In this document: piece after piece, positions 1 through 64,000 of the stretch | Numbering within the stretch: position 1 is the stretch's first letter | Layout of the letters: every line of letters starts with the position of its first letter | Assembly (NCBI GenBank): GCA_018814405.1 | Contig: JAHIZO010000004.1 | Location: 186,001 to 250,000, forward strand | From: Gammaproteobacteria bacterium | GTDB lineage: Bacteria > Pseudomonadota > Gammaproteobacteria > Burkholderiales > Gallionellaceae | DNA length: 64,000 nt | Direction: 5' to 3' | Made by a program: the position numbers and the translations under genes | The notes under the pieces: generated by a model | Database searches by the model: none | The model's input: the letters and a program-made list of their open reading frames with translations, nothing else | What the model was told of the DNA's origin: nothing

Positions 1-1
1 C

Positions 2-454
2 CAGTGTTACCGCGAGCTGCAATCCCAAGTCCATCCGGACAAGTTCTCTCATCTATCCGATGTCGAAAAGCGTCTGTCCATGCAATGGGCGACGCGCGTC
101 AACGAGGGTTATCAGACCCTGCGCGACCCGCTCAAGCGCGGTCGCTATCTGTTGTTGCTGCACGGTGTGGATACGCAGGAAGAGAACAATACCGCGATGC
201 CGATGGATTTCCTGATGCAGCAGATGGAATGGCGCGAAGGTTTGCAGGACGCAATCGCCGCCAAAGATATAGATGCTTTGGATTCGCTGGCAGATGTTGC
301 ACGCAACGAGACACGCAATTTGCAAAAACAGTTGGCCGAACAGCTCGACACAACACAAGAGTTCGTCGCGGCTGCGGGCACTGTGCGAAAATTACGCTTC
401 CTTGAAAAACTGGCTGAAGAGATCGCTGACGCCTACGACGAGTTGGATTCCTGA
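2..454 (+). CDS. hscB: HscB, Fe-S co-chaperone J-domain protein (5' partial)
   Basis: The reading frame is open from the left edge, so the N-terminus lies outside the window. It begins inside the J domain with an HPDKF stretch, the HPD signature that stimulates an Hsp70 ATPase. The rest is the helical C-terminal domain that in HscB binds the scaffold IscU (ends in [12 protein letters not shown]). It stops 2 bases before hscA, and fdx and iscX follow, which is the standard isc order. About 150 residues remain of a family usually near 170-175, so only a short N-terminal piece is missing. The role is delivery of IscU-bound [2Fe-2S] clusters to HscA in the cytoplasm. Confidence 0.93.
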
Positions 455-456
455 AC

Positions 457-2322
457 ATGGCATTGCTGCAAATCTCCGAGCCGGGTCTTTCCGCTGCACC
501 GCACCAGCATCGACTGGCGGTCGGCATAGACCTCGGCACCACAAACTCTCTGGTCGCGACCGTACGTAATGGCATCAGCGTCGTACTCAACGATGATGAA
601 GGCTGTGCGTTGCTGCCTTCAGTCGTGCGCTATCTGCCCGATGGCACGCTGCAGGTCGGCATGGATGCACAGGCTGTGCAGAGCGAAGACCCGCAGAACA
701 CCATCGTGTCGGTGAAGCGCTTCATGGGGCGCGGCTTGAAGGACGTCGGCGATGTGGTCGATCTGCCTTATCGATTCGTCGATACACCGGGCATGTTGCA
801 GTTGCGCACCGCGGGCGGTGTGAAGAGTCCTGTCGAAGTCTCAGCCGAGATACTTACAGTGTTGCGTGACCGTGCGGAACGTTCACTGGGTGGAGAGCTG
901 GTCGGCGCAGTGATCACCGTACCGGCTTATTTCGACGATGCACAACGTCAGGCCACCAAAGATTCAGCCAAGCTGGCTGGTATCAATGTGTTGCGTCTGC
1001 TCAACGAACCGACCGCTGCGGCCATCGCCTATGGACTGGATAACGCATCTGAAGGTGTGTACGCCGTGTACGACTTGGGCGGTGGCACGTTCGACATCTC
1101 CATCCTGCGTCTGTCAAAAGGCGTGTTCGAAGTGTTGGCGACCAACGGCGATTCCGCATTGGGTGGCGACGATTTCGATCAACGTATCTATTGCTGGGTG
1201 CTGGAACAAGCAGGGCTGTCGCAACTGGGCATCAACGATATCCGCTTGTTGCTGACCCATGCGCGCACCGCCAAAGAACAATTGACTGAACATATGCAGG
1301 CGCAGATCACCGCCGTGCTAAGCGGTGGTGAACTGGTGGATGTGACGCTGACGCGCGAAGCGTTTTACGACATGACCAAGAATCTGCTGGCGCGCACCCT
1401 GCAGCCGACGCGCAAAGCTTTGCGCGATGCGGGGCTGGCTGTGGATGAGGTGAAGGGCGTGGTGATGGTGGGCGGTTCCACACGCATGCCGCAGGTGCAA
1501 CGCGCCGTGGCCGAATATTTCAAACAGACACCGCTGACCAATCTCGACCCGGACAAAGTGGTGGCGCTGGGGGCGGCTATTCAGGCTAATGTGCTGGCAG
1601 GTAATCGCAGTGCAGACGATTGGCTGTTGCTGGATGTGATCCCATTGTCGCTGGGTATCGAGACCATGGGCGGACTGACCGAGAAGATCATTCCGCGCAA
1701 CAGCACGATACCGACCGCGCGCGCACAGGAATTCACCACCTACAAAGACGGCCAGACTGCGATGAGCATCCACGTGATGCAGGGCGAACGTCAGTTGGTG
1801 AGCGATTGCCGTTCACTGGCGCAGTTCGAGCTGCGCGGCATCCCGCCCATGGTGGCCGGTGCGGCGCGTATTCGAGTTACCTTCCAAGTGGATGCGGATG
1901 GCTTGCTGAGCGTGTCTGCACGCGAGATGACCACCGGACATGAATCCAGCATCGCTGTTAAACCATCCTATGGTTTGAGCGATGACGAGATCACCCGCAT
2001 GTTGCAGGACTCCAATCAGCATGCGCGCGACGATATGAAGGCTCGTGCATTGCGTGAGCAACAGGTTGAGGCGCGCCAACTGCTGGATGCGGTGGCGAAC
2101 GCCTTGCAGGAGGATGGCGACTTGATCGACGCCAATGGCATAGCCGCCATCCGGGCCAGCATGGAGGGTGTGCGTTTCTTGCTGGAAGGTGAAGACCAGA
2201 CCGCGATCAAACGCGCAGTGGAAGCCCTGAATCAGGCGACGCTGCCATTCGCGCAAGCACGTATGGATAAGAGCGTGTCGAGCGCGTTAAAAGGACACAA
2301 GATGTCCGACTTGGAAAACTGA
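457..2322 (+). CDS. hscA: HscA, Hsp70-type chaperone for Fe-S cluster transfer
   Basis: 621 residues, the normal HscA length. The nucleotide-binding domain covers roughly residues 20-390, with the phosphate-1 motif [12 protein letters not shown] near residue 23, [10 protein letters not shown] near 206 and a [10 protein letters not shown] stretch near 335. The substrate-binding domain and lid follow. HscA binds the LPPVK motif of IscU and drives cluster release with HscB. The gene starts 2 bases after hscB and fdx starts 1 base after its stop, so translation is probably coupled. A long N-terminal extension before GIDLGTTNS is typical of HscA rather than DnaK. Confidence 0.97.
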
Positions 2323-2323
2323 T

Positions 2324-2668
2324 ATGACACAGATCATCGTTTTACCCCATGAAGAACTGTGCCCCAAGGGCTCATTGTTCGACGTCGCACCCGGCACATC
2401 AATCTGTGATGCCTTGCTGGAGAACGGCATCGAGATCGAACATGCCTGCGAGAAATCCTGCGCCTGTACCACCTGCCACGTCATCGTGCGTGAAGGTTTC
2501 AACAGTCTGGAAGAAGCGACGGAACTGGAAGAGGATATGTTGGACAAAGCCTGGGGCTTGGAAGGCAACTCGCGCCTGAGCTGTCAGGCTATCGTTGCCG
2601 GCGAGCCGCTGGTGGTCGAGATTCCAAAATATTCGATCAATATGGCCAAGGAAGGTAATTCGAAATGA
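2324..2668 (+). CDS. fdx: ISC-type [2Fe-2S] ferredoxin
   Basis: 114 residues, adrenodoxin-like. The cluster ligands are visible as CEKSCACTTCHV (Cys-x5-Cys-x2-Cys) near residues 42-51 and a fourth Cys in RLSCQA near residue 87. The protein supplies electrons for cluster assembly on IscU. The position between hscA and iscX, with a 4-base overlap into iscX, supports the assignment to the isc operon rather than to a respiratory ferredoxin. Confidence 0.96.
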   Translation: MTQIIVLPHEELCPKGSLFDVAPGTSICDALLENGIEIEHACEKSCACTTCHVIVREGFNSLEEATELEEDMLDKAWGLEGNSRLSCQAIVAGEPLVVEIPKYSINMAKEGNSK

Positions 2669-2859
2669 AATGGATAGACGTGCGCGACATCGCGATCGCG
2701 CTGACCGAGAAGCATCCAGATGTCGACCCGCTCACAGTGAACTTCGTCGACTTGCATAACTACGTGGTCGAGCTGGACGGTTTTGACGATGACCATAGCC
2801 GCGGTGGCGAGAAAGTGCTGGAGGCCATTCAAGGGACGTGGATCGAAGAGGCAGAATGA
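2665..2859 (+). CDS. iscX: IscX, small acidic regulator of Fe-S assembly
   Basis: 64 residues, highly acidic, with the family pattern W-x-D-x2-DIAIAL near the start and DLHNYVVELDGFDDD in the middle. IscX binds the cysteine desulfurase IscS and iron and modulates cluster assembly. The ATG overlaps the fdx stop codon and the gene ends by overlapping the dsbB start region, so it is part of the same transcription unit. Confidence 0.94.
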   Translation: MKWIDVRDIAIALTEKHPDVDPLTVNFVDLHNYVVELDGFDDDHSRGGEKVLEAIQGTWIEEAE

Positions 2860-3359
2860 TGTTGAAACGTATTAACGCACTGCCCAACTTCTGGCTGTTC
2901 CTGATCGGCGCATTGGCAGTGGCTGGATTGTTCAGTGCCGCCATGATCCTGCAATACGTGCTGCGCCAAGAACCGTGCCCCTTGTGCATGTTGCAACGCG
3001 TGATCTTTGTAGTGATCGGTGCGCTGTTCTTCATGGCTGCCTTGCATCACCCGCTGCGCCTTGGCGCACGCATCTATTCTGTGTTGATCGCCTTGTTCGC
3101 ACTGGGTGGCGTGGCGACCGCCTCGCGCCACATCTGGTTACAGCATCTTCCCAAAGACCAAGTACCCGCCTGTGGCCCCGGACTGGACTACATGCTGCAG
3201 AACTTCCCAATGGCCGAGGTATGGCAAGAGCTGATGCACGGCTCCGGCGAATGCGCGGAGAAGGGCTGGACTTTCCTCACACTGGGCATCCCCGAGTGGT
3301 CGCTCATCTGGTATGTGTTGCTCGGCGCGTGGGCAGTGCTGATCGCCGTCAGGAGATAG
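2856..3359 (+). CDS. dsbB: DsbB, disulfide bond formation membrane oxidoreductase
   Basis: About 167 residues from the ATG at 2856, which overlaps the iscX stop as ATGA; the adjacent ATG at 2859 is equally possible. Four membrane segments are visible. The first periplasmic loop carries the redox pair CPLC near residue 43 and the second loop carries the pair ACGPGLDYML and GECAEKGW. DsbB reoxidises DsbA and passes electrons to quinone. The conserved Arg after CPLCMLQR is present. Linkage to an isc operon is unusual by function, but overlap and spacing suggest co-transcription. Confidence 0.93.
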   Translation: MMLKRINALPNFWLFLIGALAVAGLFSAAMILQYVLRQEPCPLCMLQRVIFVVIGALFFMAALHHPLRLGARIYSVLIALFALGGVATASRHIWLQHLPKDQVPACGPGLDYMLQNFPMAEVWQELMHGSGECAEKGWTFLTLGIPEWSLIWYVLLGAWAVLIAVRR

Positions 3360-3366
3360 TTGCGAC

Positions 3367-5310
3367 TCAGTGCGCTTGCGCCTTCAGGCTGGCGACCAAT
3401 TTGGACAGGTTCACCGGTTTGTGCAGGATCGGCCAGTCGCACTCGACCGCATTCCTGATGAAGCTGCTTGAGGTGTCGCCGGTCATCAGCACGGCCCTGA
3501 TTGGTTTTGCCAGCTGCAGCCGCAACTGGTTCAAGAACTGGATGCCGTTGAGCTTTCCCGCCAGCATGAAATCCACGATGAAATAATCTGCGCGTTGGGC
3601 ATCGGTATCGAGGAGTGCGTCTTCCGCCCTGGCGAAACAGTGCACTTCCCCGCCCAGACTTTCCAGTATCCCCTTAAGCGCTTCCGCAACAAGCCCCTCA
3701 TCCTCTATCACGAAGAAATGCTTGCCACTGGCAAACGATTCATCGCTGCTGATATTTTCGGAAGGAGGTATCTCGACATGGGAGCTTACGACAACCGAGG
3801 CACCTGTCAGCGGCAGGCTGAATTCAAAGACAGATCCTCGCTCTGGGATAGAACGGCAGGTGATCGCGCCATCGAACAAGGCCAAGGCTCGCTTGGCGAT
3901 GGACAATCCCAGACCAACTCCGCTATTTCTGTCGCGTTGCGGGTTGTTGACTTGATAGAACTCGTCAAAGATATGCTCCAACTGGTCGTGTGGTATGCCA
4001 ACACCGGTGTCCCATATCTGGAACACTATATTGCCGCCGCGCTTTCGAGCACCGATCAGGACATTCCCTGCCGGCGTGAATTTGATCGCATTGGAAACAA
4101 GATTCATCAGTACGGATTTGAGTAGATCAAAATCAGCGCGAACCAGGAACGGTTCTGCAGTCGGGAAGAACAACCTAAAACCTAATCCTTTGTCACGTGC
4201 CAGCGGCTCAAAGCTCTGCTCCAACCATGAGAATATTTCGGTGATTCTGATCGGAGAGAAGACAGGCTTGATCATTCCGGCATCCAGTTTGGATACATTG
4301 AGCAGGGCATCCAATAGCTCATTGAAGTTGGACATGGTTTGATCCAGACGCTGGATGAGCTGTTCCTGCGCTGTCGTGGGTTTGGAAAGTCTGAGTGCAT
4401 CGATGAAGAGATTGGCTGCGGCCAGTGGCTGCCGCAGATCGTGACTTGCGGCTGCAAGGAAGCGGGACTTGGCCAGTTCCTTCTGCTCCAGTTTGCGCAT
4501 CAAATCCGCGAGTGCGTCTTCCGATTTTTTTCGCTGGGTGATGTCTTCTCCCACCGCCTGAAATCCGGTCAACTTGCCATGGGTGTCGAAGAGCGCGCGG
4601 TTGGTCCATTGATGATAGATATGTTCACCGTCCGCTGTCTGGTAATGCTGCAGGTGTGTTTCGATCGGATCTTTCGGTGAGAGCGAGTCCAGCCGCGCAC
4701 GTACCATTTTCCGGTCGTCTTCGGACAGGAATTCAAAGAAGTTCATGCCGACCAGTTTTCCCGCCGCGATATTTGCCGATTTGGCGATAGCGGCATTGGC
4801 ATAGGTCAGGGTGCCGGCCGGCAGGAAGGTCACGACAAAAAGCGGCATGTCTTCAGCCAGACGACGGAAATGTTCTTTGCCTTCATACAGGGTCTGCTCG
4901 GTCAGTTTTCGCGCGGTGATGTCTTCGAAGATGGTGACGAAACAATCCTTGTCGGGCGAAAATACATTGATCAGAAAGTGTTTCCGCAACGGCGGAAAAT
5001 ACTGCTCGAACTTTGCCGGTTGCTGTGTTTGCGCCACTCTGGAATAGATGTCCAGAAATGGAGCTTCGCCCGAACCATAGGCTGCAGAGGCTAACTTTCC
5101 CTTGACTGTTTCCTTTGGCAAACCTGTCTGACGCTCAAATGCATCGTTCACATCGAGGATCAGGTAATCAATGGCCTTCCCGTCGGCATCATTAACCAAT
5201 TGATGGATCGCCATGCCTTCCGACATGGCGGCAAATGACGCCCGCAACAACCCGTCCTTGAGCAAGGGGTCAGCATACGTCTTTGGAGTGTGGTGTTCAT
5301 CTGAAGCCAT
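3367..5310 (-). CDS. Soluble hybrid sensor histidine kinase (PAS-PAS-HisKA-HATPase-REC)
   Basis: 647 residues with no membrane segment or signal peptide, so a cytoplasmic sensor. Two PAS-like domains lie near residues 20-140 and 145-265. The HisKA box is ASHDLRQPLAAAN with the phosphoacceptor His near residue 290. The ATPase domain shows N-box VSNAIKFTPAG, DTGVGIP and VGLGLSIAKR (about 390-505). A receiver is fused at the C-terminus (about 530-645) with the acceptor Asp in YFIVDFML and a Lys in ILHKPV. No response regulator sits beside it. It is convergent with dsbB, ending 7 bases away. The ligand cannot be told from sequence. Confidence 0.88.
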   Translation of the reverse strand: MASDEHHTPKTYADPLLKDGLLRASFAAMSEGMAIHQLVNDADGKAIDYLILDVNDAFERQTGLPKETVKGKLASAAYGSGEAPFLDIYSRVAQTQQPAKFEQYFPPLRKHFLINVFSPDKDCFVTIFEDITARKLTEQTLYEGKEHFRRLAEDMPLFVVTFLPAGTLTYANAAIAKSANIAAGKLVGMNFFEFLSEDDRKMVRARLDSLSPKDPIETHLQHYQTADGEHIYHQWTNRALFDTHGKLTGFQAVGEDITQRKKSEDALADLMRKLEQKELAKSRFLAAASHDLRQPLAAANLFIDALRLSKPTTAQEQLIQRLDQTMSNFNELLDALLNVSKLDAGMIKPVFSPIRITEIFSWLEQSFEPLARDKGLGFRLFFPTAEPFLVRADFDLLKSVLMNLVSNAIKFTPAGNVLIGARKRGGNIVFQIWDTGVGIPHDQLEHIFDEFYQVNNPQRDRNSGVGLGLSIAKRALALFDGAITCRSIPERGSVFEFSLPLTGASVVVSSHVEIPPSENISSDESFASGKHFFVIEDEGLVAEALKGILESLGGEVHCFARAEDALLDTDAQRADYFIVDFMLAGKLNGIQFLNQLRLQLAKPIRAVLMTGDTSSSFIRNAVECDWPILHKPVNLSKLVASLKAQAH

Positions 5311-5451
5311 AGAACGCTTGCACCATGACGGTTATTCAGTGGTTGAAGAACGGACTTGTCGCGGCATTCTGATGCAGAACGCCACGACTATCAATCTGTG
5401 GCTTATAAATCAGCGGAGGGCGGTCGCGCAGATCGGCCGTCTTGAAGATGT

Positions 5452-5973
5452 TCAGTCTTCGAACCGTCTCACCATGATGCGGCGCAGCAGGTTGTCTTTG
5501 ACGATGAACTGGTGATACAGCGCAGCAGCGACGTGGAATGCGATCAGCAGCAGCATCACAGCGATGAACATCTCATGGAATTCCTTGGCGGCCACTTTTT
5601 CGAAATCGGGGATCAGTTCCGTGTTGCCGGTCTTCAGTGCTTCGATCACGCCCGAGGTGGCGGCGGTGGTGATGCCGGATATCACAACGGCGATCAGCGA
5701 CAGGTTCAGCAGCTTGTGAGTAGCGGCAGCGACATTGTTCAGCAGCGGGTTGGCGTTGGCCGGGGCAGGCTCGCCGTCCTTTTTGCGGAAGTAGAGGCGG
5801 AACAAAGTGAGTATCAGTGCCAGATCGCCGATCAGGAAATGCACTGGATACATGGACAGTTTCTCGCCGGCATCCTTCGATTCATGCAGCTCATGGCCCA
5901 AATAGAATGCGATGCACACCAGTGCGAAGATGATCCAGTGGATCAGGGCGATGCGTTTGCTGTATTGCTTCAT
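5452..5973 (-). CDS. Cytochrome b561-family membrane protein
   Basis: 173 residues from the ATG at 5973, chosen because AAGGAT precedes it by a good distance; the longer frame upstream lacks this. Four membrane helices carry histidines suited to b-type haem: IHWIIFAL near the start, VHFLIGDLAL, THKLLNLSL, and FHEMFIAVMLLLIAFHVAAALYH near the C-terminus. The family (bacterial cytochrome b561, YodB/CybB-like) transfers electrons between quinol and periplasmic acceptors. It stands alone on the minus strand, 80 bases downstream of the flavoprotein operon. A specific partner cannot be named. Confidence 0.85.
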   Translation of the reverse strand: MKQYSKRIALIHWIIFALVCIAFYLGHELHESKDAGEKLSMYPVHFLIGDLALILTLFRLYFRKKDGEPAPANANPLLNNVAAATHKLLNLSLIAVVISGITTAATSGVIEALKTGNTELIPDFEKVAAKEFHEMFIAVMLLLIAFHVAAALYHQFIVKDNLLRRIMVRRFED

Positions 5974-6056
5974 ATTTTTATCCTTGCAGTTGAGGGAAAA
6001 GATGGCGCGCATTGTAGCGCAGGAACATCTTGGGAGCTGTTACAGCCCTGTAAGGA

Positions 6057-7268
6057 TCATGGGTTATTCAGCCAGTGTGATACGCCGCTCCCTGCTACAT
6101 GGCCGCTGGCGAAACATGCGCTCAGCAGGTAGCCGCCGGTGGGCGCTTCCCAGTCCAGCATCTCTCCGCACACGAATACGCCGGGCAGTTTGGGTAGCAT
6201 CAGATGCGCATCCAACTCCTCAAAAATAATGCCGCCGGCGGTGCTGATGGCCTCAGCCAGCGGGCGCGTAGCTGTGAGGTGTAGCGGGAGTCGTTTGATG
6301 GTCTTTGCCAGCAGTGTCATATCGTTCATCTGATCTGCACTCAACACTTCGCGCAGCAGATTCGCTTTCGCGCCTTTCAAACCGAGTCGGCTTTGGAGAT
6401 GGCTGGAAAGCGAACGCGAACCGCGCGGATGGTTCACTTCTTTGGTGATGCGTTCCAGCGTCCAGTCCGGCAACAGGTCGAGAAGCAGCGTGGCATGTCC
6501 ATTGGCTTCGATCTCGTCGCGCAACGGGGCCGATAAGGCATAGATCAATCCGCCTTCGATGCCGTTTGCATCGATCATGCATTCGCCTTGTTTGCGTACA
6601 TCACCAAACGTAGCCGCCACCGATTTCAATGGCTCACCTGCATAGCGTTGGCGGAAGTGTAGACTCCATTTGATCTCGAAACCGCAGTTGCTGGGGCGCA
6701 GCGGAGCGATGGTGATGCCGCGCTGTTCGAGTAGCGATGTCCAAGCACCATCCGAGCCGAGTTGCGGCCAGCTGGCACCGCCCAGTGCCAGCACGACGCT
6801 GCTTGCTTCAATGCTGATTTCGCCATCCGGTGTGGCGAAACGCAGCGCATCTATTGCATCCCAGCCCAGCCAGCGATGGCGCATGTGGAAGCGCACGCCT
6901 TGTTCGCGCAGGCGGTGTAGCCAGGCGCGCAGCAGCGGTGCAGCTTTCATCTCTTTGGGGAACACGCGGCCCGAGGTGCCGACGAAGGTCTCCACACCCA
7001 GACCGTGTATCCAGTCGCGCAGGGCTTGTGGCGGAAAGGCTTGCAGCAGTGGTTCTATCTGCGCGCGGCGTGCGCCGTAGCGTGTCAGGAAATCTGACAA
7101 GGGTTCCGAGTGGGTGATATTCATGCCACCTTTGCCCGCCATCAAAAATTTTCGGGCTACACTGGGCATCGCGTCGTAGACATCAACAGTGAGGCCTTGT
7201 GAGGATAAAACCTCAGCCGCCATCAATCCGGCTGGCCCGGCTCCTATCACTGCGATGCGTGCGTTCAT
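6057..7268 (-). CDS. BaiN/HI0933-family FAD-dependent oxidoreductase
   Basis: 403 residues. The N-terminal dinucleotide-binding loop IAVIGAGPAGLMAAEVL is clear, followed by GKGGMNITHSEP, the signature of the HI0933/YhiN flavoprotein family, and a C-terminal FAD contact region VFVCGEMLDWEAPTGGYLL. The subgroup resembles the short PP4765-like branch. The reaction is not established for this branch. It is the last gene of a five-gene operon starting at nsrR, and its ATG overlaps the hemerythrin stop codon, so a role in redox repair under NO stress is a plausible inference only. Confidence 0.86.
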   Translation of the reverse strand: MNARIAVIGAGPAGLMAAEVLSSQGLTVDVYDAMPSVARKFLMAGKGGMNITHSEPLSDFLTRYGARRAQIEPLLQAFPPQALRDWIHGLGVETFVGTSGRVFPKEMKAAPLLRAWLHRLREQGVRFHMRHRWLGWDAIDALRFATPDGEISIEASSVVLALGGASWPQLGSDGAWTSLLEQRGITIAPLRPSNCGFEIKWSLHFRQRYAGEPLKSVAATFGDVRKQGECMIDANGIEGGLIYALSAPLRDEIEANGHATLLLDLLPDWTLERITKEVNHPRGSRSLSSHLQSRLGLKGAKANLLREVLSADQMNDMTLLAKTIKRLPLHLTATRPLAEAISTAGGIIFEELDAHLMLPKLPGVFVCGEMLDWEAPTGGYLLSACFASGHVAGSGVSHWLNNP

Positions 7269-7792
7269 AGTGTGACGCCGCGCCGTGCCGCCATGTTCTG
7301 CCCAAGTTGTTGCACTTGAGCTTCATTCAGCAAAGTGGCGGCGAGCGGCAGCATGGTTTCGTTCTCGAACTTGATGTGTCGCGCGTAGCCGGCGATGAAA
7401 TGTGCGGCGATATCGGCGTCTATCGCATCAGCCATGCCTTGTTCAATATCGATCAACTGTGGCCGCAGATCACGCCAGGCGGCATCCAGTATCTTGTGTT
7501 CGGCCAACAGACGCGCCACGTACTCGGCTGCTTCGGCATTGCCGCTGGCGATCAGCATGGGGAACAGGTCTTGCTCTTCGTCCTGATGATGGTGCTGACC
7601 AGCAGTATCGAAATAACGCAGGATGGCGCGTGCGGCCTGTGCGGATTGTTCATCGTTGCCCTGTACCAGCAGATGGGCGACCAGCCGATCAAGCGTGTCG
7701 CTCTGTGCGCAGATGCGGTCATGACAGGCATACAGCATCTCCAGCGGATCGTCGAAGGCGGGGGCGGCGGTGCCGAGCAGGTCTTTGATCAT
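7265..7792 (-). CDS. Hemerythrin HHE-domain protein
   Basis: 175 residues. Di-iron ligands of a four-helix hemerythrin are recognisable: YACHDRI near residue 24, AGQHHHQDEEQDLFP near residue 70, LAEHKIL near 98 and YARHIKFENETMLP near 137. Hemerythrin-like proteins bind O2 or NO and include the RIC/YtfE-type repair proteins. It sits in the nsrR operon with 4-base overlaps on both sides (SirB2 upstream, flavoprotein downstream), which suggests a part in NO handling or repair of NO-damaged iron centres. It lacks the N-terminal ScdA_N domain of RIC proteins. Confidence 0.9.
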   Translation of the reverse strand: MIKDLLGTAAPAFDDPLEMLYACHDRICAQSDTLDRLVAHLLVQGNDEQSAQAARAILRYFDTAGQHHHQDEEQDLFPMLIASGNAEAAEYVARLLAEHKILDAAWRDLRPQLIDIEQGMADAIDADIAAHFIAGYARHIKFENETMLPLAATLLNEAQVQQLGQNMAARRGVTL

Positions 7793-8178
7793 CGTTGCAG
7801 ACCTGGCAAAGGATCGTGGCTAAGGGCTGTTGCCACGATGTAGGCGAAGGTGAGCAGGGCGGTGAGCCAAGCTGTCAGTCGCAAACCGCGGGTGCGCGCG
7901 AAGCGGAAAGCCAGCAGACCGAGTCCGATGTACACCAGTAACGCGATGATCTTGGCTGCCAGCCACGGGGAGTTGAACGGTGAGAAGCCGAGTTGCCAGG
8001 CCAGCGCGATGGCGCTGACCAGTAACACTGTGTCCACACTATGTGGTGCGATCTTCACCCAACGCTGGCGCATGATGGGCGAAGCGCTGAGCAGCCAGAT
8101 GCCGCGCAGGAAGAACAGCGTGAAGCTGGCGACGACGGCACTCAGATGGATGATCTTCAGCAAGGACATGTCGCTCAA
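7789..8178 (-). CDS. SirB2-family inner membrane protein
   Basis: About 129 residues with four membrane segments and a first-helix His (IIHLSAVVASFTLFFLRGIW) typical of SirB2. The TTG at 8178 overlaps the stop of the upstream HPP gene as TTGA; the ATG at 8169 gives a protein three residues shorter and is an equally good start. The biochemical role of SirB2 is unknown. The gene is embedded in the nsrR operon, between the HPP-family protein and the hemerythrin. Confidence 0.85.
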   Translation of the reverse strand: MSDMSLLKIIHLSAVVASFTLFFLRGIWLLSASPIMRQRWVKIAPHSVDTVLLVSAIALAWQLGFSPFNSPWLAAKIIALLVYIGLGLLAFRFARTRGLRLTAWLTALLTFAYIVATALSHDPLPGLQR

Positions 8179-8876
8179 CGCGCACTCGATTCAAAACGTG
8201 TCTGCGCATGCTGCTGTGCGCGGGCATACAGATCGAGCAAGTCCTCGGTGCTGATATCCAGCAGGCTGTCTTCTTCGGCCAACGCCTGCTCGATGTCCTG
8301 CTGTTCAGGCAATACACGGATGGCCGGTTGCGGTGCGGCGGGTGCGGCAGGCGCTTGCGGGTAGTGGCGGCGGGGCAGGGCATTGTTGATGCTCAAGGCC
8401 AGCAGCAGCGAAATGAAGGCATTGGCGCCAACGATGGTCAAGGTCCAGACCGCTCCCATCTGCAAGAACTGGCTCGCCCCCAGCACCAGCGTCAGCGCAG
8501 TCGCTGCGCCGGGCGGATGCAGGCAGTCCAGCACATACATCAGGAAGATGGCCGCACCGACCGCGATGCCGGCGGCAGCCAATGGGTCGTGCACGTAGCT
8601 AATGGTGATCCAGCCGGCCAGTGCCGAGACCAAGTGGCCGCCGATCAGATTCCAGGGTTGCGCCAGCGGGCTGTGCGGCACCGCGTACAGCAATACTGCT
8701 GACGCAGCCATTGAACCCAGTAGCAACAATGGAAGTTCGGGCTGTGGCAACAGGTGTAAAGCCCAGGCCAGCAGAAAGATGCCCAGGCCGCCCGCGATGC
8801 CACTGCGCAGTCTTTCTGCAAAGGGAGCGGGTGAGCGGTGCGGGGCGAACGATCGGAGGAGTACAGGGAAATTCAT
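8175..8876 (-). CDS. HPP-family integral membrane protein
   Basis: 233 residues. Four membrane helices fill about residues 28-175 and the family signature LHPPGAATAL lies near residue 118. A cytoplasmic tail of roughly 60 residues with an Ala/Pro-rich hinge follows. Some HPP proteins are chloroplast and cyanobacterial nitrite transporters, so a nitrite-transport role would suit the adjacent nirS/norCB genes, but that is inference from family and context. The ATG overlaps the nsrR stop codon by 4 bases. Confidence 0.87.
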   Translation of the reverse strand: MNFPVLLRSFAPHRSPAPFAERLRSGIAGGLGIFLLAWALHLLPQPELPLLLLGSMAASAVLLYAVPHSPLAQPWNLIGGHLVSALAGWITISYVHDPLAAAGIAVGAAIFLMYVLDCLHPPGAATALTLVLGASQFLQMGAVWTLTIVGANAFISLLLALSINNALPRRHYPQAPAAPAAPQPAIRVLPEQQDIEQALAEEDSLLDISTEDLLDLYARAQQHAQTRFESSAR

Positions 8877-9298
8877 GGTTTCACCCTGATCGGTTTGGTG
8901 GGCAACAGATCGCTCAAGGTGCTTTCATCGAGGGAGGCCAGAAAGGCCTTTTGTGCCTTGCTGAAAGCCTTCTTCAACTTGCAGCCCGGCAACAGCGGGC
9001 AATCCGTTTCGTTTGCATCCGGTCGCATGCAATACACCAGCGCCATGCTGGGCTCCATGGTCTGTACCACATCACCTATGCGTATCTTGGCGGCATCGCG
9101 TGCCAGCCGGATGCCGCCGTTCCTTCCGCGCTCGCTGATCACCAAGCCTTGCGCGACCAGTGTCATAACCACTTTCATCAAATGGGTTTTGGCGATGTCG
9201 AACGCGGCGGAGACTTCCGAGATGGTGGCGGGCGCATCCTTCTGTCCCAGATAGATAAGGGTACGCAGCGCGATGTCGGTGGACAAGTTGAGTTGCAT
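8873..9298 (-). CDS. nsrR: NsrR-like Rrf2-family NO-sensing repressor
   Basis: 141 residues from the ATG at 9298; the open frame upstream is non-coding in character. The N-terminal winged helix reads MQLNLSTDIALRTLIYLG and includes TISEVSAAFDIAKTHLMKVV. Cluster cysteines appear as VYCMRP, then DCPLLPGCKL, closely matching NsrR's three-Cys [4Fe-4S] or [2Fe-2S] region. NsrR represses NO-response genes until NO damages the cluster. The gene heads a five-gene minus-strand operon and is divergent from the norCB-nirS block, as expected for a local regulator. IscR is excluded by context and by the Cys spacing. Confidence 0.88.
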   Translation of the reverse strand: MQLNLSTDIALRTLIYLGQKDAPATISEVSAAFDIAKTHLMKVVMTLVAQGLVISERGRNGGIRLARDAAKIRIGDVVQTMEPSMALVYCMRPDANETDCPLLPGCKLKKAFSKAQKAFLASLDESTLSDLLPTKPIRVKP

Positions 9299-9356
9299 GA
9301 CGGATTCCTTAAGTAGGTGGTGCGAATTATAGGCGAGCGGCTGCTGTTGGGGCGTT

Positions 9357-9412
9357 TGTATATTAATACATTCATTAAGCTTGCATGATTTAAAAAACAG
9401 GAATACATTTAC
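9357..9412. promoter_or_regulatory. Candidate NsrR operator region between nsrR and the nor block
   Basis: The 156-base gap between divergent genes is AT-rich compared with its flanks. It holds the 14-base palindrome TGTATATTAATACA (9357-9370), the inverted repeat TTAAT-6-ATTAA (9363-9378) and a directly repeated decamer AATACATTYA (9365-9374 and 9402-9411). The element resembles half of the published NsrR consensus (ATGYATTT-type half-sites) but is not a full match. Binding by NsrR is an inference. Confidence 0.4.
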
Positions 9413-9454
9413 GCACAATGAATCAAATGATGCGCAGTGAAACAAGGGGGCAAC

Positions 9455-9784
9455 ATGATCGAACCAGCAAGTCTCGGTAATTTCTTCACCATCTTCTTCA
9501 CTGCCGCCATGGTCATCCTGCTAGGTGCGCTCTACGCGCTGCTGTTCGCATATTCGCGTATCCGCCTGGTGCCGGCGCTGATGCCGCTGGCCTATCTGTC
9601 CTATGCAGGTCTGTTCGTTTCCACACTGGTTCTGGCGAATGCCGCCAATCTGCTGTCACACCCGCTGTGGGTGGCAGTCGTGGTTTGCATGCTGGTGGGC
9701 TATCTGCTCGCACCGCATGCCATCTGGCATCTGTGTGTCGGTACACATGCGCGGGGAGATGCTGTCACCGCCAAGGTTTCTTAA
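9455..9784 (+). CDS. Small three-helix membrane protein upstream of norC
   Basis: 109 residues from the ATG at 9455, preceded by AAGGGGGCAAC as ribosome-binding site; an in-frame GTG at 9437 is less likely. Three hydrophobic stretches are visible, roughly residues 8-36, 40-68 and 74-100, the last containing HAIWHLC. I do not recognise a named family. It is the first gene of the plus-strand nor block, 21 bases before norC, and faces nsrR. Position suggests a role in assembly or electron supply of the NO reductase, without direct evidence. Confidence 0.75.
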   Translation: MIEPASLGNFFTIFFTAAMVILLGALYALLFAYSRIRLVPALMPLAYLSYAGLFVSTLVLANAANLLSHPLWVAVVVCMLVGYLLAPHAIWHLCVGTHARGDAVTAKVS

Positions 9785-9805
9785 CGCAAGATAAAGGAGA
9801 GGCAA

Positions 9806-10399
9806 ATGGCGACGAATCAGTGGTGGGCGTCAGAGACGTTCTGGCGCAAGACGGCGATCTGGGTGACCGGCGGTTCCATGGTCGTACTCATGTTGCTGAC
9901 GATGGATACGCTGTCGCAGATCAGTGTCGGCACGACGCGCGTACCGGCCTACTCGGTGATCAATCACCGTATCGAGTACAAGTTCGACGAGCAACGCAAA
10001 GTTCAGGTGCCGGTGATCGGTGCCAAGGAGCCGTTGTTCGGCAAAGAGCTGAACGAAGAGGAGGCGGAAGCGCTGGTCAAACTGGGCAAGCTGACCACAC
10101 AGGCCAAGAACTGCATGAACTGCCACACCCTGTTGGGCAACGGTGCCTACTACGCGCCCGATCTCACGAAAGCATGGCTGGACCAGTATTGGGGCACCAA
10201 GGAGGTACGCGAGGTGCAGATGGTCGAATTCATCAAGGATCCTTCCGACAAGCTGCACAACAGCATGGGACGACGCATGCCCAAGCTCGGTATCACCGAC
10301 GAAGAGGCGCGCGGTGTGGTGGCCTTCCTGAAGTGGATGTCCAGCATCGACACCAACGGTTTCCCCTATAACTTCAAATCCATCGAACAGGAGAATTGA
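9806..10399 (+). CDS. norC: NorC, cytochrome c subunit of NO reductase
   Basis: 197 residues. One N-terminal membrane anchor (about residues 18-38) is followed by a periplasmic domain with a single haem c site, CMNCH near residue 100, and RRMPKLG near 158 supplying the likely axial Met. NorC accepts electrons from periplasmic cytochromes and passes them to NorB. AAAGGAGAGGC just upstream is a strong ribosome-binding site. The stop codon lies 2 bases before the norB ATG, so the two subunits are coupled. Confidence 0.96.
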   Translation: MATNQWWASETFWRKTAIWVTGGSMVVLMLLTMDTLSQISVGTTRVPAYSVINHRIEYKFDEQRKVQVPVIGAKEPLFGKELNEEEAEALVKLGKLTTQAKNCMNCHTLLGNGAYYAPDLTKAWLDQYWGTKEVREVQMVEFIKDPSDKLHNSMGRRMPKLGITDEEARGVVAFLKWMSSIDTNGFPYNFKSIEQEN

Positions 10400-10401
10400 T
10401 C

Positions 10402-11847
10402 ATGGCTACGCTAGGGATATGTGACAGCGCCAACCTGAACGGTGGGCAAAAATTGGCGGTGAAGTATTTCACCGTGGCGATCACGCTGTTCGGCGCGCAG
10501 GTGCTGTTCGGCTTGATGGCCGGATTGCAGTATCTGATGCCGGACTTTTTATACGGAGTGCTCGATTTCAGCGTCAACCGCATGGTGCATATCAATGCGC
10601 TGGTGGTGTGGATGTTGTACGGCTTCCTCGGCTCGGTGTACTGGTTACTGGAGGAAGAATCGCAGCATGAGGTGGTCGGACTCAAACTCGGCAACCTGAT
10701 CTTCTGGGTACTGACGGCGGCGGTCACGGTGGTGGTACTGGTCTATCTGCTGGTACAGGTCGGGCCGGGCAAGGAGTCCTCACTTTGGCTGATCAACGAA
10801 GGACGAGAATACATCGAGGCGCCGCGCTGGGCCGATATCGGCATCGTGGTGAGCGTACTGGTGGTGTTCTACAACGTCGCTGCAACTTTCAGCAAAGGCC
10901 GTTACACCGGTATCGCGGGTGTACTGGTGCTGGATATGCTGGCACTGTTCGGCATCTATCTGGCCGGTATGTTCTACACCACCAACATCTCCATCGACCA
11001 GTACTGGTGGTGGTGGGTGATCCACCTGTGGGTGGAAGCGACCTGGGAAGTGATGGTTGCCTGCATCATGGCCTACGGACTGATGAAAGTGTTGGGCGTA
11101 CGCCGCAAGATCGTCGAGACCTGGCTGTACATCGAAGTGGCGCTGATGTTCGGTTCCGGCATCCTTGGCCTCGGTCACCACTACTTCTGGATCGGCACGC
11201 CGGAATACTGGTTCAGCATCGGCGGTTTCTTCTCCGCGCTGGAACCTATCCCGCTGGTGGCGATGGTGGTGCATGCGGTGTTCGATGCGGGCGCACGCCA
11301 TGCCAAGAACTCCAACCATCCGACCATGGCCTGGCTGATCGCACACGCCTTCGGTAACTTCTTCGGTGCCGGCGTGTGGGGCTTCATGCATACGCTGCCG
11401 CAGATCAACCTCTACACCCACGGTACGCAATGGTCGGCCTCGCACGGCCACCTCGCTTTCTTCGGCGCTTACGCCACCATCATCATCGCCATGTTCTATC
11501 TCGCCGTGCAGCACTGGCGTGGCGGCGTGTGGATGTCGGGCGATCTGCCGGGTAACGGTTGGAAGTGGAAATGGTCGCTGGGCTTGCTCAACCTCGGCAT
11601 GGTCGGCATGACCGTCTCCATGCTGGTCTCCGGCTACGTGCAGTCGCAGATCGAGCGTGCCATCGAAGGTTCCAGCTGGATCGGTTATTTCGCCGCACAG
11701 GCACATCCCTGGTTTACGCAAGGCATGTGGTGGCGCGAGCTGTTCGGTGTGATGTTCGCTGTCGGCTTCGTGCTGCTGGTGTGGGACCTGCTGACCATAG
11801 GCAAGGGAGAGCAGCGCGCCTTGGTGCCTGCGGTATCAGAGGGATAG
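10402..11847 (+). CDS. norB: NorB, catalytic haem-copper-type subunit of cytochrome c NO reductase
   Basis: 481 residues from the ATG at 10402 (the TTG two codons earlier overlaps norC). Twelve membrane helices are expected. Ligand motifs are visible: MVHINALVVW for low-spin haem b, VIHLWVEATWEV and LGHHYFWIG for the FeB histidines and the nearby Glu, and SASHGHLAFFGAY for haem b/b3. The absence of a long N-terminal cytochrome-like extension shows a cNOR and not a quinol-dependent qNOR. It reduces 2 NO to N2O at the cytoplasmic membrane. No norQ or norD activation genes follow in this window. Confidence 0.96.
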   Translation: MATLGICDSANLNGGQKLAVKYFTVAITLFGAQVLFGLMAGLQYLMPDFLYGVLDFSVNRMVHINALVVWMLYGFLGSVYWLLEEESQHEVVGLKLGNLIFWVLTAAVTVVVLVYLLVQVGPGKESSLWLINEGREYIEAPRWADIGIVVSVLVVFYNVAATFSKGRYTGIAGVLVLDMLALFGIYLAGMFYTTNISIDQYWWWWVIHLWVEATWEVMVACIMAYGLMKVLGVRRKIVETWLYIEVALMFGSGILGLGHHYFWIGTPEYWFSIGGFFSALEPIPLVAMVVHAVFDAGARHAKNSNHPTMAWLIAHAFGNFFGAGVWGFMHTLPQINLYTHGTQWSASHGHLAFFGAYATIIIAMFYLAVQHWRGGVWMSGDLPGNGWKWKWSLGLLNLGMVGMTVSMLVSGYVQSQIERAIEGSSWIGYFAAQAHPWFTQGMWWRELFGVMFAVGFVLLVWDLLTIGKGEQRALVPAVSEG

Positions 11848-11894
11848 AGGATCGCATACGCCCCTTCCGTGCGATGCGCGGGGGGGATGAATAG

Positions 11895-13634
<1,740 letters not shown>

Positions 13635-13656
13635 AACAGGCCAGGGAGGCTAAAAG

Positions 13657-13682
13657 GGGCGGGGATTCCCGCCCTTTTTTTT
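13657..13682 (+). terminator. Rho-independent terminator after nirS
   Basis: A perfect 7-bp stem GGGCGGG / CCCGCCC with loop GATT is followed by eight T residues. It begins 23 bases after the nirS stop and probably ends the norCB-nirS transcript, separating it from the TonB receptor gene. Confidence 0.92.
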
Positions 13683-13700
13683 GAAAAGGGATACACCGGC

Positions 13701-15935
13701 ATGCGCAGCAACATCATTCGAACAGTTTTTCCCGCGCTGTTGTCGCTGTTCTGTCCCATTCCCGCACAGGCACAGGGCGAGTCGATGCTGCCAGAGGTGG
13801 TGGTGACCGCGACCCGTACTGCAAGCGCTGCGGAACTGGTGCCGGCAGCCGTGACCGTGGTGAGTGCTGCCGACATTGCAGACAAGACAGCGGCCCGACT
13901 GGGCGATGCGCTGGAGCAAGTGCCGAGCTTGTATCTGCGCGGCGGCGCGTTGGGGCAATCGCAGGGAACACAGGGCACGAGCAGCATGTCGCTACGCGGC
14001 ATCGACCAGTCGCGCACGCTGGTTCTGCTGGACGGACAACCTTTGCAGGATGCCGGTACGGGCAAGGTGAACTGGCGTGTGCCCTTCGTCGAAGACATCG
14101 AGCGCATCGAAGTCGTGCCCGGTGCGTTCTCTGCACTGTATGGCAGCAATGCCATCGGTGGTGTGGTCAACATCATCAGCAAGCGCCCCGACCGGCGCGA
14201 ATTCAGCACAAGGGTGAGGCAGGGTTGGGGCGATGCCGAGGGTACGGATGCCAGCATCTATTTTCGTGACAAGACGGAGAGCGGCTGGGGGCTGGTCGCT
14301 GGACTGGGTGTTCAGAATCGTGCCAGCTATGTGAACGAGTTCGTGGTCAAGACACCTTCCTGCCCACCGCTACCGGCAGCTTGCACGCCGGGTCTGCCCG
14401 TCACGGGCGCACAAGCGACCACCACGCGTGACGGCACGTCTGCCTATCTGGTCGGTGACCTGGGAAAGACGCCGTGGCGCACGTTGAATGCGACAAGCAA
14501 ATTATTCTACGCGCTGAACGCGCGCGATACGGTGTACGCCGGTATCAACTATGAGCAAACCGATCAGCGTCATTCATCGTTCAATTCCTATCTTCGCGAC
14601 GTATCCGGCAATGTTGTCAGCAGCGGCACGCTGGACATCGATGGTCAGCGCGTTTCGCTGAGCAACTACGATTTCACCCTGTTTTCCTTCCAGCCCTTGC
14701 GAGAAGTCAGCACCCAATACCGTTTGGGTTACGACGGCACGCTGGGCGACGACAAGCTGTTGAAGATAGAGCTGGCCAAAATTGTGCGCGAATACCGCTA
14801 TGCACTGGCCAGCCCCACTGCCGACTGGGACATCGGTGCGGGCACATTGTCGGACACGCCCAACCATGCGCTGGATGCCAGCGCGCAACTCAGCTTGCCA
14901 CTGGGTGAGCGCCATTTCATGGTGAGTGGTGTGGCGTTGCATCGTGATGCGGTGGACCAGCAACTGCTGGCACTTTCCGCTTGGCGCGATCCGGCGTCGA
15001 TCACGTTAGTGAACGGTGGTTATCATGGCCAGTCCGTGACGTACTCGGTGTTCGCGCAGGATGAGGTCGCCGCGACAGAACGGCTCAAAGTCTATCTCGG
15101 CGGCAGATGGGACGAGTGGCAGACCAGCGGCGACAATTTCAGCAACGGCACGACCCCTGCCACGAATAGCTATCCGTCGCGCACGGTGGGCGCCTTCAGT
15201 CCAAAGGTGTCGGCGGTATATCAATATGATGCGGCGCTGACGCTGCGCAGTTCATACGGCCAGTCGTTCCGTGCACCGACCAATCAGGATCTGTACACCA
15301 CCTCCACCAGCCGCGGGCGTACTACATCCGGCGATCCGAATCTGCAACCGGAGAAGGGCGCAACCTGGGAAGTGGGTGGCGATTGGCGGCCGCGGGCAGA
15401 GAGCAAGCTGAGTGCGACGCTGTATTCCACCGAGCTGCGCGACCTGATCTATCTGCAGCAACTTTCCGCCACACAATCGTTACGCATCAACGCCGGTCGG
15501 GCGCGCGTGAACGGGGTCGAATTCGCGCTGGAGACACGCCTGAATCCGTGGCTGATGTTGGGTGCGAACTATGCGCGTGTGGATACGCTGATGCTGGAGA
15601 ATACGGCGGACCCCTTGAGTGTGGGCAAGCGCCTCACCGATGCGCCGCAGCACATCGCCGGACTGGCACTGAAGGCTGGGCGGGGCGCATGGAGCGGGCG
15701 GTTGGAAGCGCGTCATGTCGGTCATGTCTACTGGACGGCGCAAAACACGGACGTGGTCGAAGGAGTGCCGGGCAGCTACGATGCGTACACCCTGTTCAAT
15801 GCCAGAGCTGGCTATGATTTCTCGAAGCAGATCTATGGCAGTCTGGCGATCAACAACCTGTTCGACCGCAAGTTCTACTCCTACTTCCTGATGCCGCGAC
15901 GCACCTTGATCGCCGAACTCCGTTTTACGTACTGA
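13701..15935 (+). CDS. TonB-dependent outer membrane receptor (BtuB/CirA-like)
   Basis: 744 residues. A signal peptide ends at AQAQ near residue 24, followed by a TonB-box-like segment LPEVVVTATRTAS, the plug domain (about 45-155, with SLRGIDQSRTLVLLDGQP and ALYGSNAIGGVVNIISKRP) and a 22-strand barrel ending in the aromatic Tyr of LRFTY. A Cys pair CPPLPAAC in an early loop may form a disulfide. It has its own ribosome-binding site after the nirS terminator and is followed 18 bases later by nnrS. The substrate cannot be read from sequence; iron, copper or corrinoid are all possible. Confidence 0.9.
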   Translation: MRSNIIRTVFPALLSLFCPIPAQAQGESMLPEVVVTATRTASAAELVPAAVTVVSAADIADKTAARLGDALEQVPSLYLRGGALGQSQGTQGTSSMSLRGIDQSRTLVLLDGQPLQDAGTGKVNWRVPFVEDIERIEVVPGAFSALYGSNAIGGVVNIISKRPDRREFSTRVRQGWGDAEGTDASIYFRDKTESGWGLVAGLGVQNRASYVNEFVVKTPSCPPLPAACTPGLPVTGAQATTTRDGTSAYLVGDLGKTPWRTLNATSKLFYALNARDTVYAGINYEQTDQRHSSFNSYLRDVSGNVVSSGTLDIDGQRVSLSNYDFTLFSFQPLREVSTQYRLGYDGTLGDDKLLKIELAKIVREYRYALASPTADWDIGAGTLSDTPNHALDASAQLSLPLGERHFMVSGVALHRDAVDQQLLALSAWRDPASITLVNGGYHGQSVTYSVFAQDEVAATERLKVYLGGRWDEWQTSGDNFSNGTTPATNSYPSRTVGAFSPKVSAVYQYDAALTLRSSYGQSFRAPTNQDLYTTSTSRGRTTSGDPNLQPEKGATWEVGGDWRPRAESKLSATLYSTELRDLIYLQQLSATQSLRINAGRARVNGVEFALETRLNPWLMLGANYARVDTLMLENTADPLSVGKRLTDAPQHIAGLALKAGRGAWSGRLEARHVGHVYWTAQNTDVVEGVPGSYDAYTLFNARAGYDFSKQIYGSLAINNLFDRKFYSYFLMPRRTLIAELRFTY

Positions 15936-15953
15936 TCTGAAAAAAAGGTAATC

Positions 15954-17165
15954 ATGTTTAATCATTTCATCGCTGCACCACACCGTGTCATGTTCTTCGG
16001 CGGGGCTGTGCAAGCCCTGCTGGTCATGCTGTGGTGGCTGTTCGAACTTTCCACTCGCTATGTCTTTCCTGAGCACGTGATCGCGTGGCCGCTGTTCGCT
16101 ACGGCGATCCATAGCTGGTTGCTGCTGTTCGGCATGTTGCCGTTCTTCTTCTTCGGATTTTTGATGACCACCTTTCCGCGCTGGATGGCGGGTAATGAGA
16201 TTCCCGCGCAGCGCTTCGTACCTGCATTCGTGCTGATGTTCGCAGGTGTATTGCTGTTCTATGCAGGACTTTTCATTGGAAGAACATTACTGGTGGTGGC
16301 CAGTGCAAGTGTGCTGGCCGGTTGGGCGATCGGCTTGTACGCGTTGCTGCGTGTGTTGCTAGATACGCGCCCCGGTGACAAGCGACATACCATCGTATTG
16401 TTCATCGCGTTCACGACGGGCTGGCTGGCGTTGGCTGGTTTTGTGGTCTGGCAAATGACGGATGAGCATGCATGGTTGCAGTTCGCATTGCGTGCTGCCT
16501 TGTGGGGATTCGTGCTGCCGGTGTTCGCCACCGTGGCACATCGCATGATCCCGTTCTTCACCTCCAGCGCACTCGGCCAGAAAGACGTGCCGCGCCCGTT
16601 CTGGCCGTGGTGGACGATATTGGCCATGAGTGTTGTGCACGGCGTGCTGGAACTGCTTGGCATGCCTTCATGGCTGTGGCTGGCTGATCTGCCGCTGGCG
16701 TTCAGTGCGCTGACCTTGAGCTATCTGTGGGGATTCCATAGCAGCTTTCAGAATCCGTTGCTGGCCGTGTTGCATGTCGGTTTCGTCTGGCTGGGTGTTT
16801 CCATGCTGCTTTACGCAGTACAAAGCCTGTGGCTGCTGTCCCATCACGGTACCGGATTCATCTGGGGGCTGGCTCCCTTGCATGCGCTGACCATCGGTTG
16901 CTACGCCACGCTGGTGATCGGCATGGGGACGCGCGTCACACTCGGCCATTCCGGACTGCAGTTCGTCATCGACACGCCGGTGAAGCTGATGTTCGTTGGC
17001 ATGCAAGCGGTGGCTTTGACGCGCATCGCTGCGGACATGTTGCCGCTAGACAGCGGCACTTTCTACCTGATCGCCGTGTTTGGCTGGTTGGCCTGTTTCG
17101 CACCGTGGGCATGGCGCTATCTGCCGGCCTACTGGCGACCGCGCGCGGACGGCCAGCCGGGATGA
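15954..17165 (+). CDS. nnrS: NnrS-family haem-copper membrane protein
   Basis: 403 residues with about 12 membrane helices. The N-terminal FNHFIAAPHRVMFFGGAVQALLVM and HSWLLLFGMLPFFFFGFLMTTFPRW segments are characteristic of NnrS, as are TVAHRMIPFFTS and GMGTRVTLGHSG. NnrS proteins protect cells against NO-linked stress and are often members of NsrR or Nnr regulons. An AAGGT ribosome-binding site sits 8 bases before the ATG. The location downstream of nirS and norCB supports function in nitrosative-stress tolerance. Confidence 0.93.
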   Translation: MFNHFIAAPHRVMFFGGAVQALLVMLWWLFELSTRYVFPEHVIAWPLFATAIHSWLLLFGMLPFFFFGFLMTTFPRWMAGNEIPAQRFVPAFVLMFAGVLLFYAGLFIGRTLLVVASASVLAGWAIGLYALLRVLLDTRPGDKRHTIVLFIAFTTGWLALAGFVVWQMTDEHAWLQFALRAALWGFVLPVFATVAHRMIPFFTSSALGQKDVPRPFWPWWTILAMSVVHGVLELLGMPSWLWLADLPLAFSALTLSYLWGFHSSFQNPLLAVLHVGFVWLGVSMLLYAVQSLWLLSHHGTGFIWGLAPLHALTIGCYATLVIGMGTRVTLGHSGLQFVIDTPVKLMFVGMQAVALTRIAADMLPLDSGTFYLIAVFGWLACFAPWAWRYLPAYWRPRADGQPG

Positions 17166-17230
17166 AGGAGCTGCCAGACAGATCGATCATGCTCGGTCTG
17201 GATCCAACAATTGAAAAGAGGAAAACATCC

Positions 17231-17632
17231 ATGCAAGCAAACAATACTCAACGCGGACTCATCGTCTGGATCATCTCGCTGGTTGCGGTCGGTTCCGGAA
17301 TCATGACGCTCAAGGGTGGCGGCACGGTGCTGTTCGGGGATGATGCGGCGCGCGTTGCCGCCGGCAACTATGTGCCGCTGCTGCTGTGGTTCAATTTCCT
17401 GTCAGGTTTTGTCTACATCGCTGCAGGCATCGGATTGTGGTTGCAGAGGCGTTGGGCCATCTGGCTGAGTATCGGGCTGCTTGCCGCAATCGCCATTGCC
17501 TTTGCCGCGTTTGGTATGCATATCAGCTCGGGCGGCGTTTTTGAGCAACGAACGGTCATCGCCATGAGCGCCAGATTGCTGATTTGGACGGTGATAGCAG
17601 CGCTGGCAGCGAGGACATTCAGACGTATATGA
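17231..17632 (+). CDS. Small four-helix membrane protein of unknown function
   Basis: 133 residues from the ATG at 17231, with GAAAAGAGGAAAACATCC upstream giving a plausible ribosome-binding site. Four hydrophobic segments are seen, approximately residues 8-28, 45-65, 70-92 and 105-125. Similar short proteins occur widely next to respiratory genes, but I cannot name a family. It is 65 bases downstream of nnrS on the same strand and probably ends that unit. Confidence 0.75.
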   Translation: MQANNTQRGLIVWIISLVAVGSGIMTLKGGGTVLFGDDAARVAAGNYVPLLLWFNFLSGFVYIAAGIGLWLQRRWAIWLSIGLLAAIAIAFAAFGMHISSGGVFEQRTVIAMSARLLIWTVIAALAARTFRRI

Positions 17633-17664
17633 AGTGGTGGGTCTGGAAGTGAGCATCGGGGGCG

Positions 17665-17670
17665 TATAAT
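17665..17670 (+). promoter_or_regulatory. Likely -10 box (TATAAT) of the rhlE promoter
   Basis: A perfect TATAAT overlaps an in-frame ATG at 17669, 38 bases before the TTG used as the rhlE start. No good TTGACA is found 17 bases upstream, so the promoter is a partial match. If real, the ATG at 17669 is untranscribed and translation starts at TTG 17708. Confidence 0.5.
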
Positions 17671-17707
17671 GCCCCCACTTTTTTCCAAGACCAAAGAGAC
17701 CCTTACA

Positions 17708-19084
17708 TTGAATACAGTCAGTTTTGCCGACCTGAAGCTCGCGCCCGAGATACTTAAAGCACTCACCGAAGCTGGTTACACCACGCCCACGCCGATCCAG
17801 GCGCAGGCGATCCCGGTCGTGCTCAGTGGTGAGGACTTGATGGCGGGTGCGCAGACAGGCACGGGCAAGACCGCAGCGTTCGCACTGCCGCTGTTGCAGC
17901 AGTTGATGCAGCACGCGAGTGCCAGTACTTCGCCCGCCAAGCATCCGGTGCGCGCGCTGATCCTGGTGCCGACACGTGAATTGGCGGTGCAGGTCGAAGA
18001 GAGTGTGAAGATGTATGCCAAGTACACCAACCTGCGTTCGCTGGTGGTGTACGGTGGGGTGGACATCAAGACGCAGACGCCGCATCTGAAGACCGGCGTG
18101 GAGATCCTGGTGGCGACACCGGGCCGCTTGCTCGATCACATCGAACAGAAGACCGTGCTGCTGAACCAGGTGCAGATGCTGGTGCTGGACGAAGCAGACC
18201 GCATGTTGGACATGGGCTTCATGCCCGCGTTGAAACGCATCCTCGCGCTGTTGCCGCGTCGTCGTCAGAGTCTGATGTTCTCTGCCACCTTCTCCAACGA
18301 CATCAAAAAACTGTCTGAAGATTTCCTCATCTATCCGAGCCTGATCGAAGTGGCGCGCAGCAACGCGACCTCCGAGAACATCAAGCAAAAAGTCTATCTG
18401 GTGGCGAGCGAAGACAAGCACGCGCTGCTGGCGAAGCTGCTGAAAGGCGATGATGCCAAACAGGTGATCGTGTTCACCAAGACCAAACTCACCGCCAGCC
18501 GTTTGACGCGCCAGTTGCAGCGCGAGGGCATCGAAGCAGATGCCATCCACGGTGACCGTAGCCAATCAGAACGCCAGCAGACGCTGGAAGCATTCAAGCA
18601 GGGTAAGGTGAGTGTGCTGATCGCCACCGACGTGGCTGCACGCGGTCTGGACATCGACCATCTGCCGATGGTGATCAACTACGAGATACCGCATGCGGCG
18701 GAAGACTATGTGCACCGTATCGGCCGCACCGGCCGCGCGGGTGCGAAGGGAACGGCACTGTCACTGGTGTCACCCGAGGAAGAACGCTATCTGGTCGACA
18801 TCGAGAAGCTGATCAAGACCACCATCGAAAAAGAACAGGCCAGCGTGCAACATGTGCCGCGCAGTGAGCGCCGTCCGGCGAGTGAATCGCGGGAGCCACG
18901 AGAACAGCGCGAGCCGCGTCCCGCCTATCACAAGCCGGTACCTAACAAACCCGCGCACGATCCTTGGTTCGACAAACCCTACGTGCCCAAGGTGACCGAA
19001 CCGGCACCTTCCACCAGCAAGCCGGATTTCGATGCCGTCAAACCCAAGGCGCAGATCCCGGCCTTGTTCAGGCGCTCCAGCTAA
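17708..19084 (+). CDS. rhlE: RhlE-type DEAD-box RNA helicase
   Basis: 458 residues from a TTG at 17708, which gives the usual N-terminus (M)NTVSFADLKLAPEIL; the ATG at 17669 lies in a TATAAT box and is disfavoured. RecA domain 1 shows the Q motif TPTPIQAQAIP, Walker A AQTGTGKT, PTRELA, DEAD in VLDEADRML and SAT. RecA domain 2 shows VFTKTK, ATDVAARGLDI and HRIGRTGRAG. The C-terminal tail of about 80 residues is charged and Pro-rich, as in RhlE, and would bind RNA. It acts in ribosome assembly or mRNA decay in the cytoplasm. Confidence 0.9.
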   Translation: MNTVSFADLKLAPEILKALTEAGYTTPTPIQAQAIPVVLSGEDLMAGAQTGTGKTAAFALPLLQQLMQHASASTSPAKHPVRALILVPTRELAVQVEESVKMYAKYTNLRSLVVYGGVDIKTQTPHLKTGVEILVATPGRLLDHIEQKTVLLNQVQMLVLDEADRMLDMGFMPALKRILALLPRRRQSLMFSATFSNDIKKLSEDFLIYPSLIEVARSNATSENIKQKVYLVASEDKHALLAKLLKGDDAKQVIVFTKTKLTASRLTRQLQREGIEADAIHGDRSQSERQQTLEAFKQGKVSVLIATDVAARGLDIDHLPMVINYEIPHAAEDYVHRIGRTGRAGAKGTALSLVSPEEERYLVDIEKLIKTTIEKEQASVQHVPRSERRPASESREPREQREPRPAYHKPVPNKPAHDPWFDKPYVPKVTEPAPSTSKPDFDAVKPKAQIPALFRRSS

Positions 19085-19114
19085 AGCAAATTCCCGCGCG
19101 GCACTTCTTTCCTC

Positions 19115-20011
19115 ATGACCGTCGCGCAGACCATCGTTCCCATCTTTCTGCTGATCCTGCTCGGCGCATCCATGCGCCGCTGGTTCGGTCTGCGTGACGA
19201 ATTTTGGCCTCAGCTGGATCGGCTCATCTACTACATCTTCTTTCCCGCACTGCTGTTCCACACGCTGTCGCACTTCACCATTGATGTGGGTGTGGCGACG
19301 CCGATGATGGCTGTAGCGATTTTGTATATGGGGGCGGGTATGTTTCTCGGCTTGCTGGCCAAGCAGCTATTTCATGCTCCACCCAAGGTGTATGCCGCCA
19401 CCTTTCAAGCCACGTTCCGTTTCAACAGTTATGTCGGCCTATCCATCGCAGGGAGCTTGCACGGCCAGACAGGCTTGGCAGCAATCGGTTTGCTGATGGG
19501 TTTCATGGTGCCGATCGCCAACGTCGCCAGCGTGCTGATGTTGGCACGCCACAGTGAGACACACTGGCTGCGCGAGATCGTGCGCAATCCTTTGATCATT
19601 GCCACGGTGGGCGGCATCACCTTCAGTCTAAGCGGTTTGCATCTGCCTTCCATGCTCAACACCACGCTGGGATTGCTGTCGCAGGCATCGTTGCCGATGG
19701 GCTTGATCGCGGTCGGTTCCGCGCTGCGTTTGCAGGGGCTGCGTCAGCAACGCGGCACGCTGTGGTACGGCGTGCTGGTGAAGCTGTTAGTTATCCCGGC
19801 TATCGCCTGGGGATTGGCGATGTTGTTCGGGTTGGAGGGTATGTATTTCGACATCGCGGTGCTGATGGCGGCGCTGCCGGTATCCACCATGGCTTATGTG
19901 CTGGCGACGCGCATGGGCGGCGACGGCGACACCATCGCGGCACAAGTGATGTTGAGCACGCTGCTGGCCGCGCTGACCTTGCCGTTATGGCTGTTCCTGT
20001 TGGGATTCTGA
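19115..20011 (+). CDS. AEC-family (auxin efflux carrier-like) permease
   Basis: 298 residues, with 8-10 hydrophobic helices spread over the whole length. Family-like segments include IVPIFLLILLGASMRRW at the N-terminus, FRFNSYVGLSIAG in the middle and AALPVSTMAYVLATRMGGD near the C-terminus. Bacterial AEC proteins export or import small organic acids. The substrate here is unknown. Its last 27 bases overlap the 3' end of the convergent envZ gene. Confidence 0.87.
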   Translation: MTVAQTIVPIFLLILLGASMRRWFGLRDEFWPQLDRLIYYIFFPALLFHTLSHFTIDVGVATPMMAVAILYMGAGMFLGLLAKQLFHAPPKVYAATFQATFRFNSYVGLSIAGSLHGQTGLAAIGLLMGFMVPIANVASVLMLARHSETHWLREIVRNPLIIATVGGITFSLSGLHLPSMLNTTLGLLSQASLPMGLIAVGSALRLQGLRQQRGTLWYGVLVKLLVIPAIAWGLAMLFGLEGMYFDIAVLMAALPVSTMAYVLATRMGGDGDTIAAQVMLSTLLAALTLPLWLFLLGF

Positions 20012-21319
20012 GAGCGGCAATCTGAGGGTGGCTTTTGTGCCGCCGTCCTCGCGCGGAAGTAGTTCGACATGCCAACCGTTGGCTGTGCAGAGTTGTTGCA
20101 CGATGGCCAGCCCCAATCCACTGCCTCCTGTGTCCGTATTGCGCGAAGATTCGATGCGGTAGAACGGGCGGAACACTTTCTCCATCTCATGCTTCGGGAT
20201 GCCGGGCCCGCGATCCAGAATTTCGATCAACGCTGCATCATCATTGCGCACCGCTTCGATCTGCACCGGTTTGCCATCGCTGTAACGCAAGGCATTTCCC
20301 AGCAGGTTTTGCACGACACGATGTAATGCGAGCGGACCGGCGCGGACTGTCATACCGGGCTGCACATGGCAGGCGACCTGCGCACCTTGCGCGTTCTTCT
20401 CTTCGGTCATCTCGCGCAGCATCGCTGCCAGATCGATCTGTTCGGCGGATTCCTGCTGCAAGTCTCGGCTCAGCGTCAGGAACTCTCCGATCAGCATATT
20501 CATGTCTTCGATGTCGCGGCGCAGACGTTCGACTGTTTTTTGATCGCTATTTTCGGGCAGCATCTCGACGGCCAAACGCATGCGCGACAGCGGTGTGCGC
20601 AGATCGTGCGAGATACCGGCCAGCAGCGTGGTGCGATTGGCCAATAGTTCGCGTACCTGCAGCGCCATCTGATTGAACGTGGCAGCCAATTCGGAAAATT
20701 CCTGTACAGGGCTGGGTGGCATGTCTGCCGGGAGGCTGCCGGTGCCGATGCGCTTCGCGGCTTGCGAAAATTGCGCCAGTGGCCGTGTGATACGGCGCGC
20801 CAGAATATAGGCGGTGAACAGGCTGAGTAGCACCGTGGCAAACAGTGCGAGCAACAGCATCGTGGTTGGATCGGTAAGCAGGCGCGACCTGGGGAATCCG
20901 ATGCGTATCAGTTTGCCGCCAGCCGGGATGTCTGCCCAGAACCAGGTGGTGTCGAGGTCGGTCACCTTGATCGAGACAGGTTCGCCAAGTCGGGCTGACA
21001 ATGCATCGTCCAGCAGCGTGAGATAGGGCAGCGGGATGTTGCGTTCTGCAAGCGGGGCGATATCTTCGAACAGCATGAATTGATGTTCGCGTATCAGTTC
21101 CAGCTCGAAGTCCTTGCGCGTATCTGGCGGCAGTTCCACCCACGTTTTGGCGGACAAGATCAGCAGTGAGGCCAGATCGTCCGCGCTGCGCTTTGCCATG
21201 GGCAGCATGACGTAATGCACTGTGGCGGTGATGAGAATGATCTGGAATACCAACAGTGCGGCAGCCACCGTGCGTACCGTGCCGAAGAACAGAGAGTGCG
21301 GTTTGCTGGGGGAGGGCAT
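19985..21319 (-). CDS. envZ: EnvZ-like membrane sensor histidine kinase
   Basis: 444 residues from the ATG at 21319, two bases after the ompR stop. Two membrane helices (about 16-36 and 152-175) flank a periplasmic loop of some 115 residues. A HAMP segment, then HisKA with ISHDLRTPLSRMRLA (His near residue 240) and an ATPase domain with LLGNALRYSDGKP, DRGPGIP and GGSGLGLAIVQQ follow. Motif order and pairing fit EnvZ of beta/gammaproteobacteria. It probably phosphorylates the adjacent OmpR in response to envelope or osmotic signals. The stop lies inside the 3' end of the convergent AEC gene. Confidence 0.9.
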   Translation of the reverse strand: MPSPSKPHSLFFGTVRTVAAALLVFQIILITATVHYVMLPMAKRSADDLASLLILSAKTWVELPPDTRKDFELELIREHQFMLFEDIAPLAERNIPLPYLTLLDDALSARLGEPVSIKVTDLDTTWFWADIPAGGKLIRIGFPRSRLLTDPTTMLLLALFATVLLSLFTAYILARRITRPLAQFSQAAKRIGTGSLPADMPPSPVQEFSELAATFNQMALQVRELLANRTTLLAGISHDLRTPLSRMRLAVEMLPENSDQKTVERLRRDIEDMNMLIGEFLTLSRDLQQESAEQIDLAAMLREMTEEKNAQGAQVACHVQPGMTVRAGPLALHRVVQNLLGNALRYSDGKPVQIEAVRNDDAALIEILDRGPGIPKHEMEKVFRPFYRIESSRNTDTGGSGLGLAIVQQLCTANGWHVELLPREDGGTKATLRLPLSESQQEQP

Positions 21320-21321
21320 CA

Positions 21322-22026
21322 CTAGTTCGTGCCGCTGGGCGAGAACAGATAGCCTTCGCCCCACACGGTGCGGATGTACTGCGGGGAGTTAGGGTCATCT
21401 TCGATCTTGCGCCGCAAACGCGTCACCCGTACATCGATGCTGCGGTCGAACGGTGAACGTTCATAACCTTTGAGCATGTCCATCAGGTTGTCGCGTCCCA
21501 ACACACGATTGGGATGTTCGGCAAAGATACGCAGCAGATTGAATTCGCCGCTGGTGAGCTGCACGGTCAGATCGTTCTTGTGCAACACGCGCGCCTCAAC
21601 GTCCATGCTGAACGGACCGAAACGGCGCACGTTGTCCGCTTCGTGTTTGAGCTGTCCCTGCTCATTGCGGCGCAACAGGGCGCGGATGCGTGCCAGTAGT
21701 TCACGCGGGTTGAAGGGCTTGGCCAGATAGTCGTCCGCGCCCACTTCCAGCCCCACGATACGATCTACATCCTCACCGCGCGCCGACAGCATGATGATGG
21801 GCAGACTGCTGCGCGTGCGCAGACGGCGCGCCAGTGACAGACCATCTTCGCCGGGCAGCATCAGGTCGAGGATCAGCAGATCGACCGGATGCTGCGACAG
21901 ATGCACATCCATCTGTGTGCCGTCCGCCACGGTCGCCACCTGTAAACCCTGCGCGGAGAGATATTCCTGCAGCAGCTCGCGCAGTCCGGCATCGTCGTCC
22001 ACTACCAATATGTGTTTGCTTTCCAT
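21322..22026 (-). CDS. ompR: OmpR-type response regulator
   Basis: 234 residues. The receiver has the acidic pocket VVDDDAG, phosphoacceptor Asp54 in LILDLMLPGEDGL and Lys103 in DDYLAKPFNPREL. The winged-helix domain (about 135-232) ends VRRVR-like DVRVTRLRRKIEDDPNSP and IRTVWGEGYLF, the OmpR/PhoB type. It sits upstream of envZ in one operon and is divergent from three exported-protein genes, which are its natural candidate targets. Confidence 0.93.
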   Translation of the reverse strand: MESKHILVVDDDAGLRELLQEYLSAQGLQVATVADGTQMDVHLSQHPVDLLILDLMLPGEDGLSLARRLRTRSSLPIIMLSARGEDVDRIVGLEVGADDYLAKPFNPRELLARIRALLRRNEQGQLKHEADNVRRFGPFSMDVEARVLHKNDLTVQLTSGEFNLLRIFAEHPNRVLGRDNLMDMLKGYERSPFDRSIDVRVTRLRRKIEDDPNSPQYIRTVWGEGYLFSPSGTN

Positions 22027-22078
22027 ATATTCACTATAACCGAAGCGGAGGGTATAGGGCAGGGGCGGGTCGTGCGCG

Positions 22079-22106
22079 GTAACACTCTGTTACAAACTGT
22101 TGCAGA
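22079..22106. promoter_or_regulatory. Candidate response-regulator operator upstream of the exported-protein operon
   Basis: The 164-base gap between ompR and the divergent gene at 22191 contains a tandem 10-base repeat CTGTTACAAA-CTGTTGCAGA (22087-22106) overlapping the inverted repeat GTAAC-5-GTTAC (22079-22093). OmpR/PhoB-type regulators bind head-to-tail half-sites one helical turn apart, which fits this spacing. Binding by the adjacent OmpR is an inference. Confidence 0.4.
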
Positions 22107-22190
22107 ATAGAAATCGTCGGGTAACGGCTGGCGTGCATGATGCAGCCATCAGATGAACGATCTGATCTTCCAACCACCAAGGAGAACATC

Positions 22191-22550
22191 ATGAAAACCA
22201 CCACATTGTTACTGAATAGTTTACTGGCATTGGCACTGGCAGGTTTCGGCAACGCTTATGCCGCCGACGAGACTCCGCTGCAGACCCGCGAAGAGATTCG
22301 CGCCCAGCATCTTAAAGATACTGCTGGTATGACTGCCGAAGAGCGCGAGCAGTATCGCCTTGAGCAGCAGGCACAGATGACAGACGAGCAGCGTGCCGCA
22401 CTGCGCGCCGAAAAGCAGGCGCAAAAGGCAGAGCAGAAAAAGAACAAAGCAGCCAAGCAGCAAGGCTCAGGCAATGGCAGCATGTTGCGTGACGGCTCCG
22501 GTGCCGGTTCACAGCGCGGCAGCCAAGGCGGTATGGGAATGGGCCGCTGA
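22191..22550 (+). CDS. Exported Glu/Gln/Arg-rich protein with Gly-rich tail
   Basis: 119 residues, starting at the ATG 22191 after AAGGAGAACATC. A signal peptide ends at NAYA-AD near residue 24. The middle is highly charged and predicted helical, with the motif MTAEEREQYRLEQ and a Lys/Gln-rich run. The tail is low complexity and ends GGMGMGR. I recognise no family, though Spy/CpxP-like periplasmic proteins have comparable charged helices. The next gene codes for a shorter relative with the pattern MTxEE-x3-YR. Both face ompR, suggesting an envelope-stress or metal-binding role. Confidence 0.75.
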   Translation: MKTTTLLLNSLLALALAGFGNAYAADETPLQTREEIRAQHLKDTAGMTAEEREQYRLEQQAQMTDEQRAALRAEKQAQKAEQKKNKAAKQQGSGNGSMLRDGSGAGSQRGSQGGMGMGR

Positions 22551-22552
22551 TC

Positions 22553-22596
22553 ACGAAAGTGCGCGAACTGTTGAATAGCAGTTCGCGCACTTTCGT
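22553..22596. repeat. Perfect 18-bp inverted repeat between two exported-protein genes
   Basis: Arms ACGAAAGTGCGCGAACTG (22553-22570) and its exact complement (22579-22596) flank the loop TTGAATAG. It begins 2 bases after the upstream stop codon and ends directly before the AGGAG of the next gene. No T-run follows, so it is not a classical terminator. It may be an attenuator or a 3'-end stabiliser that sets different levels of the two proteins. Confidence 0.9.
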
Positions 22597-22608
22597 CAGG
22601 AGATCGAA

Positions 22609-22917
22609 ATGAACATCGCTTATGCATCTATCGTCGCTTCACTATTTTTTGCCCTGTCGGCGAGTGGTCCGGTGTGGGCAAGTGACGATGCACCTTTGCC
22701 ATCTGCCGCCAGTGAGATGACGCAGGAAGAATATGCTGCCTATCGTGCGCGTATCCGTGAGCAGTTGGAAGCTGCGCCGCAGGCAGAGAGCAAGGACGAA
22801 GAACAAGCAACGACGCGCCGTAGAAGCAACAACGGCTACGGCCAAGGCTATCGTGCACGGCAGGATAGAGCCAGAGACACTGGTGGCATGGGCCGTGCAA
22901 GCGGACGCGGTCGCTGA
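22609..22917 (+). CDS. Exported small protein, paralogue-like of the upstream gene
   Basis: 102 residues with a signal peptide ending at VWAS near residue 25. The mature chain is charged, contains MTQEEYAAYRARIREQL (the same MTxEE-x3-YR pattern as the upstream protein) and ends in an Arg/Gly-rich tail GGMGRASGRGR. Ribosome-binding site AGGAGATCGAA. Function unknown. It is 11 bases upstream of a barrel-like outer membrane protein, consistent with one transcription unit. Confidence 0.72.
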   Translation: MNIAYASIVASLFFALSASGPVWASDDAPLPSAASEMTQEEYAAYRARIREQLEAAPQAESKDEEQATTRRRSNNGYGQGYRARQDRARDTGGMGRASGRGR

Positions 22918-22928
22918 CAAGGAGAGAC

Positions 22929-23717
22929 ATGATGAAACGATTGATATTCCCGGTTGCTATCTTGTTGGCGATAAGCGGCAGTGCCTGGGCTGAAGACGAT
23001 GGCTATCTTTCAATGAGCGTCGGGCTTGAACATAGCTCCGGCAAATACGGTGGCACCAGCACCACGGATACCACTTCCATTCCGGTATCTGTACTTTATG
23101 CGGCTGACGATTGGTCGCTGAAGTTAAGCGTGCCCTATCTGTTCGTCACCGGTGACGGCAGTGTCGTGGTCAGCGGCAGCCGCGGCGGCAGACGCGGTTC
23201 TGTGGTGACGACCACAACGACCACCACCACGCGCACCACCAGTAGCGGCGTGGGAGATGTGGTCGCATTCACCAGCTATAGTCTGTTGCGCAGCGAAGAA
23301 GGCGATGCAGGACTGGATGTGGCGGCGCGTATCAAATTCGGCACAGCCAGCACAAAGTTCGGCAGTGGTGAGAATGATTACGCCGTGCAAACCTCCGGCT
23401 ATGTCTCGTTCGGTGACTTTACGCCCAGTCTGATGTTGGGCTATGAGAAATTGGGCAGTACCGCGACAGCGCCACTGGATAACGCCGCATATGGCTCGGT
23501 CGGCCTCGACTATCTGTTGAGCGACGAATCGAACATGGGCATGGACTACTGGTATGCGCAGCAGGCTTCGGCCACCGGCTATGCACAGCGTGAGTTGTCG
23601 CTGTATGCCGCGACGCAGATCGGCAAAGAGACTTACTTGCGTGGCTTCGTGATGAAAGGCTTGTCTGATGGCAGTCCGGACACCGGATATGGTGTGTCGC
23701 TGTCGACCGACTTTTGA
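22929..23717 (+). CDS. Probable outer membrane beta-barrel protein
   Basis: 262 residues, start at 22929 or the adjacent ATG 22932, after AAGGAGAGAC. A signal peptide ends at AWAED near residue 22. The rest alternates short amphipathic strands and ends with Phe (SLSTDF), as barrels assembled by BAM do. An eight-Thr run at GSVVTTTTTTTTRTTSS falls in a probable surface loop. The pattern of transporter-like DUF3187/MetA-type barrels is similar, but I cannot name the family. It completes the exported trio divergent from ompR. Confidence 0.7.
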   Translation: MMKRLIFPVAILLAISGSAWAEDDGYLSMSVGLEHSSGKYGGTSTTDTTSIPVSVLYAADDWSLKLSVPYLFVTGDGSVVVSGSRGGRRGSVVTTTTTTTTRTTSSGVGDVVAFTSYSLLRSEEGDAGLDVAARIKFGTASTKFGSGENDYAVQTSGYVSFGDFTPSLMLGYEKLGSTATAPLDNAAYGSVGLDYLLSDESNMGMDYWYAQQASATGYAQRELSLYAATQIGKETYLRGFVMKGLSDGSPDTGYGVSLSTDF

Positions 23718-23725
23718 TTCACTGA

Positions 23726-24091
23726 CTATTTTTTAAGCAACGACTTCAGGTCGGCAAAAGGGTTATGCGTGGCTGAGGAGGGGCCGCTCTCCTTGCGATC
23801 CCGCACCACCTCGTCCATCACGCGTGAATGCTCGTTGTCGTGGCAGTAAAGGCATAACAACTCCCAGTTGCTGCCGTCCGGTGGATTGTCATCGTGATTG
23901 TGGTTCTTGTGATGCACCGTCAACTCCCGCAGGCGCTCGCCTGCGAACTCCCGCCCACAACGTCCGCAGATGTGCGGATACAGCTTGAGCGCACGTTCGC
24001 GGTAGCCCGCTTCGCGCTGTTCACGCTGTTTGCGGGCATCGGCCACGACGCGGTCGAGGCGGGCATGGTCGGGTGTGGTGTGCTTGGGCAT
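23726..24091 (-). CDS. yajD: YajD-family HNH nuclease
   Basis: 121 residues from the ATG at 24091; the frame runs upstream but without a better start. Two CxxC pairs (CGRCGREF and LLCLYCHDNEH) frame the HNH core LRELTVHHKNHNHDDNPPDGSNWELLC, and the C-terminus NPFADLKSLLKK is the YajD hallmark. The family is related to HNH endonucleases; its cellular substrate is not established. It converges on the barrel-protein gene, ending 8 bases away. Confidence 0.9.
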   Translation of the reverse strand: MPKHTTPDHARLDRVVADARKQREQREAGYRERALKLYPHICGRCGREFAGERLRELTVHHKNHNHDDNPPDGSNWELLCLYCHDNEHSRVMDEVVRDRKESGPSSATHNPFADLKSLLKK

Positions 24092-24155
24092 GGAGTTTCC
24101 CCTTAAATGTTGTGACAACTATAGCAGCCAACGCCGCAGACGAGGATAATCGCGC

Positions 24156-25574
24156 ATGACTAAAACAAGCCCAACCTCCCTCCCGACCGCTACCGGTCCC
24201 GTATTCAACACACTAAAGTTGCCGCCCGCCATGCTGGATAACCTGCAACAGCTGGGTTACCTGAGCATGACGCCGATCCAGGCCGAAAGTCTGCCCATCA
24301 CACTCGCCGGACAAGACCTGATCGCCCAAGCCAAGACCGGCAGCGGCAAGACCGCCGCCTTCGGACTGCCGCTGCTGACCAAGCTCAATCCCACCTATAT
24401 GGGCGTGCAAGCCATGGTGCTGTGCCCCACGCGCGAACTGGCAGACCAGGTCACGCAGGAACTGCGCCGCCTTGCGCGCTACATGCACAGCATCAAGATC
24501 CTAACGCTGGTCGGCGGCAGCACCATGCGCCCGCAGCGCGAGAGTCTGGGTTTTGGAGCGCACATCGTAGTCGGTACACCGGGCCGCATTATGGATCACA
24601 TCGAACGCGGTTCACTGGAATTGAACGCCATCAACACACTGGTGCTGGATGAAGCCGACCGCATGCTGGACATGGGCTTTTTCGACTACATCGCCTTCGT
24701 GGCGAAGCGTTGCCCGGACCGTCGCCAGACCATGATGTTCTCCGCTACCTATCCCGACGGCGTCACCAAGCTGGCGCGCCAATTCATGCACCAGCCGCAG
24801 GAAGTGAAACTGGCCGAACAGCACGATGACACCAAGATCAAACAACATTTCTACGAAGTGCGTCACGAGAGTCGACTGCCCGCCGTCGCCGCCTTGCTTA
24901 AGCATTACCGCCCGGTCAGCACGCTGGCCTTCTGCAATACCAAACAACAATGCCGTGACTTGCTCGACGTGCTGCAAGCCGAAGGCATCCACGCACTCAC
25001 GCTGAACGGCGACATGGAACAGCGTGACCGCGACCAAGTGCTGATCCAGTTCGCCAACCGTAGTTGCTCGGTGCTGGTGGCGACGGATGTCGCCGCACGC
25101 GGTCTGGACATCGCGCAACTGGAAGCCGTCATCAACGTCGACGTCACGCCAGACCCCGAAGTGCACATTCACCGCATCGGCCGCACCGGCCGCGCGGAGG
25201 CAGAGGGCAGTGCGTTCAATCTGGTCAGCCCTGCCGAGATGAGCCGCATCGGTAACATCGCCAAGATGATGGGCATTGAGCCCGAGTGGGAAGAGATCGA
25301 GAAACTGCAAAACGAGCACAACGTCCCGCTGGTGCCGCCCATGGTCACCTTGCAGATCCTCGGCGGCCGTAAAGAAAAGATGCGCCCCGGCGATGTGCTG
25401 GGTGCACTCACCGGCGAAGCCGGCTACACCCGCGAACAAGTCGGCAAGATCACCGTCACCGACATGTCCACCTACGTCGCTGTCACCCGCAACATCGCAC
25501 GCGAAGCGGTGAAGCGACTGAACGCGGGTAAGGTGAAGGGCAAGTCGGTGAAGGTGAGGGCGCTGGAGGATTGA
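24156..25574 (+). CDS. dbpA: DbpA, 23S-rRNA-dependent DEAD-box helicase
   Basis: 472 residues. The core shows Q motif SMTPIQAESLP, Walker A AKTGSGKT, DEAD in VLDEADRML, SAT, ATDVAARGLDIAQLE and HRIGRTGRAE. The C-terminal domain (about 400-472) reads LQILGGRKEKMRPGDVLGALTGEAG and ends KVKGKSVKVRALED, the RRM-like DbpA domain that binds hairpin 92 of 23S rRNA. It works in 50S assembly. GAGGA precedes the ATG. It is a distinct paralogue from the rhlE at 17708. Confidence 0.93.
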   Translation: MTKTSPTSLPTATGPVFNTLKLPPAMLDNLQQLGYLSMTPIQAESLPITLAGQDLIAQAKTGSGKTAAFGLPLLTKLNPTYMGVQAMVLCPTRELADQVTQELRRLARYMHSIKILTLVGGSTMRPQRESLGFGAHIVVGTPGRIMDHIERGSLELNAINTLVLDEADRMLDMGFFDYIAFVAKRCPDRRQTMMFSATYPDGVTKLARQFMHQPQEVKLAEQHDDTKIKQHFYEVRHESRLPAVAALLKHYRPVSTLAFCNTKQQCRDLLDVLQAEGIHALTLNGDMEQRDRDQVLIQFANRSCSVLVATDVAARGLDIAQLEAVINVDVTPDPEVHIHRIGRTGRAEAEGSAFNLVSPAEMSRIGNIAKMMGIEPEWEEIEKLQNEHNVPLVPPMVTLQILGGRKEKMRPGDVLGALTGEAGYTREQVGKITVTDMSTYVAVTRNIAREAVKRLNAGKVKGKSVKVRALED

Positions 25575-25600
25575 GGTTTAGGTAGAGTAACGGCTATTGA

Positions 25601-25632
25601 TCGGCCTTATGTGGAGCGCTACATAAGGCCGA
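25601..25632. repeat. Perfect 12-bp inverted repeat downstream of dbpA
   Basis: Arms TCGGCCTTATGT (25601-25612) and ACATAAGGCCGA (25621-25632) enclose GGAGCGCT. It lies 26 bases after the dbpA stop in a 196-base gene-free gap. There is no following T-run, so it may be a Rho-influenced end structure or a protein site. Apart from this and the minus-strand terminator at 25722, the gap shows nothing recognisable. Confidence 0.7.
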
Positions 25633-25721
25633 GGATGCGACCGTCAGAAATCCGCTGTAAAGAGGTCCCAAGGATTTCATGAAAAGGGTATCGGCGTGGC
25701 CTGCCGTAAAGTTTGGTCATG

Positions 25722-25746
25722 AAAAAACCCACCGGAAAGGGTGGGC
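25722..25746 (-). terminator. Terminator of the J-domain-like gene
   Basis: Read on the minus strand, the stem CCCACC / GGTGGG with a 6-base loop is followed by six T residues (25727-25722). It lies just past the 3' end of the gene at 25771-26307. Confidence 0.85.
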
Positions 25747-25770
25747 TTCTTGGTCAGATTACCGCGTGTC

Positions 25771-26307
25771 TCACTGAGCCACTGCTCGCATCCTGTCCAT
25801 CTTCTCGATCACAGCTTGATAGAGCTCATGGTCGGAATCGGCGTTGTTGCGGTCTGGATGATGTGCGCTGCGTAGCTTTCTCAGTTGCGTCATATCGTCG
25901 GGCAGGTCATGTACCTTGGTCACCCGGTCACCGTTTTTCGCCATCACGCGCTGCAGTTCAGCCTCTGTGCCTTCGCGGGTGTCGAATAACTTCCTGCTGC
26001 CCAGACGCCATTCACCCTGGTTCTTGCGCGGTGACAGTTTTTCTTTGCCATCGAACCAGACCCATCTTCCGCTCACGGTATCCTGTTCGAATTCGACGGA
26101 GGTGATGGTGTAGGTGTATTCGGGCGGCTCGATCTCTTTGGCGAACAGCTTGATGACCTTGGGGACGATTGCCACTGTCGCCAAGTAATACGCGCCTGCT
26201 TCATGTGGGCAGAACGCGCTACTGAGCGTTTGTTTGGGTCGGCTGTCGTTACTGGATGCATTCATCGCCGCCATGCGGCTGAGTGCTTTGCGTTGTGCGT
26301 TGGTCAC
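25771..26307 (-). CDS. Hypothetical protein with degenerate J-domain-like C-terminus
   Basis: 178 residues from a GTG at 26307 preceded by GGAG. The first 125 residues match no family I recognise; they contain a hydrophobic stretch YYLATVAIVPKVIKLF and a WVWFDGKEKLSP strand region. The C-terminal 45 residues read DMTQLRKLRSAHHPDRN then LYQAVIEKMDRM, resembling helices II-III of a J domain with its HPD tripeptide, though helix I is not evident. It lies downstream of a decayed tRNA and has its own terminator, suggesting an accessory gene. Confidence 0.7.
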   Translation of the reverse strand: MTNAQRKALSRMAAMNASSNDSRPKQTLSSAFCPHEAGAYYLATVAIVPKVIKLFAKEIEPPEYTYTITSVEFEQDTVSGRWVWFDGKEKLSPRKNQGEWRLGSRKLFDTREGTEAELQRVMAKNGDRVTKVHDLPDDMTQLRKLRSAHHPDRNNADSDHELYQAVIEKMDRMRAVAQ

Positions 26308-26395
26308 TGCTACTACTCCTTATATATTTTTGAAACCCGTGGTGATCATCCACCGGACTTCTGGACTGCCCAAACGCCTTCGAAGCGATCGATTC

Positions 26396-26427
26396 GAAAA
26401 ACAAAAGGCCATCCCGAAGGATGGCCT
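26396..26427 (-). terminator. Terminator downstream of the degenerate tRNA
   Basis: On the minus strand the stem AGGCCATCC / GGATGGCCT with loop TTCG is followed by a T-rich run (TTTTGTTTTT). It starts 17 bases after the CCA end of the tRNA-like element, the usual distance for a tRNA terminator. Together with the tRNA relic it is the only content seen in the 318-base gap 26308-26625. Confidence 0.88.
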
Positions 26428-26443
26428 GATCGTTTGCTATGTC

Positions 26444-26520
26444 TGGCGCCCCGAGTAGGCTTTGAACTTACGACCTGTGATTCAAAGGTCGACTGTCCAA
26501 GTCACTACTGAGGTGGCAAT
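26444..26520 (-). pseudogene. Degenerate tRNA (tRNA-Arg-like 3' half)
   Basis: On the minus strand the 3' half reads ACAGGTCGTAAGTTCAAAG then CCTACTCGGGGCGCCA, close to the T arm, acceptor strand and CCA of proteobacterial tRNA-Arg. The T stem has one mismatch, the anticodon-stem strands no longer pair and the 5' acceptor strand does not complement CGGGGCG. The anticodon position would read TTG in the tRNA-Arg alignment. It keeps a downstream terminator. I interpret it as a decayed tRNA gene or an attachment-site remnant, not a working tRNA. Confidence 0.6.
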
Positions 26521-26625
26521 CAATTAATTCAATTAAATCAGTGGCATGATTATACGGCACATTGCCAATTCTGGTGCGGGAAATATCAGCACCGCATGTG
26601 CCCTTGCTTGATGTGGTTAGCGCGC

Positions 26626-29286
26626 TCACCCCAAAGTCTTGGACACCACCTCCTGCACATCCTTGGACAAGCCTTTGGCCACAGCTACTTTCTGCAATGC
26701 AGCCTGCATCTGTTTCTTCAGTGCGGGCTGGTATTTCTTCCAGTGATCCAGCGTGCGCACCAGACGTGCAGCAACTTGCGGATTGAGTTTGTTCAGCGCG
26801 ATCACCTGTTCCGCCCAGAAGGCATAGCCACTGCCATCCGGCGCATGAAACTGTGAAGGATTGCCGTTGCAGAAACTGAAGATCAGGCTGCGAGCGCGAT
26901 TGGGGTTCAGCAACGTGAACGCGGGATGAGTCATCAACTTTCGCACCGCTGCCACATCGGTATGCATCGCGGTCGCTTGCAAGCTGAACCATTTGTCGAC
27001 CACCAGCGCCTCGTTCTTGAATTCACGATAGAAGCGAGCCAATGGTTGCCGTGCCGTCTTACTGCCACTGTTGACCAGGCACATCAGCGCGGCCATACGA
27101 TCAGTCATGTTGCTGGCGGAAGCTATCTGCGCGTGAGCAAGTTGCAGCGTGGACTCGTCTTCCCAGCCCAGCAGGTAGGACAGGCACAGATTTTTCAAGC
27201 CGCGCTTGCCGGCCGATTGTGCATCGGGCCGGTATTTACCGGGTGTCAGATTGGCTGCATAGGCGGCGATGAAGTCGGCCTTGAGTCTTTCCGACAAGGT
27301 CTTGCGCATGAACTGGCGCGCGGTGTGGATCGCTTGCGGGTCGATCACTTTGCACTGTTCGGCCAGCATCGATTCCGAAGGTAGCGTCAGCACCACCTCA
27401 ATGAATGCTGGATCGAGCTTCTGGTCGTTGAGCGTGGTGCGCATGGCGTCGATGAACATGTCATCCAGCGTCAGCGCTTCACCCGCCTGCACCTGCTTGA
27501 TCAGTTTCAACAGGCGTTGCATCGCCAAGCGTTGCCCAGCCTCCCAGCGATTGAAGGCATCGCTGTCATGCGCCATCAAGCGCGCCAGTTCCTTATCGGT
27601 GTATTCATATTCCATCACCACCGGCGCAGAGAAATTGCGCAGCAAGGATGGCGTCGGTCTTGAGGTGACGTTGTTAAAGGTGAAGGTCTGTTTTGCTTTG
27701 CTCAGCTCCAGCACGCAAGTAGTCGGGGCCGGGGTCGCAGCGGCCGCGCCATCAAGATGCAGCGCCATGTCGCGGCCACGCGCATTGAGCAGGCCGACCG
27801 CAACGGGGATATGGAAAGGCAATGGTTTCTTTTGCCCGGCAGCGGTCTTGCAGCGTTGGCTGATCGTCAGTGTGTAGGTCTGTGCGGCGGCATCGTATTC
27901 GCTTTGCACTTTGAGATGCGGCGTGCCGGGCTGGCTATACCAGCGTTCGAACTGACGCAGGTCGCGCCCGTTGCTGTCTGCCATGGCCGCGCGGAAATCG
28001 TCGCAGGAAACTGCCTGCCCGTCATGCCTTGCAAAGTACAAGTCCATGCCCTTGCGGAAGCCCTCACGCCCCAGCAAGGTCTGGTACATGCGCACCACTT
28101 CGGCACCTTTCTCATAGATGGTGACCGTGTAGAAATTGCTGATCTCCACGAAGCTGTCCGGCCGCACTGCATGGGCCATCGGTCCAGCGTCTTCGGAAAA
28201 CTGCACCTGGCGCAACATGCGCACGTTCTCGATGCGACTCACCGCGCGACCGCTGTCCGTGCCGATCATGTCGGCGGAGAACTCCTGATCACGGAACACG
28301 GTGAGACCTTCCTTCAAGGACAACTGGAACCAGTCGCGGCAAGTCACGCGGTTACCGGTCCAGTTATGGAAGTATTCATGGCCGACCACTGCCTCGATAT
28401 TGGAGAAATCGGTATCGGTCGCGATGCGGGGATTGGCCAACACATACTTGGTGTTGAAGATGTTCAGGCCCTTGTTCTCCATCGCGCCCATGTTGAAATC
28501 GCCCACCGCGACGATCATGAAGCGGTCCAGATCCAACTCCAGACCGAAGCGTTGCTCATCCCAGCGGATGCTGTGCTTGAGCGAGGTCATCGCATGCTGC
28601 GTTTTGTCCAGATTGCCCGGCTCCACCCATACTTGCAGCAACACGCGACGCCCGCTGTTCAGCTTGAACTTCTCTTCCTGACAAACCAGCTTGCCCGCCA
28701 CCAGTGCGAACAGATAGGAAGGCTTCTTGAACGGGTCTTCCCACTTGGCATAGTGGCGACCATTGGGCAGGTCGCCCTGTTCAATCAGGTTGCCGTTGGA
28801 CAGCAGCACCGGATACTTCTTCTTGTCACCACGCAGCATCACCGTGTATTTCGCCATCACGTCCGGACGATCGGGGAACCAGGTGATCTTGCGGAAACCT
28901 TCTGCTTCGCATTGGGTGAAGAAATTACCGTTGGAGATATACAGCCCCATCATCGAGGTGTTCTTCTCGGGCTGAACCAGTGTCTCGATCTCTAGCGTGA
29001 TCTCGTCCGGCGCGTTGGCGATGCGCAACTTCCCGTCTGCTATCGAGTACCCCTTCACTCCTTTGCGCAGCGTCTTACCGTTCATGCGCAAGGCCACCAA
29101 CTTCACACCGTCGCCCAGCAGTTCCACATCCTTATTGGGCGATGCGCTATTGCGCTGCATGGTGATGCGCGTGGACACACGGGTGGCAGCAGGGTCGAGA
29201 TCGAAACCCATCTCAACGGTGTCGACCCAATAGGCTGGGGCTGTGTAGTCTTTGCGATAGATGGTGACGGGAGGGTTATTGGTCAT
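26626..29286 (-). CDS. pepN: PepN, aminopeptidase N (M1 family)
   Basis: 886 residues from the ATG at 29286 (MTNNPPVTIYRKDY), chosen over the upstream in-frame extension because it gives the usual N-terminus. The substrate-recognition motif GAMENKGLN lies near residue 265 and the zinc site HEYFHNWTGN...KEGLTVFRDQEF near 300-325, so the HExxH-x18-E ligands are complete. The catalytic Tyr region and the long helical C-terminal domain are present. It removes N-terminal residues from peptides in the cytoplasm. Length agrees with the E. coli enzyme (870). Confidence 0.96.
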   Translation of the reverse strand: MTNNPPVTIYRKDYTAPAYWVDTVEMGFDLDPAATRVSTRITMQRNSASPNKDVELLGDGVKLVALRMNGKTLRKGVKGYSIADGKLRIANAPDEITLEIETLVQPEKNTSMMGLYISNGNFFTQCEAEGFRKITWFPDRPDVMAKYTVMLRGDKKKYPVLLSNGNLIEQGDLPNGRHYAKWEDPFKKPSYLFALVAGKLVCQEEKFKLNSGRRVLLQVWVEPGNLDKTQHAMTSLKHSIRWDEQRFGLELDLDRFMIVAVGDFNMGAMENKGLNIFNTKYVLANPRIATDTDFSNIEAVVGHEYFHNWTGNRVTCRDWFQLSLKEGLTVFRDQEFSADMIGTDSGRAVSRIENVRMLRQVQFSEDAGPMAHAVRPDSFVEISNFYTVTIYEKGAEVVRMYQTLLGREGFRKGMDLYFARHDGQAVSCDDFRAAMADSNGRDLRQFERWYSQPGTPHLKVQSEYDAAAQTYTLTISQRCKTAAGQKKPLPFHIPVAVGLLNARGRDMALHLDGAAAATPAPTTCVLELSKAKQTFTFNNVTSRPTPSLLRNFSAPVVMEYEYTDKELARLMAHDSDAFNRWEAGQRLAMQRLLKLIKQVQAGEALTLDDMFIDAMRTTLNDQKLDPAFIEVVLTLPSESMLAEQCKVIDPQAIHTARQFMRKTLSERLKADFIAAYAANLTPGKYRPDAQSAGKRGLKNLCLSYLLGWEDESTLQLAHAQIASASNMTDRMAALMCLVNSGSKTARQPLARFYREFKNEALVVDKWFSLQATAMHTDVAAVRKLMTHPAFTLLNPNRARSLIFSFCNGNPSQFHAPDGSGYAFWAEQVIALNKLNPQVAARLVRTLDHWKKYQPALKKQMQAALQKVAVAKGLSKDVQEVVSKTLG

Positions 29287-29370
29287 GAGTGGCTGGTTAG
29301 GAGGTTGTGAGAAGGATTGTGATTCTAACAGTGTGGATCGGTCCCGATTCACTAGGCACTTTATCGGCAG

Positions 29371-29898
29371 TCAGGTTGCGGCTTGCCACAGTGCATTGCC
29401 GCCCGTGTCGCGATACGTCAGATACACCCGCAGATCGAACTCCAGTTGCCCGTAGTCCGGCTCCATGTGCATGCACAGTTTGTAGAATGCTTTGTCGTGC
29501 TCGTGCTGTTTCATGTGCGCCAGTTCGTGCACCACGATCATGCGCAGGAACTCGGGCGGGGTTTCTTTGAACAGGGAGGCGATGCGTATCTCTTTTTTCG
29601 CTTTGAGATTCAAGCCCTGCACGCGCGAGTGGGTGGTGTGCGTGCCGAGTGCGTTGCGCAGCACTTGCAGTTTGCTGTCGAACAGCACACGGCTCAGTTG
29701 TCCGGCATTGCGCAGGTATTCGTTCTTGAGTTGCAGCACATAGTCGTACAGTGCCTTGTCGGTGCGTACATCATGCGTGACCGGATATTTCTTGCGTAGC
29801 AAGTCGGCCAGCTTGTCCTGGTCGATCAGTTGTTTTATCTGCTCGACCAGTGGGGCGGGGTAGCCTGCAAGGTAGTTGGGCGGCTGGGCGTGTCTCAT
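29371..29898 (-). CDS. YgjP-like metallopeptidase-fold protein (DUF45/WLM)
   Basis: 175 residues. The zinc motif VVHELAHMKQHEHDKAFYKLC near residues 123-145 has HExxH plus a downstream His, and MEPDY follows, as in YgjP/DUF45 proteins. The N-terminal 80 residues are charged and helical, not typical of the shorter members. Proteolytic activity is unproven for this family. It sits 12 bases upstream of nothing co-directional but follows the HDOD gene by 12 bases on the same strand, so the two may be co-transcribed. Confidence 0.8.
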   Translation of the reverse strand: MRHAQPPNYLAGYPAPLVEQIKQLIDQDKLADLLRKKYPVTHDVRTDKALYDYVLQLKNEYLRNAGQLSRVLFDSKLQVLRNALGTHTTHSRVQGLNLKAKKEIRIASLFKETPPEFLRMIVVHELAHMKQHEHDKAFYKLCMHMEPDYGQLEFDLRVYLTYRDTGGNALWQAAT

Positions 29899-29910
29899 CG
29901 CGCGGGTCGG

Positions 29911-30771
29911 TCAAGTTTGCGTCGCGGCTTGTACTTCACGTGCATGTTTCAACACACTGCTGCGGACATCATCCGCCCGTGCCGGATCGATGCCCAACGC
30001 CAGCCATGTGTGTTCATCGATCTCGGACATGACCGGCTCCACGATACCGAATGTGGGGAGCAGTTTTTCGGCCATGCAGGCCATGCTGACCAGCGGTTGT
30101 CCGGCGGCAGCATGCGGGTCGTCCGGCGTGTGGTGGTGGCGCAGCACCGTGGCGACAGATTCCGGCAGGTTCCAGTGACGCGCCAGTTCCGCGCCCAGCT
30201 CGCCGTGGCTGGTCTCCAGCATCTCGGCTTCGATCTCCTCAACGGTACAGCCGGGTGACTCGGCCAGACGTGCATGGAAACGGTCGCTCAGATTGGGGTC
30301 TAGGTAATCCAGCACCATGAAGCCGATGTCGTGCAGCAGACCGGCCAGATAGATCTCCTCGTCGGATGGGCGCAGCTCGCGCGGCATGAACCGGGCGAGG
30401 GTGTCCATGGTCAGCGCGACGGACAGGCTGTGTTGCCACAGTTTGCGCATATCCAGATGGCCGCCCGTCTTGCGTGTCATGGCCGCCATCATGGCGAAAC
30501 TGAGCGCGACCATCTTTAGGCGCTTGCTGCCGAGGATCGCCGCCGCGTCATGCAGGCTGAGTATCTTGCGGTTGGTGCCGAACAATGGGGAATTGGCGAG
30601 TCCGATCACCTTGGCCAGGATGACCGGGTCTTGTTCGATCAGTTGCAGCAGGGCGCGCTCGCCCTCGTCGCTGTTGATCTTCAGCGACAGGATGCGTTGC
30701 GCGACCTGAGGAACGGGCGGAAGCGAGTTGATGCGCTCCAGTGCTTGGCGTAGCTGAGGCGATGCGTTCAT
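29911..30771 (-). CDS. HDOD-domain signalling protein
   Basis: 286 residues from the ATG at 30771, preceded by AAAGGAG at ideal distance. The HDOD domain spans about residues 10-210, with LPPVPQVAQRILSL, LIEQDPVILAKVIGLANSPLF and the HD-like helix ending GLLHDIGFMVLDYL. HDOD proteins are catalytically degenerate relatives of HD-GYP domains that often act beside c-di-GMP enzymes. Its promoter-proximal neighbour is a GGDEF-EAL protein on the same strand 85 bases upstream. Confidence 0.88.
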   Translation of the reverse strand: MNASPQLRQALERINSLPPVPQVAQRILSLKINSDEGERALLQLIEQDPVILAKVIGLANSPLFGTNRKILSLHDAAAILGSKRLKMVALSFAMMAAMTRKTGGHLDMRKLWQHSLSVALTMDTLARFMPRELRPSDEEIYLAGLLHDIGFMVLDYLDPNLSDRFHARLAESPGCTVEEIEAEMLETSHGELGAELARHWNLPESVATVLRHHHTPDDPHAAAGQPLVSMACMAEKLLPTFGIVEPVMSEIDEHTWLALGIDPARADDVRSSVLKHAREVQAATQT

Positions 30772-30856
30772 GAACACTCCTTTCCGGCCACTGACAAGGG
30801 GGAAGGCTTGTCAATGCTGCAACTTGTGTAGGCTGTATCGATGCGGGATATGGGCA

Positions 30857-33685
30857 TCATGCGAAATTCCAGTGTATCAGTGCATCAGCCGGCATCGGGT
30901 GCGCGATCAGGAAGCCTTGGCCATGGGTGCAACCCATGTCGAGCAGGGCGCGGTAGTGTGCCTCGGTTTCGATGCCTTCCGCCACGATCTGACGTTTGAA
31001 CGCGTGCGCCAGACCGATGATGCCCTGCACGATGGCCATGTCGCCCTTGTCGGTGAGCATGTCGCGCACAAAGGACTGGTCGATCTTGAGCACGTCCACC
31101 GGCAGCCCGCTCAGGTAGGACAGTGAGGAGTAGCCGGTGCCGAAGTCATCCAGCGCGAAGCGCACGCCGAACTTGCGGCAGGCCTCGATCACATCACGCA
31201 CGATGGCGATGTCGTTCAGGGCTGCGGTTTCCAGCACCTCTATCTGGAGCCTGCCGGGCGGCAGGTCGGGGTGGCGTGCCAGCTGGTGCTGCAGATGTTT
31301 TGCGAAGCCGCGCGACTCAAGATGGTGGGCAGAGATATTGATACTGATCTCGATATCCAGCCCCGCATGGTGCCAGCGGTCAAGCTGGGCCAGCGTGCTG
31401 GCGATCACCCAGTCGCCGAGCTCGATGTCCAACTCGGTGTTCTCGATGGGGCGCAGGAACTCGGATGGCAACAGCAGACCGCGCTGCGGGTGACGCCAGC
31501 GGATCAGTGCTTCGGCACCGGCCAGTTGGCGTGTACGCAGGTCTACCTTGGGCTGGTAGTGCAGTTCGAACTGCTGTTGTTGCAGGCCGTCACGGATGCT
31601 GTTGAGGAAGGCGTGCTGGGTGCGGGTGCGCATGTCCAGCGCGGGGTCGTAGATGTGGAAACGGTTCTTGCCGGATTGCTTCGCCACATACATGGCCTGG
31701 TCGGCATGTCGCAGCAGCGTGTCCGGATCTTCTTCGTCCAGCGGGTAGATGCTCACGCCGATGCTGGTGCTCAGCGCCAATGAGTGTTCCTTGATCAGGA
31801 TCGGCTCGGCGATGGTGGCCAGCAGACGTTCCAGTGTTACCACACATTCTTCTCCTCTTTCCAGGCCAAGCAGTACCACCACGAACTCATCACCGCCCAG
31901 ACGGGCAACGGTATCGCCGCCGCGCAGGGTGTGCCCGATGCGCTTGGAGATTTCGATCAGCACCATATCGCCTGCATCGTGTCCCAGTGTGTCGTTGATG
32001 TGCTTGAAGCCGTCCAGATCGAGATAGCAGATCGCCACCATGTTCTGTTCGCGCGCGGTCTGTGCGATGGCCTGTTTCATGCGGTCGGCCAACAGCACCC
32101 GGTTGGGGATGCCGGTCAGCGCGTCGTAATGGGCGATGCGGCTGAGTTCAGCCTCATGTTCTTTCAGATGGCTGATATCGGAGAACACGCCGACATAGCG
32201 TTGTACCTTGCCTGCTTCGTCGCAGATGGCGGAGATGGACAGCAGCTCGGCATAGATCTCGCCCGTCTTGCGCCGGTTCCATATCTCGCCGCGCCATGCT
32301 TTGTCACGTTTGATGGTGCGCCACATATCGGCGTAGAAATCGCGATCATGGCGTCCCGAACTGAGTATGCGGGGATTGTTGCCCAATACCTCTTCGCGGC
32401 TGTAGCCGGTGATGTCGAGGAAGGCCGGGTTGACGTCTACAATGTCATTCTTGGTGTCGGTGATCAGGATGGCTTCCTGGCTGTTATCGAACACGCTGGC
32501 GGTGATACGCAGGGCATCTTCCGCATGCTTGCGCTCGGTGATGTCGCGAATCATGCCCAGTGCGTGCCAGCTGTCGCGCAGGCGGAAGGCGGAGATCGAT
32601 AGCTCGACCGGAAACTCCTCGCCGCTCTTGCGCAGTGCGCGGATCTCGAACGTGCGGCCGATGATGTCGCCCTCGCCGCTGTGGCGGAAGCGGCTGAAGC
32701 CGCTGTGTGCCTGATCGCGGTAGCTTTCCGGCGTCAGCAACACATGCAGGTTCTGCCCGATCACTTCGTCGGCGGTATGGCCGAAGATCGCCTCGGCAGC
32801 CGGGTTCCAGTAGATGATGTGCTCGTCCGGACCGACGATCACGATGGCGTCTTTGGCGAAGGTGCTGATCAGGCGGAACTTCTCCTCGCTCTCGGCCAAT
32901 TCTTCGCCCCGGTGCTCCAGCTCGTTCGTGCGTTTCCGAACCAGTGCCTCCAGATGCTCCTGATGCAGGCGCAACTCGTCGGTCACCTTCTGCAGCTTGG
33001 TGATGATGATCCTGACATGGTGGGTGAAGGGATGGAAGATCAGTGCCGCTTCCAGCAGCAGCAATAGCAGGGTGAACATCCAGAACAGGGTCTCTGCCTG
33101 CTTCAGGCGCGCGACCGATGTTTCTCCCTCCATCTGGTATTGCTGCACCATGTTATCGAGTGCGACGACCAGCGGGCCCGGCGCGGTGCGGGTGATGTAT
33201 TTCAGCAAGGGGTGGTCGTGGTGCAACTCGCCGTCGTCCAGCCGCAGCAGATCGCGTACCGACTTGATATAGGTCTCCACCTGCGTGTCCAGCGCGTCCG
33301 GAGCGTCGAAATACATGGCGTATACAGTCGGGGACATGTGGTCGGGCAATCCCATCTCGAGATCACCGTGGATCAGGGCCTGATGCGAGACATCCATCAG
33401 GTCGATGGCATCCTGCAATTTGGCGCGGAAGGCAGGGCGCTCGTTCTTGCGCGCATCCGCCAGCAGGTTGGAGAACAGCGCGGTGCGCTGGCTCAGCATG
33501 CGCTGGCGTCCGCTGACGTTGACCACCGCCGCCGTACTCTTCTGCTCGGTGATCACTAGATCGAGGCTGATCCAGGCCGCAGTCGACAGCGTCGCCACCA
33601 GCGTGAGCGCGATTGCGTAGCGCCAGGTCAGCGCACGTGCGACTCCGGCATGTTCTGCGCCTTCAAAGGGGGCGGACGGGATCAT
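30857..33685 (-). CDS. Membrane GGDEF-EAL protein with PilJ-like sensor and two PAS domains
   Basis: 942 residues; the ATG at 33685 follows AAAGGAGGG. Membrane helices at about 22-46 and 198-222 enclose a PilJ-like helical sensor starting GRQRMLSQRTALFSNLL, related to nitrate/nitrite-sensing input domains. A coiled coil, PAS1 (268-385) and PAS2 (392-510) follow. GGDEF (518-680) has the full LGGDEFVVV motif near 595 and an inhibitory RxxD site (RGGD) five residues before it. EAL (690-940) keeps EALIRW, DDFGTGYSSLSYL, KIDQSF and AEGIET. Both c-di-GMP synthesis and hydrolysis appear possible. Confidence 0.92.
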   Translation of the reverse strand: MIPSAPFEGAEHAGVARALTWRYAIALTLVATLSTAAWISLDLVITEQKSTAAVVNVSGRQRMLSQRTALFSNLLADARKNERPAFRAKLQDAIDLMDVSHQALIHGDLEMGLPDHMSPTVYAMYFDAPDALDTQVETYIKSVRDLLRLDDGELHHDHPLLKYITRTAPGPLVVALDNMVQQYQMEGETSVARLKQAETLFWMFTLLLLLLEAALIFHPFTHHVRIIITKLQKVTDELRLHQEHLEALVRKRTNELEHRGEELAESEEKFRLISTFAKDAIVIVGPDEHIIYWNPAAEAIFGHTADEVIGQNLHVLLTPESYRDQAHSGFSRFRHSGEGDIIGRTFEIRALRKSGEEFPVELSISAFRLRDSWHALGMIRDITERKHAEDALRITASVFDNSQEAILITDTKNDIVDVNPAFLDITGYSREEVLGNNPRILSSGRHDRDFYADMWRTIKRDKAWRGEIWNRRKTGEIYAELLSISAICDEAGKVQRYVGVFSDISHLKEHEAELSRIAHYDALTGIPNRVLLADRMKQAIAQTAREQNMVAICYLDLDGFKHINDTLGHDAGDMVLIEISKRIGHTLRGGDTVARLGGDEFVVVLLGLERGEECVVTLERLLATIAEPILIKEHSLALSTSIGVSIYPLDEEDPDTLLRHADQAMYVAKQSGKNRFHIYDPALDMRTRTQHAFLNSIRDGLQQQQFELHYQPKVDLRTRQLAGAEALIRWRHPQRGLLLPSEFLRPIENTELDIELGDWVIASTLAQLDRWHHAGLDIEISINISAHHLESRGFAKHLQHQLARHPDLPPGRLQIEVLETAALNDIAIVRDVIEACRKFGVRFALDDFGTGYSSLSYLSGLPVDVLKIDQSFVRDMLTDKGDMAIVQGIIGLAHAFKRQIVAEGIETEAHYRALLDMGCTHGQGFLIAHPMPADALIHWNFA

Positions 33686-33791
33686 GACATCCCTCCTTTA
33701 GCGGCCGCGACAATGGCTGTCGACAGCAATGGGTAGCATGACATGAAGTTTACTCTCTCTCCGTATCGGTGCGATCCGGTCATTGACCGCC

Positions 33792-33819
33792 CGCGCCTGT
33801 AATATTTTTTGCAGGCGCG
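33792..33819. repeat. Hairpin in the leader between M23 and GGDEF-EAL genes
   Basis: Arms CGCGCCTG and CAGGCGCG enclose a 12-base AT-rich loop TAATATTTTTTG. The 187-base gap 33686-33872 also contains the palindrome GCTGTCGACAGC. The hairpin is 107 bases upstream of the GGDEF-EAL start and downstream of nothing on the plus strand. It could be a regulatory leader structure; no known riboswitch consensus was recognised. Confidence 0.5.
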
Positions 33820-33872
33820 ATTCTACACCATCAGCCCCACTCGGAATGGGGTCTGCCGGCTGTGTGTCAGCC

Positions 33873-34703
33873 TTATCGTTGCGAGCGTGGAAGGAATAGT
33901 TGCGGGTCTACCATCGCACCGTTGAGGATGACGCTCCAGTGCAAATGTGGGCCGGTAGCGCGGCCGCTTTTTCCGGACAGGGCGATCTGCTGTCCTTTGC
34001 GTACCGACTCTTGTTCACTGACGTCGATGCGATCCAGATGGCAGTACATGGTGATCAGGCCGTTGCCGTGATCGAGGAAGATGGTCTTGCCGTTGAAGAA
34101 ATAGTCACCGACTGCGAGCACCTTGGCATGGGCGCTGGCGACGACTTTGCTGCCTTTACGAACGGCGACATCGATGCCGGCATGCGGTGCGCGGGGCTGT
34201 CCGTTGAAGACTCGACGTGAGCCGAATTTTCCGGACAGTCTGCCTTTTGCAGGGAGTATGAAGCTGGGGTCGGTGTCAGGACTTGGCTGCCAGTGCAGCT
34301 TGAGTTGTTTGATGAGCGCAATCTCAGCCACGGCCCGTTTTGCATCTTCGTCGGAGAGTTCCACCTTGCCTTTGTCTTTCAGGGTGATGTGCTGTTCGGG
34401 ATATTTCTTGGGCTTTACCTTGAATGCGATCGTTGTCGATTCTGCATTGCTCTCGGCACGCAAGGTATACAAGCCGGTCTTCATATCCAGCGGCAAGCCG
34501 ACCACTGCGAACCATTTTCCTTTATCCGCCGTCACGAGGATGGGCTGCTCTTCCAGCCATGCTTGAGGTGGCTGTGCATTTTCTATGACAGCACCCAATG
34601 GGATGAGCGCGACGCCACCGGGTACGTTGGATGCCATCGGCAGGGCGGCATAAGCAGGCAGGGCGAGAAGCAGCAGGCAAAGTTTGAGGCAGAGGCGGAT
34701 CAT
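33873..34703 (-). CDS. Exported M23-family (LytM-like) peptidase
   Basis: 276 residues from the ATG at 34703, which begins directly with a signal peptide ending at AYAAL; a GTG at 34733 would add ten residues. Neither start has a strong ribosome-binding site. The M23 domain (about residues 155-270) shows the zinc and catalytic motifs HAGIDVAV, an internal FLDHGNGLITMYCHLD and GPHLHWSVILNG. These proteins cut peptidoglycan cross-links or act as amidase activators in the periplasm. The N-terminal domain resembles an Ig-like M23N segment. It lies 85 bases downstream of nrdJ on the same strand. Confidence 0.88.
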   Translation of the reverse strand: MIRLCLKLCLLLLALPAYAALPMASNVPGGVALIPLGAVIENAQPPQAWLEEQPILVTADKGKWFAVVGLPLDMKTGLYTLRAESNAESTTIAFKVKPKKYPEQHITLKDKGKVELSDEDAKRAVAEIALIKQLKLHWQPSPDTDPSFILPAKGRLSGKFGSRRVFNGQPRAPHAGIDVAVRKGSKVVASAHAKVLAVGDYFFNGKTIFLDHGNGLITMYCHLDRIDVSEQESVRKGQQIALSGKSGRATGPHLHWSVILNGAMVDPQLFLPRSQR

Positions 34704-34743
34704 TTTTGAGGCGGGAAATGGGTTGGTGTTCACAGGGCTAGAC

Positions 34744-34765
34744 CGTACCGCACTCAGGCGGTACG
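34744..34765. repeat. Hairpin downstream of nrdJ
   Basis: A perfect 8-bp stem CGTACCGC / GCGGTACG with loop ACTCAG lies 23 bases past the nrdJ stop, between nrdJ and the M23 gene. There is no T-run in the nrdJ direction, so it is at best a weak or Rho-assisted terminator. Confidence 0.5.
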
Positions 34766-34788
34766 TTCAACCTTGGATTTGTTACATA

Positions 34789-37700
34789 TCAACCGCAGGC
34801 CCCGATGGCGCCGCAACTGGTGCAGAACTCGCAGCCGTCTTTTTTGATCAGCGTGGCGTTGCCGCACTCCTTGCAGTGTTTGCCCGCCAGCGGTTTGACG
34901 GTGGTGGGTTTGATCTGGCCTTCGGGTATCTCCAGCACGCCCATCTGCTGCACCGGATAGCCGTGTTCATCGAGGATGCCGAGCATGGCGAAACGGTGGA
35001 TGATGAGTTGCGCCACATAGGACACGGTGGAGGGGTAACTCTCCATCTTCGCGCCGCCCGGCACGCGTGCCATGAAGTCACCCAGCGGTTCGCCGAAGTT
35101 GAGCAGCTTGCGCAGCTTCATGCCGATCCAGGCCGGGTCGATCACGCGCATGTCCAAGCTCAATACTTTGCACAGACCATCGAGTGCGCGCGGATACACG
35201 CCGGACAACCACATGGAGTACGGACGGCGCTGACCGTCTGGCAGTACCAATTCTTTCAAACCCAGCACGAAGTCGTCGCCGCTGCCTGCGTTGGAGATGT
35301 CCACCGTCCAGCTCATGGTGCCGTCCACGCCGGTCTTGGGTTCCTTCTTGGCAAACAACGCATCCATCATCGGCGTGGTGATGTCGTCGCAGATCTCCAG
35401 CGCGCCCAATTGTTCGATGCGGTATTTCAGCAGATATGCGAATGCGGCCACCAGACTGGGCATGTACTTCAGCTCGCCATCGGGCGGCATCGGCATATCG
35501 AAGCCATCGTCACCTGCCGACTTCATCAGCATCTCCAGCTTCATGCGTATCCACACCGGATCGCGCGTGCGCATGTCCATCGACAAGGACTTCGCCAGCG
35601 CACCCAGACCGCGCGGTTGCTCGGAACCGTTCACCCACACTTCGAACGGGTGGTTGCAGCCGTTGGTGGTGTGCGACACGAAAGCGACGAAACTGCCCAA
35701 CGGATGTTTCACCACCTGCGACACCCAACCTTCGCTACCGGCTGGAAGGTCAGGGCGACCCGGCCAGCGCAGCGAGGCCAGCGCAGGCTTGGGCGTAGTC
35801 TCCAGCACGATGCGTCTATCCTGATCAAACACGAAGTCCTGCGGTTGTTCTTCTTCCTTCTTCTCGGGCGTGACCGACAGCACCGAACCTAACACGCTGT
35901 TCGGGCGGTAGGTCGCCAGACCTTTCAGGCCTGCCTTCCATGCTTCGGTATAGAGGTCTTTGAAGTCCTCGTAGGGATAGTCGGCGGGCACGTTGACCGT
36001 CTTGCTGATCGAGGTGTCAATAAATGGCGCGACGGCGGCCACCATCTTCATGTGGTCGATGGCACTGATCTCCAACGCGGTGACGAACGATTCCGGCAAG
36101 TTGTTGGTGTCGCCGCCTTGTTTTTTGTACAAGCGCCAAGCGTGGTCTTCCACCTGATAGTCCTTGGTGCTGCCGTCCGGCATGCGCTTCTTGCGCGTGT
36201 AGAACCAGGAGAAGGGCGGCTCGATTCCGTTCGATGCGTTGTCAGCGAAGGCCAGCGAGATGGTGCCGGTGGGGGCGATGGAGAGCAGGTGGCTGTTGCG
36301 CAGGCCGTGCGTGCGGATCTTGTCTTTGAGTTCGTCCGGTAAGCGTGAAGCGAAGCGCGGAGCGGAAAGATATTTATCCGCTTCCAGCAAGGGGAACGCC
36401 CCGCGTTCTTTGGCCAGTTCGATGGAAGCTTCATAAGCTTCGTCGCGCATGATGCGCGTGATGTCAGCTGCGAAATCACGTGCCTCGTCGGTGTCGTAAC
36501 GCAGGCCCAGCATCGCCAGCGCATCGCCCAATCCGGTGTAGCCAAGCCCGACGCGGCGTTTGCTGCGCGCTTCTTCCTGCTGTTCCGGCAAGGGCCAGGC
36601 GGTCACGTCCAATACGTTGTCCAGCATGCGGATCGAGGTGCGCACCAGTTGCTTGAACGGTTCGTGGTCGAAGCCTGCGTGATTGCTGAAAGGATTCTTC
36701 ACCATGCGCGTCAGGTCGATGGAGCCGAGGCAGCAGCAGCCGTATGGGGGCAGGGGTTGCTCAGCGCAGTTGTGCACATACAAACCGTTGGCATCAAAGG
36801 CGTGTACTTCGGCCACGGTCACGTCGTACACATCTTCCACGCCATCTTCTTCCAGAGAAGCAACCGTGGCGACGAAGCGTTCAGTATTCTGTTTGCGCTG
36901 ATAACTCGCCAGAGATGCTTTGAGCTTGTCCATCTTCTCGCTATCGGCAAAGCCGATTCGTTCCGCATAGTGTGCGAGGTTGTCGCCGCTGATGATGAGT
37001 TCGTGCAATGCCTGGCAGGCATATTCTTTGCTGCTGCCTGTGCCGTCAGGCAATACCTTCATGCCAGCTGGGCGACGATTCCGATAGATCGCCGACACGA
37101 TGCCGAGACGTTGCAGCATGCGCTGTACAGTTTGCAGGTTGCCAAGGTCGGTCTGTGTCAGGCGTACGCTGACACCTTTCTCCTGCGTTCCCTGCACCGA
37201 GCCATCTGCATCGAACATGCCGCGCAATACGCCGCGATAAAAATCGGAGGAGGCGGCTTCTATTGTCGACGTGAAACGTTTATTGCCGGGTGTCAGCCCC
37301 AGTTCCAGTGCGAGTAAACGCAAAGCGCCGGTCGCCAGACGGAATTCGCCGCGCCCGTCTACCGGTCGCTGCCAACCTTTGAAATCGGCACGGTGCGGCA
37401 GCGTGCGCGCAGCCTGTTCCGCCGCCAGCATCACGCTGGCGATCGCGTTCGAAGGTTGGATATCCTCACCGTTGGCGGTCTTGAGCGCACCGGCATCCCA
37501 CACACTCAGCACGGCCTTGTCAGTTTTTAGTGTGCCATCACCGATCAGCAGGCCGATCAGGTAGCCTTCGTCTTCTGTGTGCGCGCCTTCCCATGCGTTC
37601 AGTGCGCGATGATCGTGCAGCACGATCTGGTCGTCCGGTTTCAGTTCACCCGCTTTGACCCATTCCGTTTCGCGCACGTAACGCGTCATTCTGGAAACAC

Positions 37701-38754
37701 GCAATATCCGATGGTCGGCAGTCAGGCGCAAGCTATGGCCTTCGCTCGTGTTGAGGCGCAGCACCGGTTTATTGCCGGTGAAGAAGAAGCCTTGCGATTC
37801 GGTCGGATAGCACTTGCTGTCTACGACTGCTTTGAAAGACTGACCGATCAGTTCGTGCACCTGCCGCGCACCATCATCCGTCATCACCCAGGTATCGGCA
37901 GTGACGCAAGGATTGGTGGCCTCGATCACCTCGCAATACGACAGGTTGTTGTCGCGGTTCATCAGGTCGATGAACAGCACACCCGGTTCGGCGTGGTCGT
38001 AGGTGCTTTCGATGATCTGTTTCCATAGATCGGTAGCGCGTACTTTTCGGTATATCCACTTGCCGTCGGCACGTTGCGTTGCACCGGCTTCTTTGATCGC
38101 ATCGGAGGGCTGGGCGATATGCACCAGTTCGAACTCTTCGTCGTTCTCTACCGCCTGCATCAAGGCATCGGTCACGCCGACCGAGATGTTGAAGTTGCGC
38201 AGGTCGCCTTTGTCTTTGGCACTGATGAATTTTTCGATGTCGGGATGGTCGCAACGCAGCACGCCCATCTGTGCGCCGCGCCGTGCACCAGCCGATTCCA
38301 CGGTCTCGCAAGAACGGTCGAAAACGCGCATGTAGGAGATGGGGCCGCTGGCGCGCGAGTTGGTGCCTTTGACATGCGCGCCTTCGGGGCGGATGGTGGA
38401 GAAGTCATAACCCACGCCACCGCCGCGGCGCATGGTCTCTGCGGCTTGTTGCAGCGCATCGTAAATGCCGGGCCGGCCGTTGCTGAAACCGGAGATGGCA
38501 TCACCCACCGGTTGCACGAAGCAGTTGATCAGCGTGGCTTGTATCTTCAATCCGGCGGCGGAGTTGATGCGTCCGGCAGGTACGAAACCGTTCTCCTGCG
38601 CCTGAAAGAAAGTCTCTTCCCAGTGTGCGCGTTGTTCAGGATTTTCGGATTGGGCCAATCCGCGCGCTACGCGGCGGCGCACGTCTTGCACCGTGCTCTC
38701 GTCTGCTTCCGCGTATTTTTCCAGGAGGACTTCGGTGCTGATCTCTTGCGTCAT
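34789..38754 (-). CDS. nrdJ: NrdJ, adenosylcobalamin-dependent ribonucleotide reductase, intein-containing
   Basis: 1321 residues as encoded, about 941 after removal of a 380-residue intein. I start at the ATG 38754 ([18 protein letters not shown]), 12 bases after AAGG; the frame extends to a GTG at 38832. Extein landmarks are [25 protein letters not shown] and, across the intein, the [12 protein letters not shown] segment whose Cys is the thiyl-radical residue. Two TSCPD-type repeats (SWTVD and VSQVV regions) and a Cys-rich tail HCKECG...[14 protein letters not shown] complete the protein, as in class II NrdJ. It makes deoxyribonucleotides and needs vitamin B12. No cobalamin riboswitch consensus was recognised in the 159 bases upstream. 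Confidence 0.95.
36769..37908 (-). mobile_element. Intein with LAGLIDADG homing endonuclease in nrdJ
   Basis: 380 residues inserted in frame between P and C of the N-P-C-A-E active-site motif. It begins with Cys (CVTADTWV, block A), has block B with TADH at intein residues 63-66, two dodecapeptides GLLIGDGTL (119-127) and GMFDADGSV (230-238) with both catalytic Asp, a block F region [15 protein letters not shown], and ends His-Asn before the +1 Cys. All splicing and endonuclease residues look intact, so it is probably active in splicing and may still home. Removal restores an uninterrupted NrdJ active site. Confidence 0.95.
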
Positions 38755-38913
38755 GGGGGGATGCCTTTTGTTGCGTGATTCCGGCTTGTAAAGATAGCCC
38801 AATCCGGCCCGGTCAGGGATGGAAATTTCCACAATATATTTCCGAGGAAAAATAGGGGTGTTTGTTTGTATTCAATGTGCGTAGAGTTTGAAATCAGTGC
38901 CTAGTGGCGACAC

Positions 38914-39645
38914 ATGAAAACGGAGGTCAGTTTGAATCAGCATATCCCGATGCGTCACTTCTTTATTTTGCTGGGTTTGGTCGCTTTGGCGGAGATGTTG
39001 CTGATGATGACCGTCGATCCGATGATGGAGGCTTCCGGGTATCCAGTCTGGATACGCGCCATGGCGGATGCCGGATTGCTTGCGATCATCTGCGTCCCTT
39101 TCATGCTGAATTTCCAGTTGCGCCCGATGCAAATGGCCTATCACGATCCGCTGACCGGTTTGCCCAACCGTCAGTTGTTTAACGACAGGCTGGCACACGT
39201 GCTGGTGATGGCAAAGCGGGAGCAGTGCAGCTTTGCTGTGATCTTCCTCGACCTGGATAACTTCAAGCCAATCAACGACCGGTTCGGCCACCGTGTCGGG
39301 GATGTGGTGCTGAAGCTGGCGGCGGTACGCATCGAGAGCGGTGTGCGCGAGAGTGATACGGTGGCCCGTCTCGGTGGTGACGAATTTGCCATCCTGCTCG
39401 CTGATGCAGAGAGTACAGCGGATGCGGAGCGGGTGATCCGCAAGATATCTGAAGCCTTGTCCCGCCCGTTCGAGGTGCGCGGTCATATTTTGGAACTGGG
39501 CATCAGTGCCGGAGTGGCTTTCTATCCCGCGGATGGCGTGAGCGGGATGGAATTGATCGATGCCGCGGACGATGCGATGTATCGCAACAAGGCGCTGAGA
39601 AAAACTTTGGAGGCGATGCCGGAAATCGCACTCCGTGCCCGATAA
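38914..39645 (+). CDS. Small membrane-anchored diguanylate cyclase
   Basis: 243 residues. Two N-terminal helices (about 13-34 and 47-66) with a very short loop are followed directly by a GGDEF domain (75-235). The motif is LGGDEFAILL with the inhibitory site RESD five residues earlier, so an active, feedback-inhibited cyclase is expected. No EAL or dedicated sensor domain is present. It is divergent from nrdJ and convergent with serB, so it stands as a single gene. Confidence 0.9.
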   Translation: MKTEVSLNQHIPMRHFFILLGLVALAEMLLMMTVDPMMEASGYPVWIRAMADAGLLAIICVPFMLNFQLRPMQMAYHDPLTGLPNRQLFNDRLAHVLVMAKREQCSFAVIFLDLDNFKPINDRFGHRVGDVVLKLAAVRIESGVRESDTVARLGGDEFAILLADAESTADAERVIRKISEALSRPFEVRGHILELGISAGVAFYPADGVSGMELIDAADDAMYRNKALRKTLEAMPEIALRAR

Positions 39646-39658
39646 CTATAGTTGCGGT

Positions 39659-39702
39659 TGCAGCGTATCGCGAACGTCAGTCTGCCCGGCCAATACGCTG
39701 CA
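39659..39702. repeat. 10-bp inverted repeat between convergent genes
   Basis: TGCAGCGTAT (39659-39668) and ATACGCTGCA (39693-39702) flank 24 bases. The element fills the gap between the diguanylate cyclase and serB, which point toward each other, so it may be a shared end structure. There is no T-run on either side. Confidence 0.55.
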
Positions 39703-39714
39703 TCAGGTATGAAC

Positions 39715-40554
39715 TCATGCCTGCTCTAAAAGTGCGGACAGTCCGTTCAGTCCGACGAAGTTCAGCGCGTAGCTCGCCTGCGCTCGCACCACAGGTTTGG
39801 CGTGATATGCCACGCTGACACCCGCCTGCGACATCATCTTCAGATCGTTCGCGCCATCGCCCATGGCGATCACCTGTTCGCGGTTGAGGTCCAGTTCTTC
39901 GCGCACGCGGTTCAGACAGTCGGCCTTGGCCTGAGCATCCACGATGTCGCCCAGTACCTTGCCGGTGAGCTTGCCGTCCACGATCTCCAGCGTGTTGGCA
40001 TGAGCGTAGTCGAGGCCGAGACGTTGTTTCAAACGCTCGGTGAAGTTCACGAAACCGCCGGATACCAGCATCGTTTTGATGCCGTGCTGCTTCATGGCGG
40101 CGAGCATGGTTTCCGCACCGGGATTGAGTTGTAAACGCTCGTCGTACACGCGCAGTAAAGCGGATTCATCCAGTCCCGCCAGCAAGGCCACGCGGCGGCG
40201 CAGGCTCTCGGCGAATTCGATCTCGCCGCGCATCGCGGCCTCGGTGATCTCCGCCACCTGCGGCTTGAGGCCCTGCATGTCGGCGATCTCGTCGATGCAC
40301 TCGATGCTGATCAGCGTCGAATCCATATCCATCACCAGCAAGCCGAAATCACTCAGGTGTTTGCCCTGTGGGACATAGCCGAAGTCGATCTGGTGTTCAA
40401 AGCAATACGCCCCGATGATCTCGTGCGGTTCGGCACCGCGCAGACGGTAGGCGTGCGGGGTGATCTGCTCGATACGCTCCGCTGCGGCAAGGCTGGCGAT
40501 GTGTTCGACTTGAACGGAAGGGATAGGATGCAGGGCTTGGAGGATGAGGTTCAT
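39715..40554 (-). CDS. serB: SerB, phosphoserine phosphatase
   Basis: 279 residues from the ATG at 40554. The HAD core is complete: motif I VMDMDSTLISIECIDEIAD with the nucleophile Asp, motif II LVSGGFVNFT, and motif III-IV AKADCLNRV and IAMGDGANDLKMM. The N-terminal 70 residues are a small divergent domain rather than a clear ACT pair, which is usual in betaproteobacterial SerB. It carries out the last step of serine biosynthesis. The next gene on the other side, rlmF, is divergent. Confidence 0.95.
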   Translation of the reverse strand: MNLILQALHPIPSVQVEHIASLAAAERIEQITPHAYRLRGAEPHEIIGAYCFEHQIDFGYVPQGKHLSDFGLLVMDMDSTLISIECIDEIADMQGLKPQVAEITEAAMRGEIEFAESLRRRVALLAGLDESALLRVYDERLQLNPGAETMLAAMKQHGIKTMLVSGGFVNFTERLKQRLGLDYAHANTLEIVDGKLTGKVLGDIVDAQAKADCLNRVREELDLNREQVIAMGDGANDLKMMSQAGVSVAYHAKPVVRAQASYALNFVGLNGLSALLEQA

Positions 40555-40734
40555 GTGCAAGTCAAGTCCGATGGGGACGGGTGGTTGTTCGTGATTCAAA
40601 GGGGGCTTATTTTAGTGCATCGGCAGCCGGGGTGATAAGGGAAGTTAACTTCTGCCATGAATATAGACAGAGGTTGCCGCCCAGTTGTATAGAATGGCAC
40701 GCCGTCACATTTGTGTTCATTCGCTATTCCTGTC

Positions 40735-41703
40735 ATGACCCAAGCCGCAACCAAAACCAATCTGCACCCGCGCAATCAGCATCGGGAACGTTACGACTTC
40801 GCGCAACTTATCGCGTGCAGCCCCGAGCTGGCCGCCTTCGTGTCAGTGAACAAATATGGCAATGAATCCATCGACTTCGTCGATCCTGCAGCCGTGAAAG
40901 CGCTCAACCGCGCACTGCTGAAACAGCATTACCACATCAAGGAATGGGACGTCCCCGAGCAGTATCTGTGTCCGCCCATTCCCGGCCGTGCCGATTACAT
41001 CCACTATCTCGCCGATCTGCTGGCCGAGAGCAATGGCGGTGAGATCCCGCGCGGTGATGCGGTACACGTGCTCGATATCGGCGTGGGCGCGAACTGTATC
41101 TATCCGATCATCGGCCATGCCGAATACGGCTGGAAATTTGTAGGCACCGATGTGGACGAAGTCGCGCTGGCGAACGCCCAGCACATCGTTGATGCCAACA
41201 AGTTGAGCAACGCCATCGAACTGCGCCTGCAATCCTCGACCGCGGACGTCTTCTCCGGCGTCACCTACGCCGATGAATACTTCGCACTCACCCTGAGCAA
41301 CCCGCCGTTCCATGCCTCGCTCGCCGAAGCCCGCAAAGGCTCACAACGCAAATGGCAGAACCTCGGCAAGGAGAACAACAAGCACAAGAAGCCGGTACTG
41401 AACTTCGGCGGACAAAGTATGGAGTTGTGTTGCGAAGGCGGGGAAGAAGCTTTCGTTACTCGCATGATCGAAGAAAGCGCCGACGGCGGTGACCACTGCC
41501 TGTGGTTCACCACCCTGATCTCAAAATCCGCCAGCCTGCCGCGGGCCTACGATGCGCTTCAGCATTTTTGTGCGGTGGATAGCCGCACCATAGAGATGTC
41601 GCAAGGCCATAAAAAGAGCCGCTTGTTAGCCTGGACGTTCATGGATAAGAAACAGCGACAGGAATGGTGGGCATTGCACGGTGCAAAGGGTGCGCAGGGT
41701 TGA
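40735..41703 (+). CDS. rlmF: RlmF, 23S rRNA (adenine-1618-N6) methyltransferase
   Basis: 322 residues from the ATG at 40735 (MTQAATKTNLHPRNQHRERYDF). The N-terminal LHPRN-x2-RxRYDF segment is the RlmF signature. The SAM site reads VLDIGVGANCIYPIIG with FVGTDVDEVALANA, and the catalytic adenine-N6 motif is SNPPFHAS near residue 190. It modifies A1618 of 23S rRNA. The start avoids a nine-residue upstream extension without similarity. Confidence 0.93.
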   Translation: MTQAATKTNLHPRNQHRERYDFAQLIACSPELAAFVSVNKYGNESIDFVDPAAVKALNRALLKQHYHIKEWDVPEQYLCPPIPGRADYIHYLADLLAESNGGEIPRGDAVHVLDIGVGANCIYPIIGHAEYGWKFVGTDVDEVALANAQHIVDANKLSNAIELRLQSSTADVFSGVTYADEYFALTLSNPPFHASLAEARKGSQRKWQNLGKENNKHKKPVLNFGGQSMELCCEGGEEAFVTRMIEESADGGDHCLWFTTLISKSASLPRAYDALQHFCAVDSRTIEMSQGHKKSRLLAWTFMDKKQRQEWWALHGAKGAQG

Positions 41704-41707
41704 TCTC

Positions 41708-41962
41708 TTAGCCGAAGCGTATCTTCATCACCAATACAGCGCCGGCCAGCACCAGTGTGATGCTGTTGGCGATGATGATGGGCCATGCCTCCAGCAGGAT
41801 GCCGTATGCCAGCCATGATGCGACGCCAAGCGTGAACATGGCATACATACCCAACGAGATGTCAGCGGTGTGTCGCGTGTGCCATACCTTCAGCGCTTGC
41901 GGTATGAACGCGGTGGTGGTCAGTGTCGCAGCGACGCTGCCTATCCAGTCGACAGCGTTCAT
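41708..41962 (-). CDS. SemiSWEET sugar transporter
   Basis: 84 residues with three membrane helices, the SemiSWEET size. The PQ-loop signature TTTAFIPQALKVWHTRHTADISLGMY is in helix 1 to loop 1. SemiSWEETs work as homodimers and move sugars across the membrane. It converges on rlmF with 4 bases between stops and lies 43 bases downstream of no co-directional gene except mfd further left, so it is probably expressed alone. Confidence 0.9.
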   Translation of the reverse strand: MNAVDWIGSVAATLTTTAFIPQALKVWHTRHTADISLGMYAMFTLGVASWLAYGILLEAWPIIIANSITLVLAGAVLVMKIRFG

Positions 41963-42005
41963 GAGCGATATTCAGCGTTGTGAGCGCGGGTTGAAGAAAT
42001 GAGCT

Positions 42006-45000
42006 TCAAGACAATTCCTTAAAGAAATTCACAATCGCCAGCACCCGCTGTTTCAACTCCCCATATTTCAACTCGATGCGCAGCTTGTCCTGACCGGCCA
42101 TCTTGATGTGCCGTTTGCTCTGGATCATGGTGATGATCTTCATCGGATCGATGGGCGGTTCGGGGACGAACTGGATCTGGATCGCTTCGCTGGATGCATC
42201 CACCTTGCTGATGCCCAGCGGCTTGGCGAGGATGCGCAGGCGGTGACAGTCGAACAGGGTCTGCGCGGGTTCGGGGAGCAGGCCGAAACGGTCGATGAGT
42301 TCTTGCTGCATGTCGTCCAGGTCTTGTTGCGATTCGCAGTTGGCGAGGCGTTTGTAGATGACCAGGCGTTGATGGATGTCACCGCAGTATTCGTCCGGCA
42401 ACAGGGCGGGGGTGTGCAGGTTGATCTCGGTGGTCACGCCGAGCGGGTGCGCCATGTCCGGCTCCTTGCCGGACTTCAGCGATTTGATGGCGGCGTTGAG
42501 CATGTCGTTGTACAGCGAAAAGCCGATCTCCTGCATCTCGCCGCTTTGCGATTCACCCAGCACTTCGCCCGCGCCGCGAATCTCCAGGTCGTGCATGGCG
42601 AGATAGAAACCGCTGCCCAGTTGCTCCATGGCCTGAATGGCTTCGAGGCGTTTCTTGGCTTGTGCGGTGAGGCCGTCCTTGCTGTCCACCAGCAGGTAGG
42701 CATAGGCCTGATGGTGCGAGCGTCCGACGCGGCCGCGCAACTGGTGTAGCTGCGCGAGGCCGAAGCGGTCGGCGCGGTTCATGATGATGGTGTTGGCGGT
42801 GGGCACATCGATGCCGGTCTCGATGATGGTGGAGCACAGCAGCACATTGAAGCGCTGGTGGGTGAAGTCGCGCATCACCGCTTCCAGCTCGCGCTCGCCC
42901 ATCTGGCCGTGCGCCATGCGGATGCGCGCCTCGGGCAGTAGCTCGGTCAACTTCTCCAGCATGTTGGGCATGGTGTCCACTTCGTTGTGCAGGAAGTACA
43001 CCTGTCCGCCGCGCTTCAGTTCGCGCAGCACGGCCTCGCGGATCACGCCCGCGCTGTAGTTGCTGACAAAGGTCTTGATGGACAGACGGCGCTGCGGCGC
43101 TGTGGCGATCACCGAGAAGTCGCGCAGACCTTCCAGCGACATGGCCAAGGTTCTTGGGATGGGCGTGGCGGTGAGCGTGAGCACATCGACTTCTGCACGC
43201 AATGCCTTCAGACGTTCTTTCTGTTGCACGCCGAAACGGTGCTCCTCGTCGAGGATGACCAAGCCTAGATTGTGGAACTTCACATCCTTCTGGATCAGCT
43301 TGTGCGTGCCGATGACGATGTCCACCTTGCCATCCGCCAAGTCCTTCAGCGCCTGCGTGGTCTCCTTGGTGGAACGGAAGCGCGACAGCTCGGCGAGCTT
43401 GATGGGGAAGTCGGCGAAGCGGTCGGAGAAGTTCTGGAAGTGCTGCTCGACCAGCAGCGTGGTCGGTGCCAGCACGGCGACCTGCTTGCCTTCCATGGCG
43501 GCGATGAAGGCGGCGCGCAGCGCGACCTCGGTCTTGCCGAAGCCGACGTCGCCGCAGATCAGGCGGTCCATCGGCTTGCCGGATTGCAGGTCGAGGATGA
43601 CGGCTTCGATGGCGGCGGCCTGGTCGGCGGTCTCCTCGAAACCGAAGCCGGCGGCAAAGGCCTCGTAGTCGTGATAGTTGAACTTGAATGCATGGCCTTT
43701 GCGCAGGGCGCGCTGGGCGTAGATGTTCAGCAGTTCGGCGGCGGTGTCGCGCACCTGTTGCATGGCGCGGCGCTTGGCCTTGTCCCACGCGCCGCTGCCC
43801 AGCTTGTGCAATGGTGCGGTCTCGGGTGCGCCGCCGCTGTAGCGGCTGATGACATGCAGTTGCGACACCGGCACATACAGCTTGGCCTCGTCCGCATATT
43901 CCAGCAGCAGGAACTCGTTCTCGCCTTCGCCCATGTCCAGATTGACCAGACCGTGATAGCGCGCGATGCCGTGCTGCTCATGCACCACCGGATCGCCCGG
44001 CTTGAGCTCGGACAGGTCGCGCAGCATGCCTTCAACATTGCTCTTCTTGGCGGTGCGGGTGATGCGTGCGCGGGCAGGCGTGGCGTACAGCTCGCTCTCG
44101 GTGACGATGGCGAATTTGTCTTTTTCGAGGATGAAGCCGCCACCGACCGTGGCGACACCGAGCATGAACTTTTCATTGCTGGTGAGGAAGCTTGCATAGT
44201 CTTCGCAGACCACTGGTTGCAGTCCATATTCTTCAAGGTAGCCGGACATGATCTCGCGGCGGCCCAGACTGTCGGCCAGCAACAGCACGCGCCCCTCGTA
44301 GTCGCGCAGGAAGTCGGCGAACTTCTGGGTGGGGATTTCGGCGCGGCGGTCCACCGCGATGGCCGGGATGGCGGCAGTGGGGCAGGGCGTGGCATTCGCA
44401 CCGCTGTCATTGGTGGCGATGTCCATTCGCGCAAAATCTTTTGCTTTCACGAAGAACTGCTCTGCATTCAGGAACAGTTCTTTGGTTTCCAGCAAGGGAT
44501 GCTGCGGGTCGCCGCGCAGCAAGTTGTAGCGCGAGGCGGCATCCTGCGCGAACTGCTGGATAGCGGCATCGACATCGTGGTGCATGCACAGTGTGGCGTT
44601 GGTCGGCAGGTAGTCGAACAGGGTCGCGGTCTGCTCGAAGAATAGCGGCAGGTAATACTCGATACCAGCCGGGGCGATGCCTTTGCTCACGTCCTTGTAG
44701 ATGCGCGACTTGGACGGGTCGCCTTCGAAGTGCTCGCGGAAGTTCTGGCGGAAGGTGGCCTGACCTTTGTCATCCATCGGGAATTCGCGAGCCGGCAGCA
44801 GACGGATCTCCGGCACCGGGTACAAAGTACGCTGGGTATCCACGTCGAAGGTGGCGATGGTCTCGATCTCATCGTCGAATAGGTCGATACGGAACGGCAG
44901 CGCACTGCCCATGGGGAACAGGTCGATCAATCCGCCGCGCACGCAGTATTCACCCGGCGTCAGCACCTGCTGCACATGGGTGTAACCGGCTAGTGTCATT

Positions 45001-45410
45001 TGCTGACGGAATCCGTCCAGATCGAGCGCTTCGCCCTTTTTTAGGAAGAAAGTGTAAGCCGCCATGTAACTCACCGGCGGCAGCGGGTACAGCGCGGTGG
45101 TGATGGGCACGATGACCACATCGCAGGCGTTGGTGCGGATGTGGTGCAAGGTCGCCAGACGTTCAGAGATCAGATCTTGGTGCGGCGAGAAGTGGTCGTA
45201 GGGCAGGGTCTCCCAGTCCGGCAGTAGGTGCACTTTCAGGCTCGGATCGAAGAACGGCATCTCCTCCACCAGTCGTTGTGCTTCCAGCGCGTTGGCGGCG
45301 ATCACCACTAACGGTGACTTCTGCGGCGCGAGCTGGGCCAGCGCCAGTGCATCGGACGAGCCGGTTAGGTGGGTGTAACGGGGAGATGGGTGCTTCGAAT
45401 CGAACAACAT
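42006..45410 (-). CDS. mfd: Mfd, transcription-repair coupling factor
   Basis: 1134 residues from the ATG at 45410. The UvrB-homology region (about 1-340) has the UvrA-binding fold, the RNA polymerase interaction domain carries the GDPVVHEQHGIARYHGL segment, and the RecG-like translocase shows Walker A CGDVGFGKTEVALRAAF, DEEHRFGV, LTATPIPRTLAMSL and the motif VI QLRGRVGRSHHQAYAYLL. The C-terminal TRCF domain completes the protein. It removes stalled RNA polymerase and recruits UvrA. It is divergent from ispD. Confidence 0.96.
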   Translation of the reverse strand: MLFDSKHPSPRYTHLTGSSDALALAQLAPQKSPLVVIAANALEAQRLVEEMPFFDPSLKVHLLPDWETLPYDHFSPHQDLISERLATLHHIRTNACDVVIVPITTALYPLPPVSYMAAYTFFLKKGEALDLDGFRQQMTLAGYTHVQQVLTPGEYCVRGGLIDLFPMGSALPFRIDLFDDEIETIATFDVDTQRTLYPVPEIRLLPAREFPMDDKGQATFRQNFREHFEGDPSKSRIYKDVSKGIAPAGIEYYLPLFFEQTATLFDYLPTNATLCMHHDVDAAIQQFAQDAASRYNLLRGDPQHPLLETKELFLNAEQFFVKAKDFARMDIATNDSGANATPCPTAAIPAIAVDRRAEIPTQKFADFLRDYEGRVLLLADSLGRREIMSGYLEEYGLQPVVCEDYASFLTSNEKFMLGVATVGGGFILEKDKFAIVTESELYATPARARITRTAKKSNVEGMLRDLSELKPGDPVVHEQHGIARYHGLVNLDMGEGENEFLLLEYADEAKLYVPVSQLHVISRYSGGAPETAPLHKLGSGAWDKAKRRAMQQVRDTAAELLNIYAQRALRKGHAFKFNYHDYEAFAAGFGFEETADQAAAIEAVILDLQSGKPMDRLICGDVGFGKTEVALRAAFIAAMEGKQVAVLAPTTLLVEQHFQNFSDRFADFPIKLAELSRFRSTKETTQALKDLADGKVDIVIGTHKLIQKDVKFHNLGLVILDEEHRFGVQQKERLKALRAEVDVLTLTATPIPRTLAMSLEGLRDFSVIATAPQRRLSIKTFVSNYSAGVIREAVLRELKRGGQVYFLHNEVDTMPNMLEKLTELLPEARIRMAHGQMGERELEAVMRDFTHQRFNVLLCSTIIETGIDVPTANTIIMNRADRFGLAQLHQLRGRVGRSHHQAYAYLLVDSKDGLTAQAKKRLEAIQAMEQLGSGFYLAMHDLEIRGAGEVLGESQSGEMQEIGFSLYNDMLNAAIKSLKSGKEPDMAHPLGVTTEINLHTPALLPDEYCGDIHQRLVIYKRLANCESQQDLDDMQQELIDRFGLLPEPAQTLFDCHRLRILAKPLGISKVDASSEAIQIQFVPEPPIDPMKIITMIQSKRHIKMAGQDKLRIELKYGELKQRVLAIVNFFKELS

Positions 45411-45480
45411 TGGAACAGCCTGCGACAAAGGGTGCGCATTATAAGCCACGTGGCGGTCACGCCTGTTTTACAATTCGTCC

Positions 45481-46161
45481 ATGTCTGAATTTCACGCTCT
45501 AGTTCCCGCCGCCGGCTTCGGTGCCCGTATGGGCCACGAACTGCCAAAGCAATATCTCGACCTGGCTGGTCGCCCCATGATCTGGCACGCGCTCACGACT
45601 TTGTGTTCCAGTCCGCAGATCAAAACGGTGTTCGTGGTGCTGGCCCCCGATGATGAATATTTCGCCCGTTACGACTGGTCGCATTGCGCAGGAAAACTGG
45701 AGCCGCTGTATTGCGGTGGTGCGACGCGTGCCGAGAGCGTCTCCAATGGCTTCCTCGCATCCGAGTTGGAGCCGGATGATTGGGTGCTGGTGCATGATGC
45801 GGCGCGCCCCTGTTTGAGCACGCATCTGCTGACACGCATGATCGCGGAACTGCGTGACGATGCGGTGGGGGGCATCCTCGCTGTGCCGGTGGCGGATACA
45901 CTCAAGCGTAGTGATGCGCAGCAGCGTATCGCCCATACTGAACCGCGCGAAGGCCTGTGGCAGGCACAGACACCACAGATGTTCCGCGCCGGACTGCTGG
46001 CCGAAGCCTTGGCACGTTGCGCGACTGTGACTGACGAGGCCTCGGCTATCGAGGCGATGGGGTTTCAGCCGAAACTGGTGGCGAGTGACAGCAGCAACTT
46101 CAAGGTGACCTATCCGCAGGACATCGAACTGGCGGAACTGCTGCTACAAAAAAGGAAATAA
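45481..46161 (+). CDS. ispD: IspD, 2-C-methyl-D-erythritol 4-phosphate cytidylyltransferase
   Basis: 226 residues. The CTP-binding loop [11 protein letters not shown], the substrate Lys in PKQYLDLAG, the VHDAARPC segment and the C-terminal [11 protein letters not shown] are all clear. The enzyme is the third step of the MEP pathway to isoprenoids. ispF follows after 2 bases, as in many proteobacteria. Confidence 0.96.
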
Positions 46162-46163
46162 TT

Positions 46164-46637
46164 ATGCGTATTGGACAAGGATTCGACGTCCATCAACTGG
46201 TCGCGGACCGCAAGCTCATCATCGGCGGGGTGGACATTCCTTATGAGAAGGGGCTGCTCGGACATTCGGATGCAGATGTGTTGCTGCATGCCATCTGTGA
46301 TGCGCTGCTGGGCGCGGCGGCGCTGGGTGACATCGGCAGGCACTTTTCTGATGCCGACGCCAAGTTCAAGAACATCGACAGTCGCATCCTGCTGCGCGAG
46401 ACGCTGCATCTGGTACGTGAAGCAGGTTACCGCGTGGCTAATGTGGATGCCACCATCATCGCGCAAGCGCCCAAGATGGCGCCGCATATTCATACTATGG
46501 TCGAAAACATCGCTGCCGATCTGCGCTTGGAAAAGAGCGCCGTCAATGTGAAGGCCACCACCACCGAAAAGCTGGGTTACACCGGACGTGGCGAAGGTAT
46601 CGCGGCACAAGCCGTCGTATTGTTGCTCGCCGAATGA
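46164..46637 (+). CDS. ispF: IspF, 2-C-methyl-D-erythritol 2,4-cyclodiphosphate synthase
   Basis: 157 residues. Metal ligands are recognisable in [11 protein letters not shown] and [29 protein letters not shown], and the hydrophobic substrate pocket ends with [18 protein letters not shown]. The enzyme releases CMP to form the cyclic diphosphate. A GGAAATAATT precedes the ATG. The last 4 bases overlap tsaB. Confidence 0.96.
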
Positions 46638-47347
46638 AGCTGCTCGCAATAGAAACTTCCACCGAATATTGCTCCGTTGCCCTGTGGCAGGACGGTGTGG
46701 TCAGTGCGCGCAGTGAGAGGGTGGGGCAGAAACATTCCGAAGTGCTGATGGCGATGGTGGATGCTGTGCTGAAAGACGCGGGATGCAAGATCAAGGAAGT
46801 GGATGGCATCGCTTTCGGTAAAGGGCCAGGTTCGTTCACCGGTGTGCGCATCGCCTGCGGCGTGGCTCAAGGTTTGGCGTTCGGTGTCGATGTGAATGTG
46901 GTGGGCGTGTGCACCTTGCAGGCGCTGGCCGAGGCAGCTGGCAAGGATAAAGTCATCGCCGCGCTGGATGCGCGCATGGGCGAGCTGTATCTGGCGGCGT
47001 ATCAGAAGCAGGGCGATGTCTGGCAGACAGTCGTGGCGCCGTGCCTGTGCAAGGCCGAAGAGGCACCGATCATCGATGGGGAAGGCTGGTTCGGTTGCGG
47101 GAGCGGTTTTGCGGTGAGCGAAATGTTGCAGCAGCGCTATGCCGCGCACATGGATGGTGTGGATGCGCAAGCCGTACCGCTGGCAGAGGCGGTAGTAAAA
47201 CTGGCAGCCGTTGAATTTAAAAAGGGGAACGCGGTGGATGCCGCGCTGGCTTTGCCGCTCTATTTGCGTGACAAGGTCGCATTGACCACACGCGAACGGG
47301 AGGACGAGCGTTCCACTTCGACAAGCTCAGTGCGAACGGTTGTTTGA
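46634..47347 (+). CDS. tsaB: TsaB, t6A-modification complex subunit
   Basis: 237 residues. The N-terminal [14 protein letters not shown] and the [17 protein letters not shown] helix are typical of TsaB, the dimerisation partner of TsaD in making N6-threonylcarbamoyladenosine. The sequence [12 protein letters not shown] gives the nucleotide-like site. The last 15 or so residues come from a REP-like palindrome and are unlike other TsaB C-termini, so the gene seems extended by the element. The stop lies 2 bases before the rimI ATG. Confidence 0.93.
47309..47338. repeat. REP-like palindrome in the 3' end of tsaB
   Basis: The sequence CGTTC-CACT-tcgacaagctc-AGTG-C-GAACG folds into a short hairpin. 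It matches the widely distributed REP-type element whose core is TTCGACAAGCTCAG and that reads as FALSLSK on the opposite strand. It lies inside the tsaB coding region, just before rimI, rather than in an intergenic gap. Confidence 0.75.
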
Positions 47348-47349
47348 AA

Positions 47350-47790
47350 ATGATCCTGCGCGATATGACAGAGGCTGATCTGGATGCTGTGTTGGCCATC
47401 GAGCGTGCAGTGCATGAGCATCCTTGGACGCCGGGTAATTTCAGCGACGCATTGCGCAGCAAATATCAGTGCAAGGTATATGAATCAGAAACACAGGAAG
47501 TGATCGGTTACGCGGTGATGATGCTGGCGGTAGATGAAGCAGAGTTGCTGGATATCGCCATCGCTTCTTTGCAACAACGCAAAGGGCAGGGCAAGAGGTT
47601 GTTGAATGAGATGCTGGCACTGGCCAGAAAAAAAGAGATGCGACGCATGGTGTTGGAAGTGCGCGCGTCGAACCGGTCCGCTATCGCCCTGTACCGCAGT
47701 GCGGGCTTTAGTGACATCGGACTACGCCGCGATTACTATCAAAAGAATGGTGGTCGTGAAGATGCGATATTGATGGGGAGAGGGTTGTGA
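47350..47790 (+). CDS. rimI: RimI, ribosomal protein N-acetyltransferase
   Basis: 146 residues from the ATG at 47350. The GNAT fold shows [33 protein letters not shown], the acetyl-CoA loop [15 protein letters not shown] and the [13 protein letters not shown] segment. RimI acetylates the N-terminus of ribosomal protein S18. It commonly follows tsaB. The last 4 bases overlap the start of udg (GTGA). Confidence 0.94.
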
Positions 47791-48545
47791 ACGTTCGGGA
47801 TGAGCAGGTACTGCGTGAGCTGAACCTGTATCCGCTTTGGGTACGGCGCGGTGTGCCCGCGCAGGAAGAGCTCGTCCCCGCTCCCGTCGCGTCCCAAGCA
47901 CCTGCAGTGCGCCCGGAAGTGCAAGCCGCAGCGCCTGTCGCAAAAGCCCCCTTGCTTGCAGATGTCCCCGAGGTCGCATCGATCCCGGGAGTCGCATCGC
48001 TGGACTGGCCGGCCCTGAAAGAAAAAGTGCGCGCTTGTGAGGCCTGCAAGCTGCGCGCCGGTTGTACACAAACGGTTTTCGGCGTCGGCGACGAGCAGGC
48101 CGACTGGCTGTTTGTCGGCGAAGGGCCGGGCACAGAAGAAGACGCACAGGGCGAGCCGTTCGTGGGGCAGGCGGGCAAGCTGCTCGACAATATGCTGTTC
48201 TCCATCGGACTTAAGCGCGGTGACAACGTGTACATCGCCAACGTCGTCAAATGCCAGCCGCCGAACGACCGCAATCCCGCAGCGGACGAGATCGCCACCT
48301 GCATGCCTTACCTGCAACAGCAGATCGCATTGATCAAGCCCAAGCTCATCATCGCGCTGGGCAAGACGGCGGCCACTGCACTGCTGGGGCGCGATGCCCC
48401 GCTGGGTTCACTGCGTGGCACGCCCCATGATTATCACGGCACACCATTGCTGATCACCTATCACCCTGCCTACCTGTTACGCAGTCCCGGAGAAAAGTCC
48501 AAGGCCTGGCAGGATCTGAAATCCGCAGTTTCACTGATGCATTAA
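47787..48545 (+). CDS. Uracil-DNA glycosylase, family 4 (Fe-S type)
   Basis: 252 residues from a GTG at 47787. Four cysteines fit the [4Fe-4S] site of family 4 enzymes: Cys84-x2-Cys87 and Cys158-x15-Cys174. The catalytic loops [17 protein letters not shown] and YHPAYLLR are present. A 60-residue Ala/Pro-rich N-terminal extension precedes the catalytic part. It removes uracil from DNA and follows rimI as in many betaproteobacteria. Confidence 0.93.
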
Positions 48546-48552
48546 GCGCCAT

Positions 48553-51500
48553 ATGAAGCTCGCCGACATCAGCCTCTCGACCCGTATCACTGTGCTGGGC
48601 TTGCTGTTGGTGGTGGCGGGTGGGGCTTTGTGGGCATCGAGTGAGAACCAGCGAATCAAGAACGAGTTTCTGGCGGAACGCGAGTCCACACTGGACGGCG
48701 CATTGCATGTCGAGCGAGAGCGCCTGCTGTTGCAGATGGATACCTTGCGACGCGATGCACTGTTCTTGTCTAACACCCCGCCCATCAGCGGTATTCAGCG
48801 TGCGATCCGCAACGGTGGTATCGATCCGCGCGAAAGGAACTCACGTCAAGTATGGGAACGCCGCTTGCAGGAGATTTTCCAGGCCTATCTGACGGCGCAT
48901 CCTGAATATATCCAGGCAAGTTACATCGGTCTGGCCGATGGCGGGCGCGAACTGGTGCGCGTCAATCGGATTCAAGACAGACTGGCCGTCGTGCCGAGCA
49001 GTGCCTTGCAGCGCAAGGGGGATATGGACTATTTAAAGGCAGGCAAGACGCTGTCTGCGGGGGATGTTCTGCTGTCCGACTTCACCTTCAACCAAGAGAA
49101 TGGTCGTCTCGAGGTGTCGCATCGAGTGACTTTGCGTGCGCTCGTACCGGTGTTCGACGAACGCGGACAGCGCTTTGGCATGCTGGTGCTGAATATGGAC
49201 GCGAACCATCTTCTGGCACCTATGGTAGGGGGGGCTCCGAAAGGCGCCAGTATTTACGTCTCAGACAGTCATGGACGCAAACTGCTTTCTCCCGATGGGC
49301 TGGGCGACTTTTCAACCGAGCCGGGTATTCTGCAGAACGATATTCGCAAGGACTTTCCCGTTCTGAAGGCGAAATTCGAACCGCATGCGGGTAGTTGCGC
49401 GCCGCTGAGACAGACCCCGGATGGTGCCGGAGGTTACCTAGCGGCGGAGCGTGTACATTTCGACCGGGCGCATCCTGAACGTTTCCTGCTATTGGTCTAT
49501 CACGTGCCGCAGCAGGTGCTTGATTTGGATATTGCGGGCATCCCCAGGTCCAGTTTGGTTGTTGCCTTGCTGCTGACGATGTTCGCCGCGATGGCGTTCA
49601 TGCTGGCGCTGCGTTTCATCCTGCGTCCGCTCAGCCGCATCACACAAGCGGCAAGCGAGATCGCGGAACGCAAGCACATCCCGCATCTGCGCGAAGAGTA
49701 CGGTGGTGATGTCGGCCATCTGGTGCGCGCCCTGAACAGCATGATGGATACCTTGTCCGGGCATGACGTGATCGAGCGTGAGAACGCCTTCCGCAAGGAG
49801 ATGGTCGAATCTCTGCCCGGTGCGTTCTACATGATCGGGGCGAATGGGCGGTTCCTGATGGTGAATCGTAATTTTGAGACGGTGTTGGGTTTGCCAGAAG
49901 GGGTGCTGACCGGCACTGATCCGCTCGATCTGTTCGAGGGCGAGGATAAGGTGCGTATCGCCAGTCGTATCGGGGCGGTGTTCGAGCAGGGTGAAGCGAC
50001 GGCGGAAGCCGGTTTGTGCGCCACGGATGGCAGGCGCATCCCCTATCAATTCACAGGGCGGCGAATAATACTTAACGGGGAGCCGGTGTTGGTCGGACTT
50101 GGTCTCGATGTCAGTAGCCATCACGAACAGCTGCGTTTGATCGAGACCCAGCTGCACCGCAATCAGGCATTGATGCGTAACTCGATGGAAGGCATCCATG
50201 TGATGGACATCGATGGCAATGTGCTGGAGGTGAACGATGCATTCTGTCGCATGTTGGGATACACGCCCGAGGAGGCAATGAAACTCAATGTGCGCGACTG
50301 GGATGATCAATTCACGTCTGATGAGTTGGCGCAACGCTTTCAGGACTTGGTCGGGAAAAGTGCCACCTTTGAAACTATGCATCGGTGCAAGGATGGCAAG
50401 CTGATCCAGGTCGAAGTGTGCTCAACGGGTGTCGAGATCAACGGCAAGGTGTATTTGTATGCCGCCAGTCGCGACATCACCGAGCGTAAACGGGCCGAGT
50501 CTGTTCTGCAGCGCCATCATGTGGTGATCGAGACAGCGATGGACGGCTTCTGGTTGACCGATCTGCAGGGGAATCTGGAGGAGGTCAACGAGGCGTACGC
50601 GAGGCTATCCGGTTACACGGAACAGGAGCTGGTCGGCATGCACATCAGCCAGTTGGAGGCGGTCGAGAACCCGGATGACACGCGGCAACACATCGAAAAG
50701 ATCATGCGTGAGGGCTACGATCGTTTTGAGACAAAGCACCGACGCAAGGATGGTGTGGTGCTGGATATCGAAATTGCGGTCACGCTGATGCCACAGGAAC
50801 AAAAATTGTTCGTGTTCTGCCGCGACATCAGCGAAAGCAAGCAGCATGCTTTGCGACTGCAGCAACAACAGCAGATGCTGAACGAGGCACAGCGGCTGGG
50901 CAAGCTTGGTAGCTGGGAATTCGAGGTGCAGAGCGGGGTATTGATCTGGTCGGACGAGGCGTACCGTATCCTTGAGTTGGACAAGGCGGCAGTAACGCCC
51001 AGCTACGAGCTGTTCCTGAGCATCATTCATCCGCAGGATAGAGAAAAGTTGGATGAGGCCTATCAACGCTCTCTGCGGGAAGGCATTCCATACGATATCG
51101 AGCACCGGATACTATTCCCTGACGGTCGCCTCAAGTGGGTGCGGGAGCATTGCACCACTACCTATGACGAGACAGGCGAGCCGATGCGCTCGGTCGGTAT
51201 GATGCATGACATCACCGCGCGCAAGTTAGATGAGGAACAGTTGCGCGTGGCCGCGGCCACCTTCGAGACGCATGATGCGATCGTGATCACCGATGCGCAG
51301 TCCAACATCTTGCGTGTGAACAATGCATTTACACAGATAACCGGTTATCGCTCCTGGGAAGTGGTCGGGATGAATCCTCGCGTCATGAGTTCCGGCCGTC
51401 ACGACCAAGCCTTCTATCAGGAGATGTGGCAACAGTTGCTGGAGCATGGTACTTGGGCGGGCGAGATATGGGACAGGCGCAAGAACGGCGAGATCTATCC

Positions 51501-52920
51501 CAAGTGGATGACCATCACTGCCGTGAAGGACGAGGCCGGCAGCACGGTCAACTATGTCGCCATCTTCAGCGATATCACCGAGCGCAAGCGCAGCGAGGAC
51601 GAGATACGCGGGCTGGCGTTCTACGATGCGCTGACGCAGTTGCCCAACCGTCGTTTGTTCATGGACCGCCTGCACAATGCGCTGGCTGTCTCGGCGCGCA
51701 ATGCTGACTTCGGCGCATTGCTGTTCATCGATCTGGATCGTTTCAAGGTGCTGAACGATACGCTCGGTCATGATTATGGCGACCTGTTGCTGATCGAGGT
51801 GGCGGAACGTATCAAGCACTGCGTGCGCGAGATCGATACCGTGGCGAGACTGGGTGGAGACGAGTTCGTGGTGGTGCTGGAGGGGATAGGCGATCACCGT
51901 GAAGAGGCGTCGCACAAGGCCGGACTGGTGGCGGAAAAGATCAGGGAGTCGCTGGCACTTCCGTATCAGCTCAAGACGCATGAACATTACAGTTCACCCA
52001 GTATCGGCGTGGAGTTATTCCACAACGGGGCGGAGACGTCGGATGATCTGATCAAACATGCGGATGTGGCGATGTACCAGGCCAAGCATGCAGGCCGCAA
52101 CACCGTGCGTTTCTATGACCCCAGCCTGCAGCATGATCTGGATACACGCGCCATGCTGGAGAACGATCTGCGTCGTGCCATCGAGAACGATGAGTTGTCA
52201 TTGCATTACCAAGTGCAGGTGGACAACGAGCGCCGCTTGGTCGGCGTCGAGGCGCTGTTGCGCTGGCAGCATCCGACACGCGGCATGATCCCGCCGGTCA
52301 AATTCATCCCGGTGGCCGAAGAGAGCATGCTGATCATCGAGCTGGGCGATTGGGTGTTGCACCATGCTTGCGGTCAGTTGGCGCTGTGGTCGGCTGATCC
52401 GCTCAAGTCCGGCCTGACGATGGCGGTCAATGTCAGTGCCCATCAGTTCGCCATGCATGATTTCGTGGAGCATCTGTCATCCGTCCTGCAGCGGCATGGC
52501 ATCGAACCGAGCAAGCTGAAGCTGGAGCTGACCGAAGGCGTGGTGTTGAACGACATCACCGATGTGGTCGAGAAGATGCGCAAGTTGAAGGTGCTTGGCG
52601 TGCAGCTGTCGCTGGACGATTTCGGCACCGGCTATTCCTCGCTTGCCTATCTGAAGAAACTGCCGCTGGACCAGCTCAAGATCGACCAGAGTTTCGTGCG
52701 GGACATCACGGTCGATCCCGGTGATGCGGGTATGGTGCAGAGCATCATCGATATGGCGAAGAACTTCAGGCACGATGTTATAGCCGAGGGCGTGGAGACC
52801 GAAGCCCAGTTGAGCTTCCTCAAGCACCATGCCTGCATGGCCTATCAGGGGTATTTCTTTAGCAAGCCTGTCCCGCTGGATGAATTGGAGCGTCTGATCG
52901 CCGATTGGAAATCGGATTGA
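48553..52920 (+). CDS. Giant membrane receptor GGDEF-EAL protein with Cache-like sensor, HAMP and five PAS domains
   Basis: 1455 residues. A helix at about 11-30 and another at 335-357 flank a 300-residue periplasmic sensor of dCache type. HAMP (about 358-410) and five PAS domains follow (roughly 415-530, 535-650, 655-775, 785-900 and 900-1015). GGDEF has LGGDEFVVVL near 1099 with inhibitory REID before it. EAL starts near 1195 with VEALLRWQHP at 1232, NVSAHQF, DDFGTGYSSL, KIDQSF and AEGVET. Both enzyme activities look intact. It begins 7 bases after udg, so it may be driven by the ispD-to-udg operon promoter, without a visible ribosome-binding site. Confidence 0.93.
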   Translation: MKLADISLSTRITVLGLLLVVAGGALWASSENQRIKNEFLAERESTLDGALHVERERLLLQMDTLRRDALFLSNTPPISGIQRAIRNGGIDPRERNSRQVWERRLQEIFQAYLTAHPEYIQASYIGLADGGRELVRVNRIQDRLAVVPSSALQRKGDMDYLKAGKTLSAGDVLLSDFTFNQENGRLEVSHRVTLRALVPVFDERGQRFGMLVLNMDANHLLAPMVGGAPKGASIYVSDSHGRKLLSPDGLGDFSTEPGILQNDIRKDFPVLKAKFEPHAGSCAPLRQTPDGAGGYLAAERVHFDRAHPERFLLLVYHVPQQVLDLDIAGIPRSSLVVALLLTMFAAMAFMLALRFILRPLSRITQAASEIAERKHIPHLREEYGGDVGHLVRALNSMMDTLSGHDVIERENAFRKEMVESLPGAFYMIGANGRFLMVNRNFETVLGLPEGVLTGTDPLDLFEGEDKVRIASRIGAVFEQGEATAEAGLCATDGRRIPYQFTGRRIILNGEPVLVGLGLDVSSHHEQLRLIETQLHRNQALMRNSMEGIHVMDIDGNVLEVNDAFCRMLGYTPEEAMKLNVRDWDDQFTSDELAQRFQDLVGKSATFETMHRCKDGKLIQVEVCSTGVEINGKVYLYAASRDITERKRAESVLQRHHVVIETAMDGFWLTDLQGNLEEVNEAYARLSGYTEQELVGMHISQLEAVENPDDTRQHIEKIMREGYDRFETKHRRKDGVVLDIEIAVTLMPQEQKLFVFCRDISESKQHALRLQQQQQMLNEAQRLGKLGSWEFEVQSGVLIWSDEAYRILELDKAAVTPSYELFLSIIHPQDREKLDEAYQRSLREGIPYDIEHRILFPDGRLKWVREHCTTTYDETGEPMRSVGMMHDITARKLDEEQLRVAAATFETHDAIVITDAQSNILRVNNAFTQITGYRSWEVVGMNPRVMSSGRHDQAFYQEMWQQLLEHGTWAGEIWDRRKNGEIYPKWMTITAVKDEAGSTVNYVAIFSDITERKRSEDEIRGLAFYDALTQLPNRRLFMDRLHNALAVSARNADFGALLFIDLDRFKVLNDTLGHDYGDLLLIEVAERIKHCVREIDTVARLGGDEFVVVLEGIGDHREEASHKAGLVAEKIRESLALPYQLKTHEHYSSPSIGVELFHNGAETSDDLIKHADVAMYQAKHAGRNTVRFYDPSLQHDLDTRAMLENDLRRAIENDELSLHYQVQVDNERRLVGVEALLRWQHPTRGMIPPVKFIPVAEESMLIIELGDWVLHHACGQLALWSADPLKSGLTMAVNVSAHQFAMHDFVEHLSSVLQRHGIEPSKLKLELTEGVVLNDITDVVEKMRKLKVLGVQLSLDDFGTGYSSLAYLKKLPLDQLKIDQSFVRDITVDPGDAGMVQSIIDMAKNFRHDVIAEGVETEAQLSFLKHHACMAYQGYFFSKPVPLDELERLIADWKSD

Positions 52921-53022
52921 AGTGATTGTCCGTATAATCACCGTGTTCTGGATGATGTGATGTATTCGGCTTTATTGGCACAAGGCCGTCAGAGTCTTGG
53001 CCTATTTCTTGGAGGAGTACCT

Positions 53023-54006
53023 TTGAAGTCACTTCAAAAGCGGCTGTCGTGTTCGTGTATTTTTCTGCGTGCCTTGGTCTTGTTGCCACTGCTGACCGCG
53101 TGCGATAACCCGCATGAGCAGCCATTGGGTATTGCCAGCAGTCCGTGGCCGGGCTATGAGCCGCTCTATCTGGCGAAAGAGATCGGCTACCTGCCGCAAG
53201 AAAAAGCCAAACTGTTCGAGTTGCCATCGTCCGATATCACGCTGGAAGCGTTTCGCAATCATTCTGCCGATATGGCAACGTTGACGCTGGATGAGGCGCT
53301 GGATCTGATGGATAGCGGTGTCAAGCTGCGCATCCTGATGGCACTAGATATTTCCAACGGCGCCGATGCCGTGATGGTCAAACCCCATATCAAGAAACTG
53401 TCCGACCTCAAGGGCAAGCGTATCGCCATCCTCAACATCCCGCTGGGCGTCTATATGTTGAGTCGTACGCTGGATGCAGCGGGACTGAGCAGAGAGGATG
53501 TCACCGTCATTCCCAGCGCTGAGAGCAAGCATGAAGAGATGTACCGGCTGGGCAAGGCGGATGCTTTCATCACCTTCGACCCGTTCAAGACCGCGCTGGC
53601 GAAACAAGGGGCGCAGGTGCTGTTCGACAGCAGCATGATCCCGAACGAGATATTCGATCTGATGCTGGTGCGTGAGGAGGTGTTTCAAGCACGTCGGGAG
53701 GATGTATGTCATGTCGCCCGTCAATGGGGGCGCACCTTGGAATACATGCGCCAAGAACCGGATGCAGCAGCAGAGTCCATCGCCAAGCGATTGGGTGTGA
53801 CGCCGCAGGAATATCTTGCCATGGTGCAGGGCATCAAGACGCCGACCTTACAAGAGAATCTTGCACTGCTCGGCGGGAATGCGCCGGGGATACTGAATGC
53901 AGCCAAACGCCTCAATACTTTGATGAGGAACGAAGGCCAACTCGATCACGAAATCGATATAAATACTGCACTGGTCCCTGATCTGCACACCTGTGTGACT
54001 GACTAG
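53023..54006 (+). CDS. Orphan NMT1/THI5-type substrate-binding lipoprotein
   Basis: 327 residues from a TTG at 53023, preceded by GGAGGAG at a good distance. A lipobox LLTAC places lipidated Cys27 after the signal peptide. The mature chain resembles SsuA/TauA/THI5-like binding proteins (PLGIASSPWPGYEPLYLAKE, LEAFRNHSADMATLTLDEAL, GADAVMVK, KGKRIAILNIPLGVYMLSRTLDAAG). No permease or ATPase gene is near. It lies 11 bases upstream of a GGDEF-EAL receptor, so it probably presents a ligand to that receptor. A TATAAT at 52933-52938 could be its -10 box but lacks a good -35. Confidence 0.85.
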   Translation: MKSLQKRLSCSCIFLRALVLLPLLTACDNPHEQPLGIASSPWPGYEPLYLAKEIGYLPQEKAKLFELPSSDITLEAFRNHSADMATLTLDEALDLMDSGVKLRILMALDISNGADAVMVKPHIKKLSDLKGKRIAILNIPLGVYMLSRTLDAAGLSREDVTVIPSAESKHEEMYRLGKADAFITFDPFKTALAKQGAQVLFDSSMIPNEIFDLMLVREEVFQARREDVCHVARQWGRTLEYMRQEPDAAAESIAKRLGVTPQEYLAMVQGIKTPTLQENLALLGGNAPGILNAAKRLNTLMRNEGQLDHEIDINTALVPDLHTCVTD

Positions 54007-54017
54007 ACCGCAAGCCG

Positions 54018-57000
54018 ATGAAAAGCCGCCTCTCCTTCATTATTCCATTGATACTGATGACGATCTCCGTCATCAGTTCCTTGCTCATCTATCTGCAGGA
54101 AGACAGGGATAACCGGAGATCGATCGAAGCGCACATGATGCGCGAGATCGGTCTGCAGATGGGGCAGCTGCAGAATATCTTGTACAACCGTCTGACGGAA
54201 GGTGACGAGGCAGAGGCCTTGTTGAGTATCTCGCTGGTGGCCATGCGGCCGGGCATCAATACGCTGGTGCTGGCAGATGACCAGCACCGTGTGATGCTCG
54301 CGAACTCATTCAGGTGGAAGGGCGAGCCGGCGGCACTGCATACACTCTACTCCGAAACGAATGCCAAGCTGGTCAGTCAGGGCGACAAGAGCAGGCTGTC
54401 ATTCAATGCGCGCCAACCTTCATTGTTGCAAGGGTACTACCCCTTGGTCGTGGCCTACCGGCATGGCGGGCTGGATAAACAGATGGGGATTCTGTATGTC
54501 GAGGCGGACATCAGTGAGCAATTGCAGGCTGCGCGCCACTCAGCGCTGGAGCAGTCGCTTGTGTTCGGTCTGATCACGTTCCTGGCCGCGATATTCATCG
54601 CCTATATCCTGCATCGACTGGTCAGTAGGCGGGTGGGTGTCCTGTCTGCAACCGCAAGCCGTTTTGCGGCGGGTGATTTCGCTGCCCGAACGGGGCTGAA
54701 AGGGCGTGATGAGCTTTCCGAGCTTGGCAAGAGTTTCGACAATATGGCGCAGCGCGTGGGTGAGACCATCGCGCTGCGCGACCGGGCCATGCAGGAACAG
54801 AAACGTATTCTGGAAACGACGGCTGATGGCTATTGGCAGACTGACCTCAGGGGATGTCTGCTGGATGTGAACGGTGCGTATTGCCAGATGTCCGGTTACA
54901 GTCGCGAAGATCTGCTGGATATGTGCATCCCGCAACTTGAAGTGAATGAGGCGACACCCGACGCGGTGCGTATGCACATCGCTGACATCATCGCCAAGGG
55001 GGCCGACCGTTTTGAATCGGTACACCGTCGTAAGGACGGCACGCTGTTCGATGTGGAAGTATCGACCACCTATTGGCCAGATGCCGGGAGGTTCATCGTT
55101 TTCATCCGCGAGATTTCGGATCGTGTGCGAGCCAGAAAAGAACTGCAGTCCCGCAAGGAGGAGTATGACCGGTTGACGACGAACATCCCGATCGGTGTGT
55201 ATCTGTTGCATACCTCGCCGGACGGTGTGTTCGACTTCAAGTATGTGAGTCAGCGCTTCTGCAGAATGCTGGGGCAGAGCGCTGAAGAGATCTATGCGGA
55301 TTCCAGTGCCGCATTTAAAAGCATCCATCCTGATGATCTGGACCGTTTCGTAAAAGAGAATCAAGCGGCTGTCAAATCACTAAAACCCTTCAATAGCGAG
55401 GTGCGTGTGCAGCTCGACGGAGAGGAGCGTTGGCTCCGCAGCGAATCAAGACCCGAGGCGGGTGAGAACGGGGAATGTACTTGGGATGGTGTCATGATCG
55501 ACATCACCGAGCGTGTGACGAGCCAATCTGAACTGCAGCGGGAACAGGAGCGCTTGGACGAAGCGCAGAAGGTCGGCCATTTTGGCAGTTGGGAGCTGGA
55601 TCTGATCAGCGGGAGACTGACCTGGTCGGATCAGATATTCACATTATTCGAGATAGACCAGTCACGATTCGGTGCATCGTATGAAGCTTTCCTTGACGGG
55701 ATACATCCTGACGACAGGGAGAAGGTGAACAATGCCTATTCGGCTTCTCTGATAGACAAGAAGCCGTATCAGATCACGCACCGTCTGCTGATGGCTGACG
55801 GTCGAATCAAGTGGGTGGAAGAGCGTTGTTCATCGACGTTCGACGATGCCGGTAAGCCGACCAGATCCATCGGTACGGTGCAGGACGTGACCGAACGCGA
55901 GATATTGGCCGAGGAGGGGCGTATCGCATCGGTGGCGTTCGAGACGCAGGAGGCTCTCATCGTCACCGACCGGCACGCGAACATCATCAAGGTGAACAGG
56001 GCCTTCGAGGAGACCACCGGCTATTCGCAGGAAGAAGCGCTTGGCAAGAATCCGCGCATCCTGGCTTCGGGCAGGCACGACAAGGCGTTCTATCAGGAGA
56101 TGTGGGCGTCCGTCCTCAACGATGGACGCTGGTCGGGTGAGGTGTGGGACAGGCGCAAGGGCGGCGAAATCTATCCCAAGTGGCTGACCATCACCGCCGT
56201 AAAACATCTGGATGAGATCACGCACTTCGTCGCGGTGTTCGTCGATATCACAGAGCGCAAGAAAGCCGAAGAGGAGATCAGGAACCTGGCTTTCTACGAC
56301 CCGCTTACTTCCTTGCCTAACCGGCGTTTGTTGCAAGACCACCTGCACCGTGCATTGAGTCAGAGTGCGCGCAACGACCAATATGGTGCGCTGATGTTCC
56401 TGGATCTGGATCACTTCAAGATTCTGAACGATACCAAAGGGCATGAGTACGGCGACAAACTGCTGGTGGAAGTCGCACGCCGCCTCTCTGGCTGTGTGCG
56501 GGATACCGACACGCTTTCGCGTTTTGGGGGTGACGAGTTCGTGGTGTTGCTGGAAGGCATGAACGTGTTCAAGGAAGAAGCCGTCGCGCAAGCGGGACGT
56601 ATCGCCGAGAAGATACGTGAGGCCTTGTCGCAGCCCTACCAGTTGGAGGGCGTGTTGCATCGCAGTACGCCCAGTATCGGCGTGGTGTTGTTCCGGGGCG
56701 GCGAGGTGAACAGTGAGGAATTGCTGAAGCGGGCCGATCTGGCCATGTATCAGTCGAAGGAAGCTGGGCGCAACAAGGTCACTTTCTTCGAGGCTTCCAT
56801 GCAAGCGGTGCTGGAATCGCGGACTTTGCTGGAGGGAGCGTTGAGGCAGGCGTTGCCCAAGGGCGAACTGGAGATGTATTACCAGTTGCAGACGGACGAG
56901 TCGAAAGCATTGCTCGGTGCCGAGGTGCTGTTGCGCTGGCGCAGCGCGGAACTGGGCATGGTGTCACCGGCCCAGTTCATCCCCATGGCCGAGCAGACCA

Positions 57001-57593
57001 AGCTGATCCTGCCCATCGGACACTGGGTGCTGGAGAACGCTTGCCGCCAGCTCAAACTGTGGGAATCTCACCCTGTATTGGGGCACATGCATCTGGCGGT
57101 GAACATCAGCCCGGTGCAGTTCCACCAGCCGGATTTCGTGCGCCAAGTGAAGGAGATATTGCAGGAGAGCGGCGCCGACCCGCGCAGGCTGGAACTGGAG
57201 TTGACCGAGAATCTGGTGCTGGAAGATATCGACGAGGCGACACGCAAGATGGCGGCACTGAAAGAGATTGGCGTGCGTTTTTCCATGGACGATTTCGGTA
57301 CCGGTTATTCTTCACTGCAATACATCAAGCGCCTGCCTATCGACCTGCTCAAGATCGACCAATCGTTCGTGCGCGATATCCTCACCGATCCGGGCGATGC
57401 CATGATGGTGCAGACCATCTCGGGCATGGCGCAGAACTTCGGCTTTGGCGTGATCGCGGAAGGGGTGGAGGAACATGCACAGATCGCGCCATTGGTTGCG
57501 CGCGGTTGCGGAAAATTCCAGGGCTATCTGTTTAGCCGTCCGGTTCCGCTGCAAGATTTTGAAAAGCTGGTCGAGCAATGGAAAACGGACTGA
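54018..57593 (+). CDS. Membrane receptor GGDEF-EAL protein with HAMP and four PAS domains
   Basis: 1191 residues. Helices at about 8-27 and 178-201 enclose a 150-residue periplasmic domain, then HAMP (202-256) and four PAS domains (roughly 262-375, 380-500, 512-635 and 637-750). GGDEF has FGGDEFVVLL near 837 with inhibitory RDTD. In the EAL domain (925-1180) the signature reads EVL (AEVLLRWRS near 967), but the catalytic Glu, DDFGTGYSSLQYI, KIDQSF and AEGVEE are kept, so phosphodiesterase activity is still likely. Co-transcribed with the binding lipoprotein. Confidence 0.93.
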   Translation: MKSRLSFIIPLILMTISVISSLLIYLQEDRDNRRSIEAHMMREIGLQMGQLQNILYNRLTEGDEAEALLSISLVAMRPGINTLVLADDQHRVMLANSFRWKGEPAALHTLYSETNAKLVSQGDKSRLSFNARQPSLLQGYYPLVVAYRHGGLDKQMGILYVEADISEQLQAARHSALEQSLVFGLITFLAAIFIAYILHRLVSRRVGVLSATASRFAAGDFAARTGLKGRDELSELGKSFDNMAQRVGETIALRDRAMQEQKRILETTADGYWQTDLRGCLLDVNGAYCQMSGYSREDLLDMCIPQLEVNEATPDAVRMHIADIIAKGADRFESVHRRKDGTLFDVEVSTTYWPDAGRFIVFIREISDRVRARKELQSRKEEYDRLTTNIPIGVYLLHTSPDGVFDFKYVSQRFCRMLGQSAEEIYADSSAAFKSIHPDDLDRFVKENQAAVKSLKPFNSEVRVQLDGEERWLRSESRPEAGENGECTWDGVMIDITERVTSQSELQREQERLDEAQKVGHFGSWELDLISGRLTWSDQIFTLFEIDQSRFGASYEAFLDGIHPDDREKVNNAYSASLIDKKPYQITHRLLMADGRIKWVEERCSSTFDDAGKPTRSIGTVQDVTEREILAEEGRIASVAFETQEALIVTDRHANIIKVNRAFEETTGYSQEEALGKNPRILASGRHDKAFYQEMWASVLNDGRWSGEVWDRRKGGEIYPKWLTITAVKHLDEITHFVAVFVDITERKKAEEEIRNLAFYDPLTSLPNRRLLQDHLHRALSQSARNDQYGALMFLDLDHFKILNDTKGHEYGDKLLVEVARRLSGCVRDTDTLSRFGGDEFVVLLEGMNVFKEEAVAQAGRIAEKIREALSQPYQLEGVLHRSTPSIGVVLFRGGEVNSEELLKRADLAMYQSKEAGRNKVTFFEASMQAVLESRTLLEGALRQALPKGELEMYYQLQTDESKALLGAEVLLRWRSAELGMVSPAQFIPMAEQTKLILPIGHWVLENACRQLKLWESHPVLGHMHLAVNISPVQFHQPDFVRQVKEILQESGADPRRLELELTENLVLEDIDEATRKMAALKEIGVRFSMDDFGTGYSSLQYIKRLPIDLLKIDQSFVRDILTDPGDAMMVQTISGMAQNFGFGVIAEGVEEHAQIAPLVARGCGKFQGYLFSRPVPLQDFEKLVEQWKTD

Positions 57594-57639
57594 CTAACCG
57601 TACTGCATATGATCCGCACAACAACAAGAATGGCCGCAC

Positions 57640-58611
57640 ATGAATAAAAAAGTGGAAGCGCTAAAGATCCTGGTTGTGGAAGACAGCAAAGTCACGGTCA
57701 AGGTACTGAGCAACTATCTGGCTGCCATGCACATCAGCGAACCGTTGATCGCGGAAGATGGCACGACAGCGCTGGAGGTCTATGCGCGTGAGCGGCCTGA
57801 TGTGGTGCTGCTGGATATCAAACTACCCGACATAGACGGCTTCGAGGTGGCGCGCCAGATACGCAAGATGGAAGGCGAGCATGAATGGGCCGCCATCATC
57901 TTCCTGACCGCGATGAATACCGATGAAGATCTTGCGCGCGGTATCGCCGCCGGTGGCGATGACTATCTGGTCAAACCCGTCAGTGAAGTCGTGTTCCACG
58001 CCAAGGTGCGCGCCATGCAGCGTTTGATCGAGATGCAGCGCAGGCTGGTCGATGTCACGCAGCAACTGGACGGTGCCAATGCCGAGTTGTTGCGCCTTTC
58101 CACCACCGATGCGCTGACCGGCATCGCCAATCGCCGATCGCTGGATCAATTTCTGGAACGCGAATGGCGGCGTTGTCTGCGTATGAAGAAACCGCTGGCG
58201 CTGGTGATGATGGATATCGATTACTTCAAACTGTTCAACGACAAGTACGGTCATCAGGCCGGTGATGACTGTTTGAAGAAAGTGGCGGATCAGATTGCAC
58301 GTGCCGCCCCGCGCGCGACCGACCTGGCAGCCCGCTACGGCGGAGAAGAATTCACGCTGGTGCTGGGGGAGACCGATCAGGACGGTGCGATGTGGATCGC
58401 CGAGCGCGTGCGGCAGATGGTGGCCGATCTTCAAGTGACGCACTACGCAACCGGCAGCAAGTTCGTGACCATCAGTTGCGGGGTGGTGTCTGTACTACCG
58501 GATGAGGACGTGTCGTTGGAGATACTGTTGCAATCCGCTGACGCTGCGCTGTACCAAGCCAAGCGCGGCGGGCGCGACAGAGTGGTTGCAGGAAGCTACG
58601 GCAAGTACTAG
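57640..58611 (+). CDS. PleD-like response regulator: receiver plus GGDEF
   Basis: 323 residues. The receiver has Asp59 in VVLLDIKLPDIDGFE, the acidic pocket VVEDSK and Lys112 in DDYLVKPVSE. A coiled linker (120-155) leads to GGDEF (158-320) with YGGEEFTLVL near 234 and inhibitory RATD, so phosphorylation-controlled c-di-GMP synthesis is expected. It follows the GGDEF-EAL receptor by 46 bases on the same strand. No cognate histidine kinase is in the hub; the only hybrid kinase in the window is 52 kb away. Confidence 0.92.
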   Translation: MNKKVEALKILVVEDSKVTVKVLSNYLAAMHISEPLIAEDGTTALEVYARERPDVVLLDIKLPDIDGFEVARQIRKMEGEHEWAAIIFLTAMNTDEDLARGIAAGGDDYLVKPVSEVVFHAKVRAMQRLIEMQRRLVDVTQQLDGANAELLRLSTTDALTGIANRRSLDQFLEREWRRCLRMKKPLALVMMDIDYFKLFNDKYGHQAGDDCLKKVADQIARAAPRATDLAARYGGEEFTLVLGETDQDGAMWIAERVRQMVADLQVTHYATGSKFVTISCGVVSVLPDEDVSLEILLQSADAALYQAKRGGRDRVVAGSYGKY

Positions 58612-58730
58612 TCTGTCCGGATCGTATTTCAGCCGACGCTTGCGTCGCCTCCTTCAATGCGGCAGTTCCCTGCCGCGATTCTCCCCAGTGCTTCACTCTC
58701 CCATCAACGCAATGCCATATCCCGTCTTTT

Positions 58731-58777
58731 TATTGGACCAAAGACCAATATCCACGGGCATGCGATTTCGCTAGCAT
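58731..58777 (+). promoter_or_regulatory. Palindrome plus TAGCAT promoter motif, copy 1
   Basis: TATTGGACCAAAGACCAAT (58731-58749), containing ATTGG...CCAAT inverted arms, is followed after exactly 22 bases by TAGCAT (58772-58777). The same arrangement recurs at 63944. If TAGCAT is the -10 box, the palindrome centre falls near -43.5, the place for an activator overlapping a weak -35. It serves the HD-GYP gene at 58857; the gap 58612-58856 shows nothing else. Confidence 0.7.
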
Positions 58778-58856
58778 CCATCGGTTAAAAAATCACCTTC
58801 ATCTTCGCTGTAGATGGGTGGGCTTTACCTTCGAACTGGAAGCTGTCCCGGTAATA

Positions 58857-60086
58857 ATGGCCTCGTATAACGTCAATCTGCACGAAGTGGTGTATTCGCT
58901 CTCCAATGCCCTGGATCTTGTGGGGGTCAGTCATATCCATCACGGGAAGCGGGTGGCATATATGGCGACCGAGGTGGGCAAGCAGCTCGGTTGGAACGGC
59001 CCCATGATGGACGATCTGTTTCAGAGTGCCATCCTGCATGACATCGGCGTGTCCAAGACACAGGTGCACAAACATCTGGCTGAACTGGAATGGGAGTTGG
59101 AGAAGGATCACTGCATCGTCGGTCATGATCTGCTACAGGGATGCTCGCTGCTCTCTCATCTGTCGGGGAACATCCTGTATCACCATTCGCACTGGGAGGT
59201 GCTGGAAAGACTAGAGCTGGATGATTCGACCAAATTGATCGCGAACTGTATCTATCTGGTCGACCGTGTCGATGTGCAAACGCTCAGGGAGATGGCCGGT
59301 GGGCAAGATATCCTGCTGGGGAAAGACAGGATATGGGAGATGGTGCGGAAGAATTCAGGCGACTGGTTCTATCCGGGCTTGGTCGAGGCCTTCATGGAAG
59401 TCTCCAAGTCGGATGCTTTCTGGTTCCGTCTTGAACGGGAGCATGTGAACGGCTATCTGTCGACCTGGCTTTCACATTCGGGAGAGAAGGCGGTCTCATT
59501 TACGGAATTGAAGAAAGTCGTCGAGATATTCTCCTATGTTGTCGATGCCAAAAGCAGTTTCACCAAGGAGCATTCCGAGGGTGTGGCGATGCTTGCCCAT
59601 CATCTGGGTAGGGAGTTCGCTTTGTCGGAAGAGAGTTGCGAGCTGCTGGAATTGGCCGGGTTGTTGCACGACATCGGCAAACTGAGAGTGCCGGACGAGT
59701 TGCTGGAAAAAACGGGGAGTTTGAGTGAGACCGAGTACTGCGTCATGCATCGTCATAGTTTTGACACCTATGACATCCTGAAGAACATCAGGGGCATGGA
59801 GCAGGTGGCGACTTGGGCGGCGCAGCATCATGAGCGCGTCGATGGCTCGGGTTATCCGTATATGTCCGGTGAGCACGAGATATCGATAGAAGCCCGGATA
59901 CTGGCTGTTGCAGATGTCTTTCAGGCTTTGGCACAGCGGCGCCCGTATCGGGAGGCGCTGCCGCCAGAGAAGATATTGAAGATACTGCAATTGGAAGCAG
60001 ACAGCGGGAAGCTAGACAGGGTGGTGGTGGCGAAAGTGGAGAAGAACCTTCAGCATTGTTGGGAGACATCGCTGTTGATGAAATGA
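58857..60086 (+). CDS. Two-HD-domain protein with C-terminal HD-GYP
   Basis: 409 residues from the ATG at 58857; an in-frame GTG at 58818 is possible. The first HD domain has AILHDIGVSKTQ near residue 60 but no GYP. The second (about 255-400) has LLHDIGKLRVPDELLEKTG near 270 and HHERVDGSGYPY near 323, a full HD-GYP motif, so c-di-GMP hydrolysis is likely. No membrane segment. It is preceded by promoter motif copy 1 and followed after 30 bases by the macro-domain gene. Confidence 0.9.
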   Translation: MASYNVNLHEVVYSLSNALDLVGVSHIHHGKRVAYMATEVGKQLGWNGPMMDDLFQSAILHDIGVSKTQVHKHLAELEWELEKDHCIVGHDLLQGCSLLSHLSGNILYHHSHWEVLERLELDDSTKLIANCIYLVDRVDVQTLREMAGGQDILLGKDRIWEMVRKNSGDWFYPGLVEAFMEVSKSDAFWFRLEREHVNGYLSTWLSHSGEKAVSFTELKKVVEIFSYVVDAKSSFTKEHSEGVAMLAHHLGREFALSEESCELLELAGLLHDIGKLRVPDELLEKTGSLSETEYCVMHRHSFDTYDILKNIRGMEQVATWAAQHHERVDGSGYPYMSGEHEISIEARILAVADVFQALAQRRPYREALPPEKILKILQLEADSGKLDRVVVAKVEKNLQHCWETSLLMK

Positions 60087-60116
60087 GTTTGGCTGGATTC
60101 GATGCGGGGGAAAGAA

Positions 60117-60605
60117 ATGATCTATGAATTGGACGGGGATGTTTTGCGCACGGGTGCGCAGGTCATCGCGCACGGTGTCTCGCCTAATGATGACTTCCAT
60201 CAGGGGCTGGCGTTGCAATTACGCGAAGGCATGCCGGAGATGTACAAGGATTTTCGTCATCATTGCAAGACCATGCATCCCAAGCCGGGTAGTCTGATGA
60301 CTTGGAAGTTCGGCGAGGGCCGCCAGTTGGTCCATTTGTTCACCCAATCTTCGGCATATGACCACGGAAGCAAACCGGGGCGCGCAACACTCAGCCACGT
60401 CAATCACGCTTTGCATGCACTGCGCAATCTGATCCTGAAAGATGGGGGCACAAGCATCGCTATGCCTAAGCTGGCTTGTGGTGTTGGTGGGCTGGATTGG
60501 CAGGATGTGCAGCCGCTGGTCGCGAAGCAACTGGGGGATCTGGGCATCCCGGTGTACGTCTATGTGAACTATCAAAAGAACATAAAGGCCATAGAGCCTG
60601 CTTAA
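60117..60605 (+). CDS. Macro-domain (ADP-ribose-binding) protein
   Basis: 162 residues from the ATG at 60117 after GGGGGAAAGAA; an ATG at 60102 would add five residues. The ADP-ribose loop appears as VIAHGVSPNDDFHQGLALQL and the second loop as SIAMPKLACGVGGLDW, with a PGSLMTWKF strand between. The type resembles Poa1/TARG1/DarG-like macro domains that remove ADP-ribose adducts. It sits between an HD-GYP gene and a FixJ-like regulator, an unusual place for this fold. Substrate unknown. Confidence 0.87.
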   Translation: MIYELDGDVLRTGAQVIAHGVSPNDDFHQGLALQLREGMPEMYKDFRHHCKTMHPKPGSLMTWKFGEGRQLVHLFTQSSAYDHGSKPGRATLSHVNHALHALRNLILKDGGTSIAMPKLACGVGGLDWQDVQPLVAKQLGDLGIPVYVYVNYQKNIKAIEPA

Positions 60606-60637
60606 GAGTAATCTAAGTTCCCTGGAGGGGAGTTAAA

Positions 60638-61330
60638 GTGGTTAATGTCGGATCAGAGAAGACAGTCGTCGTGATAGACGATGATGTCGCAACTTTCAAA
60701 GGTATCTCTCGCATCGCCAGGCAGGCGGGCTTCAATACGGAAGCCTTTCCTGATTGTCTGGATTTCTCGCGGTGGCTGGACGCGCATGCTGCTGATGCTT
60801 CCGTTGCGTCCCGTTCGTATTGCCTGGTGATCGATGTCAAATCCCTGCTGCCGGATGCTGAATGGCATTCGAATCCTCACATCCGTTCGATCCCCAAGTT
60901 GTGTGTTGGCACGCCTGTCGCGATCTCCACCATGGGGCAGGTGATGAATGGATTTGAATGCGAATTCATCAGAAAGCCGTTCACGCTGGATGCCATACAG
61001 ATGCATATCGAAGATGCTTTGGCGCGTTATGCCAGCAATGCCAGTGAGACGTTTGATAACAAGCGCATTATTGAGATGTTCGCACTGTTGACCAAACGCG
61101 AGCATGAAGTGGCGGCACTGGTTGGCAGTGGCAGCTCCAACCTCGATATCGCCGCCGTGCTCGGCATCACGCTGAAGACCGTCAAAGCGCATCGTGCGAA
61201 AGTGATGGAGAAGACTGCGGCCAGTACCATCGCCGATTTCGTTCGGAAATACGAGCGCTACAGGCAGGCAGTGCTCAAGACTGAGGGCGCCTCGCTTATG
61301 CGGTCAGGAAAACACAAGGTGGTGTCATGA
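60638..61330 (+). CDS. FixJ/NarL-like response regulator with LuxR helix-turn-helix
   Basis: 230 residues from a GTG at 60638 preceded by GGAGGGG. The receiver has VIDDD at residues 13-17, Asp66 in CLVIDVKS and Lys113 in FIRKPF; the acceptor Asp is further from the N-terminus than usual, so some helices are longer. The GerE-type helix-turn-helix (about 150-210) reads LTKREHEVAALVGSGSSNLDIAAVLGITLKTVKAHR. It is the only transcription factor in the hub, and overlaps the next gene by 4 bases. It could be the activator of the palindrome motif, which is a guess. Confidence 0.88.
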   Translation: MVNVGSEKTVVVIDDDVATFKGISRIARQAGFNTEAFPDCLDFSRWLDAHAADASVASRSYCLVIDVKSLLPDAEWHSNPHIRSIPKLCVGTPVAISTMGQVMNGFECEFIRKPFTLDAIQMHIEDALARYASNASETFDNKRIIEMFALLTKREHEVAALVGSGSSNLDIAAVLGITLKTVKAHRAKVMEKTAASTIADFVRKYERYRQAVLKTEGASLMRSGKHKVVS

Positions 61331-62682
61331 AACAAGCTGCCTTCCCGAGTGTGGGTTCGATCGCACAGAAAACCATCCTGCGCTGCGATCCGGCTATCAG
61401 TGCGAGAGAAGCTGCCTTGTTGATGGAAAAGAACAATGTCAGCAGTGTCGTGCTTGAGATGGGTGGGAAGCTTCACATCTTCACCGTGGAAGACCTGCTG
61501 AACTTTATTCATGGCGAGGGAGCTTACAGCACACCGCTATCCGATCTGTCGATCAGGCGGCTGGATTGCATCTCCGATAATGAGAAACTACTGGTGGTGC
61601 TGGAGCATTTGGAGAGCACCGGTTCTTCCCACCTTGGGGTGTTGGATGCCGATGACAGATTGATCGGCATCGTGACGCGCACCGACATCCTGACATCTAT
61701 CGATCCTGCCATATTGCTGGAAAGAAAGAAGATAGGGGATATGATCATCAGGAGCGAGCCGGTCATGTTCACGGCAGACTGGATACTCGAAGATGTCATG
61801 CATCACTTCCGCAGGGCGGAGGATGCGATCATCGTGGTCGATGAGGGCAAGCCCATCGGCATCGTGACCACCAAAGATGTATTCGGTGTCCTCTCTTCTG
61901 GGGACGATGCTGGCAAGCCCCTTTCTGAATACATGGCGACGCCTGTCATCACCTCGCCGCGCGCAGCTTCGATCAACGAGGCCATGTTGCAACTGAAGCA
62001 ATATCGCATCAAGCGGGCTATCGTGGTCGATGAGGGCGGGCAACTGGCCGGCGTCATATCGCAGAGCGAACTCATCAGCTATGCATACGGCGCATGGATA
62101 AACATCCTGAAGAACCATTCCTCTGAATTGCATGAGCTGGTGGATATGCTGGAAGAGAAAGCGCGTAGCCTTGAGCATCTATCTGTGACCGACGTACTGA
62201 CTGGGCTGGGCAACCGGCGGCTGTTGCAGATCAGGATGGACGAGGAAAAGGAGCGCGTCCGGCGTTATGGTGCAGTGCCATTCTCGTTGGTGATACTGGA
62301 TATCGATTTCTTCAAGCAGATCAACGACACACATGGACACTTGGTCGGTGATGCGGTGTTGAAGCTGCTAAGCACAGAGATCAACCGTGCCATACGCAAG
62401 ATCGATACCGCGGTACGTTGGGGCGGCGAAGAATTCGCCATCATGCTCGGCAATACACCGTTGTCGGCAGCAGCGGGTTTCTGTGAAAGACTGCGTGCAG
62501 CTGTCGAACGCATGGAACTGGTGAATGGAATCCAGCTGACGATCAGTTTGGGGATATCCGAGTATGTACCAAACGAGGAGGATTTCACTCTGGTGGAGCG
62601 TGCCGACCGGGCTTTGTATAGCGCGAAACGCAAAGGGCGGAACAGGGTGGAGGTGGAGCAGGCGCTCAAACTCTCGTCGTAA
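61327..62682 (+). CDS. Four-CBS-domain diguanylate cyclase
   Basis: 451 residues. Two CBS pairs fill about residues 10-125 and 140-255, for example GIVTRTDILT and GIVTTKDVFG, followed by a coiled linker and a GGDEF domain (287-445) with WGGEEFAIML near 364 and inhibitory RKID. CBS pairs usually bind adenine nucleotides or SAM, so the cyclase may read cellular energy state. No membrane segment. The ATG overlaps the regulator stop as ATGA, so the two are translationally coupled. Confidence 0.92.
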   Translation: MKQAAFPSVGSIAQKTILRCDPAISAREAALLMEKNNVSSVVLEMGGKLHIFTVEDLLNFIHGEGAYSTPLSDLSIRRLDCISDNEKLLVVLEHLESTGSSHLGVLDADDRLIGIVTRTDILTSIDPAILLERKKIGDMIIRSEPVMFTADWILEDVMHHFRRAEDAIIVVDEGKPIGIVTTKDVFGVLSSGDDAGKPLSEYMATPVITSPRAASINEAMLQLKQYRIKRAIVVDEGGQLAGVISQSELISYAYGAWINILKNHSSELHELVDMLEEKARSLEHLSVTDVLTGLGNRRLLQIRMDEEKERVRRYGAVPFSLVILDIDFFKQINDTHGHLVGDAVLKLLSTEINRAIRKIDTAVRWGGEEFAIMLGNTPLSAAAGFCERLRAAVERMELVNGIQLTISLGISEYVPNEEDFTLVERADRALYSAKRKGRNRVEVEQALKLSS

Positions 62683-62734
62683 CGCAACTCTGTTCGTCCT
62701 CGTTCTGCTGGGGGCGAGTGTCACGGCGCATGTT

Positions 62735-63871
62735 CTAGGCTTCGTCCTTGTAACGCATCTGGATATCAGAGATCGCCTGCGGGTTGTCGAGCAGTATCTC
62801 CACACACCTTCTGTCCAGTTTCCATTTCGATAGCGCATTGAGTTCATCGTACGCCGCGGCATTGCTCCAGGCAGGTTTGTAGCAGCGCTTCGATGTCAGT
62901 GCATCGAAAACATCAGCCGCCGCGATGATGCGCGCTTCAAGCGGGATGTCCTCACCTTTCAGTCCGCAAGGGTAGCCAGTCCCGTCGCAGTTCTCATGAT
63001 GGGACTCGGCGATGTTGGCCATCACCGGGGCTAGGCTGGAATTGCCCAGATTGAAGTTCTTCAGCATGGTGTCGATGATCTGGCGGCCTTTGGTGGTGTG
63101 TGTCTGCATCAACTTGAACTCGTCTTGCGTGAGCTTTCCCGCTTTGAGCAGAATGTGGTCTGGTATCGCTATCTTGCCGATGTCGTGCATCGGGGCAGCC
63201 CACAGGATTGACTCGGTGAATTCGTCGTTCAACCCTTGATCACTGGCGATCTCATTGGCTATCAATCTGGAAAAATGCGACATGCGTTCGAGATGGGCAC
63301 CGGTTTCCGGATCCCTGTAACTGGAGAAGCTGGTCGCCGTTCTGAGTGCACCGTGCATCGTCTGCACCGTATTGAGTTCAAGATCGACCAACAGTGAGAT
63401 CATTCTTGCGATCATGTCCAGATTGGCAAGGGTGCTTTCCTGAAGCACATTCGGCTGTCGCGAGTTGAAGAAGATGAAACCGGTCAGTTGTTCGTTCGCA
63501 TACATGGGGATGGTGTAGCTGGCGCGAAAGCCGTGATCCACGATCCGTTTGCTGTGTGTTTGCTCGCTGTCCGAGAATACGGAAAGGTCATTGATGATTC
63601 TGGGTCTGCCGCTCAGAAATATTTGATGCAGCGAGGGCGTGTCGGCCAGTTTTACCTGATAGCCAGGAAGTGGATTGCCATCGTCCGTACTATGGGCAAG
63701 GGTCTTGAGCAGATCGAGGGCCGGATCGTAGATGGCGACCGAGATGCGGTGGATGAACTCACAGCAATTGCGGGTCGCATCATGGATGGCAAGGATCTTT
63801 TCCGAAAGGGAACAGTTGTGGTTCAGCTGAGCCAGCATGTCTGTTCGATTGAACTCTATCCCTTCACCCAT
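62735..63871 (-). CDS. GAF-HD-GYP phosphodiesterase
   Basis: 378 residues from the ATG at 63871, six bases after GGAGG; a GTG at 63883 is less likely. A GAF domain (about 20-165, SVAIYDPALDLLKTLAHS) precedes HD-GYP with APMHDIGKIAIPDHIL near residue 225 and SHHENCDGTGYPCGL near 295. Both metal and GYP motifs are complete, so c-di-GMP hydrolysis is expected. It converges on the CBS-GGDEF gene, and its promoter side faces promoter motif copy 2 at the window edge. Confidence 0.92.
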   Translation of the reverse strand: MGEGIEFNRTDMLAQLNHNCSLSEKILAIHDATRNCCEFIHRISVAIYDPALDLLKTLAHSTDDGNPLPGYQVKLADTPSLHQIFLSGRPRIINDLSVFSDSEQTHSKRIVDHGFRASYTIPMYANEQLTGFIFFNSRQPNVLQESTLANLDMIARMISLLVDLELNTVQTMHGALRTATSFSSYRDPETGAHLERMSHFSRLIANEIASDQGLNDEFTESILWAAPMHDIGKIAIPDHILLKAGKLTQDEFKLMQTHTTKGRQIIDTMLKNFNLGNSSLAPVMANIAESHHENCDGTGYPCGLKGEDIPLEARIIAAADVFDALTSKRCYKPAWSNAAAYDELNALSKWKLDRRCVEILLDNPQAISDIQMRYKDEA

Positions 63872-63943
63872 CCTATCCTCCACTTTATATGTATCAAGAC
63901 TTCAAATTCCGGAGCCTTTTTGTCAGGAATTGAAGTGCGTGTC

Positions 63944-63990
63944 TATTGGACCAAAGGCCAATGTGCAATATTGGGCTGTTCCGTTAGCAT
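63944..63990 (+). promoter_or_regulatory. Palindrome plus TAGCAT promoter motif, copy 2
   Basis: TATTGGACCAAAGGCCAAT (63944-63962) differs from copy 1 by one base and is followed after the same 22 bases by TAGCAT (63985-63990). It is in the same orientation, so the controlled gene should start just beyond the right edge on the plus strand. It lies in the divergent gap upstream of the GAF-HD-GYP gene; nothing else was recognised in 63872-64000. Confidence 0.7.
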
Positions 63991-64000
63991 TCGTGCCACA

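Follow-up and report, generated by a model that had tools for sequence, protein, structure and literature searches.

Among described transcription factors, StyR of Pseudomonas fluorescens and FixJ resemble in protein class and fold the putative regulator that is the subject of this report. Phosphorylated StyR is reported to activate transcription from a site at about -40 (PMC2442086), to be set beside a predicted centre of -43.5 here, and the likeness between the two systems lies in the protein and in the position of its site. StyR is phosphorylated by the kinase StyS, whereas no such kinase is seen beside the regulator considered here and members of its family do not consistently keep the phosphorylation Asp. 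The core GGnC-N4-GnCC of the operators described below is shared by the box of DevR; nothing here corresponds to the known size of the DevR regulon or to the DevR kinases. This core also fits the operator consensus reported for OsdR, AGGGCCGATCGGCCCT (PMC5069765), although DevR/DosR and OsdR are dormancy regulators and the present protein is closer to StyR and FixJ. A further precedent is VpsT of Vibrio cholerae, a LuxR/FixJ-class protein that acts through c-di-GMP, activates a diguanylate cyclase operon in a positive c-di-GMP loop, and is reported to use a degenerate 10-bp box at 23 loci (PMC8754643). VpsT is a distant match to our regulator, confined to the DNA-binding domain (E 2.3e-11), and agrees poorly over the whole fold (TM 0.39). 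No published description of the regulator family was found among the matches listed in our literature search; the parts of the circuit appear familiar, and the regulator and its target set appear undescribed.

We analyzed a stretch of 64,000 nucleotides from a Gallionellaceae genome (the window), near the end of which two palindromes occur 5.2 kb apart. Our reading, to which we give a probability of roughly 0.8, is that both palindromes serve as operators for a FixJ/StyR-type regulator, the product of the gene at 60638, which would activate its own operon (HD-GYP, macro, regulator, and CBS-GGDEF genes) together with the polyphosphate kinase gene ppk2.

Operators and gene neighborhood

The features concerned are as follows.

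58732 to 58749, plus strand: operator 1, ATTGGACCAAAGACCAAT, an imperfect 18-bp palindrome
58772 to 58777, plus strand: predicted -10 box TAGCAT, 22 bases 3' of operator 1, a spacing fixed in orthologues
58818 to 60086, plus strand: HD-GYP protein, first gene of the regulator operon (Pfam HD_5; HHExxDGxGYP intact; start GTG 58818 or ATG 58857)
60102 to 60605, plus strand: macro-domain protein with a DarG-like N-terminal match (Pfam Macro just above cut-off, NCBIfam DarG far below cut-off)
60638 to 61330, plus strand: FixJ/StyR-type regulator, candidate binder of both operators (Pfam GerE; family alignment; nearest solved structure StyR)
61327 to 62682, plus strand: four-CBS GGDEF diguanylate cyclase, the regulator's partner gene (GGEEF intact, with an RxxD-x5 site)
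62735 to 63883, minus strand: GAF-HD-GYP protein, divergent from ppk2 (HHExxDGxGYP intact; its counterpart in genome G079 has its own site)
63945 to 63962, plus strand: operator 2, ATTGGACCAAAGGCCAAT, an imperfect 18-bp palindrome 5' of ppk2
63985 to 63990, plus strand: predicted -10 box TAGCAT of the ppk2 promoter, 22 bases 3' of operator 2
64201 to 65394 in window coordinates, plus strand, beyond the window: ppk2 (TIGR03707 above cut-off)

The two operators are identical at 17 of 18 bases, and their palindrome is imperfect, with 6 of 9 base pairs complementary. An earlier note on this DNA had described two 18-bp sites differing at one base, each followed by a 22-base gap and TAGCAT, and every element of that description was recovered in place, the 19-mer of the note beginning at 58731, one base before operator 1. 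The same note had called the 22-base spacers poorly conserved; they match at only 9 of 22 positions, and the pair is therefore not a plain duplication. Of the two genes it placed behind the sites, one is the HD-GYP gene and the other, which it located beyond the window, is ppk2. Operator 2 thus sits between the minus-strand GAF-HD-GYP gene and plus-strand ppk2. Within the run from HD-GYP to cyclase, the genes are separated by gaps of 15 and 32 bases and then overlap by 4 bases, so that a single operon is likely.

The surroundings constitute a dense c-di-GMP neighborhood. Directly 5' of operator 1 lies a receiver-GGDEF protein (by domain scan), and between 48553 and 58611 are two large proteins of 1455 and 1191 aa, PAS-GGDEF-EAL by eye, with a substrate-binding-protein-like gene between them. 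The macro-domain gene, which resembles the N-terminal part of the antitoxin DarG, is found within the regulator operon in four genomes.

When the pattern of the earlier note was allowed up to three mismatches, operators 1 and 2 were its sole matches in the window, and shuffled versions of the window gave at least two matches in 7 of 100 shuffles; the palindrome alone is therefore mild evidence. Evidence from the window by itself is modest, and the comparative evidence is strong. We also searched the organism's own assembly (2,378,963 bases in 10 contigs). The exact 16-base core TTGGNCNNNNGNCCAA occurs at four places in the whole assembly, including both operators, and the remaining two have no TAnnnT at spacings of 15-29. 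At up to three mismatches to ATTGGNCNAAAGNCCAAT there are 32 strand-sites in the assembly, three of them with TAnnnT at 22; the third (contig C9, TAAGGT, three mismatches) was discarded as an extra target and taken as chance because it lies within a 451-aa coding frame. A sequence-only model built from 20 sites (R1, see below) returned from this genome just the two promoters and a partial match to operator 2 on the reverse strand; 150 of the 186 first-look candidates were scored. The genome thus appears to have two promoters only, with no further convincing site in the 2.38-Mb assembly.

Conservation of sites and spacing in relatives

The earlier note had held that absence of the motif elsewhere, in the genome and in relatives, would speak against a regulon. 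The own genome indeed has no further convincing copy, but relatives have the motif in the same geometry. Among 158 family genomes, close orthologues of the regulator (61-69% identity to the window's) occur in three, G125, G135, and G151. In all four close-form genomes, the window's own included, paired sites flank the regulator gene, and in the three relatives one site faces ppk2 and the other faces the operon. Each of the eight sites is followed after 22 bases by TAGCAT (seven sites) or TAATAT (one). Alignments of the relatives show site and box kept while the surroundings have diverged. The operons of G135 and G151 have no counterpart of the first HD-GYP gene, the site preceding macro, regulator, and cyclase. 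At ppk2, the sequence GATGTTCCGnTAGCAT is common to G125, G135, G151, and G079, and the window genome has GCTGTTCCGTTAGCAT. On the minus side of operator 2 (63883-63945), the window genome and three relatives share a conserved block, ATTCCyGAyAAAA; directed towards the divergent HD-GYP gene, it is perhaps a second, divergent promoter using operator 2.

The raw frequency of the palindrome is misleading as a measure of the regulon: a search of the 158 family genomes with ATTGGNCNNNNGNCCAAT gave a match in 36, and reversed-pattern controls occur too. Two palindromes in group g12 (L113, L114) were rejected, both lying inside a 1577-aa frame, as were those in G040 (L112) and G071 (L110), which are without a fitting box at 22.

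More distant regulator operons allowed the spacing to be examined further. Of 14 regions that hold the regulator, the window's among them, 13 have the cyclase next to it, the exception being G133. Searching named genomes with the CBS portion of the cyclase gave 18 loci, four of them from Methylomonas and one from a Betaproteobacteria bin; Ferriphaselus sp. R-1 and Methylomonas sp. LW13 are among the named relatives with the operon. A weight matrix made from the 8 genus 18-mers, holding no box information, was applied to the 250 bases in front of each of 16 distant operons. For 15 of these, at most 4% of 200 shuffles, which keep base composition only, reached the score of the best match; judged by the loose form TAnnnT, the best upstream match was followed by the box at exactly 22 bases in 11 of the 16 and at 21 bases in four (all Methylomonas), two of the 15 matrix matches also having TAnnnT at another spacing. 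The one exception is again G133, whose regulator has no adjoining cyclase and no site upstream. The 56 strand-sites with an exact palindrome at 28 regulator-unlinked loci served as a control: TAnnnT stood at 22 in none of them and at 21 in two. Related loci share descent, and we therefore claim no formal probability for these spacing counts. As to scope, for L102 we placed the operon start at the upstream OmpR-type gene, a choice made once the site was known, and operon starts are approximate for L108, L119, L126-L128, L131, and L132; L118 (a cyclase for which no regulator was found) and L109 and L111 (homologues not adjoining a cyclase, which show no site) stood outside the 16.

The four Methylomonas loci (L126, L127, L128, and L131, at about 5100-5160) each carry the regulator-cyclase pair with the site at 21-base spacing, and the occurrence of a mostly Gallionellaceae module in gammaproteobacterial Methylomonas suggests transfer. 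On a Desulfobulbaceae contig (L118), a CBS part 68% identical to that of the window cyclase lies behind an EAL-type frame; a regulator match was not found at that locus.

Model R1 was run on 24 genomes. It matched 13 of the 14 that have the regulator and one of the 10 that lack it, most of the matches being training sequences. Here "lack" denotes no profile match better than 5.5e-31, as against 2.6e-77 or better in the three regulator genomes of that search. The model missed G063, its match in G133 is not at the regulator, and its one match in a genome lacking an orthologous regulator is in G144 (E 0.007). Outside the training set, R1 found a new site in G079 (C2:102079, E 1.1e-4), which precedes a ppk2 with 84% identity to that of the window genome. 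This genome, from a second genus, has three unlinked sites, at regulator-cyclase, at receiver plus HD-GYP (the HD-GYP protein being 48% identical to the product of the gene at 62735), and at ppk2; its three unlinked targets are the same kinds of gene as lie together in the window. Further candidate targets with the exact geometry are a CZB-domain protein in G133 (L146:992-1426, E 0.032), a Cys-rich repeat protein in G144 (L144:578-2035, E 0.007), and a lipoprotein-like gene with no Pfam match in G153 (L152:1826-2383, E 0.099). These are tentative, since the geometry is part of R1 and about that many chance matches are expected over 24 genomes.

For ppk2 itself, we compared 31 hand-picked genomes: an orthologue of at least 73% identity is present in 8 of the 13 that have the regulator and in none of the 18 that lack it (Fisher p 1.6e-4); G155 has a 49% match. 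Relatives with the regulator hold nine copies of ppk2, four with the site and five without it, and we accordingly rejected ppk2 as an ancestral target.

The regulator protein

The regulator's C-terminus is a LuxR/GerE helix-turn-helix (Pfam GerE, E 7.4e-12). A Pfam scan of the protein gave no receiver domain match; the NCBIfam FixJ model aligns to residues 6-203, below cut-off, and a profile of the family (A2) aligns StyR and FixJ nearly full length. Among proteins of solved structure StyR is the nearest, by profile (E 1.3e-34) and by Foldseek of the predicted fold (TM 0.69), with FixJ next. Judged by the below-cut-off FixJ match, the profile alignment, and the predicted fold, the N-terminus is receiver-like.

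Whether such a domain would be phosphorylated is another matter. The window regulator itself keeps both the phosphorylation Asp and the Lys, but the pair is not conserved across the family: among 14 aligned members the Asp position holds D in 7, N in 3, E in 2, A in 1, and S in 1, and the Lys position holds K in 9. By the definition given in PMC12632262, a receiver without any one of five conserved residues is a pseudo-receiver. Seven scanned proteins around the regulator included no partner histidine kinase. The ligand motif of VpsT-like c-di-GMP-responsive regulators, W[FLM][TS]R, was not seen by eye in the family alignment. Given the usual cyclase partner, c-di-GMP or a nucleotide is an attractive candidate for the regulator's input.

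Promoter architecture and the proposed circuit

With TAGCAT taken as the -10 box, the operator would cover positions from about -52 to -35, and transcription of the operon would be expected to start near 58784. The earlier note had proposed an activator site over a weak -35 box. Comparative genomics bears out a site next to the -35 position; the box itself is no better than in shuffled sequence. Across the sites, the best -35 match averages 2.7 of 6, against 2.43 in shuffles, and reaches at least 4 in 10% versus 11%, so that no -35 box stands above chance and the spacers are near random. This is the layout of a class II activator-dependent promoter, with a site adjoining the -35 region, a fixed distance to -10, and a poor -35. 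An activator that contacts polymerase at this position would call for just this combination of constant spacing and missing -35 box. Comparative genomics likewise favors two further proposals of the note, that the two sites form one regulon and that the FixJ-like protein at 60638 is its regulator.

The circuit we propose is therefore best stated conditionally. A dimer of the regulator would bind the 18-bp site and recruit RNA polymerase to a promoter that has a -10 box and no -35 box. Site 1 would drive the operon of HD-GYP, macro, regulator, and CBS-GGDEF cyclase genes, and since operator 1 heads the operon containing the regulator, the regulator would activate itself; site 2 would drive ppk2 and perhaps the divergent HD-GYP gene. 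The self-activating regulator and its cyclase are probably the older circuit, which ppk2 and the HD-GYP genes joined in some lineages. To the reading of the earlier note, the comparison of genomes thus adds a ppk2 target, predicted autoregulation, and a wider regulator family.

Three other explanations have to be weighed. The sites could belong to a different NarL/FixJ-class regulator, with the gene at 60638 only one of its targets, since the own genome and its relatives encode further LuxR/FixJ-type proteins, G144 has a fitting site and no orthologue, and the G133 orthologue has no upstream site. Such a regulator would have to account for paired sites accompanying the close orthologue in four of four genomes, for a site at the head of the regulator operon at 15 of the 16 distant loci, and for the lack of any R1 match in 9 of 10 sampled genomes without an orthologue, and we consider it unlikely. 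Autorepression is common among bacterial regulators, and the protein might bind as proposed and yet repress a promoter activated by another factor; the -10 boxes of distant members are near consensus (TATAAT, TAGAAT), as this would allow. The site, however, lies upstream of the -35 position and covers neither the box nor the start, its spacing is fixed, and polymerase has no -35 box to use alone, all of which make repression improbable. Coincidence, or a small DNA element that is mobile or was duplicated, finds some encouragement in there being just two copies, 5.2 kb apart, in the own genome, and is scarcely credible given spacers that have diverged while site and box were kept, a pair that three relatives also have, and the occurrence of single sites in other genera.

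Activation by the regulator at 60638 is the explanation that we prefer, and several observations count against it: five of nine ppk2 copies are without a site, G133 has a regulator without site or cyclase, G144 has a site without an orthologue, the Methylomonas spacing is 21, and the own genome offers two promoters only. The sites, their fixed spacing, their conservation, and their linkage to the regulator are read directly from the sequences; binding, activation rather than repression, the transcription start, and the signal are what we infer from them.

The Gallionellaceae are known as Fe(II) oxidisers. A broader proposal, tentative and in our estimation rather doubtful, is that in Fe(II)-oxidising bacteria the module acts as a self-activating switch that needs no phosphorylation, in which a pseudo-receiver FixJ-type regulator and its constant CBS-GGDEF cyclase partner would couple adenine-nucleotide status, through the CBS domains, to c-di-GMP turnover and to polyphosphate use by PPK2, the regulator sensing c-di-GMP or another nucleotide and not a kinase. 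For the preferred reading, the analysis gives a regulator family an operator, a promoter geometry, and a list of targets that can be put to the test, and it illustrates how orthologues from several genera can bear out a distance between site and box that was first noticed by eye in two copies. For the Gallionellaceae, it would tie the synthesis and breakdown of c-di-GMP to a polyphosphate kinase.
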